From assembly GCA_030536995.1 (NCBI GenBank), contig JAUNOY010000023.1, positions 1-44,794 of the forward strand: 44,794 nucleotides of DNA, given 5' to 3'. Every line of letters begins with the position of its first letter. Position 1 is the stretch's first letter. Source of the DNA: Eubacteriales bacterium. Its GTDB lineage: Bacteria; Bacillota; Clostridia; Lachnospirales; Lachnospiraceae. Below, piece by piece: positions 1-44,794 of the stretch. Made by a program: the position numbers and the translations under genes. The notes beneath the pieces were generated by a model, which worked only from the letters and a program-made list of their open reading frames with translations, had not been told where the DNA came from and searched no databases.

Positions 1-74
1 TTTGAACGAAAAGTCCTCTTTTTCCGTAGAGACTGTTATTTCACAGCCCCTTTTTAAAAAAAGAGGGGGAAACA

Positions 75-797
75 ATGTATCATATTGGTATTTGTGATGA
101 CAGTAAAGAAACCTGTGCGGAACTTGAAGAATTGCTTTGCGATTATGGGAAATCTCATGGAAGCCCAACAGATATAACTGTATGTTATACAGGGGAAGAA
201 CTCTGCGAGCATCTGAAAAATAAGAAAAACCTGCTGGATGTGCTGTTTCTCGACATTGAACTTCTGACTACAGACGGTATAAAAGTAGGAAGATTTATCC
301 GGGAGGAACTGGATAATCTGGAAACACTTATTATCTATATTTCTGCAAAAAGCAGTTATGCTATGGAATTGTTTCGCATTCAGCCTCTGGATTTTCTGAT
401 TAAGCCACTGGATCAACATAAGGTTGAAGACGTAATGGAGCGTGCGAGGAAGCTTACGGAAAGAAGAAAAGGACTATTTGAATATTATTCCGGCGGAATT
501 TATTTTAAAGTGATGTACAAAGACATTTTATATTTTGTCAGTGATAATAAGAAGATACGAATGGTTATGAAGGATGGAGAAAAGGAATTTACCGGGAAAA
601 TAAAGGAAATAGGAAAAACAGTACCTGTTAATTTTATTCAGATACACCAGTCTTATCTGATTAACTTTGACTGTATCGATGAATGTACCTATGAAACTGT
701 GAAAATGAAAAACGGCAAAGTGCTTTCCATTAGTCAGCCATACAGAAAAGAAGTCAGAAATCAGATTAAGAAACGAGTATTGGAAAACAGGAGATAA
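75..797 (+). CDS. LytTR-family response regulator
   Basis: A 240-aa two-component response regulator. The N-terminal receiver domain (about residues 1-125) has the acidic pair D8/D9, the phospho-acceptor D60 in a LFLDIEL context and the conserved Lys in FLIKPLD. The C-terminal half (about 137-238) is a LytTR DNA-binding domain, visible in the DILYF and VNFIQIHQSYLIN stretches. This is the AgrA/VirR architecture, which binds paired 9-bp direct repeats. It is followed 3 nt later by the sensor kinase gene, so the two are an operon. The start is supported by a purine-rich GAGGGGG just upstream. The likely target is the direct repeat at 2121-2150, which is an inference from site geometry. The signal sensed is unknown. 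Confidence 0.95.
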   Translation: MYHIGICDDSKETCAELEELLCDYGKSHGSPTDITVCYTGEELCEHLKNKKNLLDVLFLDIELLTTDGIKVGRFIREELDNLETLIIYISAKSSYAMELFRIQPLDFLIKPLDQHKVEDVMERARKLTERRKGLFEYYSGGIYFKVMYKDILYFVSDNKKIRMVMKDGEKEFTGKIKEIGKTVPVNFIQIHQSYLINFDCIDECTYETVKMKNGKVLSISQPYRKEVRNQIKKRVLENRR

Positions 798-800
798 GAT

Positions 801-2051
801 ATGATGTATGTGGCATTTGTAACTTTGACCGCAAATCTTTTGGGATTGTATACATTTTATAGATTTATGAAAACATTTTTTGATGTGAAGGATGAATCTG
901 TAAATAGAAGAAAAGAAGCCTTATGTTATTTGGGGGCATATATCATAATATCGGCAGGACATATTCTTATTCATCACAGGACTGTGAATGTGATAACTCA
1001 TATGATAGGTCTATATTTGATCGCAGGCTGTTATGAAAGAAAATGGCTGAAAAAAATATTGGTAGCTCTTTTGATATACGGGATAAATATAGGGGCTGAT
1101 TTTATGACAATACATATGTTTTCAAATTACCATGAAACACAAATTATTGATGAGAGCCTTTCTTATGTAGTAGTTCTTATTGTAGCTATTATTGAAATAA
1201 TATATGAAAAATTCTTTTCAAAAAACAAAAGAGAAGAGAATATGCCCTATAAGCATATGTTGATTATCATATCAGTTATCAGTATGGCGTTGATTTATTT
1301 TGTGGAATATGGAATAAAAAACAGAACGCTTTTGGTCATATCTGCTGTATGCATTTTGGCAATAGAATTTTTTGTCTTATATTTATATGATGTGTTGACA
1401 GGGGCCTATAATAAACTGGAAGAACAAGCTTTATTAGAAAGACAGATTTTGCTTTATGCTAATCAATTAGAGGTATTGACTCAGTCAGATGCAAAAGTTG
1501 CCGCTTTCCGACACGATATGAAGAATCATCTGGCAGATTTGGCAGTTATGGCGAAGATGCAGAAAAATAAAGATATAGAAGAATATATACGGGAAATGGG
1601 GGTGTATATGGAAAATCCAAAGGAGTTTGTCAGCACCGGAAATGGGGCAATCGACAGTCTCATGAACTATCTGTTGGGGCGGGCGAAAGAACAGCTTCAT
1701 AAGGTGGAGTATGAAATTGCTATACCGGCCGGATTGAAAATAAGCGCTTTTAATCTGAATGTGATTCTGGGGAATCTGATTGAGAATGCAATAGAAGCAT
1801 CCGCTCGGTCTGAAGAAAAATGGCTGTTCATAGAAATTTTCTATGAAAAAGGAATGCTGTTTATTAATATCAGGAACAGTTTTTCTCATGAATTGAACGT
1901 GCAGGATAAAAGACTTGTTTCTACAAAACAGGAGCAGGGGCATGGAATTGGATTGAAGAATGTGGAGAAAATGGTAGAAAATTATCACGGTACAATGGAA
2001 ATATCCAACACAGAAAATTTATTTGAGGTTGATGTAATATTATATATGTGA
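801..2051 (+). CDS. GHKL sensor histidine kinase (AgrC/VirS type)
   Basis: A 416-aa membrane histidine kinase. The first ~200 residues form about six hydrophobic segments (for example LCYLGAYIIISAG and SLSYVVVLIVAIIEII). The phospho-acceptor box RHDMKNH has its first His at residue 238. The ATPase domain shows the N box (NLIENAIEAS) and the G box (GHGIGLKNV). There is no extracellular sensor domain of any size, so sensing is probably through the membrane bundle, as in peptide-sensing HPK10 kinases. It lies 3 nt after the LytTR regulator and is its obvious partner. No precursor peptide gene is recognisable next to it. The gene ends at an intrinsic terminator. Confidence 0.93.
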   Translation: MMYVAFVTLTANLLGLYTFYRFMKTFFDVKDESVNRRKEALCYLGAYIIISAGHILIHHRTVNVITHMIGLYLIAGCYERKWLKKILVALLIYGINIGADFMTIHMFSNYHETQIIDESLSYVVVLIVAIIEIIYEKFFSKNKREENMPYKHMLIIISVISMALIYFVEYGIKNRTLLVISAVCILAIEFFVLYLYDVLTGAYNKLEEQALLERQILLYANQLEVLTQSDAKVAAFRHDMKNHLADLAVMAKMQKNKDIEEYIREMGVYMENPKEFVSTGNGAIDSLMNYLLGRAKEQLHKVEYEIAIPAGLKISAFNLNVILGNLIENAIEASARSEEKWLFIEIFYEKGMLFINIRNSFSHELNVQDKRLVSTKQEQGHGIGLKNVEKMVENYHGTMEISNTENLFEVDVILYM

Positions 2052-2059
2052 TTTGCTGT

Positions 2060-2106
2060 AAAGGGGCGAGATAATAACCAAATAGGGAATTGTCTCCCCT
2101 TTTTTT
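2060..2106 (+). terminator. Intrinsic terminator of the two-component operon
   Basis: AAAGGGG-c-GAGA pairs with TCTC-CCCTTT around a loop centred near 2082 and is followed by a run of seven T. It lies immediately after the kinase stop codon. Confidence 0.85.
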
Positions 2107-2120
2107 CTGTATAAAAACGA

Positions 2121-2150
2121 ATTTCGCCAAAATATATATGGATTTCGCCA
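2121..2150 (+). promoter_or_regulatory. Paired direct repeat, probable LytTR binding site
   Basis: The 9-mer ATTTCGCCA occurs at 2121-2129 and again exactly at 2142-2150, a 21-bp period (9-bp repeat plus 12-bp spacer). That is the geometry LytTR regulators use, on one face of the helix. It lies upstream of a TAAAAT -10 box (2178-2183) and of the secreted-protein gene at 2280, in the activator position. Assignment to the regulator at 75-797 is inferred from proximity. Confidence 0.72.
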
Positions 2151-2177
2151 TATCAGAAAAAACAGGAAAAAATATGG

Positions 2178-2183
2178 TAAAAT
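2178..2183 (+). promoter_or_regulatory. -10 element of the LytTR-site promoter
   Basis: TAAAAT preceded by no good -35 hexamer (the -35 region reads CAGAAAA-like sequence). A weak -35 is what an activator-dependent promoter would show, and the direct repeat ends about 28 bp upstream. Confidence 0.5.
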
Positions 2184-2279
2184 AAAACTACTAAGAATAT
2201 CTGCTGAATTAAGCGGTTTTGTAAATGATAGCTGAAAGATTAAAGGTATGGTTTTTAACAAAGAAAGGAGATGTGCAAA

Positions 2280-2963
2280 ATGAGAAAAAGACGTTTATCT
2301 GGTATGTGTGTTTCGCTGGTCATGGGAGTAAGTATCTGCATGAGCAGTACCACTATGGCGTTTGCAGCAGAGGAGACAAAAATTGCTGAGGAGACAGACG
2401 CATCTGAGGAGCAGGACGAAGAAGAAATTGTGGACTTGACAGCTTTTTACACAGACGGAAAATATTGCTATAAAGGAATTCCGTGGCTTTCCTCTAAAGA
2501 GGAGGCAGAAGAAATTCTGGGCGTATCCCTTGAGGCTATGCAAGGGCAGAGTACAAAACTAGGAAATCTCAGAAGTCCGGTGGAGTTTTTAGGGGAACCC
2601 GGATTGATAAATCTGGGATTTCTGGAAGACGGTGTAACAGACATTTCCTTTATTTTTGGCGGAGAACCTGACAAATACGAGGGCGACCTGACAGAGTTAG
2701 CAGAGTATGTTCTGGAACAGTTTACCGAACAATACGGAGAAAATGATGAAGTGATAGAAAAAGACGGGTTTAAAGTATACCAGTGGCTGGAAGAAAAAGA
2801 CCAAAAAGTAGACACCTCTCTTGTACTTCAGTGTACGTACGAAGGCGACAGAATATGTAATATGGTGTTTGGAGCAATGGGAACAGAAGCAACAAGACAG
2901 ATTATGGAAAAAGCAGAAGCTGTTCTGGAAAAAGAGGATTCGGCAGAAGAAACTATGGAATAA
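2280..2963 (+). CDS. Secreted protein of unknown function, probable two-component target
   Basis: A 227-aa protein with a clear Sec signal peptide: positively charged MRKRR, a hydrophobic core and a cleavage site near AFA-A (about residue 30). After cleavage comes a very acidic linker rich in Glu and Asp (about 31-50), then a mixed alpha/beta region (about 55-210) and another acidic tail. I do not recognise the domain. The ATG at 2280 is preferred because AAGGAG at 2265-2270 is 9 nt upstream. An in-frame ATG at 2271 directly abuts that ribosome site. The promoter carries the LytTR-type repeat, so it is probably an output of the neighbouring two-component system (inference). Confidence 0.85.
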   Translation: MRKRRLSGMCVSLVMGVSICMSSTTMAFAAEETKIAEETDASEEQDEEEIVDLTAFYTDGKYCYKGIPWLSSKEEAEEILGVSLEAMQGQSTKLGNLRSPVEFLGEPGLINLGFLEDGVTDISFIFGGEPDKYEGDLTELAEYVLEQFTEQYGENDEVIEKDGFKVYQWLEEKDQKVDTSLVLQCTYEGDRICNMVFGAMGTEATRQIMEKAEAVLEKEDSAEETME

Positions 2964-3000
2964 ACAGAAGCTACAGAATAAATGAATAATCGAGAGGAAT

Positions 3001-3026
3001 AGGCGCTGGCAATGAAGTCAGCGCCT
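3001..3026 (+). terminator. GC-rich hairpin after the secreted protein gene
   Basis: AGGCGCTG and CAGCGCCT form a perfect 8-bp stem with a 10-nt loop. The following sequence (GTTGCGG) has no good T-run, so it is either a weak terminator or an mRNA 3' end stabiliser. Confidence 0.5.
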
Positions 3027-3116
3027 GTTGCGGTCGAAAAAGTATATTTGAAATTTTGTTATATTTATGTCATAATTCTAAAATGTAAAAAAATAAAAAG
3101 GCTATAGATAAAAAAG

Positions 3117-3145
3117 TTGACTTTTCTCATAAAATAAAATATATT
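3117..3145 (+). promoter_or_regulatory. Sigma-A type promoter for the 81-aa gene
   Basis: TTGACT (3117-3122), a 17-bp spacer and TATATT (3140-3145), in an AT-rich stretch 37 bp before the start codon. Confidence 0.7.
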
Positions 3146-3181
3146 TAAAATATAACAGATAATATGGAGAGGGGATAATTT

Positions 3182-3427
3182 ATGGGATTATTCCAATTCG
3201 TAAAGATAGGATCGTTTCAAAGCGGGGACAAAAAACAGAAGGCTCAGGAAATTTTGGCAAAAGAGGGAATTTTCTACAAAATTAAAGTGAAGTCCAGTCT
3301 TAAAATGAATTCCTTTGATTCTGCTGTTTTGGGGAATAAATATAATCCTATTGAAAAAATGACATACTTTTTATATGTTAAGAAAGAAGATGAAAAAAGA
3401 ACGCGGCTGTTGCTTAAAAATATTTAA
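3182..3427 (+). CDS. Small conserved-type hypothetical protein, 81 aa
   Basis: Starts at ATG after the ribosome site GGAGAGGGG. The 81-aa product is basic, with no signal peptide or membrane segment. A stretch such as QKAQEILAKEGIFYKIKV followed by YFLYVKKEDEKRTRLLL is reminiscent of the small DUF2007-like putative signal-transducing fold (a short beta-alpha-beta protein). This resemblance is weak and by eye only. It has its own near-consensus promoter and is followed 42 nt later by a small membrane protein, so the two may be co-expressed. Confidence 0.7.
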   Translation: MGLFQFVKIGSFQSGDKKQKAQEILAKEGIFYKIKVKSSLKMNSFDSAVLGNKYNPIEKMTYFLYVKKEDEKRTRLLLKNI

Positions 3428-3469
3428 TGAGGAAAACGAATTTTGCCGGCAGTGAAAATGGAGGAGAAA

Positions 3470-3715
3470 ATGGATGCTTATATTAAAGTACATCAAAAGA
3501 AATTAAACATCCTGCTTCTTGCAGTCAGCGCAATATGTTATTATAAGGCTTACTTTACCGCCTATAAGTGGATTGTTTTTGACTTGCTGACGCTGAAGAT
3601 GGAGACAATCGTTGTGCTGGATATGATTTTTATTGCAATTTTTATACTCTCTGTGGTGCCCTGCTCTTTTGGGCTTAAATACCTGCTTTGTAAATTTTTG
3701 ACGAAACAGGCGTAA
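3470..3715 (+). CDS. Small two-helix membrane protein, 81 aa
   Basis: Start chosen at the ATG at 3470, because GGAGGAG lies 5 nt upstream. Longer in-frame TTG and ATG starts at 3443 and 3458 have no good ribosome site. The product has two hydrophobic segments (about residues 13-30 and 48-70), with IVVLDMIFIAIFIL in the second and a basic C-terminus, so it is predicted to be an integral membrane protein. No family is recognised. Its distance to the upstream gene suggests a two-gene transcript. Confidence 0.68.
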   Translation: MDAYIKVHQKKLNILLLAVSAICYYKAYFTAYKWIVFDLLTLKMETIVVLDMIFIAIFILSVVPCSFGLKYLLCKFLTKQA

Positions 3716-3780
3716 TGTATTAGCTGCTCATCACTTATGATTCCGTTAAGATATTTTATTCAAGAAGGGAGATGAATTAT

Positions 3781-4845
3781 ATGAAAAACAAAAAAAGATA
3801 CAAAATGGCGGCAGCAGGACTGCTATGCGCCGGGCTGCTTTGGGCAGGGGCAATGAACGGTTATGCCAAGGAGGCGGAAGGATTAACGCTTCCGGATAAA
3901 GAGATTGTAAACTATTTTATATCCGGTTTTAAGACAACGCCCCAGAGTGATTATGGCAGACTTCGAGGGCGGATGGAAAGTCTGGTTTTGACAGATCCTT
4001 CTGATAATGTGGAGCGCGGAGAGCAATATATTATTGTGACTCTTAAATATGAAGATGGAACAAAAGACAGTTTTTACTTTTTCCAGACAGCGCCGGATGT
4101 GGAAGAGTGGTACGTGGAAGCAGAAGACAGAACTATTTATCAGGGAGGAGACTTTATTTCAGAATACATACAGGCTGATTTGTTTCCCGATTCTGTACCC
4201 GATGAAGATACAGAAGAGAAATCTTCGGGTATGACTATATCCAGTGAGGAAGGCGTAAAAGAATCCATCAGAAAAAGCCAGAAACTCCACGAAAAACTAC
4301 AAAAAGACGGAGCTGTATGCGGCACAGAGGATTTAAGAGCATATTTTGCTATGAACATGCTGAGGAATGAGGAGTCATATGAAAACACAGAGTCTGCAAT
4401 GCAAGCTGTGAGATCGAGTTTGGAGAATGGACTTCGGGTTTATGAATATGCAAAACAAAGCGGGAGACTGCCTTCGGAAGAGGAAGTTGATGCCGTAATG
4501 GATGAAGTGCGTGAGCGTATAAAAAAAGATATAAATTTTGAAAAGTTGGATGTCCTCTATAAGGAATGCGGAACTACTTACGATGCCTTTAAAAAGGAGA
4601 TGGGGGATTATGAAAGAACAGAGATAGAACTTGAACTCATGAGTCGAAAGCTTCGTGAGGAATTTCAGCTTGGTAATGATACTATCGGAGACAAGGTCTG
4701 CAAAAACGCTGATGAATATTATGCCAGCTTTATAGAAGACCTCGCCTTTCCTTCTACAGAACAGTATGCAGAGGAAACACTGAAGCCTCTTCTTGATGAA
4801 GCACAGGAATATTACCTCAGTCAGATTGCGGTGGAAGATAAATAA
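3781..4845 (+). CDS. Secreted protein with helical SurA-like C-terminal region
   Basis: A 354-aa protein with a signal peptide (MKNKKRYKM, then a hydrophobic core, cleavage near GYA-K at residue 29). The ATG at 3781 is preferred over the in-frame ATG at 3772, because AAGGGAG needs the extra spacing. Residues 30-150 look like a beta-rich N-terminal domain. Residues about 165-354 are strongly helical and charged, with the pattern VDAVMDEVRERI and FKKEMGDYERTEIE, reminiscent of the N-terminal chaperone helices of SurA/PrsA-type proteins. No parvulin PPIase domain is visible, so it would be a chaperone-like or unrelated surface protein. Confidence in any function is low. Confidence 0.8.
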   Translation: MKNKKRYKMAAAGLLCAGLLWAGAMNGYAKEAEGLTLPDKEIVNYFISGFKTTPQSDYGRLRGRMESLVLTDPSDNVERGEQYIIVTLKYEDGTKDSFYFFQTAPDVEEWYVEAEDRTIYQGGDFISEYIQADLFPDSVPDEDTEEKSSGMTISSEEGVKESIRKSQKLHEKLQKDGAVCGTEDLRAYFAMNMLRNEESYENTESAMQAVRSSLENGLRVYEYAKQSGRLPSEEEVDAVMDEVRERIKKDINFEKLDVLYKECGTTYDAFKKEMGDYERTEIELELMSRKLREEFQLGNDTIGDKVCKNADEYYASFIEDLAFPSTEQYAEETLKPLLDEAQEYYLSQIAVEDK

Positions 4846-4889
4846 TTTGGGCAAAATACAAAATTATCAAAAAAGTGGTGAAAATATCG

Positions 4890-4918
4890 TTGACAAATGC
4901 CACACCTGTATGTATAAT
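4890..4918 (+). promoter_or_regulatory. Consensus sigma-A promoter of yceD-rpmF
   Basis: TTGACA (4890-4895), exactly 17 bp, then TATAAT (4913-4918), with a TGTATAAT extended -10. This is a perfect match to consensus and implies strong constitutive transcription of the rpmF operon. Confidence 0.92.
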
Positions 4919-4946
4919 TTAAAAAGTGTGGATAGGAGAGAAAAAT

Positions 4947-5474
4947 ATGCAGATACATTTATCAGATATTTCATCCAGTGAAGGAAAGCGTATTCAGAAA
5001 ACAGTCCCGTTTGAGATGGATGCAATCACCTTCCAGTTGGGTTCTTTCCCGGTGCTCGCTAAAGAGCCGGTGGAACTGACCATCACCAATACAGGAGACA
5101 GAAATCTTGAGATTGAAGCCACAGGGAAGATTACCGTGGGTATCCCCTGCAGCAGATGTCTGGAAGAAGTTCCTGTTGATATTCCTTTGCAGATAATGAG
5201 GAAGCTCGACATGAAGCTTACGGATGAAGAGCGAGTGAATGATCTGGACGAAAGTTCTTATCTCACAGGTTTGGACCTGAATGTGGACCGGTTGGTCTAT
5301 CTTGAGGTGCTGATGAGCTGGCCTTTAAAGGTTTTATGCAGAGAAGACTGCAAAGGAATCTGTAGCCAGTGTGGGAAAAATCTCAACAACGGTCCCTGCG
5401 GATGCGTTGACGAGCCGAAAGATCCCCGCATGGCAGCTATCAGTGATATATTTAGTAAATTTAAGGAGGTGTAA
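4947..5474 (+). CDS. yceD: YceD/DUF177 family protein
   Basis: A 175-aa DUF177 protein, the family nearly always encoded directly upstream of rpmF and implicated in 23S rRNA/L32 handling. The start at ATG 4947 follows AGGAG with 8-nt spacing. A GTG at 4926 overlaps the transcription start region and is rejected. Cysteine-rich motifs are visible: CSRC in the middle, and CREDCKGICSQCG with CGC near the C-terminus, typical of the Firmicute form and likely metal-binding. It is followed 4 nt later by rpmF. The consensus promoter fits a housekeeping ribosomal role. Confidence 0.92.
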   Translation: MQIHLSDISSSEGKRIQKTVPFEMDAITFQLGSFPVLAKEPVELTITNTGDRNLEIEATGKITVGIPCSRCLEEVPVDIPLQIMRKLDMKLTDEERVNDLDESSYLTGLDLNVDRLVYLEVLMSWPLKVLCREDCKGICSQCGKNLNNGPCGCVDEPKDPRMAAISDIFSKFKEV

Positions 5475-5478
5475 CATA

Positions 5479-5661
5479 ATGTCCATCTGTCCAAAGAATA
5501 AATCTTCTAAAGCAAGACGTGATAAAAGACGTGCAAACTGGAAAATGAGCGCTGTTAACTTAGTAAAATGCAGCAAATGTGGTGCTCTCATGATGCCGCA
5601 CAGAGTTTGCAAAGCTTGCGGAAGCTACAACAAAAAAGAAATCGTTAAAGTAGAAGACTAA
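5479..5661 (+). CDS. rpmF: 50S ribosomal protein L32
   Basis: A 60-aa L32 of the zinc-binding type: basic N-terminus (NKSSKARRDKRRANWK), then CSKC and CKAC as the two halves of the Cys4 zinc ribbon. It starts 4 nt after yceD behind AAGGAGGTG. Length is normal for the family. It is part of the large ribosomal subunit. In most relatives plsX follows directly, but here a terminator and a 5-kb block intervene. Confidence 0.97.
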   Translation: MSICPKNKSSKARRDKRRANWKMSAVNLVKCSKCGALMMPHRVCKACGSYNKKEIVKVED

Positions 5662-5675
5662 TAACGGTTTGAAAG

Positions 5676-5712
5676 CAGGGTGTTTCACATTTGTGAGGCA
5701 CCTGTTTTTTTT
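5676..5712 (+). terminator. Intrinsic terminator after rpmF
   Basis: CAGG-(G)TG-tt-TCAC pairs with GTGA-gg-CACCTG and is followed by eight T. It separates yceD-rpmF from the transporter block. Confidence 0.85.
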
Positions 5713-5761
5713 GAACTGAAAGCATAAAATATTGAAGTCATAAAGGAGAAGGGTAGAGGAA

Positions 5762-7120
5762 ATGAAAGAGAAACCTATAGAGAAGAGTAATCAGATTACA
5801 GAGGGGGTAATCTGGAAGCAGTTGCTGCTGTTTTTCTTTCCTATTGTATTCGGGACTTTTTTTCAGCAGATTTATAATACAGCAGACACGGTTGTTGTAG
5901 GCCGCTTTGTGGGAAAACAGGCGCTTGCTGCAGTAGGAGGTTCTGCCAGTCAGATGGTAAATCTTCTGGTTGGATTTTTTGTGGGATTATCATCAGGAGC
6001 GGCAGTTATTATTTCCCAGTTTTACGGAGCTAAAGATGAAAAGAACGTGCGCGTGACACTGCACACGGCTTTTGCATTTTCTGTTGCAGGGGGAGTTATC
6101 CTTACAATCGTGGGAATCGGGCTTTCCAAGCCGGTTCTTTACTGGATGAATACACCGGAAGATGTAATAGCGGATTCTGTTACTTACCTTTATATTTATT
6201 TTTGCGGAATGATTTTTAACCTTATTTATAATATGGGCTCCGGTATTCTTCGCGCAGTGGGGGATTCCAAGCGTCCCCTTTATGTGCTGATCGTAACTTG
6301 TATCTTAAATATCATTCTTGATGTGGTATTTATAGTTGCTTTTGGCATGGGAGTGGCAGGCGTAGCTGTGGCAACAATTCTGTCTCAGGCAGTCAGTGCG
6401 GGAATCGTAGTGTGGCTGCTTGTGAAATCAACAGAAATGTACAGGCTGGTGCCCAGGGAAATAAAGGTTCAGGGAAAGAGCCTGAAATCTATTTTAAGAA
6501 TCGGAGTTCCGGCAGGAATGGAGTCTGTGATGTATGGAATCTCCAATCTTGTGATTCAGGTTTTTGTTAACGGACTGGGTACAGATACTGTGGCTGCATG
6601 GGGAACTCTGGCAAAGATTGACGCTATATTCTGGATGGTCATTAATGCCTTCAGTATTGCAATTACAACCTTTGTGGGGCAGAATTACGGAGCCGGGAAA
6701 TTTGCCCGAATGAGAAAGAGCGTAAAGGTCTGTCTTGCAATGAGCTTTGTCAGCGCGGCAGTAATCAGTGTTGCTCTGATTCTTGCCAGTGAACCGATTT
6801 ACCGTCTCTTTACTACAGATGAGAATGTTATTAAAATCGGCGTACATATGATTCGGTTCATGCTGCCTGCCTACTCTGTTTTTGTAATTGTCGGTATTTT
6901 GTCAGGAGCTCTTCGCGGAGCGGGCAAGGTACTGGTACCGATGCTTCTTACCTGCGGAGGCGTATGTTCCCTGCGTCTGATCTGGCTTTTCACTGTGGGA
7001 CGTATGGTTCCGGGAATTGACACTATTATGTGCGGCTATCCTGTATCCTGGAGTATTACCGCAGTCCTGTTTATTATTTATTATTTAAAAAAATTTCCCA
7101 GAAGCAGGGAAGATATTTGA
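5762..7120 (+). CDS. MATE family efflux transporter
   Basis: A 452-aa integral membrane protein with about 12 hydrophobic helices, the normal MATE length. The two homologous halves each show the family pattern: FQQIYNTADTVVVGRFVG in helix 1-2, and a related FVGQNYGAGK in the second half. MATE proteins export cationic drugs, dyes or metabolites using Na+ or H+ gradients; the substrate here is unknown. It is followed by a second, related MATE gene (7213) and an ABC-F gene. There is no clear promoter in the 50 bp between the rpmF terminator and the start. The substitution of this block between rpmF and plsX is unusual. Confidence 0.93.
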   Translation: MKEKPIEKSNQITEGVIWKQLLLFFFPIVFGTFFQQIYNTADTVVVGRFVGKQALAAVGGSASQMVNLLVGFFVGLSSGAAVIISQFYGAKDEKNVRVTLHTAFAFSVAGGVILTIVGIGLSKPVLYWMNTPEDVIADSVTYLYIYFCGMIFNLIYNMGSGILRAVGDSKRPLYVLIVTCILNIILDVVFIVAFGMGVAGVAVATILSQAVSAGIVVWLLVKSTEMYRLVPREIKVQGKSLKSILRIGVPAGMESVMYGISNLVIQVFVNGLGTDTVAAWGTLAKIDAIFWMVINAFSIAITTFVGQNYGAGKFARMRKSVKVCLAMSFVSAAVISVALILASEPIYRLFTTDENVIKIGVHMIRFMLPAYSVFVIVGILSGALRGAGKVLVPMLLTCGGVCSLRLIWLFTVGRMVPGIDTIMCGYPVSWSITAVLFIIYYLKKFPRSREDI

Positions 7121-7212
7121 GAGTTATACAATTACAATTTGCGAGGACAAAGATTGCGTATCATGCTTCTTTGTGATAGGATGTATTCAGGCATTTTTGG
7201 AGGAGGTTTATC

Positions 7213-8574
7213 ATGTCTGGTGTAAAATCAAAAACATTGCTGACAGAAGGGGTAATCTGGAAGAAAATTGTGGGATTTGCAATTCCATTGTTTCTGGGAA
7301 ATCTGTTTCAGCAGTTATATAATACAGCCGATTCCCTGATTGTGGGAAATTTTCTCGGAAGCGACGCTCTGGCGGCAGTCAGCTCGTCGGGAAGTCTTAT
7401 TTTTCTTCTGGTGGGCTTTTTTAACGGAATTGCAGTAGGAGCGGGAGTTGTCATTGCCCGGTATTTCGGAGCAAGGAGACAGCAGGAGCTTCAGGATGCT
7501 ATTCATACGACGGTGGGATTTGGAATTGTTTCAGGAGTCCTTCTGACGGTTATCGGGCTTATCATGGCTCCGAAGATTTTGATCTGGATGAAGACGCCGA
7601 CAGATGTGCTGCCCAATTCCATTCTTTATTTTCGGGTGTATTTTCTGGGTTCTCTGGCGTTTGTTCTTTATAACAATTTCGTGGGAATCATGCAGGCGGT
7701 GGGAGACAGCCGTCATCCGCTGTATTATCTGATTGTATCGTCTGTACTCAACATTGTTCTGGATTTGATTTTTGTAGGCGTGTTCCGCTTTGGCGTAGGG
7801 GCGGCAGCTCTTGCAACGATTATTTCCCAGTTTACAAGCGCGGGACTTTGCCTGTACCGCCTGACGCGCAAGAGCCCGGAGGAATACAGGGTGCATATCC
7901 GTAAGATACGGCTTCATAAGAAAATGCTTCGTCAGATTATCAGCAACGGACTTCCTACAGGAATCCAGAACTCCGTGATTTCCATTGCAAATGTGGTGGT
8001 GCAGTCCAATATCAACAGCTTCGGAAAGATGGCTGTGGCAGGCTGCGGCGCGTATTCAAAGATCGAAGGTTTCGGTTTCCTGCCAATTACCTGTTTTTCC
8101 ATGTCCCTTACGACCTTTATCAGTCAGAACCTTGGGGCAAAGAAACTCGACCGTGTGAAAAAAGGAGCAAAATTTGGCGTTTTGACAAGTCTGATTCTGG
8201 CAGAAATGGTGGGAATCATTATTTATTTTGCAATTCCTGTGCTTATTTCCGGATTTAACAGTGACCCGGGGGTTATCTCTTTTGGCGTACGTCAGGCTCA
8301 TACGGTAACTCTGTTTTATTTCCTGCTTGCTTATTCTCACTGTATGGCAGGGCTGTTCCGGGGAGCAGGCAAAGCGGTAGTTCCCATGTGTGTAATGCTG
8401 GTGTGCTGGTGTATCATACGAGTGATTTATATAACAGTTGCCACAAACTTTATTCCGGAAATCGAGGTGGTATTCTGGGCATATCCGCTGACATGGACGT
8501 TAAGCTCCATTTCCTTTACCATTTATTACCTGAAATCGAACTGGCTGCGAAGCTTTGAAAAGAAGGAAGCCTGA
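7213..8574 (+). CDS. MATE family efflux transporter (second paralogue)
   Basis: A 453-aa paralogue of the preceding gene, sharing the TEGVIWK start region, FQQLYNTADSLIVGNFLG, and the second-half FISQNLGAKK motif. It has about 12 transmembrane helices. The ribosome site GGAGGAGG lies 7 nt before the ATG. It is 92 bp after the first MATE, so a tandem duplication followed by divergence is likely. The N-terminal 60 residues are the most similar. Substrate unknown. It is followed 32 nt later by the ABC-F gene, so all three are probably co-transcribed. Confidence 0.93.
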   Translation: MSGVKSKTLLTEGVIWKKIVGFAIPLFLGNLFQQLYNTADSLIVGNFLGSDALAAVSSSGSLIFLLVGFFNGIAVGAGVVIARYFGARRQQELQDAIHTTVGFGIVSGVLLTVIGLIMAPKILIWMKTPTDVLPNSILYFRVYFLGSLAFVLYNNFVGIMQAVGDSRHPLYYLIVSSVLNIVLDLIFVGVFRFGVGAAALATIISQFTSAGLCLYRLTRKSPEEYRVHIRKIRLHKKMLRQIISNGLPTGIQNSVISIANVVVQSNINSFGKMAVAGCGAYSKIEGFGFLPITCFSMSLTTFISQNLGAKKLDRVKKGAKFGVLTSLILAEMVGIIIYFAIPVLISGFNSDPGVISFGVRQAHTVTLFYFLLAYSHCMAGLFRGAGKAVVPMCVMLVCWCIIRVIYITVATNFIPEIEVVFWAYPLTWTLSSISFTIYYLKSNWLRSFEKKEA

Positions 8575-8606
8575 GAGCTTCCCAAAAAAGGAATCGTGAG
8601 GTATTT

Positions 8607-10421
8607 ATGAACATATTAAACATTGAACATATCAGCAAAATTTTTGGAGAAAAAGTGATTTTTGACGATGTCTCCTATGGAATCCACGAAGGGGACAAAA
8701 TTGGAATCATTGGTATTAACGGAACCGGTAAAACCACTCTTCTTAAAGTTATCGCCTGTCTGGAGGAGCCGGACGAGGGGCAGGTAATCCGGCAGAACGG
8801 GCTTCGCATTACATATCTTCCCCAGAATCCGGAATTTCCCAAAGGGGCAAACATTCTGGACTATGTGGCAGACGGCAAATGGCAGAAGGACTGGAGTACA
8901 GAAAGCGAAGCAAGAAATGTCCTGAATAAGCTTGGCATTTCCGATCACGAGGAAGAAATCGAGCATCTTTCCGGCGGGCAGAAAAAGAGGGTAGCTCTGG
9001 CAAGAACTCTTGTAAATCCTGCGGATGTACTGATTATGGATGAGCCCACCAACCATCTGGACAATGAGATGGTGACCTGGCTGGAAGAATTTCTGATTCG
9101 GTTTAAGGGCGTTGTGATCATGGTAACCCACGACCGCTATTTCCTTGACAGGGTGACAAATAAAATTCTGGAAATCAGTCACGGCAAGCTTTATTCCTAT
9201 GAGGCGAATTATTCTAAATTTCTCGAGATGAAAGCCCAGCGTGAGGAGATGGAGCTTGCAAGCGAGAGGAAACGTCAAAGTGTTCTGCGAATGGAACTGG
9301 AGTGGGCGAAGCGCGGCTGCCGGGCGCGAACAACGAAGCAGAGAGCCCGTCTGGAACGTCTTGAGGCGCTGAAAAAGGGCTCTGCTCCTGTTAGGGATAA
9401 CACGGTAGAGTTGGATTCTGTAGAAACCCGTATGGGGAAAAAAACCATCGAGCTTCACCATATAAGCAAAAGCTACGGAGAGCGCTGTATGGTTCAGGAT
9501 TTTGACTATATTGTACTTAAGAATCAGCGTCTTGGAATTATCGGGCCTAACGGATGCGGGAAATCCACTCTGATTAAGATGATTGCAGGAGTGATTCAGC
9601 CGGACTGCGGTGAGATTGAGATTGGAGAGACAATCAGAATCGGTTATTTTGCCCAGGAAGTGCCGGATATGGACAATGATCTGAGAGTAATCGATTATAT
9701 TCGCGATGTTGCGGAATATATTCCCACAAGAGAGGGAAAAATCAGCGCATCTATGATGCTGGAGCGTTTCCTTTTTGATTCAGCCATGCAGTACACGCCG
9801 ATTGCCAAGCTTTCCGGCGGGGAAAAAAGGCGGCTTTATCTTCTTAAAGTTCTGATGGGAGCGCCCAATGTTCTGCTGCTTGATGAGCCCAGCAACGACC
9901 TTGATATCCCTACTTTGACAATTCTGGAGGATTATCTGGATTCTTTTGCGGGAATTGTTATTACAGTTTCCCATGACCGTTATTTTCTGGACGATGTGGT
10001 TGACCGTATCTTTGCCTTTGAGGGCGAGGGAAGACTGGTGCAGTATGAGGGCGGCTACAGCGATTATATGGAAGCCAGAAAACGGAAAGAGGGAGAGACG
10101 GCATTAGATAGACAGCCTGCGCAGGATACAGAGAAGAAAAAGACTTCAAATAAGGACTGGAAACAGAATCGGCAGGAAAAACTGAAATTCAGCTTTAAGG
10201 AGCAGAGAGAATTTGAGACAATAGACGACGATATTGCGGTTCTGGAAGAAAAAATCGAGAAGCTGGATAAAGAGATGATGGAAAATGCCACAAACTCTTT
10301 TAAGCTTCGTCAGATTGTGGAAGAAAAGGAAGCTGCAGAACAGGCTCTGGAAGAAAAGATGGACCGCTGGGTGTATTTAAACGATCTGGCAGAGCGCATA
10401 GAAGCCCAGAAGAATAGCTGA
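8607..10421 (+). CDS. ABC-F family ATPase (Uup-like)
   Basis: A 604-aa soluble protein with two ABC ATPase domains and no membrane segments. Domain 1 shows Walker A GINGTGKTT (about 36-44), signature LSGGQKKR and Walker B LIMDEPTNHLD. Domain 2 shows GPNGCGKST, LSGGEKRR and LLLDEPSNDLD. Between them is the charged P-site tRNA-interaction linker region (QRARLERLEALKKG). The C-terminal ~100 residues are a charged coiled coil, as in Uup. ABC-F proteins act on ribosomes, as translation factors or in ribosome protection, not in transport. Its position beside MATE pumps could hint at antibiotic response, but a Uup-type housekeeping role is more likely. Confidence 0.92.
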   Translation: MNILNIEHISKIFGEKVIFDDVSYGIHEGDKIGIIGINGTGKTTLLKVIACLEEPDEGQVIRQNGLRITYLPQNPEFPKGANILDYVADGKWQKDWSTESEARNVLNKLGISDHEEEIEHLSGGQKKRVALARTLVNPADVLIMDEPTNHLDNEMVTWLEEFLIRFKGVVIMVTHDRYFLDRVTNKILEISHGKLYSYEANYSKFLEMKAQREEMELASERKRQSVLRMELEWAKRGCRARTTKQRARLERLEALKKGSAPVRDNTVELDSVETRMGKKTIELHHISKSYGERCMVQDFDYIVLKNQRLGIIGPNGCGKSTLIKMIAGVIQPDCGEIEIGETIRIGYFAQEVPDMDNDLRVIDYIRDVAEYIPTREGKISASMMLERFLFDSAMQYTPIAKLSGGEKRRLYLLKVLMGAPNVLLLDEPSNDLDIPTLTILEDYLDSFAGIVITVSHDRYFLDDVVDRIFAFEGEGRLVQYEGGYSDYMEARKRKEGETALDRQPAQDTEKKKTSNKDWKQNRQEKLKFSFKEQREFETIDDDIAVLEEKIEKLDKEMMENATNSFKLRQIVEEKEAAEQALEEKMDRWVYLNDLAERIEAQKNS

Positions 10422-10444
10422 AGATAAGAAAGAAGGAAAGAAAA

Positions 10445-10924
10445 ATGAGAAGTCCCATGACCACTCATTGTTATCTGGAAACAGAGGACGCCTATCTGAT
10501 GCTTCACTGTGTTTCCAAAAAAAATGATGTAAATAAGGATAAGTGGATTGGTGTCGGAGGTCACTTTGAAGAGGGAGAGAGTCCGGAGGACTGTCTGCTT
10601 CGGGAAGTTTATGAGGAGACAGGACTTACGCTGACCTCATGGCGTTTCCGCGGAATAGTGACCTTTACTCAGGAGGGCTACGGCACGGAGTATATGTGTA
10701 TGTATACGGCAGACGGCTTTACGGGAACCATGAAGGAATGCGACGAGGGAATTCTTGAGTGGGTGCCGAAAAAAGAACTTTTATCTCTGAACCTCTGGGA
10801 GGGTGATAAGATCTTTATTAAGCTTCTGTTGGAGGAAGCGCCTTTCTTTTCCCTGAAATTAAGCTATAAAGGGGATGAGCTTGTGGAGGCAGAGCTTGAC
10901 GGAAATAACATATTGGTTTTATGA
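10445..10924 (+). CDS. Nudix hydrolase, MutT/8-oxo-dGTP diphosphatase type
   Basis: A 159-aa protein with a complete Nudix box at residues 39-61 (G-x5-E-x7-RE-V-x-EE-x-GL, seen as GHFEEGESPEDCLLREVYEE). The family hydrolyses nucleoside diphosphate-X compounds. This subgroup is annotated as 8-oxo-dGTP diphosphatase, sanitising the nucleotide pool. The length is normal. The ribosome site is AAGAAGGAAAG. It lies 23 nt after the ABC-F gene and 36 nt before plsX. The exact substrate cannot be read from sequence. Confidence 0.9.
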   Translation: MRSPMTTHCYLETEDAYLMLHCVSKKNDVNKDKWIGVGGHFEEGESPEDCLLREVYEETGLTLTSWRFRGIVTFTQEGYGTEYMCMYTADGFTGTMKECDEGILEWVPKKELLSLNLWEGDKIFIKLLLEEAPFFSLKLSYKGDELVEAELDGNNILVL

Positions 10925-10960
10925 TAAAGCCTTGAGGGGAAGCTTTGAAAGGAGGAAATT

Positions 10961-11992
10961 ATGTCGGAATTAGTAAGAGTTGTAGTGGATGCAATGGGCG
11001 GTGATAATGCCCCGACAGAACCGGTTAAGGGAGCTGTAGAAGCTGTAAAAGAAAGAAATGACATTAAGATTATTTTAACAGGAAAAGAAGACCTTATAAA
11101 AAAGGAACTGGAGAAATATCCGGATTATCCAAAAGACAGAGTAGAAATCGTAAACACAACAGAGGTGATTGAAACTGCAGAGCCACCTGTTTTTGCGATT
11201 CGTAAAAAGAAAGATTCATCAATCGTAGTCGGTTTGAATATGGTTAAGAAACAGGAAGCAGATGCGTTTGTGTCTTCCGGAAGTACAGGAGCCGTTCTTG
11301 TGGGCGGTCAGGTTCTGGTAGGAAGAAGCAAGGGTGTGGAACGACCGCCTCTGGCGCCTTTGATTCCGACACTGGACGGAGTTTCTCTTCTCATTGACTG
11401 CGGAGCCAATGTGGATGCCCGCCCGTCTCATTTGGTTCAGTTTGCAAAGATGGGATCTATTTATATGGAGCATGTCATGGGAATTAAAAATCCCCGTGTT
11501 GCGATTGTAAATAATGGCGCTGAAGAGGAAAAAGGAAACGCCCTTGTAAAAGAAACATTCCCTCTTCTGAAAGAATGCGAGGGTATCAACTTCATCGGAA
11601 GCATTGAGGCGAGAGATATTCCTTACGGATATGCGGATGTCATTGTCTGTGAGGCTTTTGTGGGAAATGTGATTCTGAAATTGTACGAAGGCGTTGGCGG
11701 CGCTTTGATCAAAAAGGTAAAACAGGGGATGATGACAAGCCTCAGAAGCAAAATCGGCGCTCTTCTTGTAAAGCCGGCTTTAAAGGAAACGCTGAAAAGC
11801 TTTGACGCCAGCGAGCATGGCGGCGCGCCTCTTCTCGGCTTAAAGGGGCTTGTAGTGAAAACTCACGGAAGCGCAATGGCAGTGGAAATCAGAAATGCAA
11901 TTTTCCAGTGCGTACAGTTTAAGCAGCAGAAGATTAACGAAAAAATTGCAGAGCGGATTCAGGAAAGCAAGACGTCCGCTTCAGAAGAATAA
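10961..11992 (+). CDS. plsX: Phosphate acyltransferase PlsX
   Basis: A 343-aa protein matching the family length. The N-terminus VVVDAMGGDNAP is the PlsX hallmark, and FVSSGSTGAVLVGG and ASEHGGAPLLGLKG are other conserved stretches. PlsX converts acyl-ACP to acyl-phosphate, the acyl donor for PlsY in phosphatidate synthesis. The AAAGGAGG ribosome site is 5 nt upstream. It is followed by acpP, which supplies its substrate, then rnc, smc and ftsY: the conserved Firmicute order. Confidence 0.97.
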   Translation: MSELVRVVVDAMGGDNAPTEPVKGAVEAVKERNDIKIILTGKEDLIKKELEKYPDYPKDRVEIVNTTEVIETAEPPVFAIRKKKDSSIVVGLNMVKKQEADAFVSSGSTGAVLVGGQVLVGRSKGVERPPLAPLIPTLDGVSLLIDCGANVDARPSHLVQFAKMGSIYMEHVMGIKNPRVAIVNNGAEEEKGNALVKETFPLLKECEGINFIGSIEARDIPYGYADVIVCEAFVGNVILKLYEGVGGALIKKVKQGMMTSLRSKIGALLVKPALKETLKSFDASEHGGAPLLGLKGLVVKTHGSAMAVEIRNAIFQCVQFKQQKINEKIAERIQESKTSASEE

Positions 11993-12024
11993 AAGTCACG
12001 AAGGGAATAGATTGGAGGTTTTTT

Positions 12025-12255
12025 ATGGAGCTTGAGAAATTAAAAGCGATTATTGCGGAGGTTTTGAATATTGATGAGGATATCATCACCGGAGATACAA
12101 CTTTCGTAGATGATTTGGGCGCAGATTCCCTGGATGTATTTCAGATAATCATGGGAATTGAAGAAGAATATGATATTGAACTGGAAAATGAAACAGTAGA
12201 GCAGATTCAGACAGTAGCTGACGCTGCAGAAGCGATACGTGCGGCACTCCGGTAA
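12025..12255 (+). CDS. acpP: Acyl carrier protein
   Basis: A 76-aa acidic protein. The 4'-phosphopantetheine attachment Ser35 sits in the classic DLGADSLDVFQ motif. Length and helical pattern are standard. It carries the growing fatty-acyl chain and donates acyl groups to PlsX, encoded 32 nt upstream. The ribosome site TGGAGG is 6 nt before the ATG. Confidence 0.97.
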   Translation: MELEKLKAIIAEVLNIDEDIITGDTTFVDDLGADSLDVFQIIMGIEEEYDIELENETVEQIQTVADAAEAIRAALR

Positions 12256-12268
12256 GGAGTGCCTCCTT
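12254..12268 (+). promoter_or_regulatory. Hairpin in the acpP-rnc junction
   Basis: AAGGAG-TGC-CTCCTT is a perfect inverted repeat overlapping the acpP stop. It can sequester the purine-rich sequence that would serve an upstream in-frame ATG at 12269. The downstream GGAGGG (12271-12276) remains free for the ATG at 12284. Confidence 0.5.
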
Positions 12269-12283
12269 ATGGAGGGCAAAGAA

Positions 12284-12967
12284 ATGAATAAGAATCTGAG
12301 AGAATTGGAAGAGATTATCGGTTATAAATTTAAAAACAGGCATTATCTGGAACAGGCAATGACCCATAGTTCCTATGCGAACGAAAAGAAGCTGGGAAAG
12401 CTCGGATGTAATGAAAGACTGGAATTTCTGGGAGACGCAGTGCTGGAGCTTATCAGCAGCGATTTTTTATACGGGGAATTTCCGAAAGTGCCGGAAGGAG
12501 AGCTGACCAAGAAAAGAGCGAGCCTTGTATGCGAGCCAAGTCTTGCCTACTGTGCAAGAGAATTTGGACTGCCGCAGTTTCTGATGCTTGGAAAAGGCGA
12601 GGACATGACAGGCGGAAGAAACCGTGATTCTATTGTTTCTGATGCGACGGAGGCGCTTCTGGGAGCCATTTATTTAGACGGTGGTTTTGCTAATGCAAAG
12701 GAGTTTGTACTTCGCTTTATCCTGAATGATATAGAGCATAAACAGCTCTTTTATGATAGCAAGACCATCCTTCAGGAAATTGTTCAGGAGGATGGTTCCG
12801 GAGCTGTGGAATATCCTCTGATTCGGGAGGAAGGACCGGACCACAATAAGAGCTTCACTGTGAAAGCGGTTGTGAACGGTACAGTCTGCGGCCAGGGGAC
12901 AGGTCATACGAAAAAAGCTGCAGAGCAGGCGGCTGCGTACGAGGCGCTTCGCAGGCTCAGAAAGTAG
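12284..12967 (+). CDS. rnc: Ribonuclease III
   Basis: A 227-aa double-strand-specific RNase. The catalytic signature ERLEFLGDA begins at residue 44, and the second acidic site is in DATEALLGAIYLDGG. The C-terminal dsRBD ends with GTGHTKKAAEQAAAYEAL. The start at 12284 is preferred because GGAGGG is 7 nt upstream and the length matches the family (226 in E. coli). An ATG at 12269 would add five residues. RNase III processes rRNA precursors and mRNAs. It is placed between acpP and smc, as in many Firmicutes. Confidence 0.96.
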   Translation: MNKNLRELEEIIGYKFKNRHYLEQAMTHSSYANEKKLGKLGCNERLEFLGDAVLELISSDFLYGEFPKVPEGELTKKRASLVCEPSLAYCAREFGLPQFLMLGKGEDMTGGRNRDSIVSDATEALLGAIYLDGGFANAKEFVLRFILNDIEHKQLFYDSKTILQEIVQEDGSGAVEYPLIREEGPDHNKSFTVKAVVNGTVCGQGTGHTKKAAEQAAAYEALRRLRK

Positions 12968-12983
12968 ACAGACAGGGGAATAT

Positions 12984-15900
12984 ATGTATTTAAAAAACAT
13001 AGAGGTACATGGGTTTAAATCCTTTGCCCAAAAGATTAATTTCGAATTTCATAACGGAATCACGGCAATCGTAGGGCCCAACGGCAGCGGTAAGAGTAAT
13101 GTCGGAGATGCAGTGCGCTGGGTGCTTGGAGAGCAGAGCGCCAAGCAGCTTCGAGGGGGTAATATGCAGGATGTTATTTTCTCCGGTACAGAGATGAGGA
13201 AACCTTTAAGCTTCGCCTCAGTTGCCATTACTCTTGACAATTCCGACCATCAGCTTCCTGTGGATTTCAACGAGGTGACAGTTACAAGAAGACTGTACCG
13301 TTCCGGAGAAAGTGAATATCTCATTAACGGAAGCTCCTGCAGACTGAAGGACATCAATGAGATGTTTTATGATACCGGTATCGGCAAAGAAGGCTATTCC
13401 ATCATCGGACAGGGACAGATTGATAAAATCTTAAGCGGAAAGCCGGAAGAACGAAGGGAACTCTTTGACGAGGCTGCAGGTATTGTTAAATTTAAAAGGC
13501 GCAAAAATACTACGATTAAGAAGCTGGAAGAAGAGAGGCAGAATCTGGTTCGTGTGACGGACATTCTCAGCGAGCTTACCAAGCAGCTTGGACCTTTGGA
13601 GAAGCAGTCTGAAACAGCGAAGATTTATCTTGCAAAAAGAGAAAGTCTGAAAGAGCTGGATGTGAATTTGTTTCTTCTGGAGCACAGCCATACAGGAGTA
13701 CTCTTAAAAGAACTGGGAGATAAATTCAGGCTGGCAAGTGAAAATCTGGAAAAAACCAGCAAGGCTTACGAGCAGACGAAAACAGAGTATGAAACTCTGG
13801 AAAGCGAGCTGGAAGAATTAAACGGCAGGATGGATACCCTCAGAGAGCAGACTCAGGAGAATGCGCTTAAGAAACAGCAGTTAGAGGGCCAGATTAATGT
13901 CCTTAATGAACAGATTCTTGCAGGCGTACAGAATGAAGAGCATTATAAGACAAGACTTGCTGCCATTGAGGAGGAACTGAGCCGCCGTATAAAAGAACGA
14001 ACAGAGCTTGAAGAGGAGCGGGCAGAAATCCGCGCAGCCTTAAAAGAAGTAAGAGAAAAGCTGGGAGAACAGGAAGAACAGCTTGAACAGGTACAGGAAA
14101 ATATCCGCCAGTGTACAGATGCGGTGGAAGAGGGGAAAAATGAGATTATTGAAATCCTCAACGCCCGCGCTACCACAAAGGGTAAGGTACAGCGTTTTGA
14201 TACTATGATGGAACAGGCGGATATCCGTAAGGCGGAAATCAGTCAGAGGATTTTGCGGTTAAAAAGCGAGGAGGAAGAACAGCAGACGGTTCTTCGCAAG
14301 GCCCAGTCAGAGTATGAATCTATTACGAAGCTGATTGATTCCATGAATGAGGAATGCCGTCGTCTGGACGATCAGGTACACGAAATTCAGGATGAATTAA
14401 AGAAACAGAACAGCCAGATGGAAATCGGGCAGACAGCCTACCACAGAGAGGCTTCCCGCCTGGAATCCTTAAAAAACATCACCGAGCGTTACGATGGTTA
14501 TGGAAACAGCATTCGCCGTGTTATGGAACAAAAAGACAGAGTTCCCGGAATACGGGGTGTTGTGGCAGACCTTATTCAGGTAAATAAAGACTATGAGATT
14601 GCCATTGAGACAGCTCTTGGGGGAAGTATTCAGAACATTGTCACAGACAATGAGCAGACTGCAAAAACGATGATTGAGTTTTTGAAAAAGAACCGTTATG
14701 GGCGGGCAACATTTCTTCCTCTGAACAGCGTAAGCGGAAGAGGCGATTTTGCCCAGAGGGAAGCTCTTAATGAGCCCGGAGTAATTGGAGTTGCCAGTGA
14801 TCTGGTAACGACTGCCCAGGAGTATAAGGGGCTTGTGAAGTATCTTCTGGGGCGTGTTCTGGTGGTGGATCACATCGACCATGCAATTATGATCGCAAGG
14901 AAATTCAGACACAGCCTGCGTATGGTTACAATTGAGGGAGAATCCTTAAATCCCGGCGGTTCCATGACTGGCGGTGCATTTAAAAATAACAGTAACCTTC
15001 TTGGAAGAAGAAGGGAAATTGAAGAACTGGAATCAAGTGTTCTCGCTTTGAAAAAAGAACTGGAGGAAATGCAGAAAGCCATTGATGACAACAGGAGCAG
15101 AAGAAATGTGATTCGCGATACTATCGCGGATTTTCAGGAGAAGCTTCGTCAGCAGTATGTGGAACAGAATACGGCGAAAATGAATATATCCCAGTTAAAA
15201 GCGAAAGCAGAGGAAATCCGTAAGGGATACGAGCAGATTAACCGGGATCAGGCGGAAATCAAACGCCAGGTTCAGGAAATCCGGCGGGATCACGAGATGA
15301 TAACCAGAGAGCTGGAATCTTCAAAAACGGACGAGCAGGAGCTGGAGACTTTCATTGAGACAAGACAGAAAGAACTGGACGAGTGGAGAAACGAGGAGGG
15401 AAGGATTACAAAATCCCTCGAAGAAATCCGTCTGGAGGCAGCAGGTCTTGAACAGAAAGAAAAATTCGGTCAGGAGAATCTTTCCCGTCTGATTTCTGAG
15501 ATGAAAACCTTCGACGAGGAGAAGGAAGGGATTCAGGGCAGCCTTCTGGAAGCGGCTTCTGATATGGAAAATAAGAAAAAAGCCATTGATGAGATTAAAT
15601 CGGATATAGAGGCTTTCGGAACACAGGAACAGGATGCAAGAGAGCAGATGGAAAGCTGGCAGAGGGAAAAAGACGAAAAAAACAGTCGGCATAAAGTCTT
15701 TTTTGAGAAACGTGACAGTCTTTCCGAGCAAAAAGGACTTCTGGACAAGGAATGCTTCCGCCTTTCCAGCCTGATGGAAAAGGCAGAGGAGGACAGAGAA
15801 GCTCAGATTGCATATATGTGGGAGGAGTATGAAATCACTCCGAATAATGCTCTGCAGTATAAGAAGGAAGAGCTTAATAACAGACAGGAAATGAAAAAAC

Positions 15901-16544
15901 AGATTGCTCAGATTAAGGATGAAATCCGTAAACTTGGTTCTGTCAATGTCAATGCCATTGAGGATTTTAAGGAACTTTCTGAGAGACATTCTTTCCTGTC
16001 TGCTCAGTATGAGGATCTTATTACTGCTGAGAAGACACTGGAAGGTATCATACAAGAACTTGACGAGGGAATGCGGAAGCAGTTTGCGGAAAAGTTCCGG
16101 GATATTCAGAAGGAATTTGACAAAGCGTTTAAGGAGCTGTTTGGAGGAGGAAAAGGTACTCTGGAGCTTGATGAAGAGGCGGATATTTTGGAGGCAGGAA
16201 TCCGTATTATTTCCCAGCCTCCGGGAAAGAAGCTTCAGAATATGATGCAGCTTTCCGGTGGGGAGAAGGCGCTCACGGCGATTGCCCTTCTCTTTGCTAT
16301 ACAGAATCTGAAACCATCGCCGTTCTGTCTTTTGGATGAAATCGAGGCGGCTCTCGATGATTCTAATGTGGGACGGTTTGCAGGATATTTGCAGAAATTG
16401 ACAAAGAATACACAATTTATTATAATTACGCATAGACGCGGTACTATGAATGCGGCAGACAGGCTTTATGGTATCACGATGCAGGAAAAAGGGGTATCTA
16501 CGCTGGTTTCCGTAGACCTTGTGGAAAATCAGCTTACCCAGTGA
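12984..16544 (+). CDS. smc: Chromosome segregation protein SMC
   Basis: A 1186-aa condensin ATPase. The N-terminal head has Walker A GPNGSGKSN (31-39). Two long coiled-coil arms (about 165-500 and 670-1000) flank a hinge (about 515-650, with GIRGVVADLI and LNPGGSMTGGAF). The C-terminal head has the signature LSGGEKAL (from 1090) and Walker B LLDEIEAALDD (D1118, E1119). It organises and separates daughter chromosomes with ScpA and ScpB, which are not encoded here. The ribosome site is AGGGGAAT. It abuts ftsY, with 14 nt between the smc stop and the ftsY ATG. Confidence 0.98.
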   Translation: MYLKNIEVHGFKSFAQKINFEFHNGITAIVGPNGSGKSNVGDAVRWVLGEQSAKQLRGGNMQDVIFSGTEMRKPLSFASVAITLDNSDHQLPVDFNEVTVTRRLYRSGESEYLINGSSCRLKDINEMFYDTGIGKEGYSIIGQGQIDKILSGKPEERRELFDEAAGIVKFKRRKNTTIKKLEEERQNLVRVTDILSELTKQLGPLEKQSETAKIYLAKRESLKELDVNLFLLEHSHTGVLLKELGDKFRLASENLEKTSKAYEQTKTEYETLESELEELNGRMDTLREQTQENALKKQQLEGQINVLNEQILAGVQNEEHYKTRLAAIEEELSRRIKERTELEEERAEIRAALKEVREKLGEQEEQLEQVQENIRQCTDAVEEGKNEIIEILNARATTKGKVQRFDTMMEQADIRKAEISQRILRLKSEEEEQQTVLRKAQSEYESITKLIDSMNEECRRLDDQVHEIQDELKKQNSQMEIGQTAYHREASRLESLKNITERYDGYGNSIRRVMEQKDRVPGIRGVVADLIQVNKDYEIAIETALGGSIQNIVTDNEQTAKTMIEFLKKNRYGRATFLPLNSVSGRGDFAQREALNEPGVIGVASDLVTTAQEYKGLVKYLLGRVLVVDHIDHAIMIARKFRHSLRMVTIEGESLNPGGSMTGGAFKNNSNLLGRRREIEELESSVLALKKELEEMQKAIDDNRSRRNVIRDTIADFQEKLRQQYVEQNTAKMNISQLKAKAEEIRKGYEQINRDQAEIKRQVQEIRRDHEMITRELESSKTDEQELETFIETRQKELDEWRNEEGRITKSLEEIRLEAAGLEQKEKFGQENLSRLISEMKTFDEEKEGIQGSLLEAASDMENKKKAIDEIKSDIEAFGTQEQDAREQMESWQREKDEKNSRHKVFFEKRDSLSEQKGLLDKECFRLSSLMEKAEEDREAQIAYMWEEYEITPNNALQYKKEELNNRQEMKKQIAQIKDEIRKLGSVNVNAIEDFKELSERHSFLSAQYEDLITAEKTLEGIIQELDEGMRKQFAEKFRDIQKEFDKAFKELFGGGKGTLELDEEADILEAGIRIISQPPGKKLQNMMQLSGGEKALTAIALLFAIQNLKPSPFCLLDEIEAALDDSNVGRFAGYLQKLTKNTQFIIITHRRGTMNAADRLYGITMQEKGVSTLVSVDLVENQLTQ

Positions 16545-16558
16545 CAGGAGGAACAGCT

Positions 16559-17497
16559 ATGGCAGAGGAAAAGAAAGGTTTTTTTAAACGTCTTGTCAGC
16601 GGACTGACTAAGACAAGAGATAATATTGTAGCCGGATTTGATTCTATTTTTAAGGGCTATTCCAGTATTGACGAGGATTTCTATGAAGAACTGGAAGAAA
16701 CTCTGATTATGGGAGATATCGGAATCAATGCGACAACGTCGATTATCGAGAAGCTGAAGGCTGAGGTTAAGGAGAAACATATTTCAGATCCTATGGAATG
16801 TAAACAGCTTCTCATTGACGGTATTAAAGAACAGATGCGCGTGGACAGTACAGAGTACGAGTTTGAGAACCGTAAATCTGTGATTCTTGTAATTGGTGTC
16901 AACGGAGTGGGAAAAACAACTTCTGTCGGAAAGCTGGCAGGCAAGCTTAAAGACCAGGGCAAAAAGGTCATTCTGGCAGCAGCGGATACCTTCCGCGCAG
17001 CAGCAGGAGAGCAGCTTACCCAGTGGGCAAACCGTGCGGGAGTAGACATTATCGGAGGACAAAACGGCGCAGACCCGGCTTCTGTAGTCTATGATGCAGT
17101 AGCTGCGGCGAAAGCGAGAAATGCAGACGTTCTTCTCTGCGATACTGCAGGACGTCTTCATAATAAAAAGAATCTTATGGAGGAGCTTCGTAAGATTTAC
17201 AGGATTCTGGAAAGAGAGTATCCGGAGGCGTATCTGGAAACTCTGGTTGTCCTTGACGGAACGACAGGACAGAATGCCCTTGCTCAGGCAAGACAGTTTG
17301 CAGAGGTGGCAAATGTGAACGGAATCATCCTGACGAAGCTTGACGGTACTGCAAAGGGCGGAATTGCAGTTGCAATCCAGTCTGAACTTGATATTCCGGT
17401 GAAATATATCGGTGTAGGAGAGAGTATTGACGACCTGCAGAAGTTTGATTCAGATTCTTTTGTAAACGCGCTCTTTGATACAGCCGGACAAGAATAA
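16559..17497 (+). CDS. ftsY: Signal recognition particle receptor FtsY
   Basis: A 312-aa SRP GTPase. The N domain (about 20-100) and G domain carry P-loop GVNGVGKT (113-120), DTAGRLHNKKNLM and the TKLDGTAKGG guanine/closing motif. The acidic A domain is absent apart from a short basic-amphipathic N-terminus, as is usual in Firmicutes. The ATG at 16559 follows AGGAGG by 7 nt. An in-frame start at 16541 overlapping the smc stop is less likely. It docks SRP-ribosome complexes at the membrane; its partner Ffh is encoded at 20460. Confidence 0.96.
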   Translation: MAEEKKGFFKRLVSGLTKTRDNIVAGFDSIFKGYSSIDEDFYEELEETLIMGDIGINATTSIIEKLKAEVKEKHISDPMECKQLLIDGIKEQMRVDSTEYEFENRKSVILVIGVNGVGKTTSVGKLAGKLKDQGKKVILAAADTFRAAAGEQLTQWANRAGVDIIGGQNGADPASVVYDAVAAAKARNADVLLCDTAGRLHNKKNLMEELRKIYRILEREYPEAYLETLVVLDGTTGQNALAQARQFAEVANVNGIILTKLDGTAKGGIAVAIQSELDIPVKYIGVGESIDDLQKFDSDSFVNALFDTAGQE

Positions 17498-17507
17498 AGC
17501 TCACAGG

Positions 17508-17532
17508 CGGCTTCTGCCTTTGAAAGAAGCCG
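17508..17532 (+). promoter_or_regulatory. Intergenic hairpin between ftsY and ilvA
   Basis: CGGCTTCT and AGAAGCCG form a perfect 8-bp stem with a 9-nt loop, with no T-run. It is probably an mRNA processing or stability element, or a very weak terminator. Confidence 0.45.
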
Positions 17533-17559
17533 GAACTACCACACGAGGAGGAAAAATAT

Positions 17560-18771
17560 ATGCTTACATTAGAAAGCTTTGAAGAGGCATCAGAAATCGT
17601 AAAAAAGGTCACTCAGGAGACGAAGCTTATCAAGAGCAGCTATTTCAGTGACCTGACTGGAAACAAGGTATTTTTCAAGCCGGAAAATATGCAGCGTACA
17701 GGCGCATATAAGGTACGCGGCGCCTACTATAAAATCAGCACACTTTCCGATGAAGAGCGTGAAAAAGGGCTGATTACCGCTTCTGCGGGCAACCATGCTC
17801 AGGGTGTTGCATACGCGGCTCACAAATTCGGTGTGAAAGCAGTTATTGTTATGCCGACCACAACGCCTCTGATCAAGGTGGAACGAACCAAAAGTTACGG
17901 CGCAGAAGTAATTCTTCACGGGGATGTGTACGATGAGGCCTGTGCGTTTGCTCTTGAGCTTGCACAGAAAGAAGGATATACGTTCATTCATCCTTTTGAC
18001 GATCCGGCAGTTGCCACAGGGCAGGGAACCATTGCAATGGAGATTGTTCAGGAGCTTCCGCTTGTAGACTATATTCTCGTTCCTGTAGGCGGCGGCGGTC
18101 TTGCGACAGGAGTTTCCACTCTGGCAAAGCTTCTGAATCCTCATATTAAGGTAATCGGCGTTGAGCCGGCAGGAGCGGCGTGTCTCAAGGCTTCTCTGAA
18201 AAAAGGAGAGGTGGTAACACTTCCGCATGTAAATACGATTGCAGACGGTACTGCTGTGCAGACGCCGGGCGCAAATGTTTTTCCGTATCTTCAGGAGAAT
18301 CTGGACGGTGTAATTACCATCGAGGATGACGAACTCATCGTAGCCTTTCTTGATATGGTAGAAAACCATAAGATGATTGTAGAGAATTCAGGCCTTCTTA
18401 CGGTAGCGGCTCTGCGTCATCTTGATTTCAAGAACAAAAAAGTGGTATCTGTCCTCAGCGGCGGAAACATGGATGTGATTACAATGTCCTCAGTAGTGCA
18501 GCATGGTCTGATTCAGAGAGATAGAATCTTCACTGTATCTGTTCTCATTCCGGATAAGGCAGGAGAACTTGTCCGTGTGGCAACTATCATCGCCGCACAG
18601 CAGGGCAATGTCATTAAGCTTGACCACAACCAGTTCGTCAGCACCAATCGAAACGCAGCCGTTGAACTTAAGATTACCATGGAAGCTTTCGGGACAGACC
18701 ACAAAAACCAGATTGTCAAAGCTCTGGAAGATGCAGGCTGCCGCCCGAAAGTAATCCGCACCAGCCTGTAA
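17560..18771 (+). CDS. ilvA: Threonine ammonia-lyase (PLP-dependent, ACT domain)
   Basis: A 403-aa enzyme that deaminates threonine to 2-oxobutanoate, the first committed step of isoleucine synthesis or a catabolic step. PLP-binding Lys51 is in TGAYKVRGA. The phosphate-binding loop is VGGGGLATG. The catalytic domain spans about 1-320, followed by a single C-terminal ACT domain (about 328-403, starting FTVSVLIPDKAGELV). One ACT domain and ~400 aa fit the TdcB-like/Firmicute IlvA type, not the 514-aa two-ACT E. coli IlvA. It follows ftsY by 62 nt and ends at a strong terminator. Confidence 0.93.
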   Translation: MLTLESFEEASEIVKKVTQETKLIKSSYFSDLTGNKVFFKPENMQRTGAYKVRGAYYKISTLSDEEREKGLITASAGNHAQGVAYAAHKFGVKAVIVMPTTTPLIKVERTKSYGAEVILHGDVYDEACAFALELAQKEGYTFIHPFDDPAVATGQGTIAMEIVQELPLVDYILVPVGGGGLATGVSTLAKLLNPHIKVIGVEPAGAACLKASLKKGEVVTLPHVNTIADGTAVQTPGANVFPYLQENLDGVITIEDDELIVAFLDMVENHKMIVENSGLLTVAALRHLDFKNKKVVSVLSGGNMDVITMSSVVQHGLIQRDRIFTVSVLIPDKAGELVRVATIIAAQQGNVIKLDHNQFVSTNRNAAVELKITMEAFGTDHKNQIVKALEDAGCRPKVIRTSL

Positions 18772-18785
18772 TTTTATAATATTCT

Positions 18786-18827
18786 AAAAAAGAGAGGACA
18801 CTTTTCAAAAGCGAGTCCTCTCTTTTT
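18786..18827. terminator. Bidirectional intrinsic terminator
   Basis: AAAAAGAGAGGAC and GTCCTCTCTTTTT form a 13-bp stem with A-run and T-run on either side, so it serves both ilvA (plus) and the DUF362 gene (minus) that converge here. Confidence 0.93.
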
Positions 18828-18844
18828 GCATCCTGTTTTTGATT

Positions 18845-19954
18845 TTACTTCACAATAACAAGTTCATATTCATCTGTTCCAAGTCCGATTTTCTTTGCAT
18901 GTTCAATACTTGTTCTCCAGTTTGTGCTTGGGAATACTGCGCTGAAGTGGTCGTGTCCTTCATGATCCGCCTCGGAAAGATAGGTATTTGCAATAGCAGG
19001 CTGTTTGTTTACAGCATCTGCACAGGCTACATCCAGAGCAACCGGGTCAAAGGAAGCGAAAAAGCCTACATCCGGTACAATTGCCGCATCATTTTCGGCG
19101 TGACAGTCGCAGTACGGAGAAACGTCGATGACAAGACTGATATGGAAATGTGGTCTTCCGTCAAGAACTGCCTTGCTGTATTCTGCAATTTTGCAGTTCA
19201 GGATGTCATTGGATTCATCGGACGCTGCCAGCACAGCATCTTTCGGACAGACGCCGATACATCTTCCGCAGCCTACGCATTTGTCATGGTCAATGGAAGC
19301 CTTTCCATCTGTGAATACAGGAGCGCCGTGAGCGCAAATCTTTTCACATCTGTGGCAGCCGATACAGAGATCCTGATCCACATGAGGCTTGCCTGCGCTG
19401 TGCATTTCCATTTTGCCTGCGCGGGAACCGCATCCCATACCAATATTTTTAAGGCATCCGCCAAAGCCTGTGGCTTCGTGTCCTTTGAAGTGGCTCAGAG
19501 AAATGAATACGTCTGCGTCCATGACTGCGCGTCCGATTTTAGCCTCTTTTACATATTCGCCGCCTTCAACAGGAACATATTCTTCATCAGTTCCCTTAAG
19601 ACCGTCTGCGATTAAAATATGACATCCTGTGGAGAAAGGAGAGAAGCCGTTTGTATAGGCGCTCTCCAGATGATCCAGAGCATTTTTTCTTCCGCCTACA
19701 TATAAGGTATTACAGTCTGTAAGGAAAGGTTTGCCTCCCAGCTCTTTGACTGTATCTACAACAACTTTTGCGTAATTCGGACGAAGAAAGGCAAGGTTGC
19801 CCGGTTCGCCGAAATGAATCTTGATGGCTGTATATTTGCCGTCAAAATCAATGGTTCCGATGCCTGCTGTCTTAATAAGACGGGCAAGTTTGCTTAACAG
19901 TCCGTCGTTAAAACCGGTTCTCATAGAGGTGTAATAAACTTTTGACTTTTCCAT
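18845..19954 (-). CDS. DUF362 iron-sulfur protein
   Basis: A 369-aa protein. The N-terminal DUF362 domain (about 1-185) is followed by a two-cluster ferredoxin module: C197-C200-C203-C207 (CIGCHRCEKIC) and C226-C229-C232-C236 (CVGCGRCIGVCP). Then comes a short C-terminal continuation of DUF362. Such proteins are common in anaerobes; the redox role is presumed but unproven. The ribosome site AGGAGG precedes the ATG by 9 nt. It sits on the opposite strand between ftsY-ilvA and the ylxM-ffh operon. Confidence 0.9.
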   Translation of the reverse strand: MEKSKVYYTSMRTGFNDGLLSKLARLIKTAGIGTIDFDGKYTAIKIHFGEPGNLAFLRPNYAKVVVDTVKELGGKPFLTDCNTLYVGGRKNALDHLESAYTNGFSPFSTGCHILIADGLKGTDEEYVPVEGGEYVKEAKIGRAVMDADVFISLSHFKGHEATGFGGCLKNIGMGCGSRAGKMEMHSAGKPHVDQDLCIGCHRCEKICAHGAPVFTDGKASIDHDKCVGCGRCIGVCPKDAVLAASDESNDILNCKIAEYSKAVLDGRPHFHISLVIDVSPYCDCHAENDAAIVPDVGFFASFDPVALDVACADAVNKQPAIANTYLSEADHEGHDHFSAVFPSTNWRTSIEHAKKIGLGTDEYELVIVK

Positions 19955-19986
19955 TGAGATATCCTCCTGACAATTAATATATTAAA

Positions 19987-20015
19987 ATAATACATGAAAA
20001 AAGAGAGAATTTCAA
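19987..20015 (-). promoter_or_regulatory. Promoter of the DUF362 gene
   Basis: Reading the minus strand: TTGAAA (20015-20010), 17-bp spacer, TATTAT (19992-19987), about 30 bp before the start codon. Confidence 0.7.
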
Positions 20016-20086
20016 GACAACAGAGAGAAAATAGGAAGGCAGCGCGCTGCAAGAATATCAAAAATAAGCGTGTAAAGAAAAAACAC

Positions 20087-20115
20087 TTGACAGCAACTTC
20101 AGGATGCGGTATGAT
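20087..20115 (+). promoter_or_regulatory. Sigma-A promoter of ylxM-ffh operon
   Basis: TTGACA (20087-20092), exactly 17 bp, TATGAT (20110-20115). The start codon is only 18 nt downstream of the -10, so the 5' leader is very short. Confidence 0.88.
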
Positions 20116-20132
20116 AGCCAAGGTGATTACAA

Positions 20133-20456
20133 ATGGAGAAATTTGTTGAACAGGGATATTTATATGATTTCTACGGTGAACTTTTGACGAAGCGGCAGCA
20201 ACAGGTATATGAGAGCGTGGTGCTGGATGATTTTTCCCTCAGCGAGGTAGCGGAGGATTTGGGAATCAGCCGTCAGGGAGTGCACGATATGATTAAAAGG
20301 TGCAATAAGACTCTGGAGGAATATGAGCAGAAGCTTCATCTGGTAGAGAAATTTCTGAATATCCGTACGCAGGTGAAAAAAATTCGAACACTTGCGCAGG
20401 AATATCACTCGGAAGAGATTGCAGCTATTTCTAATGAAATTTTAGAGGAGTTATAA
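20133..20456 (+). CDS. ylxM: YlxM-family SRP-associated DNA-binding protein
   Basis: A 107-aa helix-turn-helix protein of the YlxM/p13 family. The sigma-70 region-4-like HTH is visible in [16 protein letters not shown] followed by [16 protein letters not shown]. It is nearly always immediately upstream of ffh, and in streptococci it modulates SRP GTPase activity. Here it ends 3 nt before the ffh start. The ribosome site is AAGGTGAT. Confidence 0.93.
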
Positions 20457-20459
20457 TAT

Positions 20460-21806
20460 ATGGCATTTGAAAGCTTGACCGAGAAACTGCAGAACGTATT
20501 TAAGAAGCTTCGAAGTAAGGGACGTCTTACAGAAGACGATGTGAAGCTTGCCCTTAAGGAAGTTAAGATGGCTCTTCTGGAAGCGGATGTTAACTTTAAG
20601 GTTGTGAAGCAGTTTACGAAATCTGTACAGGAGCGTGCCGTCGGACAGGATGTCATGAACGGACTGAATCCGGGACAGATGGTAATCAAGATTGTAAATG
20701 ATGAACTTGTAAGCCTGATGGGAAGCGAGACAACAGAGCTTCCGCTGAAACCGGGAAATGAGATGACAGTTCTCATGATGGCAGGTCTTCAGGGTGCAGG
20801 TAAAACAACTACAGTTGCCAAGCTTGCGGGGAAACTGAAATCCAAAGGAAAGAAACCTCTTCTCGTAGCATGTGACGTATACAGACCGGCAGCGATTACA
20901 CAGCTTCAGGTCAACGGCGAGAAACAGGGCGTGGAAGTTTTTTCCATGGGAGATAAACAGAATCCTGTAGACATAGCGAAGGCAGCCATTGAGCATGCAA
21001 AAGCCAACCAGCAGAATGTAGTGCTTATTGATACGGCAGGTCGTCTGCATATTGATGAGAACATGATGCAGGAGCTTGCAGATATAAAGGCCAATATCAA
21101 TGTAGATGCCACAATCCTTGTGGTAGATGCGATGACAGGTCAGGATGCGGTAAACGTAGCGAAGAACTTCGCAGATAAAGTAGGAATTGACGGTGTAATC
21201 CTTACCAAGATGGATGGTGACACCCGAGGCGGTGCAGCTCTTTCCATCAAGGCGGTTACAGGCAAGCCGCTTCTGTATGTAGGTATGGGAGAGAAGCTTT
21301 CCGATTTGGAGCAGTTCTATCCGGAGCGTATGGCATCCAGAATTCTGGGAATGGGCGATGTGATGAGCCTTATTGAAAAGGCGGAGGCAGCCATCGATCA
21401 GGAACAAGTACAGGATATGCAGAAGAAGTTAAAGAAAATGGACTTTGACTTCAATGATTATCTGACCAGTATGGAGCAGATGAATAAAATGGGCGGTCTT
21501 GGCAGCATTCTGAATATGCTTCCCGGAGTGGGCAGCAAGATGAAGGATATCGAAGGAATGATTGATGAGAAGGCAATGGACAGAACAAAATCCATTATTC
21601 TTTCCATGACGCCTCAGGAGCGCAGTAATCCTGCAATACTGAATATTTCCAGAAAGAACCGAATTGCCAGAGGCGCAGGTGTCGATATCTCGGAAGTCAA
21701 CCGTCTGGTGAAACAGTTTGAACAGAGTAAAAAAATGATGAAACAGATGCCCGGGCTTATGGGCGGCAAAACAGGTAGAAGAGGCGGCTTCAAGCTTCCT
21801 TTCTAA
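20460..21806 (+). CDS. ffh: Signal recognition particle protein Ffh
   Basis: A 448-aa SRP54 GTPase. The N domain (1-90) is followed by the G domain with GLQGAGKTTT (from 109), DTAGRLHIDENMM and TKMDGDTRGG. The C-terminal M domain (about 300-448) is Met-rich (MEQMNKMGGLG, KKMMKQMPGLM) and binds SRP RNA and signal sequences. Length is normal. It pairs with FtsY encoded at 16559. The ribosome site is GAGGAG. The 4.5S/scRNA is not in the window. Confidence 0.97.
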   Translation: MAFESLTEKLQNVFKKLRSKGRLTEDDVKLALKEVKMALLEADVNFKVVKQFTKSVQERAVGQDVMNGLNPGQMVIKIVNDELVSLMGSETTELPLKPGNEMTVLMMAGLQGAGKTTTVAKLAGKLKSKGKKPLLVACDVYRPAAITQLQVNGEKQGVEVFSMGDKQNPVDIAKAAIEHAKANQQNVVLIDTAGRLHIDENMMQELADIKANINVDATILVVDAMTGQDAVNVAKNFADKVGIDGVILTKMDGDTRGGAALSIKAVTGKPLLYVGMGEKLSDLEQFYPERMASRILGMGDVMSLIEKAEAAIDQEQVQDMQKKLKKMDFDFNDYLTSMEQMNKMGGLGSILNMLPGVGSKMKDIEGMIDEKAMDRTKSIILSMTPQERSNPAILNISRKNRIARGAGVDISEVNRLVKQFEQSKKMMKQMPGLMGGKTGRRGGFKLPF

Positions 21807-21854
21807 ATATAAAAACAATAAATTATAAACCTAATAAATGGAGGAAAACAAACA

Positions 21855-22100
21855 ATGGCAGTTAAAATCAGATTAAGAAGAATGGGACAGAAAAAAGCAC
21901 CTTACTATAGAATCGTTGTTGCAGATTCTCGTTGCAAACGTGATGGTAAAGCAATCGCAGAAATCGGAACATATGATCCAAACGTAGAGCCAAGCGCAGT
22001 TAAAGTTGACGAAGAGGCAGCTAAAAAATGGCTTGCATCAGGCGCTCAGCCAACAGAAGTTGTTGCAAGAATCTTCAAAAATGCCGGAATCGAAAAATAA
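21855..22100 (+). CDS. rpsP: 30S ribosomal protein S16
   Basis: An 81-aa protein starting [26 protein letters not shown], the S16 hallmark. Length is typical. It follows ffh by 48 nt with ribosome site TGGAGG. It is a component of the small subunit body. Confidence 0.97.
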
Positions 22101-22131
22101 TCAGATATACCGTAATGCAAGGTATTTCTGA
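22101..22131 (+). promoter_or_regulatory. Hairpin between rpsP and khpA
   Basis: TCAGA-t-ATACC and GGTAT-t-TCTGA form a 10-bp stem with one mismatch and a 9-nt loop directly after the rpsP stop. There is no T-run. It is likely an RNA stability or processing element in the operon mRNA. Confidence 0.45.
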
Positions 22132-22163
22132 AGTGTCCGGCGAGGACGTCAGGGAGGTATGTA

Positions 22164-22394
22164 ATGAAAGAACTGGTAGAAGTAATTGCAAAATCTCTTG
22201 TTGAAAATCCGGATGAAGTAGTCGTTACCGAGACAGAGAAGGATGACGCAGTCATTATCGAACTGAAGGTAGGAACTGCTGATATGGGTAAGGTCATTGG
22301 ACGCCAGGGAAGAATTGCGAAGGCGATTCGAACTGTTGTAAAAGCGGCATCTTCAAAAAGCAGCAAAAAAGTGATTGTAGATATTCTGCAATGA
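22164..22394 (+). CDS. khpA: KH-domain RNA-binding protein KhpA
   Basis: A 76-aa single-KH protein (YlqC/KhpA). The GXXG loop is GRQG (46-49) within KVIGRQGRIAKAIRT. With KhpB/EloR it binds RNA and affects cell division and length in Firmicutes. The position between rpsP and rimM is the conserved one. The ribosome site GGGAGG is 6 nt upstream. Confidence 0.93.
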   Translation: MKELVEVIAKSLVENPDEVVVTETEKDDAVIIELKVGTADMGKVIGRQGRIAKAIRTVVKAASSKSSKKVIVDILQ

Positions 22395-22404
22395 AAATAA
22401 GCGG

Positions 22405-22436
22405 ACAGGAGCTGTGGGATACATGGCTCCTGTTTT
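22405..22436 (+). terminator. Intra-operon terminator-like hairpin before rimM
   Basis: ACAGGAGC and GCTCCTGT form an 8-bp perfect stem (loop of 13 nt), followed by TTTTAACTTT. A leaky terminator here would lower rimM-trmD-queA expression relative to rpsP. Confidence 0.6.
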
Positions 22437-22462
22437 AACTTTAAGTATATAGGAGTGCAGGA

Positions 22463-22966
22463 ATGGAAGATTTGTTAAAGGTGGGCGTGATTACCACGAC
22501 TCATGGAATCAGAGGAGAAGTAAAGGTTTTCCCGACCACAGATGCGGAGAGGTTTCTGGACCTTCATTACGTTATGCTGGACACAGGCAGAGACTTCAGA
22601 AGGCTGGATATCCAGAATGTAAAGTTTTTCAAAAATCTTGTGATTCTGAAATTTAAGGGAATCGATAACATAAATGATATAGAAATGTATAAACAAAGAG
22701 AACTTTGGGTTCCGAGAGAAGAAGCGCAGGAGCTTGAAGAGGATGAATATTATATTGGCGACCTCATCGGTATGGAGGTTCTTCTTGAAGACGGAAGTAA
22801 ATTCGGCGAACTGAAAGATGTAATGGAAACAGGCGCCAACGACGTATATATTGTAGAAACAAAAGAGGGAGAAGAAGTGCTTCTTCCTGCGATTAAAGAC
22901 TGTATTCTTGATGTGGATGTGGAGAACAACACCATGACTGTACATCTGATGAAAGGATTAATATAA
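22463..22966 (+). CDS. rimM: 16S rRNA processing protein RimM
   Basis: A 167-aa protein. The N-terminal RimM domain opens VGVITTTHGIRGEVKV (typical of the family). The C-terminal PRC-barrel (about 95-167) contains IGDLIGMEV and the terminal HLMKGLI. It helps mature the 30S head and binds S19. The gene stops exactly where trmD begins (TAA then ATG), implying translational coupling. Confidence 0.95.
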   Translation: MEDLLKVGVITTTHGIRGEVKVFPTTDAERFLDLHYVMLDTGRDFRRLDIQNVKFFKNLVILKFKGIDNINDIEMYKQRELWVPREEAQELEEDEYYIGDLIGMEVLLEDGSKFGELKDVMETGANDVYIVETKEGEEVLLPAIKDCILDVDVENNTMTVHLMKGLI

Positions 22967-23725
22967 ATGAATTTTCATGTTTTGACTCTCTTTCCGGAAA
23001 TGATAGAAAACGGGATGAATACCAGCATTACAGGACGCGCCATTGCCAAAGGCCTTCTGTCTTTGGAAGCTATCAATATTCGTGATTTTGCTTTTAACAA
23101 GCACAATAAGGTAGACGACTATCCCTATGGCGGCGGAGCCGGAATGCTGATGCAGGCAGAGCCGGTTTATCTTGCCTACGAATCCATAGAGAAGCGTGTG
23201 GGCAGAAAACCAAGAGTGGTTTATCTCACACCTCAGGGACAGGTATTCAACCAGAAAATGGCGAGAGAAATGGCGCAGGAGGAAGATCTTGTGTTTTTGT
23301 GCGGCCATTACGAAGGAATTGATGAGCGTGTTCTCGAGGAAATCGTGACCGATTATGTGTCCATCGGCGACTATGTGCTTACAGGAGGAGAGCTTCCTGC
23401 TATGGTTATGATGGATTCTATTTCAAGAATGGTACCGGGAGTTTTGAATAATGAGGAGTCCGGTGAGACAGAATCTTTTGCCGGAAATCTTCTGGAACAT
23501 CCTCAGTACAGCCGGCCGGAGGAGTGGCATGGAAAAAAAGTTCCGGAGGTACTTTTGTCCGGACATCATGCAAATATAGAGAAATGGCGCAGAGAGCAGT
23601 CCATTTACCGCACAGCACAGAGACGTCCGGATCTTTTGAAAAATTCGGATCTCACAAATAAGGAGTGGAATTATGTGCGCCAGCTTCGGAAACAGTGGAA
23701 AGAGGAAGGATTGGAGAATAAATGA
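22967..23725 (+). CDS. trmD: tRNA (guanine-N1)-methyltransferase TrmD
   Basis: A 252-aa SPOUT methyltransferase that makes m1G37 in tRNAs, using SAM. It opens [16 protein letters not shown]. The knot region includes [25 protein letters not shown] and [15 protein letters not shown]. It directly abuts rimM and overlaps queA by 4 nt (ATGA). In most Firmicutes rplS follows trmD; here it does not. Confidence 0.97.
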
Positions 23726-24747
23726 GAACAGCAGATTTTTATTATGACCTGCCTCAGGAGCTGATTGCTCAGGATCCTCTTGAGGACAGAAGTTCATCCA
23801 GACTGATGCACTTAAATAAAGAAGACGGAACAGTGGAACACCGCCATTTTACAGATATTCTGGATTACCTGAAGGAAGGAGACTGTCTTGTTATCAATGA
23901 TACCAAGGTTATCCCCGCTCGTCTTTACGGACATAAAGAGGACACTGGAGCAGTGATAGAGATTCTTCTCCTGAAAAGAAGAGAAAACGATATCTGGGAG
24001 TGTCTTGTAAAGCCCGGTAAAAAAGCCCGCCCCGGCGCAAGAATCGTATTTGGCGACGGAATTTTAGCCGGAGAGATTGTGGACATTGTAGACGAGGGAA
24101 ATCGTCTGATTCAGTTTCATTATGAGGGAATCTTCGAGGAAATTCTGGATCGATTAGGCGAGATGCCTCTTCCGCCATATATTACTCATAAATTACAGGA
24201 TAAAAACCGTTATCAGACGGTATATGCGAAAAATGAAGGCTCTGCTGCAGCGCCCACCGCAGGTCTGCATTTTACAAAAGAGCTTCTGGAAAAAGTACAG
24301 GAAAAAGGAGTAAAAATTGCTCATGTAACTCTCCATGTGGGACTTGGCACCTTCCGTCCTGTAAAGGTTGACGATGTGGAAAAACACCACATGCATTCAG
24401 AATTTTATGTTGTGGAGGAAGACCAGGCAAACCTTATCAATGAGACAAAGAAAAACGGCGGAAGAGTTATCTCTGTAGGAACAACAAGTTGCAGAACTCT
24501 GGAATCTGCCACAGGAGAGGACGGAATTTTAAGGGCAGGAAGCGGCTGGACAGAAATTTTTATTTATCCGGGTTACCGTTTCAAAATGATAGACTGCCTG
24601 ATTACTAATTTCCATCTGCCGGAATCCACGCTTTTAATGTTGGTTTCCGCTCTGGCAGGAAAAGAAAAAATCATGCATGCCTATGAGGAGGCTGTAAAGG
24701 AACGCTACAGATTTTTCTCTTTCGGCGATGCTATGATGATTGAATAA
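23722..24747 (+). CDS. queA: S-adenosylmethionine:tRNA ribosyltransferase-isomerase
   Basis: A 341-aa enzyme of queuosine biosynthesis that transfers the ribosyl moiety of SAM to preQ1 in tRNA. It opens [17 protein letters not shown]. Conserved stretches include [39 protein letters not shown] and [15 protein letters not shown]. The start codon overlaps the trmD stop (ATGA). More often it sits with ruvB or tgt; joining the rRNA/tRNA operon here makes sense functionally. Confidence 0.97.
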
Positions 24748-24758
24748 GATAATAAAAA

Positions 24759-24800
24759 TCCCCCGCGAAATTGCCCGGATTCGGACGTTTTCGCGGGGGA
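24759..24800 (-). terminator. Strong terminator of the CapA-like gene
   Basis: TCCCCCGCGAAA and TTTCGCGGGGGA form a 12-bp perfect stem. The T-run lies on the minus-strand side (ATTTTTATT in that reading), so it mainly serves the reverse gene. queA converges on it. Confidence 0.88.
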
Positions 24801-24815
24801 CTGTGCGTATCGGGA

Positions 24816-26075
24816 TTATTGCTGTGCAGGAATCCAGGAACTTCTTTCATCAATTTTATTTTGAATCCGTATTTTCGCATCTCCTGTTGCCGGAGTTGGC
24901 TGGTAATTGTTGTAGCCATAATCCGAAGAAATGGAGCAGGGGATGACATTTGTCACATTATCCTCTTTGACCCCGTTTTCGTCAATAGTAAAGGTCTGTT
25001 GGAAAATCATGGAATCCATGTCGCTGGGGTAGCTGTTGCCTCCAAAGCAGAAATTTCCAAGGCTGTAGACAATGTTTTTGCCCTTATAGGTTTCAATTCC
25101 CTGCAGTACATGAGGATGGTGACCGCAGACAAGGTCTGCGCCCTCGTCAATGGCAAGACGCCCCAGAGTCATCTGGTTGCTGTTCGGAACAGTCTCCTTT
25201 TCGTTGCCCCAGTGGAAAATTACAATGACAAGCTGGGCGCCCTCTTTTTTTACTTTGGCGATATTGTCTTTTAACTGCTGGGTGCGCTCCAGATGGTCGC
25301 GCAGCTCGTAAATACCTACAAGACCTACCTTTACGCCTTTGATTTCCATAATCTGAGTTTCGTCATAGCCGAAGTGGACAACTCCTTCCTGGTCAAGGGC
25401 ATTCATGGTATCTGTAAAGCTCTGCTCCCCATAATCGCTGCTATGGTTATTGGCAGTATTTACCGCTTCCACAGAACTGGAGGAGTAAATTTTTGCAAAA
25501 GCAGGATCTGCTTTAAAGGCAAACTGCTTATCCTCCCTCTGAGTGGAGGTGGTAAAGGTTCCCTCGTTATTGGCAATGGTCAGGTCATCGCTTTCAAAAA
25601 TACTTTTCACATTGCGGAAAAAATATTCCGGTCCGTTATTTTCAAAATAAGCATTCAGACTTGTACTGTAATCGAAATTTTCATCTGTTCCGAGAGTACA
25701 GTCTCCCACGACGCTGACTGTGAGCGTGACAGGCGAAGCGGGCGCTGTCTTTGGCGTTGTGGTATTTTTGCCGGAGACGACCATGGAAACATTGTTGTCA
25801 GAATTTACATCTTTGACTTCCTTAGGTTTGGACTTGCAGGAGCGGACAAGAAAAACAGTGGAAACTAAAAGGAGAATAACCACTGAAACACCTGCAAGAA
25901 GCAGGATGCGCTGCCTGCGTCTCCTGTAATATCTTGATTTGCGCTGAATACTGCGTCTTCGGGCGACGGATGTCCTTTGATTAGGGCGGGCTCCTGCCGG
26001 ACGTCCGGAAGTGCGGCGGTCATAGGACTGGGAGCGTCTGCCCTGGGAAGAAGCAGGTTTCTTTTGTGTTGTCAT
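24816..26075 (-). CDS. CapA/PgsA-like membrane-anchored metallophosphatase-fold protein
   Basis: A 419-aa protein. A very basic, Arg/Gln-rich cytoplasmic tail (1-56, RRRRQR just before the membrane) precedes a single transmembrane helix (about 57-77). A linker leads to a PGA_cap domain (about 125-400) with VVGDCTLG, NTANNHSSDYG, VIFHWGNEKE and CGHHPHVLQGIE motifs. The family resembles calcineurin-like phosphoesterases and includes CapA of poly-gamma-glutamate synthesis. No capB/capC genes are nearby, so a capsule role is not supported. Start 26075 follows GAGAGG. An in-frame ATG at 26144 overlaps the -35 box and is rejected. Confidence 0.88.
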   Translation of the reverse strand: MTTQKKPASSQGRRSQSYDRRTSGRPAGARPNQRTSVARRRSIQRKSRYYRRRRQRILLLAGVSVVILLLVSTVFLVRSCKSKPKEVKDVNSDNNVSMVVSGKNTTTPKTAPASPVTLTVSVVGDCTLGTDENFDYSTSLNAYFENNGPEYFFRNVKSIFESDDLTIANNEGTFTTSTQREDKQFAFKADPAFAKIYSSSSVEAVNTANNHSSDYGEQSFTDTMNALDQEGVVHFGYDETQIMEIKGVKVGLVGIYELRDHLERTQQLKDNIAKVKKEGAQLVIVIFHWGNEKETVPNSNQMTLGRLAIDEGADLVCGHHPHVLQGIETYKGKNIVYSLGNFCFGGNSYPSDMDSMIFQQTFTIDENGVKEDNVTNVIPCSISSDYGYNNYQPTPATGDAKIRIQNKIDERSSWIPAQQ

Positions 26076-26112
26076 AAAAATTTCCTCTCTCATAAAATGT
26101 AAACATAGTAAA

Positions 26113-26141
26113 AGTATATAAATTTTCCAGTGTTTCGTCAA
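26113..26141 (-). promoter_or_regulatory. Promoter of the CapA-like gene
   Basis: Minus strand: TTGACG (26141-26136), 17 bp, TATACT (26118-26113). It fixes the gene start at 26075. Confidence 0.75.
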
Positions 26142-26151
26142 CAACTATCTC

Positions 26152-26180
26152 TTTTCAGGAGGGAGAATTTTTGTTATAAT
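26152..26180 (+). promoter_or_regulatory. Promoter of the nfo operon
   Basis: Extended -10 TGTTATAAT with TATAAT at 26175-26180. The -35 (26152-26157, TTTTCA) is weak, at 17 bp. It is divergent from, and close to, the CapA-like gene promoter. Confidence 0.6.
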
Positions 26181-26241
26181 AGGAATGTTTCAATATGTTG
26201 TAAAAAGTGTTACATGAATATTACAAACAGGAGATGAGAAT

Positions 26242-27078
26242 ATGTTATATATAGGAAATCATACTACTTCCTCCAAAGGTTACGCAGCTATGGCGCGGCA
26301 GATGATTAAAAATGGAGGAAATACTTTTGCTTTCTTTACCAGAAATCCAAGAGGAGGAAAGGCGAAGAATATTGACGAAAAAGATGTGGCGAAATTTCTG
26401 GAGCTGAGTAAGGAGAATGAGTTTGAAAAAATCGTGGCTCATGCGCCTTATACAATGAACTGTGCTGCTGCCCGGGAAGATTTAAGAGAGTTTGCCAGAG
26501 AAACAATGAAAGACGACCTGAAACGAATGGAATATACACCCGGCAATTATTATAATTTTCATCCTGGAAGCCATGTAGGTCAGGGAAGCGAAGCAGGCAT
26601 TGCCAAAATTGCAGAGATTTTAAATGATGTTCTCACAGAAGAGCAGAGTACAACCGTTCTTCTGGAAACAATGGCTGGTAAAGGCAGTGAAGTTGGCAGA
26701 AGCTTTCAGGAAATCCGGGCAATCATTGATCTGGTTGACAGGAAGGACAAGCTGGGCGTATGTCTGGATACCTGCCATGTGTGGGACGGCGGTTATGATA
26801 TTGTCGGAAATCTGGATGGGGTTTTGAAAGAATTCGATGAAGTAATCGGACTTGGCAGGCTGAAGGCGGTGCATTTAAACGACAGTATGAACGGGCTTGG
26901 AAGCCACAAGGACCGTCATGCCCCTATTGGTGAAGGCTGTATCGGACTGGAGGCGCTTGTACGCGTAATCAGTCATCCTGCGCTGAAGGGAATTCCGTTT
27001 ATTCTGGAAACCCCTAATGACGACGAAGGCTGGACAAAAGAAATTGCCCTTTTACGGGAAAGATATCAGGAGGTATAG
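26242..27078 (+). CDS. nfo: Endonuclease IV (AP endonuclease)
   Basis: A 278-aa TIM-barrel enzyme that cleaves at abasic sites in base-excision repair, with three metal ions. Metal-ligand motifs are visible in order: [52 protein letters not shown] and ILETP. The length is typical. The ribosome site is AGGAGATGAG. The next gene starts 2 nt after its stop, so the two are translationally coupled. Confidence 0.96.
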
Positions 27079-27080
27079 AA

Positions 27081-27629
27081 ATGAAAACTCTGATTTTCAG
27101 CGGTTCTCCGAGAAAAAACGGGGAAACAGCATTTATGATCGAGGAGCTGAAAAAAGCTATGGGAGGCGAATTTAAGGAGGTAAATGCCTACCGCGCAGAT
27201 ATCCGTCCCTGTATAGACTGCCGTTGGTGCTTTGAGCATGAGGGATGTGCCATAAAAGATGAAATGCAGGAAGTGTATGATTACATTCAGGAATGCGACC
27301 ATATTGTTATTGCATCTCCGGTGTATTTTGAGGAGATTACGGGAACTTTGCTTGCTATGTTCAGCAGACTTCAGACGTATTTCAGCGCCAGATATATCCG
27401 TAAGGAAGAACCGGTTCCGAAGAAAAAGACAGGCGCTATTCTTCTTGCGGCAGGAAGCATCGGACCAAGGGAAAAAGCGGAGAGTACCAGTGAGATGCTT
27501 CTTCGCCAATTAAGCTGCCAGAGTCTTGGGACTGTTTATGCGGCGAAAACAGATAAAGTTTCTGTCAGGGACAGAGAGGATATCCGCAGGGAACTTGCCG
27601 CTCTGGGACAGGAGCTTGCAAAAAACTGA
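27081..27629 (+). CDS. Iron-sulfur flavoprotein / NADPH-dependent FMN reductase family
   Basis: A 182-aa flavodoxin-like protein. The FMN phosphate loop is SGSPRKNGETAFM. A compact cysteine motif C44-x2-C47-x2-C50-x5-C56 (CIDCRWCFEHEGC) matches the 4Fe-4S pattern of Isf proteins, which pass electrons in anaerobes. SPVYFEEITG is the second flavin-binding stretch. It follows nfo by 2 nt. A role in oxidative-stress defence alongside nfo is plausible but inferred. Confidence 0.9.
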   Translation: MKTLIFSGSPRKNGETAFMIEELKKAMGGEFKEVNAYRADIRPCIDCRWCFEHEGCAIKDEMQEVYDYIQECDHIVIASPVYFEEITGTLLAMFSRLQTYFSARYIRKEEPVPKKKTGAILLAAGSIGPREKAESTSEMLLRQLSCQSLGTVYAAKTDKVSVRDREDIRRELAALGQELAKN

Positions 27630-27672
27630 ATAACAGGGGAGATAGTGACAAGCTGAAAGGAGATAAGAACTT

Positions 27673-28350
27673 ATGAAGAAACTGAAACTTTTTTTGACTG
27701 CGTGTCTCTTATTGTTTGTGCTTGCCTTTACCGGCTGCCAGAGCAAGGATGAAGCGTCACTTGAAAATAAAGAGGTATTTGAGGAAGAATTATCGCCTGT
27801 TTCAGATGAGGAGATGGCGAAGCTGGAGGCGGCTGATGTCTCTGATGAAGAGATGACAATGCTTGATGAAGAAGAGCTGGGAAAACTGGAGGGTACTTCT
27901 GAAGAAAATGCCGAAACGTCCGAAGAAACACAGAATAAGGAAGAGGATGATAAGGAAGAAGCGGATAAAGAGGATTCCAACAGCCAGCAGAATACAGGCG
28001 CCATAAAGGTAGAGGAGGACGGTTCCTATACCTCCAAGGATGAAGTCGCCGTTTACATCCATACCTATGGCAAACTGCCGTCCAACTACATTACCAAAAA
28101 AGAAGCGAAAGCTCTTGGCTGGGTGAGTAAGGAAGGAAATCTTGATGAAGTGGCTCCGGGCAAAAGTATTGGAGGAGATAAATTCGGAAATTACGAGGGA
28201 ATGCTTCCCAAAGAGGGCGGCCGCCAGTATTACGAATGTGACATTGACTTTGACGGAACCTACAGAAATGAAAAACGTATCATCTATTCTGATGACGGTC
28301 TTATTTTTTATACAGAAGATCACTACAAGACATTTGAACAGTTATATTAA
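27673..28350 (+). CDS. Lipoprotein with C-terminal barnase-type ribonuclease domain
   Basis: A 225-aa protein. A lipoprotein signal (MKKLKLFLT, hydrophobic core, lipobox FTGC) anchors it at Cys22. Residues 23-110 form a strongly acidic linker with two imperfect repeats of VSDEEMxxL. Residues about 118-225 are a full-length barnase-family RNase domain: LPSNYITKKEAKALGW, APGKSIGGD, then the catalytic residues equivalent to barnase Glu73 (E188), Arg83 and Arg87 (R198, R202) and His102 (H217 in DHYKTF). All are present, so it should be an active guanyl-preferring endoribonuclease. It is the third gene of the nfo transcript (43-nt gap, AAAGGAG site). Barstar is encoded 1.2 kb away at 29565. Confidence 0.92.
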   Translation: MKKLKLFLTACLLLFVLAFTGCQSKDEASLENKEVFEEELSPVSDEEMAKLEAADVSDEEMTMLDEEELGKLEGTSEENAETSEETQNKEEDDKEEADKEDSNSQQNTGAIKVEEDGSYTSKDEVAVYIHTYGKLPSNYITKKEAKALGWVSKEGNLDEVAPGKSIGGDKFGNYEGMLPKEGGRQYYECDIDFDGTYRNEKRIIYSDDGLIFYTEDHYKTFEQLY

Positions 28351-28361
28351 ATAGTATATAT

Positions 28362-28398
28362 AAAAAACCAGTCCTGCATGAAGCGGGGCTGGTTTTTT
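28362..28398. terminator. Terminator after the barnase lipoprotein gene
   Basis: AAAAAACCAG and CTGGTTTTTT form the outer stem of an imperfect hairpin, with short T-runs on both strands. It serves the plus-strand operon and probably the converging dehydrogenase gene. Confidence 0.82.
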
Positions 28399-28466
28399 AT
28401 GTGTGCGTTTTGCGGCATTCATTCGCAGCAAGAACGCTGGAGCGCCTTGAATTCACATATATTACT

Positions 28467-29456
28467 CTAAGCGGAAACTTCGTTTGTTAATGCTTCTCCG
28501 TTCATAAATGCTTTTGCATTATCAAGGGTTGTCTCTGCAATATTTGTCAGCGCCTCTTCTGTGAGGAATCCCTGATGAGATGTCAGCATGACATTCGGGA
28601 AAGAGAGAAGCCGCTGTACAGTAGAGGTCTGTAAAATCTCTTCGGACATATCCTCGTATACGAGCTGCGTTTCCTCTTCGTATACATCAAGTCCCACTGC
28701 AAAGAACTTGTGATCGCGGATTCCTGCGATAAGGTCCTGTGTATTGATCAGACCGCCTCTGGAGGTATTTACCAGAATAACGCCGTCTTTCATTTTTGCA
28801 ATGGACTCTGCATTTATGATGTGCTGAGTTTCAGGAGACAGCGGGCAGTGGAGGCTGATCAGGTCGCTTTGAGCCAGAAGCTCGTCAAGGGAGACATACT
28901 CCAGGAAATCAAGGCTCTTATTTGGGAAAAGGTCGTAAGCGATAACCTTCATGCCGAAACCTTTACAGATACGAGCCATAGCCTGACCGATTTTTCCGGT
29001 TCCGATGATTCCGGCTGTTTTTCCGTAAAAATTAACGCCCATGAGTCCGCTTAAGGCGAAATTATTTTCGCGGCATTTAATGTATGCCTTGTGGGTGTGA
29101 CGATTGGCTGTAAGAGCAAGCGCCATAGCATGTTCTGCAACTGCCTCAGGAGAATAGCCCGGAACACGGAGAATGCGGATTCCATATTCTTTGGCAACAG
29201 GCAAATCAATGTTGTTATAGCCTGCGCAGCGCATAAGGATTAATTTGACGTCCTGTCTGTGAAGCTCAGTGAGGACAGGGGCGCTTAAATCAGAGTTTAC
29301 AAAGGCGCAGATGGCCTCATATCCTCTGGCGAGAGGCGCGGTCTCCTCCTGGAGGTTAGCGTCAGTAAATTTCATTTCAATTCCCGGATAAGAGGGAAGA
29401 AGGTTTTCAAAGAATCTGCGGTCGTAATTTTTGGTACCATAAAATAGAATTTTCAT
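28467..29456 (-). CDS. D-2-hydroxyacid dehydrogenase, D-lactate dehydrogenase-like
   Basis: A 329-aa NAD-dependent enzyme of the D-isomer 2-hydroxyacid dehydrogenase family. Two-part catalytic domain: MRCAGYNNIDL and VPGYSPEAVAEHAMAL on the substrate side, then NAD-binding GTGKIG (152-157). The catalytic Arg is in VNTSRGGLI, Glu is in the DVYEEE region and His is in LTSHQGFLT. It is close to LdhA and so probably reduces pyruvate to D-lactate, a fermentation sink. It lies on the reverse strand between the barnase and barstar genes. The ribosome site is GAGAGGAG. Confidence 0.9.
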   Translation of the reverse strand: MKILFYGTKNYDRRFFENLLPSYPGIEMKFTDANLQEETAPLARGYEAICAFVNSDLSAPVLTELHRQDVKLILMRCAGYNNIDLPVAKEYGIRILRVPGYSPEAVAEHAMALALTANRHTHKAYIKCRENNFALSGLMGVNFYGKTAGIIGTGKIGQAMARICKGFGMKVIAYDLFPNKSLDFLEYVSLDELLAQSDLISLHCPLSPETQHIINAESIAKMKDGVILVNTSRGGLINTQDLIAGIRDHKFFAVGLDVYEEETQLVYEDMSEEILQTSTVQRLLSFPNVMLTSHQGFLTEEALTNIAETTLDNAKAFMNGEALTNEVSA

Positions 29457-29512
29457 AAATTCATGCTCCTCTCTGGAAATATAAAATTTGATATGTTATA
29501 CTAACATAAAAA

Positions 29513-29530
29513 TTGTATTTGTGTAAATAC
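29513..29530. promoter_or_regulatory. Palindrome between the dehydrogenase and barstar genes
   Basis: GTATTT-gtgt-AAATAC (29515-29530), preceded by TT, in the divergent intergenic region. The TTGT...ACA(T) outer spacing resembles redox-regulator operators such as Rex sites, but the match is loose. Confidence 0.35.
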
Positions 29531-29564
29531 ATTATATATAAGTTTTTGCAAAGGAGGAAGAATT

Positions 29565-29837
29565 ATGCAGGAAGTAACAATAAAAGTCAGTGAATTTGAT
29601 ACTGTGGAAGAAATACATGAATATCTTGCAGAAGAGCTGGAATTTCCCGCATATTATGGTAAAAATCTGTCCGCTCTTTACGATGTGCTGACAGATCTAA
29701 GTGAGGATGTAAGAATCATTATGGATTTATCCGGTACAGCGGATGAAGAGCTTCTTGAAGAGGCAGAAAAGATGGTGGAAGTAATGGAAGATGCTTCTGA
29801 AGAGAATGAATATCTGGAAATAGAATGTGAAGAATAA
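29565..29837 (+). CDS. Barstar-family ribonuclease inhibitor
   Basis: A 90-aa acidic protein. The barstar motif is clear: LEFPAYYGKNLSALYDVLTD (about 25-44). Aligned with barstar, Tyr29/Tyr30, Gly31, Asn33, Leu34 and Asp39 are kept (Y30, Y31, G32, N34, L35, D40). Asp35 becomes Ser36 and Trp38 becomes Tyr39. The acidic fourth helix region (EEAEKMVEVMEDASEE) is also there. It should be cytoplasmic, with no signal peptide. The ribosome site AAAGGAGG is 8 nt before the ATG. It ends at its own terminator. It is the likely immunity partner of the barnase lipoprotein; expression is separate from it. Confidence 0.88.
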   Translation: MQEVTIKVSEFDTVEEIHEYLAEELEFPAYYGKNLSALYDVLTDLSEDVRIIMDLSGTADEELLEEAEKMVEVMEDASEENEYLEIECEE

Positions 29838-29884
29838 AAAACTCATCAATCGTACATTTCAGGGTGCGGTTGATGAGTTTTTTT
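29836..29884 (+). terminator. Terminator after barstar
   Basis: AAAAAACTCATCAA and TTGATGAGTTTTTT form a 14-bp perfect stem around a 20-nt loop, ending in a T-run. Confidence 0.9.
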
Positions 29885-29952
29885 CTTCGATAAATTCAAG
29901 ATTTGTTCGCGGATTCTGGCGCGGGAGTCGGATTATCTTTCACTGATATGAT

Positions 29953-31230
29953 TCAGGAACAGGACAGGGAATACAGGTCTTCGTAGAAGGCTGGATAAGA
30001 AATGTTAACGCATTCTCCTCCCCGAATCTCCATATCTCCTTCGCAAATAGTACCGGCGACTGCGAATGCCATAGCGATACGATGGTCAAGATGGGAGTCT
30101 ATTTCTGCTCCGTGAAGCGCTTTTCCTCCATGAATAATCATTCCGTCCTCTGTAGCCTCAATATCAGCACCCATTCGCCTGAGGTTTTCCACGACAGTCT
30201 CAATGCGGTTGGATTCCTTTACTTTTAATTCTGCCGCATCTTTGATGATGGTAGTGCCTTCTGCGAAAGCAGCCATAACAGCAATCATAGGAATTTCATC
30301 AATCAGTGTGGGAATAATTTCGCCGCCTACCGTTGTTCCGTGAAGACCTGCAGAGCGGATGAGAAGGTCTGCGGTAGGTTCGCCGTCTCTGTTTTCGTTC
30401 AGCAGTTCAGTGTCTGCACCCATAGCCTTGCATACCCGGAGGAAGCCGTCTCTGGTAGGGTTGATGCCCACATTTTTGAGAAGAATCTCACTGTTTGGGG
30501 TGAGAAGCCCTGCTGCGATGAAATATGCTGCAGAGGAAATATCTCCGGGTACATGGATTTCGCGACAGATAAGATCCGGTTCCGGTGAAATGGAGGCAGT
30601 AGTACCCTCAGAGGTAATGTCTGCGCCGAAATATTTTAACATAATCTCCGTATGGTTTCTGGAAAGTACAGGCTCAGTTACGCTGGTGATGTCGTCGGCG
30701 TATAATCCGGCGAGGAGTACACAGGATTTTACCTGAGCGGAGGCAACAGGAGACTGATAGTGAATGGCATGGAGATTTTTGCCTTCAATGCGAAGGGGAA
30801 CACAGCCGTTGTCTCTGAGGCTTCTGATATCTGCTCCCATAGAGAGAAGAGGGGTCATAATCCGCTTCATGGGACGGGATTGAATAGAGGCATCGCCGTT
30901 TAACTCCGATACAAAGGACTGACCTGCAAGGATGCCGGAAATCAGCCGTGTGGTGGTGCCGCTGTTTCCCACGTCAAGGATTTCTGACGGAGTGCAAAGC
31001 CCATGCAGACCTTTTCCGTGTACGAGAACTTCTGTGTTGTTTCGCTCTATTGTGATTCCCATTTTCCGGAAGCAGGAGATGGTGGAAAGGCAGTCGGCGC
31101 CTTCCAGAAAGCCTGTTATTTTTGTTGTGCCTTTCGCCAGTGAACCGAACATAACGGCTCTGTGGGAGATGGATTTATCTCCGGGTACAGTAAGGGTGCC
31201 TCGTAAGCGAGTCTGTTTTTTGATTTTCAT
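29953..31230 (-). CDS. aroA: 3-phosphoshikimate 1-carboxyvinyltransferase (EPSP synthase)
   Basis: A 425-aa shikimate-pathway enzyme. GDKSISHRAVM, GNSGTTTRL, SIQSRPMKRIMTPL, ASAQVKSCVLLAG and the C-terminal DHRIAMAFAVAG are conserved. The short motifs GDKS, SAQVK and RNHTE are those used to define the class II (glyphosate-tolerant) EPSP synthases. It follows tyrA by 8 nt on the same strand, so the two are an aromatic amino acid operon. The reading ends just before a 68-bp spacer to the barstar terminator. Confidence 0.95.
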   Translation of the reverse strand: MKIKKQTRLRGTLTVPGDKSISHRAVMFGSLAKGTTKITGFLEGADCLSTISCFRKMGITIERNNTEVLVHGKGLHGLCTPSEILDVGNSGTTTRLISGILAGQSFVSELNGDASIQSRPMKRIMTPLLSMGADIRSLRDNGCVPLRIEGKNLHAIHYQSPVASAQVKSCVLLAGLYADDITSVTEPVLSRNHTEIMLKYFGADITSEGTTASISPEPDLICREIHVPGDISSAAYFIAAGLLTPNSEILLKNVGINPTRDGFLRVCKAMGADTELLNENRDGEPTADLLIRSAGLHGTTVGGEIIPTLIDEIPMIAVMAAFAEGTTIIKDAAELKVKESNRIETVVENLRRMGADIEATEDGMIIHGGKALHGAEIDSHLDHRIAMAFAVAGTICEGDMEIRGGECVNISYPAFYEDLYSLSCS

Positions 31231-31238
31231 GTCAATAC

Positions 31239-32330
31239 CTACCGTTCATATATAATGTAATTTCTTTTTTGGAGAAGCGCCATGCCTTTGTGCAGGGAAT
31301 CCTCGTCATAGAATTCAATTTTTAAAACGCCCTGTTCAAATTCCCGATTGTGAATGATTCCTATATTTTTGATACTGATTTGTTCCATTGCAAGGATGGT
31401 GGCGATGGCTGCAATGCCGCCTGCTTCATCTGCAATATCCAGATAAAGGATGTGGGCTTTTCTCAGGAGACCATTATCTGTAATATCAATGGAGTCCCGG
31501 TAATCCTTTGCGCCTGCAAACATTTGGTAAAGACTTTCGGCGTCTTTGTTATCGACAAAACAACGAATCTGAATGAGAAGACGGATGTAGTCATCCAGTA
31601 CATTGGAGATGTTTTCATTATTTTCCACGCAAATCTGTTCCCACATAACAGGAGAAGAAGAAGCGATGCGGGTAATATCTCTAAAGCCTCCTGCAGCGAT
31701 GGTTTTCATATATTCAAGGTCATTGTCCAGCATGCTTACCAGATTTACAAGGGCAGAGGCAAGGATATGGGGCAGATGGCTTACTCCTGCAGTGATGAAA
31801 TCGTGTTCTTCACTGGTGAGTACCATTGGAATAGCGCCGAGGGAGGAAATAAGATCTGTGAAGTCTGTAAGCCTGTCCAGAGCAACTTCGCCTCCCGGGG
31901 TGATAATGTAATATGCATTTTCAATCAGACGGTCGCTGGCAGAAGAAAATCCGGTTTTTTCGGAACCTGCCATGGGATGTCCGCCTATGAAGCAGTGCTC
32001 CATGCCAAGTTCTGACACTGCGTTGTGGATGCTTCCCTTTACACTCCCTACATCTGTGATAATTGTAGAAGGTCCTATCACTGATTTCAGGTATTTCAGG
32101 TAGGAAATGTTAAATTCTACAGGGGCACACAGAAAGATGTAATCGCAGGTGCCGAAACGGGTGTCGTTTTCTTCGCAGACTGCGTCGATGATTTTGCCGC
32201 CAAGAGCAGATGCGAGAGTTTCACGGTCGGGATCATATGCCAGAATGTGATAATCCTTGTGATTTCTGCGAATGGTTTTGGCGATAGAGCCGCCAATCAG
32301 TCCCAGACCGATAAAGCCGATGGTTTTCAT
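31239..32330 (-). CDS. tyrA: Prephenate dehydrogenase with ACT domain
   Basis: A 363-aa enzyme converting prephenate to 4-hydroxyphenylpyruvate for tyrosine synthesis. The NAD-binding motif GLGLIGGS is at 8-15. GGHPMAGSEKTGF is the conserved substrate site. A C-terminal ACT domain (about 290-363, ILYLDIADEAGGIAAIA) suggests tyrosine feedback, as in B. subtilis TyrA. It is the first gene of tyrA-aroA. A long structured leader lies between its promoter and start. Confidence 0.94.
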   Translation of the reverse strand: MKTIGFIGLGLIGGSIAKTIRRNHKDYHILAYDPDRETLASALGGKIIDAVCEENDTRFGTCDYIFLCAPVEFNISYLKYLKSVIGPSTIITDVGSVKGSIHNAVSELGMEHCFIGGHPMAGSEKTGFSSASDRLIENAYYIITPGGEVALDRLTDFTDLISSLGAIPMVLTSEEHDFITAGVSHLPHILASALVNLVSMLDNDLEYMKTIAAGGFRDITRIASSSPVMWEQICVENNENISNVLDDYIRLLIQIRCFVDNKDAESLYQMFAGAKDYRDSIDITDNGLLRKAHILYLDIADEAGGIAAIATILAMEQISIKNIGIIHNREFEQGVLKIEFYDEDSLHKGMALLQKRNYIIYER

Positions 32331-32354
32331 ATATGATAAACGTCCTTTCCGTAC

Positions 32355-32388
32355 AAAAAATGTTACTGTTCACGCTGTTCACAGTAAC
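32355..32388 (-). terminator. Terminator-like hairpin in the tyrA leader
   Basis: On the minus strand GTTACTGT (32388-32381) and ACAGTAAC (32369-32362) form an 8-bp stem, followed by A then TTTTTT (32360-32355). It sits between the promoter and the tyrA start. The 3' arm can alternatively pair with the leader 5' end (32490-32504). Confidence 0.6.
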
Positions 32389-32504
32389 GAGCCAAAATTC
32401 ATTCCAGATTGCCTGTGGCAATGGAATTTTGGCTTGTATGTCTCGGGATTTTGTCACATTCGTGCCAAAACGCCTCGCGGGATAGTGCCGTGTAAACAGT
32501 AATC
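32362..32504 (-). promoter_or_regulatory. Structured tyrA leader / terminal inverted repeat element
   Basis: About 143 nt bounded by TTACTGTTTACACGGC-like and GCGTGAACAGTAAC-like ends, which are inverted repeats of each other. Inside, in minus-strand order: a hairpin at about 32480-32451 (GUUUUG with CAAAAU, and CAC-GAAU-GUG at its tip), then a long hairpin at 32433-32391 (GCCAAAATTC with GAATTTTGGC, containing ATTGCC-ACA-GGCAAT). It ends with the terminator-like hairpin. It could be a regulatory RNA or a MITE-like repeat. Confidence 0.55.
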
Positions 32505-32521
32505 TAAAAACACTTTTTTCT

Positions 32522-32550
32522 ATTCTAAAATATAACAGGGAAAATGTCAA
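32522..32550 (-). promoter_or_regulatory. Sigma-A promoter of tyrA-aroA
   Basis: Minus strand: TTGACA (32550-32545), 17 bp, TAGAAT (32527-32522). The leader to the tyrA ATG is about 185 nt. Confidence 0.88.
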
Positions 32551-32571
32551 TTCTCCTCGTATGAACAGGAA

Positions 32572-32620
32572 TAAAAAAAGAATCCGGCGGCGTACCGTTT
32601 GCAGGGTACACCGCCGGATT
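32572..32620 (-). terminator. Terminator of the blaI-M56 operon
   Basis: AATCCGGCGG-t-GTACC and GGTAC-g-CCGCCGGATT form a 15-bp stem (one mismatch), then TTTTTTT in the minus-strand sense. Confidence 0.9.
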
Positions 32621-32641
32621 GGAAATAATCTCAGGCAAATA

Positions 32642-33652
32642 TTATCTTTTTTCGGTAATAAATGAAAAACCGTATTTTTGAAGAGCCTGTTGTGCCTGTT
32701 CTTCGTTTAACCCGGTTATACCGGGGATGTTTCCTCCTGCTCCGGCAGAAATTCCCATATTCAAAATAATAACCATTGAGAAAATCAGGAGTGCAAAAAA
32801 GATGCTTTTGGTTGTGCTTTTTTTACGTTTTATCATAACTTTTATCCTTTCTTCTGTTGGGTATTTGCAGAAAGAACTGCAAAAAAACTTGGGTTTTGTA
32901 TTTCTTTCTTCCAAATCAAGCAGGGTAAGTAAATAGGATTTTCTGTATTCGGAAGAGTGATGTTTTAATACAGCTTCGTCACAGGATAATTCCATATCCC
33001 GGTTTGCAAAAAGATACATAACCCATATCAGAGGATTGTACCAGTATAGGGAACAGAGCAAAACCAGAATCCATTTCAGCAGGATATCGAAACATTTTAT
33101 ATGTATAAATTCATGCTCTAATATAGCCTCCAGACGTTCTTCCGGCATCTTTTTATGCGTTGGAAGGAGAATGACCGGCTTTATAATCCCGTAAGTCAGG
33201 GGAATCCGGATTCTGTCTGATTTACGGATTTCTATTTTCCTTCTTAAACAATGTGCTCTTTTCCATTGTTCAAAAAATTCTCCATCAACAGGCAGCGCCA
33301 TTTTGTATGTCCTTGTGTTTAACCAGTGTGAACCAATGAAAACACCGGCAATTAAAAGTCCGCAGACCAGCCAGATGATTTTGAGGAGATTTCCGGAAGA
33401 GGAGGGAACGATATTCCGGCAGGACTGCTGTATCTGGCTCTGTAATTGCAGGAATTCAGAGGCGTTTTTGCTTATAATTGTGTTTTTGAGCGGGATTTCG
33501 AAAGCAAAAGGACACAATAGCCCGAAAATCAGGATTTTCCACAGAAACAGCCATGTTCTTCCTGAAACATGATATAGAAACAGTTTTCTGGTTAAGAGGA
33601 TACAGGGAACAACAAGGGTGATCGTCAGATTCATCAGCAGAATTTTTTCCAT
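32642..33652 (-). CDS. M56 family metallopeptidase, BlaR1-like sensor, no penicillin-binding domain
   Basis: A 336-aa membrane protein. Four hydrophobic segments (about 5-22, 33-50, 90-107 and 283-300) surround a zinc metallopeptidase domain with HEFIH (H180, E181, H184) and ELSCDEAVL. In BlaR1/MecR1 this protease inactivates the BlaI repressor after signal detection. Here the ~250-aa extracellular penicillin-binding sensor is missing. Only ~36 residues follow the last helix, and these (IPGITGLNEEQAQQALQKYG) resemble half a PASTA repeat. It starts 10 nt after blaI, with the AGGAGG overlapping the blaI stop. The signal is probably cell-wall related (inference). Confidence 0.9.
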   Translation of the reverse strand: MEKILLMNLTITLVVPCILLTRKLFLYHVSGRTWLFLWKILIFGLLCPFAFEIPLKNTIISKNASEFLQLQSQIQQSCRNIVPSSSGNLLKIIWLVCGLLIAGVFIGSHWLNTRTYKMALPVDGEFFEQWKRAHCLRRKIEIRKSDRIRIPLTYGIIKPVILLPTHKKMPEERLEAILEHEFIHIKCFDILLKWILVLLCSLYWYNPLIWVMYLFANRDMELSCDEAVLKHHSSEYRKSYLLTLLDLEERNTKPKFFCSSFCKYPTEERIKVMIKRKKSTTKSIFFALLIFSMVIILNMGISAGAGGNIPGITGLNEEQAQQALQKYGFSFITEKR

Positions 33653-33662
33653 GCGCTGCCTC

Positions 33663-34019
33663 CTATAATTTGTTTATCAGTTCCTTTAAACGCAGGATTT
33701 TGTCTTTGTCCATAGCTTTGCCGCTGATCACAGATGCAATCAGTTTATCAGGACAGCCGTCGTACAGTTTTTCAATTAATTCCTGTGTCTCATACTCCTG
33801 TGCTTCTTCCTTTGAAATTAACGCGCGGCAGATGAAATTAGGCTCTTTTCGTTCAATTGCCCCCTTTGTGATGCATTTCTTGATAACCGTATAGGTTGTT
33901 GTCTTGCTCCAGCCAATTTGCTGAGAAAGCGCTGCTGCGATTTCCTTCGCGGCAGTATCGCCCTGCTTCCACAGAATTTCCATAATTTTTAATTCACTGT
34001 CATATAATTTATTCTCCAT
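33663..34019 (-). CDS. BlaI/MecI family repressor
   Basis: A 118-aa winged-helix repressor. The N-terminal HTH (about 1-75) contains LYDSELKIMEILWKQGD and WSKTTTYTVIKKCITKGAI. The C-terminal dimerisation region (about 80-118) contains the stretch where the BlaR1 protease would cut in relatives. It is first in the operon with the M56 sensor. Two 16-bp palindromes overlap the promoter and are its probable operators, so it is autoregulated. No beta-lactamase gene is in the window. Confidence 0.93.
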   Translation of the reverse strand: MENKLYDSELKIMEILWKQGDTAAKEIAAALSQQIGWSKTTTYTVIKKCITKGAIERKEPNFICRALISKEEAQEYETQELIEKLYDGCPDKLIASVISGKAMDKDKILRLKELINKL

Positions 34020-34037
34020 TTATATGTTACCTTCCTG

Positions 34038-34053
34038 TTCTATTGCAATAGAA
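34038..34053. promoter_or_regulatory. BlaI-type operator, proximal palindrome
   Basis: TTCTATTGCAATAGAA, a perfect 16-bp palindrome just downstream of the expected transcription start of the blaI gene. Confidence 0.8.
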
Positions 34054-34065
34054 TTTTATATTTTT

Positions 34066-34094
34066 ATTCTATCGTAATAGAACGATTTTGTCAA
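34066..34094 (-). promoter_or_regulatory. Promoter of the blaI-M56 operon
   Basis: Minus strand: TTGACA (34094-34089), 17 bp, TAGAAT (34071-34066). Strong consensus, but covered by the distal operator, as expected for an autorepressed gene. Confidence 0.85.
34067..34082. promoter_or_regulatory. BlaI-type operator, distal palindrome
   Basis: TTCTATCGTAATAGAA, the same half-sites as the proximal copy, with centres 29 bp apart. It overlaps the -10 and the spacer, so binding would block RNA polymerase. Confidence 0.8.
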
Positions 34095-34249
34095 TATATT
34101 CCTGAAGGAAATTGCCCTCAAATATGTTTCAGATGAGTTTACTGGTATAAAAAGTGAAGAAAAAGGCGGAAAAACTGTAATTTTTGGGCATTATGAGAGA
34201 GGGGTTTCAAAAAAATCATTGAAAAAGTTGTTAAAAATATATAAAAAGC

Positions 34250-34278
34250 TTGAAATTTCGAAAAAAATTTAGTAGAAT
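34250..34278 (+). promoter_or_regulatory. Promoter of the EF-G-like gene
   Basis: TTGAAA (34250-34255), 17 bp, TAGAAT (34273-34278), 35 bp before the ATG. Confidence 0.8.
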
Positions 34279-34312
34279 ATAAACACATTAGACAAATAGG
34301 GAGGTATTACAT

Positions 34313-36403
34313 ATGGACGTTTTTAGAACTGACCGAATCAGAAATGTAGTCCTGTTAGGTCATGGTGGAGCTGGCAAGACTACTTTGGCGGAGGCAATGG
34401 CATACTTATCAGGTATGACAAGTCGTCTCGGCAGAGTAGAGGACGGAAATACAGTCAGCGACTATGACAAAGAAGAAATTAAGAGACATTTTTCCATCTC
34501 AACAACATTGATTCCTGTACCTTGGGATAAGGTTAAGATCAATGTACTGGACACTCCCGGATATTTCGACTTTGTTGGTGAAGTAGAAGAGGCTGTAAGC
34601 GCAGCAGACGCAGCTATTATCGTAGTTTCCGGTAAGGCTGGTGTTCAGGTTGGTACACAGAAAGCATGGGATTTATGTGAGAAATATAAACTTCCGAGAA
34701 TGATTTTCGTTACAGATATGGACGTTGATGATGTCAGCTATCGTAAAGTTGTAGAAGAACTTACAGAGCTTTATGGCAAAAAAATCGCTCCATTACATTT
34801 CCCGATCCGTGAAGACGGTAAATTCGTAGGATATGTAAACGTAGTGAAACAGGCCGGAAGAAAATATATCGACAAAGGTAAAAAAGAAGAATGCGAAATT
34901 CCGGCATATCTGGATGAATATCTGGAGAAATACCATGAGATTCTTATGGAATCTGTGGCAGAGACAAGTGAAGAATTTATGGATCGTTACTTTGAGGGAG
35001 ATACTTTCTCCGTGACAGAAGTTTCTGCAGCTCTTGCAATGAACGTGCAGGAAGCTTCCATTGTTCCGGTATGTATGGGTTCTCCTGTAAATCTTCGCGG
35101 CGTATCCAACCTGCTTGACGATATCTGCGGATATTTCCCAAGCCCGGATAAACGCTCCTGCAATGGTATCGCGCAGAAGACAAACAGTATCTTTGAAGCA
35201 AATTACGACTTCGCTAAAGCGAAATCCGCATATGTATGGAAAACAATTGCAGATCCGTTCCTTGGCAAATATTCTCTTATTAAAGTATGCTCCGGTGTTA
35301 TCAAAGGCGACGACACACTTCTTAATGTAGAGAAGGGCGAGGAAGAACGTCTGAATAAGCTGTATGTGCTGGAAGGCTCCAAGCCAATCGAGGTTTCCGA
35401 GCTTCACGCAGGTGACATCGGCGCTATTGCGAAGCTTAACAGCGTACAGACCGGAGACAGCCTTGCAACCAAGGCAAATCCAATCGTATATCCGAAGGCT
35501 GTCCTTTCCACACCTTATACCTGCAAACGCTTCAAAGCAGTGAAGAAGGGCGACGAGGATAAGATTTCTCAGGCGCTTGCGAAGATGATGAGTGAAGATA
35601 AGACACTCCTTTCCGTAAACGACAGTGCGAACCGTCAGACTCTCCTTTATGGAATCGGCGACCAGCATCTTGATATTGTTGTGAATAAATTAAAAGAACG
35701 CTATAAAGTAGACATTGAACTGAGTAAACCGAAGGTTGCTTTCCGTGAGACAATCCGCAAGAAATCTGATGTGGAAGGCAAACATAAGAAACAGTCCGGC
35801 GGACATGGTCAGTACGGTCACGTTAAGATGCGTTTCGAGCCGTCCGGCGATCTGGAAACACCATATGTATTTGAGCAGGAAGTTGTGGGCGGAGCTGTTC
35901 CGAAGAACTACTTCCCGGCAGTTGAAAAAGGTATGCAGGAATGCGTACTGAAAGGACCTGTTGCAGCATATCCTGTAGTTGGTGTGAAGGCAGTTCTTTA
36001 CGATGGTTCCTACCATCCGGTTGACTCTTCAGAAATGGCATTCAAGATGGCTACAATCCTTGCGTTTAAGAAAGGTTTCATGGAGGCGTCTCCTGTACTT
36101 CTTGAGCCGATTGTTTCCATGAAAGTAACAGTTCCGGATAAATTTACCGGTGACGTTATGGGTGATCTGAATAAACGTCGTGGTCGTGTGCTCGGTATGA
36201 ATCCTGATCATGCAGGAAACACTGTAATTGAAGCAGACGTACCTCAGCTTGAGATTTACGGATATTCTACAGACCTTCGTTCCATGACAGGCGGAAGCGG
36301 AGATTTCTCCTATGAATTCGCACGTTATGAGCAGGCTCCGAGCGATATTCAGGCGAAAGAGATTGAAGCAAGAGCAAGTAAGCTTGACAGTGCAGACGAA
36401 TAA
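34313..36403 (+). CDS. EF-G-like translational GTPase (FusA2 type)
   Basis: A 696-aa protein with all five EF-G domains in length and order. It differs from canonical EF-G: P-loop GHGGAGKT (16-23); switch II is DTPGYFDF with Tyr84 where the catalytic His normally is; G4 reads TDMD (134-137) instead of NKxD. Domain IV has GHGQYGHVKM and the DVMGDLNKRRGRVLG motif. This fits the EF-G-like/FusA2 paralogues of Clostridia, whose function is uncertain (ribosome rescue, recycling or stress). It is not the main fusA of the str operon, as no rpsL, rpsG or tufA is near. It has its own promoter and terminator. Confidence 0.9.
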   Translation: MDVFRTDRIRNVVLLGHGGAGKTTLAEAMAYLSGMTSRLGRVEDGNTVSDYDKEEIKRHFSISTTLIPVPWDKVKINVLDTPGYFDFVGEVEEAVSAADAAIIVVSGKAGVQVGTQKAWDLCEKYKLPRMIFVTDMDVDDVSYRKVVEELTELYGKKIAPLHFPIREDGKFVGYVNVVKQAGRKYIDKGKKEECEIPAYLDEYLEKYHEILMESVAETSEEFMDRYFEGDTFSVTEVSAALAMNVQEASIVPVCMGSPVNLRGVSNLLDDICGYFPSPDKRSCNGIAQKTNSIFEANYDFAKAKSAYVWKTIADPFLGKYSLIKVCSGVIKGDDTLLNVEKGEEERLNKLYVLEGSKPIEVSELHAGDIGAIAKLNSVQTGDSLATKANPIVYPKAVLSTPYTCKRFKAVKKGDEDKISQALAKMMSEDKTLLSVNDSANRQTLLYGIGDQHLDIVVNKLKERYKVDIELSKPKVAFRETIRKKSDVEGKHKKQSGGHGQYGHVKMRFEPSGDLETPYVFEQEVVGGAVPKNYFPAVEKGMQECVLKGPVAAYPVVGVKAVLYDGSYHPVDSSEMAFKMATILAFKKGFMEASPVLLEPIVSMKVTVPDKFTGDVMGDLNKRRGRVLGMNPDHAGNTVIEADVPQLEIYGYSTDLRSMTGGSGDFSYEFARYEQAPSDIQAKEIEARASKLDSADE

Positions 36404-36471
36404 GCTGTTTTCCGGCGAAAAGGTCGAAGTGTTCTTGGATATTGAATAGATAGCATTATATTGTGAATAAT

Positions 36472-36508
36472 AAGAGGAAACAGTTCTTTGGGACGGTTTC
36501 CTCTTTTT
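36472..36508 (+). terminator. Terminator after the EF-G-like gene
   Basis: AAGAGGAAAC and GTTTCCTCTT form a 10-bp stem with a 14-nt loop, followed by TTTTT. Confidence 0.88.
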
Positions 36509-36565
36509 GTATTTTATTTTGTACACAAAAAAGGTCTTTGTTCGGGAATTAGTACATGATATGCA

Positions 36566-36594
36566 TTGACAAAAAAATATCAATACTATATATT
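36566..36594 (+). promoter_or_regulatory. Promoter of the pfl operon
   Basis: TTGACA (36566-36571), 17 bp, TATATT (36589-36594), giving a leader of about 55 nt to the pflB ATG. Confidence 0.82.
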
Positions 36595-36654
36595 GTAGCT
36601 GTACCTGAAATAACAACAAATATAGATATAAAAACACATTATGGGAGGATATTT

Positions 36655-38736
36655 ATGAGACAGGAATGGACGACCTTTAAAGGCGGAATCTGGGAAAAAG
36701 AAATTAATGTCCGCGACTTTATCCAGAAAAACTATACACCATACGACGGCGATGATTCTTTTCTTGTTGGACCTACTGAGGCAACTAAGGAATTATGGGC
36801 TCAGGTTATGGATTTAACAGAGCAGGAACGTGCTAAAGGCGGTGTACTGGATATGGACACTAAAATTATTTCAACCATTACATCCCATGGCCCAGGATAT
36901 CTGAATAAAGATAAAGAAACAATTGTTGGTTTCCAGACTGACAAACCATTTAAACGTTCTCTTCAGCCTTATGGTGGTATCCGTATGGCAGTGAAAGCTT
37001 GTGAAGATAATGGATATCATGTGGATCCGGAAGTAGTTGATTTCTTCACAAAACATAGAAAAACACATAATGCAGGTGTATTTGATGCTTACACACCGGA
37101 GATGAGAGCGTGCCGTTCAAGCCATATTATCACAGGTCTTCCGGATGCTTACGGTCGTGGTCGTATCATCGGTGACTACAGAAGAGTTGCTCTTTATGGT
37201 GTTGACCGTTTGATCGAGGACAAGCAGGAGCAGAAAGATTCTACAAGAACCATCATGTACTCTGATGTAACAAGAGAGCGTGAGGAACTTTCTGAGCAGA
37301 TTCGTGCACTTCAGGAATTAAAAGAACTTGGTCAGATTTACGGATTTGATATTTCCAGACCTGCTGCCAATGTACAGGAAGCAATTCAGTGGCTGTACTT
37401 CGGTTACCTTGCTGCCATCAAAGAGCAGAACGGTGCTGCCATGTCCCTTGGACGTACCTCTACATTTATTGATATTTATGCAGAGCGTGACCTTGCAAAC
37501 GGCACATTTACAGAGGAGCAGATTCAGGAGTTTGTTGACCACTTCATTATGAAACTTCGTCTTGTTAAATTTGCAAGAACACCAGAATACAACGCACTGT
37601 TCTCCGGTGACCCTACATGGGTAACAGAATCCATCGGTGGTATGGGTATTGACGGACGTTCTATGGTAACAAAAATGTCCTACAGATACCTTCATACACT
37701 TGAGAATCTTGGTACAGCTCCAGAGCCAAACTTAACTGTTCTCTGGTCTACAAGACTTCCGGAAAACTTCAAACGTTTCTGTGCAAAAACTTCAATCGTT
37801 TCTTCATCCATCCAGTATGAGAACGATGATCTGATGCGTGTAACTCACGGTGATGACTATGCAATTGCATGCTGTGTATCTTCTATGAGAGTCGGTAAAG
37901 AAATGCAGTTCTTTGGAGCGCGTGCAAATCTTGCAAAATGCCTCCTTTACGCAATCAATGGTGGTATTGATGAAGTTTCCGGTAAACAGGTAGGACCTGA
38001 ATATCGTCCGATCACATCTGAGTACCTTGATTACGATGAAGTTATGAAGCGTTTTGATGACATGATGAAATGGCTGGCTCGTGTATACGTAAATACATTA
38101 AATATCATTCATTACATGCATGATAAATATTGTTATGAGCGTATTCAGATGGCACTTCATGATAAGAAAGTAACACGTTGGTTTGCTACAGGTATTGCCG
38201 GTCTTTCCGTAGTTGCTGACTCACTGTCTGCAATTAAATATGCAAAGGTTAAAACAATTCGTAATGAAAAGGGTATCGTGGTAGATTATCAGGTAGAGGG
38301 AGATTTCCCTAAATATGGTAACGATGATGACCGTGTAGATGACATTGCATATGATATCGTTCATAAATTTATGAATCACATTAAAGGAAACCATACATAC
38401 AGAGGTGGTATTCCGACAACATCTATTCTTACCATTACATCTAACGTTGTATATGGTAAAGCTACCGGTTCTACACCGGACGGAAGAAAAGGCGGAGAGC
38501 CATTTGCACCGGGTGCGAATCCAATGCATCACAGAGACAGCCATGGTGCAGTTGCTTCTTTAAGCTCTGTATCTAAGCTTCCGTTCAAGGATGCACAGGA
38601 TGGTATTTCAAATACATTCTCTATCATTCCGGGCGCTCTTGGCAAGGACGATGCAGTATTCTTTGATGATATTGCATTTGAGCTGGGATCTGACTGCGCT
38701 TGCTGTGAGCCATCCTATGCTGAAGATGAGGAATAA
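36655..38736 (+). CDS. pflB: Pyruvate formate-lyase body, lacking the glycyl-radical domain
   Basis: A 693-aa formate acetyltransferase. The ATG at 36655 follows GGGAGGAT, and the protein begins [19 protein letters not shown]. The active-site cysteine pair is C406-C407 in [21 protein letters not shown]. The PFL body is otherwise continuous up to [12 protein letters not shown], where E. coli PflB runs on into the glycyl-radical domain. Here the protein instead ends with an acidic, Cys-rich tail ([14 protein letters not shown]) and a stop. The missing C-terminal domain is the separate gene at 38840. It converts pyruvate and CoA to acetyl-CoA and formate under anaerobic conditions. Relatives are about 740-760 aa. 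Confidence 0.94.
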
Positions 38737-38749
38737 TTAAAAATGCAAA

Positions 38750-38806
38750 ACCGGGCAGATGATGCCCGGTGCAGAATAAAAGCGTTTCAGAAAAGAAATG
38801 TGAAAC
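38750..38806 (+). promoter_or_regulatory. Two hairpins between pflB and the glycyl-radical gene
   Basis: ACCGGGCA and TGCCCGGT (about 38752-38772) form an 8-bp GC-rich stem around GATGA. GTTTCA and TGAAAC (about 38785-38807) form a second. Neither has a T-run, so they are not good terminators. Probably mRNA processing or stability elements setting the ratio of the two subunits. Confidence 0.5.
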
Positions 38807-38839
38807 TACAGACTATTATGAATAACAGGAGGATTAACT

Positions 38840-39082
38840 ATGAACATCGGTGACGCTCAGATTGACAACCTTGTAAACTTACTTGACGGATATGTAGAAA
38901 AAGGTGGCCATCACTTAAACGTAAACGTATTTACAAAAGATACACTTCTGGATGCTCAGGCTCATCCTGAAAAATACCCACAGCTTACTGTACGAGTTTC
39001 CGGATACGCAGTAAACTTCAACAAACTGACAAAAGAGCAGCAGGACGAGGTTATTTCCAGAACCTTCCATGAGGGGATGTAA
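38840..39082 (+). CDS. Stand-alone glycyl-radical domain of pyruvate formate-lyase (GrcA/YfiD-like)
   Basis: An 80-aa protein collinear with the PflB C-terminus. It contains [25 protein letters not shown] and [14 protein letters not shown]. The radical-bearing Gly55 is in RVSGYAV, the activase target. The first ~8 residues are new. It has its own AGGAGG site, 103 nt after pflB, and pflA follows 5 nt later. In E. coli, YfiD/GrcA is a spare part that repairs oxygen-cleaved PFL. Here it is the only radical domain the locus provides and must complete the enzyme. The name GrcA is not used as a symbol because the role differs. Confidence 0.93.
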
Positions 39083-39087
39083 TTAAT

Positions 39088-39837
39088 TTGGCAGAATTGA
39101 AATTCGGACGAATTCATTCAACAGAGAGCTTCGGGACCGTAGATGGTCCCGGAGTTCGTTTTGTGGTATTCTTTCAGGGGTGTCCTATGCGATGTCAATA
39201 TTGTCATAATCCAGACACTTGGGAGATGAAAAGTGGCACAGAAATGTCAGTAGAACAACTTCTGGAGCAGTATAACAGAAATAAGACCTTTTACAGAAAA
39301 GGCGGAATTACTGCAACCGGAGGAGAACCTCTTATGCAGCTGGAGTTTTTGACAGAGCTTTTTGCAGCTGCAAAGGAACAGGGAATTCATACCTGCCTTG
39401 ATACTTCGGGAATTGCTTACAGAAAAAGCAGAACAGAGAAGTTTCAGAAACTTTTTAAAGTGACAGATCTTGTTCTTCTTGATATTAAGCATAGTCTTCC
39501 TGAAGGGCATGAAACACTTACGGGACAGAAGCAGGAGCATATTCTTGAATTTTTGGATGCTCTTGATCAGGCAAAAATCCCTGTAGTTATACGGCATGTT
39601 GTAGTTCCGGGAATAACAGATGGAGATGAAGAGTTGACAGCTCTTGGGCGAATTCTTGCGCCTCATAGAAATATCAGAGGTTTGGAGATACTTCCTTACC
39701 ATACTATGGGAATTGCAAAATATAAAAACCTTGGTCTGGACTATCCTCTGGAGGGAGTCCCCCAGATGGAGCCGGAAGCTGCAAAACAGGCGAAAGCAAA
39801 AATTCTTGCAGTAATAAAAGAGTGTAGAAATAAATAA
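39088..39837 (+). CDS. pflA: Pyruvate formate-lyase activating enzyme
   Basis: A 249-aa radical SAM enzyme that installs the glycyl radical. The cluster motif C32-x3-C36-x2-C39 (GCPMRCQYCHNPDTW) and the SAM-site GGEPL are present. The start is TTG at 39088, 9 nt after GAGGGGAT. No in-frame ATG occurs before the radical SAM motif, so TTG is the credible start. It lies 5 nt after the glycyl-radical gene, which is its substrate. Confidence 0.95.
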   Translation: MAELKFGRIHSTESFGTVDGPGVRFVVFFQGCPMRCQYCHNPDTWEMKSGTEMSVEQLLEQYNRNKTFYRKGGITATGGEPLMQLEFLTELFAAAKEQGIHTCLDTSGIAYRKSRTEKFQKLFKVTDLVLLDIKHSLPEGHETLTGQKQEHILEFLDALDQAKIPVVIRHVVVPGITDGDEELTALGRILAPHRNIRGLEILPYHTMGIAKYKNLGLDYPLEGVPQMEPEAAKQAKAKILAVIKECRNK

Positions 39838-39877
39838 AAAAAGTCATAATTTCAGAAAACTGGAATTATGACTTTTT
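39836..39877 (+). terminator. Terminator of the pfl operon
   Basis: AAAAAGTCATAATT and AATTATGACTTTTT form a 14-bp stem with a 10-nt loop and T-run. Confidence 0.92.
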
Positions 39878-39960
39878 ATTTTGTGAGAATTCTTTTGTGG
39901 ATATAATGATACTTAAATAAAAGATAATTACAAAAATAATTTAAAAAATATCTGAAAATA

Positions 39961-39989
39961 TTGACGAATTAACCGGTTTTATATATAAT
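39961..39989 (+). promoter_or_regulatory. Promoter of the 61-aa gene
   Basis: TTGACG (39961-39966), 17 bp, TATAAT (39984-39989), 61 bp before the ATG at 40051. Confidence 0.78.
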
Positions 39990-40050
39990 GTAAGATATTA
40001 AAATATAATTGTTTTTGGGATTATATGAAAATGGGAAGGAGAGTGATTTG

Positions 40051-40236
40051 ATGATATTCAGCAATCAGGCAATTGGAATGAAGAAACACAAACAGGAAAA
40101 AACTTATGTTTTTTCAAAAAATGAGTTTGACCGTAATAAGGTTCCCTATTATGCATATGATCTTATAGAGGGAGAAGATGAAGTGAGCTTTAAATGCGCG
40201 TTTGAAGGTGACGGAACCCCTATTTTTAAGAAGTAG
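40051..40236 (+). CDS. Small hypothetical protein, 61 aa
   Basis: The ATG at 40051 follows AAGGAG with 9-nt spacing and has a near-consensus promoter. The 61-aa product is charged, with no signal or membrane segment (FSKNEFDRNKVPYYAYDLIEGEDE). No family is recognised. A longer in-frame upstream start at 40009 has no ribosome site. The strong promoter and SD argue that it is real. Confidence 0.62.
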   Translation: MIFSNQAIGMKKHKQEKTYVFSKNEFDRNKVPYYAYDLIEGEDEVSFKCAFEGDGTPIFKK

Positions 40237-40277
40237 CCTGTCAAAGACCGGATAAATAATTCGTCAGGCATCTTTTA

Positions 40278-40395
40278 ATTCAACATCAATATATTGAATT
40301 ACTCCAGTTCGCAGCGGACTGGAGTAATTTTGTCTCAGTCGGAGAAGACTTCGCTTCTGAACTTCTGTATTATAGCTGAACGTCTGCTGTTGAAT
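40278..40395 (+). ncRNA. Candidate structured intergenic element
   Basis: ATTCAACA (40278-40285) can pair with TGTTGAAT (40388-40395), closing a region that holds a 12-bp perfect hairpin (AATTACTCCAGT with ACTGGAGTAATT, 40297-40329, followed by TTTTG-like sequence) and a smaller AGAAG-acttcg-CTTCT hairpin (40343-40358). The first hairpin may serve as the terminator of the 61-aa gene. The whole region may be an RNA element or a short inverted-repeat unit. Confidence 0.4.
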
Positions 40396-40410
40396 GTAGC
40401 AATTTTCCAA

Positions 40411-40440
40411 TTGGAGATTACGTTTCATATAATATATAAT
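40411..40440 (+). promoter_or_regulatory. Possible promoter of the two-HTH regulator
   Basis: TTGGAG (40411-40416), 18-bp spacer, TATAAT (40435-40440), 32 bp before the ATG at 40473. Confidence 0.5.
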
Positions 40441-40472
40441 TGAAGTTGTAAGGACAGAGAGGGGAGCGAATC

Positions 40473-41009
40473 ATGAGAAATGACTTGAGAGAACTTCTTT
40501 TCATGTTATCTGTGAAAGAATATCGCACAGCTTCAGAACTGGCGAAAGAACTTGGCGTCAGTACAAAAACCATTCGAAACAGACTAAAGGAACTGGGAGA
40601 TATCGGGAGGAAATATGGTGTCCATGTAGAATCGAAAGCAAGATATGGGTTTATTTTGACAGAAGAAATTGAGAATGGAATTATCGAAATGTTAAATGCC
40701 TTTGAAGATGAGGCAGAGCTGCCGGAGGATGCGGAAGGCAGAACGAATTATTTGATCAAATATCTGTTAAATCATGAAGATTATACAAAAATGGATGATC
40801 TGTGTGATTTTCTTTGTATTTCCCGTTCAACACTTCAAATTTCCGTGAAACAGGCGGAAGAGATTCTGGCTGAATATCAGCTTTCTATTGACAGAAGACC
40901 TAATTATGGGATTTGTGTAAAAGGAGCAGAAAAAGATATTCACAGATGTTTTGAAAATTATTTTGAGAAAAAACAAAGCTGTACATTTTCAAGAAATTTA
41001 TCTGAATAA
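40473..41009 (+). CDS. Two-HTH transcriptional regulator, short BglG/MtlR-like form
   Basis: A 178-aa protein with an N-terminal HTH_11 (about 12-55, TASELAKELGVSTKTIRNRL) and a second Mga-type HTH (about 95-140, MDDLCDFLCISRSTLQISV). It ends shortly after NYGICVKGAEKDIHRCFENYF. Full-length members of this class (PTS-regulated activators of ~600-700 aa) continue with two PRD domains and EII modules. Here none are present and a terminator follows within 30 nt. It is either a truncated relic or a minimal regulator. The ribosome site is GAGAGGGGAG. The target is unknown. Confidence 0.8.
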   Translation: MRNDLRELLFMLSVKEYRTASELAKELGVSTKTIRNRLKELGDIGRKYGVHVESKARYGFILTEEIENGIIEMLNAFEDEAELPEDAEGRTNYLIKYLLNHEDYTKMDDLCDFLCISRSTLQISVKQAEEILAEYQLSIDRRPNYGICVKGAEKDIHRCFENYFEKKQSCTFSRNLSE

Positions 41010-41035
41010 AAGTGATTAAAAGTTAAAAAGCTTTA

Positions 41036-41072
41036 AGAGATGACCGGTGAGAAGTTGTGCCGGTCATCTCTT
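41036..41072. terminator. Convergent terminator
   Basis: AGAGATGACCGG and CCGGTCATCTCT form a 12-bp stem with a 12-nt loop. It lies between the regulator and the converging ZIP gene and can serve both, with a T-rich stretch (TTAAAGCTTTTT) on the minus side. Confidence 0.85.
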
Positions 41073-41083
41073 GCTTTATGGAG

Positions 41084-41860
41084 TCAGCCAAGAGTAACAT
41101 CCAGAATCATCATCAGGACGAAGCCAAAGGAAAAGGCAATAATGCCGATGTTGCTGTGTTCTCCTTTTTTGTTTTCGGGAATCAGTTCCTCCACAACTAC
41201 ATAAATCATAGCTCCTGCTGCGAAAGCTAGAAGACAAGGGAGTGCTGCTTTTACATAGTCGGCAAGGAGAAGGGTCAGACCTGCGGCAATTGGCTCCACA
41301 ATGCCGGAAAGTGTACCGCACAGAAAAGAACGTCCTTTATTCATTCCTTCTGAATGAAGCGGCAGAGAAACAATAGCTCCTTCCGGGAAATTTTGAATTG
41401 CGATGCCTATGGAAAGAGCGAATGCTCCTGCAAGGGTCACGGCGCTGTTTTTGGCCAGAACACCCGCAAAAACTGCACCAGCAGAAAGCCCTTCCGGAAT
41501 ATTGTGTAGTGTAACGGCAAAGACGAGCATGGTAGTTTTTTTCAGAGCTATTTTTGAACCTTCTGATTTTGGGCTGCCCGAATGGAGATGGGGAATAATT
41601 TTATCCATACATAACAGAAAACTTATTCCCAGTATGAAGCCTGCCGATGCCGGCATAAAAGCTAATTTGCCCATATGGGTGCTCATATCCATGGCAGGAA
41701 TCAAAAGTGACCATACGGATGCTGCAACCATGACGCCGGAAGCGAAGCCCAGAAATGCTTTTTGAAGCGCAGAATTAAATTCTCTATGAAATAGATAAAC
41801 ACATGCTGCGCCAAGGGTAGTTCCTAAAAATGGAAGCATGATACCGATAAAGATTTGCAT
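41084..41860 (-). CDS. ZIP family divalent metal transporter
   Basis: A 258-aa membrane protein with about eight helices. The metal-site motifs HNIPEG (119-124) and QNFPEG (156-161) are the bacterial ZupT/GufA signature. A histidine-containing loop (HLHSG) precedes the first. It imports zinc, iron or manganese; the exact metal is not readable. The ribosome site is GGAGAG. It is monocistronic and converges with the short regulator. Confidence 0.9.
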   Translation of the reverse strand: MQIFIGIMLPFLGTTLGAACVYLFHREFNSALQKAFLGFASGVMVAASVWSLLIPAMDMSTHMGKLAFMPASAGFILGISFLLCMDKIIPHLHSGSPKSEGSKIALKKTTMLVFAVTLHNIPEGLSAGAVFAGVLAKNSAVTLAGAFALSIGIAIQNFPEGAIVSLPLHSEGMNKGRSFLCGTLSGIVEPIAAGLTLLLADYVKAALPCLLAFAAGAMIYVVVEELIPENKKGEHSNIGIIAFSFGFVLMMILDVTLG

Positions 41861-41986
41861 GACGGATTACTCTCCTTTTGTATTATTGATTGTGAAAAAT
41901 CATGGATATTATCTCCGAGAGTTTTAGTGTGGACGGTAACTATAGATAGGATATGCAAAAAAGAGGATTTTGTTCAGAATCCGCAG

Positions 41987-42015
41987 TTGACAAAAAGCGG
42001 TGGAAAGGGTAAACT
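41987..42015 (+). promoter_or_regulatory. Promoter of the leuS T-box transcript
   Basis: TTGACA (41987-41992), 17 bp, TAAACT (42010-42015), about 25 bp before the T-box starts. Confidence 0.82.
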
Positions 42016-42039
42016 ATCACATAGTTGTACAAGAAAAAG

Positions 42040-42293
42040 CGATGACGGGGAATAGTAGGATTTCTTAGCATATTCAGAGAGCTGCCGTTTGGTGCGAGGC
42101 AGTTATGCGGTCATTTGAACTCGCCTCCGAGCTGTGGAGCTGAACAGGATAACAAACATTGGATTGTGATGTAGGCTTTGCCGGGATTTCCCGTTACAGA
42201 AAATGGAGTGCATCGGATGTATGTCCGGTGAATCAGAGTGGTACCACGGAAGCAGGCCTTTCGTCTCTGGGAACGGAGATGAGGGGCTTTTTT
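42040..42293 (+). promoter_or_regulatory. Leucine T-box riboswitch upstream of leuS
   Basis: A complete T-box leader. Stem I contains AGAGAG and the hairpin CTGCC/GGCAG. The specifier loop reads GAACTCGCC with CTC (42120-42122), a Leu codon matching the downstream gene. The T-box sequence AATCAGAGTGGTACCACGG is at 42231-42249. Uncharged tRNA-Leu would pair with it and prevent formation of the terminator. This is the standard control of aminoacyl-tRNA synthetase genes in Firmicutes. Confidence 0.94.
42256..42293 (+). terminator. T-box regulated terminator
   Basis: GCCTTTCGTCTC and GAGATGAGGGGC pair over 12 bp (with G-U pairs), followed by TTTTTT. It is mutually exclusive with the antiterminator that uses the T-box sequence. 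Confidence 0.92.
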
Positions 42294-42318
42294 ATCTAAT
42301 TTTTAGGAGGAAAAAAAG

Positions 42319-44727
42319 ATGGCAGCACCTTATAATCATAAGGTAATCGAACAGAAATGGCAGAAAGTCTGGGATGACAATAAGGCTTTCGCTGCAACCG
42401 AAGATTACGGCAAACCGAAATATTATGCACTGGTAGAATTCCCGTATCCGTCAGGACAGGGACTTCATGTAGGTCACCCAAGACCTTATACTGCACTTGA
42501 CATTGTAGCAAGAAAGCGCAGAATGCAGGGCTATAACGTACTTTATCCGATGGGATGGGACGCGTTCGGACTTCCGACAGAGAACTATGCGATCAAAAAC
42601 AAAATTCATCCGAAGATTGTTACAGCAAATAATGTAAATCGTTTCAAAGAGCAGCTTCATTCTCTGGGATATTCCTTTGACTGGGATCGTGAGATTAATA
42701 CGACAGACGTTGATTACTACAAATGGACGCAGTGGATTTTCCTGAAACTTTTCAATGCAGGTCTTGCATATAAGAGTGAAATGCCAATCAACTGGTGTAC
42801 ATCCTGTAAGGTTGGTCTTGCAAATGAAGAGGTTGTAAACGGCGTTTGTGAGCGCTGCGGCTCTCCTGTAGTACGTAAGGTAAAGAGCCAGTGGATGCTT
42901 AAGATTACAGATTACGCAGAAAAGCTTCTGGAGGGTCTGGACGGACTTGATTTTATTGAGCGTGTAAAGGTTTCTCAGAAGAACTGGATCGGAAAGAGTC
43001 AGGGTGCGGAAGTGAACTTTACTATCAGCGGAAAAGAAGATAAGCTGACTGTTTATACAACAAGACCTGATACACTTTTCGGCGCAACCTACATGGTTGT
43101 ATCTCCGGAACATCCGATGCTTGATAAATATAAAGAAGAGATTAAAAATCTGGATGAAATCCGCGCATATCAGGAGCAGGCTTCCAGAAAATCGGATTTT
43201 GAGCGTTCTGAGCTTGCAAAAGATAAAACCGGCGTTCAGATTGACGGTCTCAGCGCAGTGAACCCTGTAACCGGAAAAGATATTCCAATCTGGGTTTCCG
43301 ATTATGTACTGATGAGCTATGGAACCGGCGCTATCATGGCAGTTCCTGCACACGATACCCGTGACTGGGAATTTGCAAAGAAATTCAATCTTCCGATAGT
43401 GGAAGTTGTTGCAGGCGGCAAAAACGTACAGGAGGAAGCTTTCACAGACGTTGCTACAGGCAAGATGATAAATTCCGGCTTCCTTGACGGACTGGAAGTT
43501 GCAGATGCAAAGAAAAAGATTGTTGAGTGGCTGGAGGAGCAGAACCTTGGCACAAGTAAGACAAACTATAAATTAAGAGACTGGGTATTCTCCCGCCAGC
43601 GTTATTGGGGTGAGCCAATCCCGATCGTGAAATGTGAAAAATGCGGTTATGTAGCCCTTCCGGAAAGCGAGCTTCCGTTAGAACTTCCGGACGTAGAAAG
43701 CTATATGCCTACAGATAACGGAGAATCTCCGCTTGCGGCTATGACAGACTGGGTAAATACAACCTGTCCTTGCTGTGGTGGTCCAGCTAAGAGAGAGACA
43801 GATACCATGCCTCAGTGGGCTGGTTCTTCCTGGTACTTCCTCCGTTATACAGACCCGCACAATAAAGAAGCTCTGGCAAGTCCGGAAGCTCTGAAATACT
43901 GGCTGCCTGTTGACTGGTATAACGGTGGTATGGAGCATACAACCCTTCACCTTCTTTATTCCAGATTCTGGCACAGATTCCTTTATGACCAGAATGTAGT
44001 TCCTTGTCCGGAACCATACCAGAAACGTACTTCTCACGGTATGATTCTTGGTGAGAACGGCGAAAAGATGTCCAAATCCAGAGGTAACGTCGTAAATCCG
44101 GATGAAATCGTAAATGACTATGGTGCAGATACTCTTCGTACCTACGAAATGTTCATCGGAGCCTTTGATTTAAGCGCATCCTGGTCAGAAAATGGTGTAA
44201 AAGGCTGCCGTCGTTTCCTTGATCGTGTATGGAAGCTTCAGGATATTCTTGTTGACGGAGATGCTTACAGCGCAGACCTTGAGACAAAGATGCACCAGAC
44301 GATTAAGAAGGTAAGCAATGATTTCGAGAGTCTGAAATACAACACTGCAATTGCAGCGCTGATGGCGCTTCTCAATGATTTTGCAAAAAAAGGAAGTATT
44401 ACACGTAAAGAATACGAAACCTTCCTTATTCTTCTCAACCCTGTAGCGCCTCATATGACAGAGGAGCTCTGGAGCGAATGTGGTTACGAAGGCTACGTAT
44501 ATCAGCAGACATGGCCGGACTACGACGAGGCTAAAACTGTTGAAAACACCATTGAGGTTCCGGTACAGATTAACGGCAAAACAAAAGTTGTAATTGCTCT
44601 TCCGGCAGATGTTGACAAAGATACAGCCATTGCAAAAGGTAAAGAGGCAATAGCAGATAAGCTTACAGGAACCATCATCAAAGAAATTTACGTACCGAAG
44701 AAGATTATTAATATTGTGCAGAAATAA
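42319..44727 (+). CDS. leuS: Leucyl-tRNA synthetase
   Basis: An 802-aa class I synthetase. The HIGH-type motif HVGHPRPYT and the KMSKS motif ([15 protein letters not shown]) are present, with the CP1 editing domain between them ([33 protein letters not shown]). A Cys-rich zinc region ([22 protein letters not shown]) follows the N-terminal catalytic part. The length matches the bacterial type and the gene is complete. The ribosome site is AGGAGG. It is controlled by the T-box immediately upstream. The last 67 bases of the window hold nothing recognisable. Confidence 0.97.
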
Positions 44728-44794
44728 TTGAGAAGAAATTCTCACAACAGAATAAAGTGCTTGGGAATATTGAAAAGTTCGCTTGAAATCAAGG

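Follow-up and report, generated by a model that had tools for sequence, protein, structure and literature searches.

In Blautia, to which the genome analyzed here belongs (the genus being recognized by its named members), barstar was present in all 22 genomes with a catalytically intact barnase lipoprotein and was lost or damaged in the 17 in which the lipoprotein was kept with its RNase domain dead or missing. From this pattern we infer both a reason for the inhibitor, which is protection of the precursor, and a second function of the lipoprotein that would be independent of RNase activity. The combined reading, in which barstar shields the cell against the RNase on its own surface and the lipoprotein serves a further, RNase-independent function, is given a probability of roughly 70%. 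Barnase and barstar are a textbook enzyme-inhibitor pair, and to our knowledge their use to the bacterium is still uncertain. Adjacent pairs and split pairs, dead enzymes whose inhibitor is decaying or absent, and stumps all occur in one genus and mostly in a single gene neighborhood, which makes the locus a natural experiment. It ties retention of the inhibitor to the cell's own enzyme and not to defense against neighbors, and it also suggests a pseudo-RNase lipoprotein, with a function testable in cultured commensals.

The window, as the whole 44,794-nt stretch of DNA analyzed is called here, had been described in an earlier sequence-only reading as carrying a membrane-tethered barnase and a separately expressed barstar; this observation was confirmed overall, with both ORFs found where they had been placed and each matched to its family (Table 1). 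The barnase ORF matched PF00545 over residues 124 to 224 (E = 1.3e-18; 67.8 bits versus a Pfam cutoff of 24) and PDB barnase over residues 122 to 223 (E = 5.5e-36). The AlphaFold2 model of the domain had 10-residue pLDDT blocks of 94 to 98, with one of 88, and Foldseek superposition on barnase gave TM scores on the target of 0.97 to 0.98 at 55 to 56% identity for the four best matches. All of the catalytic residues claimed to be retained (K27, E73, R83, R87, and H102) were present in the alignment. The proposed lipoprotein tether also held, with a lipobox recognized by pattern match and a cysteine that was invariant in 18 of 18 aligned stalk-type rows; position -3 of the window lipobox (FTGC) is Phe, which we take to be atypical of the consensus. 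The linker from the lipobox cysteine to the domain was acidic, as had been described (34 D/E and 8 K/R), but was counted at 90 residues and not 88. Pfam profiles and the model resolved the window protein into a signal peptide with lipobox, the disordered acidic stalk, and the RNase domain only, with no trafficking, repeat, or pretoxin domain. A search for the stalk elsewhere in its own genome returned only the stalk itself at E ≤ 1. Folding of the stalk onto the active site as an intramolecular inhibitor was considered and was not supported, its packing being unreadable at pLDDT values of about 46 to 68. Overall, the window protein is regarded as a guanyl-type RNase carried as a lipoprotein, with RNase activity and surface location predicted from sequence.

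The barstar ORF matched PF01337 (E = 9.6e-19; 67.6 bits versus a Pfam cutoff of 23.4). Among the residues that we take to form the barstar interface (Y29, D35, D39, and E76), Y29 and D39 were kept, and D35 and E76 were replaced by Ser and Asp, respectively; W38 was replaced by Tyr and W44 by Leu. D35 is a known hot spot, and its replacement speaks against the self-protection reading. Compensation between barnase R59 and barstar D35 was also considered; the window pair has Tyr59 and Ser35, yet 93 of 124 distinct pairs combined Tyr59 with Asp35, so there is no simple covariation. The D35S change occurred only in the genus of the window (13 pairs), in adjacent and split pairs alike, and is thus no marker of the split. 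Each protein was the sole member of its family found in its own genome (2.83 Mb; 92% complete), so that no second barnase was found there with which the barstar could pair.

The separation of barstar from barnase by a reverse-strand dehydrogenase was likewise borne out, with a PF00389/PF02826 gene inside the 1214-nt gap from the barnase stop to the barstar start. Because this gene lies between the pair and the hairpin would end the barnase transcript, barstar must be transcribed separately. Terminator-like sites in the region were not above chance (4 versus 3.7 expected), and a promoter scan of the region gave 11 promoter-like sites versus 7.5 by chance (standard deviation, 2.9). The AP-endonuclease-like and FMN-reductase-like genes upstream probably share a transcript with barnase, judging from their spacing.

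Table 1. Features of the barnase-barstar locus in the window (positions in nucleotides)
Feature	Position	Strand	Evidence
AP-endonuclease-like gene (26242-27078) and NADPH-dependent FMN-reductase-like gene (27081-27629), directly upstream of barnase	26242..27629	+	Profiles; shared transcript with barnase judged from gene spacing
Barnase lipoprotein gene, 225 aa	27673..28350	+	ORF confirmed; PF00545 profile, PDB match, catalytic residues, AlphaFold2/Foldseek
Signal peptide and lipobox ending at Cys22 (AFTGC)	27673..27738	+	Sequence; pattern match; Cys conservation
Acidic stalk with predicted disorder (pLDDT of about 46-68 per block)	27739..28035	+	Residue count, AlphaFold2 model
Stalk motif FEEELSPVSDEEMAKLE, common to active, dead, and stump relatives	27778..27828	+	Alignment
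Weaker second motif copy DEEMTMLDEEELGKLE	27844..27891	+	Likeness judged by eye in alignment
Barnase domain, K27/E73/R83/R87/H102 equivalents, position 59 Tyr and not Arg	28036..28347	+	Profile, PDB, alignment
Strong intrinsic-terminator-like hairpin right behind barnase stop codon	28351..28410	+	-36.3 kcal/mol, z -10.2
D-2-hydroxyacid dehydrogenase between the pair, PF00389/PF02826	28467..29456	-	Profiles
Divergent dehydrogenase/barstar intergenic region; presumed barstar transcription start (inferred)	29457..29564	.	No excess of promoter-like matches over chance
Barstar gene, 90 aa, no signal peptide seen	29565..29837	+	PF01337 profile; alignment
aroA (EPSP synthase) and prephenate dehydrogenase, normally flanking the locus on the right	29953..32330	-	Gene order, profiles

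Gene order was read around barnase, barstar, or aroA in 60 of the 64 genomes of the genus (G310, G316, G317, and G330 were unlocated); contig ends cut several stretches (e.g., in G320, G344, G349, and G358), and many of the genomes are incomplete or fragmented. The usual order was queA, CapA-like, AP-endonuclease, [FMN reductase], barnase, [MFS transporter], [dehydrogenase, reverse], barstar, aroA (reverse), and prephenate dehydrogenase (reverse). Single genomes departed from it. Barnase and barstar were direct neighbors in 12 genomes. The dehydrogenase lay between them in six, including the window, and in four of these it was joined by one or two extra genes of about 400 aa (an MFS transporter in L197, the only one checked); other genes separated the pair in two genomes (G357 and G315). 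The barnase part and the barstar-aroA part were on separate contigs, with differing neighbors, in G326, G336, G353, and G324, and the dehydrogenase accompanied the barstar-aroA part in the first three of these. Adjacent pairs also occurred within the stalk group (G337 and G318), which is compatible with more than one number and direction of dehydrogenase events. Counted by profile, the genus yielded 30 PF00545 matches, with barstar adjacent to 12, at a distance of 338 to 3447 nt from 8, elsewhere for 4, and absent for 6; 1 of these 30 matches and 1 of the 26 barstar matches in the genus were below the Pfam cutoff.

Barstar accompanied 22 of 22 intact enzymes in the genus, compared with 2 of 10 dead enzymes and 1 of 7 stumps (Fisher test, P = 4.5e-8, relatedness ignored). 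An independent-pairs test, which corrects for relatedness, had almost no power, with only two supported pairs, of which about one agreed, none opposed, and one was tied. Wherever the enzyme was intact (22 of 22), barstar kept its YYG.N interface loop, whether the pair was split or adjacent; in all three barstars beside a dead or missing domain, the loop was destroyed (GYKRS in G329, ESDGN in G348, and deleted in G312). The coupled loss is also indirect evidence that this barstar binds and inhibits its own barnase. Among genus genomes without an intact barnase, barstar was found in 5 of 42; these comprised the three with a destroyed loop, a 54-aa fragment in G327, and a near-intact barstar with HYG.N in G308, the last two in genomes with no barnase. 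The G308 barstar counts against the coupling of barstar to the intact enzyme. Since barstar was so rarely kept where the cell's own enzyme was dead or absent, and was near-intact in only one such genome, the coupling fits self-protection better than immunity against neighbors, and protection of the precursor, one of the purposes proposed for the pair in the sequence-only reading, gained support accordingly from the genus. A mirror comparison of barnase with barstar in the 22 intact genomes gave a weak correlation (r = 0.46 over 231 nonindependent pairs). Of 328 fragments from 24 dehydrogenase-aroA gaps in which no barstar had been called, none was a convincing barstar remnant (best E = 0.37).

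A barnase or stalk gene was found in 39 genomes of the genus, 22 with intact catalytic residues, 10 dead, and 7 reduced to stumps. Each of the eight dead copies scored by residue had lost E73, H102, or both; those of G307 and G314 were called dead by eye, from an internal deletion common with G263 and G341. The stumps (69 to 134 aa) contained the lipobox and stalk motif and had no barnase domain. Profile A1, built on 18 barnase-bearing stalk lipoproteins and containing no stumps, found the gene in further genomes, and its stump matches (E = 2.4e-8 to 6.5e-16) were at the syntenic locus in 7 of 7 cases, compared with 0 of 6 for weaker matches. The motif, approximately F/Y-x-acidic-acidic-L/M-x-P-L-x-acidic3-L, was found as a pattern in 26 of 27 stalks and as a close variant in G328, a count that is partly circular because the sequences are in the stalk profile. 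A tree built from flanking proteins of 57 genomes did not unite the 16 genomes with dead or stump copies in one clade (p-AU = 0.0002, with a log-likelihood loss of 154, in a test made once the tree was known), and the fewest changes were five in catalysis and five in barstar, on a tree that is poorly resolved, with 15 of 54 inner branches open.

In the mechanism proposed for these patterns, the flexible acidic stalk would hold the RNase outside the cytoplasmic membrane, while barstar, having no signal peptide, would stay in the cytosol and neutralize enzyme that folds before export. Bacillus barstar shields the producer's cytosol from barnase. The simplest descent would be from an adjacent barnase-barstar pair; in this genome, a reverse-strand dehydrogenase and a terminator-like hairpin now part the two genes. 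In other species, the locus has lost the active site more than once, barstar is decayed or gone, and the lipoprotein remains, with its RNase domain either dead or deleted to leave a stump of anchor and acidic motif only.

The window pair resembles barnase/binase and barstar of Bacillus in fold, catalytic residues, about 55% identity, and an inhibitor without a signal peptide, and in an inhibitor gene that, according to a passage of PMC5021464, likewise lies outside one operon. The Bacillus enzyme is freely secreted, whereas that of the window is a predicted lipoprotein with an acidic stalk; the window pair also has Tyr at barnase position 59 and S35, Y38, L44, and D76 in barstar. Among the bacilli compared in that passage, the one-operon arrangement is presented as unique, barnase and binase lacking one, so that separate genes are classical in Bacillus. 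In the balifase-YrdF operon of Bacillus licheniformis, as described there, the RNase is followed by barstar, as in most pairs of the bacterial family outside the genus; the window pair, in contrast, has a reverse-strand gene between its members and a terminator-like hairpin behind barnase.

Of tether and split, only the split proved unusual, and only within the bacterial family of the window. A simple rule assigned a lipobox to 97 of 142 distinct barnase domains, another signal or membrane segment to 39, and neither to 6; the 142 domains are 5'-complete ORFs from a mix of bacterial family, genus, and best-match loci (the best 80 of 298 relatives) and not a random sample, and the rule misses some lipoboxes (e.g., G336 and G329 were placed under signal peptide/membrane segment). 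On these predictions, a tether is not unusual among barnases. Outside the genus, 72 barnases were found in 71 genomes (299 family genomes, the window genus's two excluded); 64 of the 72 had barstar on the same strand within 300 nt downstream and 1 had it at 314 nt, while barstar was elsewhere in the genome for 3 and had no match in the genome for 4. By gene order in these genomes, the split is the exception in the window's bacterial family. A check for barnases occurring widely without barstar found 4 of 72 outside the genus in genomes with no barstar match, 3 of them not stand-alone lipoproteins; like the search for a second barnase in the window's own genome, it did not refute the sequence-only reading.

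The lipobox widespread among barnases would also suit a surface RNA scavenger, with the tether retaining at the cell an RNase that acquires nutrients, and a passage of PMC5021464 links the secreted relatives balifase and binase to phosphate starvation. The neighboring AP-endonuclease, FMN reductase, and aroA genes give no hint of nucleotide uptake, however, and copies that are dead or reduced to stumps persist although inactive, so scavenging cannot be the sole role. Scavenging is a tentative possibility, and it is compatible with self-protection by barstar plus a further lipoprotein function, an explanation that is about barstar and the split and not about what the enzyme is used for.

Dead barnases and stumps might instead be decaying pseudogenes, and the stalk motif mere low-complexity, acid-rich sequence. 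Consistent with decay, the domain is wholly absent in seven stumps, genomes with the same flanks exist that have neither barnase nor barstar, other kinds of acidic lipoproteins yield weak profile matches, and in G331 the stretch matched within the stump, an ORF of 69 aa close to a contig end, contains a stop. The remaining dead and stump copies listed had no stop within their matches, however, and the stump-free profile found the stumps exactly at the locus. Pairwise dN/dS (Nei-Gojobori method, own script; rough values, dS often being >1 and near saturation) was 0.05 to 0.27 for the domain in five dead-copy pairs, three of them from one clade, versus 0.04 to 0.09 in five intact pairs, and 0.14 to 0.26 for whole stump genes (four pairs). 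By this measure, the dead domains are not behaving as pseudogenes, and wholesale decay is unlikely. A noncatalytic envelope role would be the simplest account of why dead domains and stumps are retained. Self-protection with a further lipoprotein function extends to a more specific proposal, to which we give about even odds, that the conserved unit in Blautia is the lipoprotein and not the RNase. A surface lipoprotein bearing an acidic motif specific to the lineage would once have carried an active barnase, the enzyme would repeatedly have been switched off by point changes or deletion, with barstar following, and the pseudo-RNase fold or stump would be selected for a noncatalytic envelope function, such as binding RNA, protein, or cell wall.

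Passages of PMC3482391 describe Tox-Barnase/Imm-Barstar and simple toxin-immunity pairs composed of the same two protein families as the window pair. Simple barnase-barstar pairs are there termed widely distributed and an incipient toxin-immunity order, and barnase domains are said to serve as toxin tips in polymorphic systems; barnases of G082 and G172 look like such tips. The window differs from both kinds of system in having no delivery domain, adjacent immunity gene, or seen polymorphism: in place of an immunity gene directly downstream on the same strand and transcript, it has the 1214-nt gap, the antisense gene, and the hairpin, and in place of N-terminal trafficking or pretoxin domains, it has only the signal/lipobox and disordered stalk. 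A toxin that acts on contact or after release, with barstar giving immunity against sister cells, is quite improbable (the contact-type form had been entertained in the sequence-only reading), the window protein being without trafficking, repeat, or pretoxin domains, barstar being seldom kept as stand-alone immunity in the genus (the loop is not intact where the own barnase is dead; G308, near-intact, has no barnase), and no tip polymorphism being seen (domain dN/dS of intact copies, 0.04 to 0.09). The lineage-restricted, effector-anchoring N termini APD1 and APD2, in passages of the same paper, are similar in combining a conserved post-lipobox N terminus with a variable or lost C-terminal domain; here, in contrast, one syntenic gene loses its domain across species, without any visible array of swapped domains. 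The two protein families and their pairing are known already. Nothing was found in the open-license papers searched on the tethered form, on the split, or, most notably, on the repeated coupled loss in which a pseudo-RNase lipoprotein is kept; among the matches listed, no title or abstract concerned barnase lipoproteins or the locus, and nothing relevant concerned inactive toxins with immunity loss.

Outside the genus, catalysis was reread residue by residue in 70 of the 71 genomes (72 ORFs). The full catalytic set was present in 66 ORFs, these being all of the scored ORFs that were stand-alone and unbroken. The other six comprised domains lacking the K27 region within longer toxin-like proteins (G082, G172, and the second copy of G234), a fragment (G112), and two pieces of a broken barnase (G281). 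The 71st genome, G144, had a start-less, unscored tip fragment followed by barstar. Counting against the coupling, one genome listed as 100% complete (G233) carried the only stand-alone intact lipoprotein barnase among these with no recognizable barstar, and there the barnase was followed by a 454-aa repeat-rich protein.

Position 59 of the barnase domain is Arg in barnase, whereas of 142 relatives scored (barnases of loci L002 to L233), 107 had Tyr and 18 had Arg at this position. Because this position is mostly Tyr rather than Arg, the guanine/barstar loop departs from the Bacillus model in most of the scored barnases.

Outside the genus, 22 of 87 barstar matches had no barnase nearby, and barstars that are surplus or orphaned may pair with other proteins. 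An intact lipoprotein barnase was also found in a genome without a recognizable barstar (G233). The repeat-rich protein of 454 aa encoded after it might act as an inhibitor unrelated to barstar. Long toxin-like proteins at L321 and L322 had barnase-type C termini lacking the K27 region, and both of these family genomes lacked a match to PF01337 (barstar).

Among the relatives listed, barnase lipoproteins were encoded on five contigs labeled Bacteroidales (L140, L158, L162, L170, and L195), which may be mis-binned or transferred. These proteins were 64 to 71% identical to that of the window over the best segment, with a short linker (19 to 20 residues) in four of the five.

Acidic stalks weakly similar to the barnase stalk were found on cyclophilin-type isomerase lipoproteins in genus genomes (L274, stalk stretch FADDTESLTDEDMEAV, and L276; the cyclophilin-type assignment has a Pfam basis for L274 only). 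By gene-order comparison, the elongation-factor-G-type gene found to the right of the locus remains beside the prephenate dehydrogenase gene in many relatives.

Coordinates of features in the window and in relatives
Sequence	Positions	Feature
Window	32642-33652	BlaR1-type M56 peptidase gene, right of locus
Window	34313-36403	Elongation-factor-G-type protein gene, right of locus
L274	6138-6974	Cyclophilin-type lipoprotein
L276	5876-6709	Cyclophilin-type lipoprotein
L317 (G233)	844-3056	Lipoprotein barnase and repeat-rich protein
L321	2240-3775	Toxin-like protein
L322	1058-2284	Toxin-like protein
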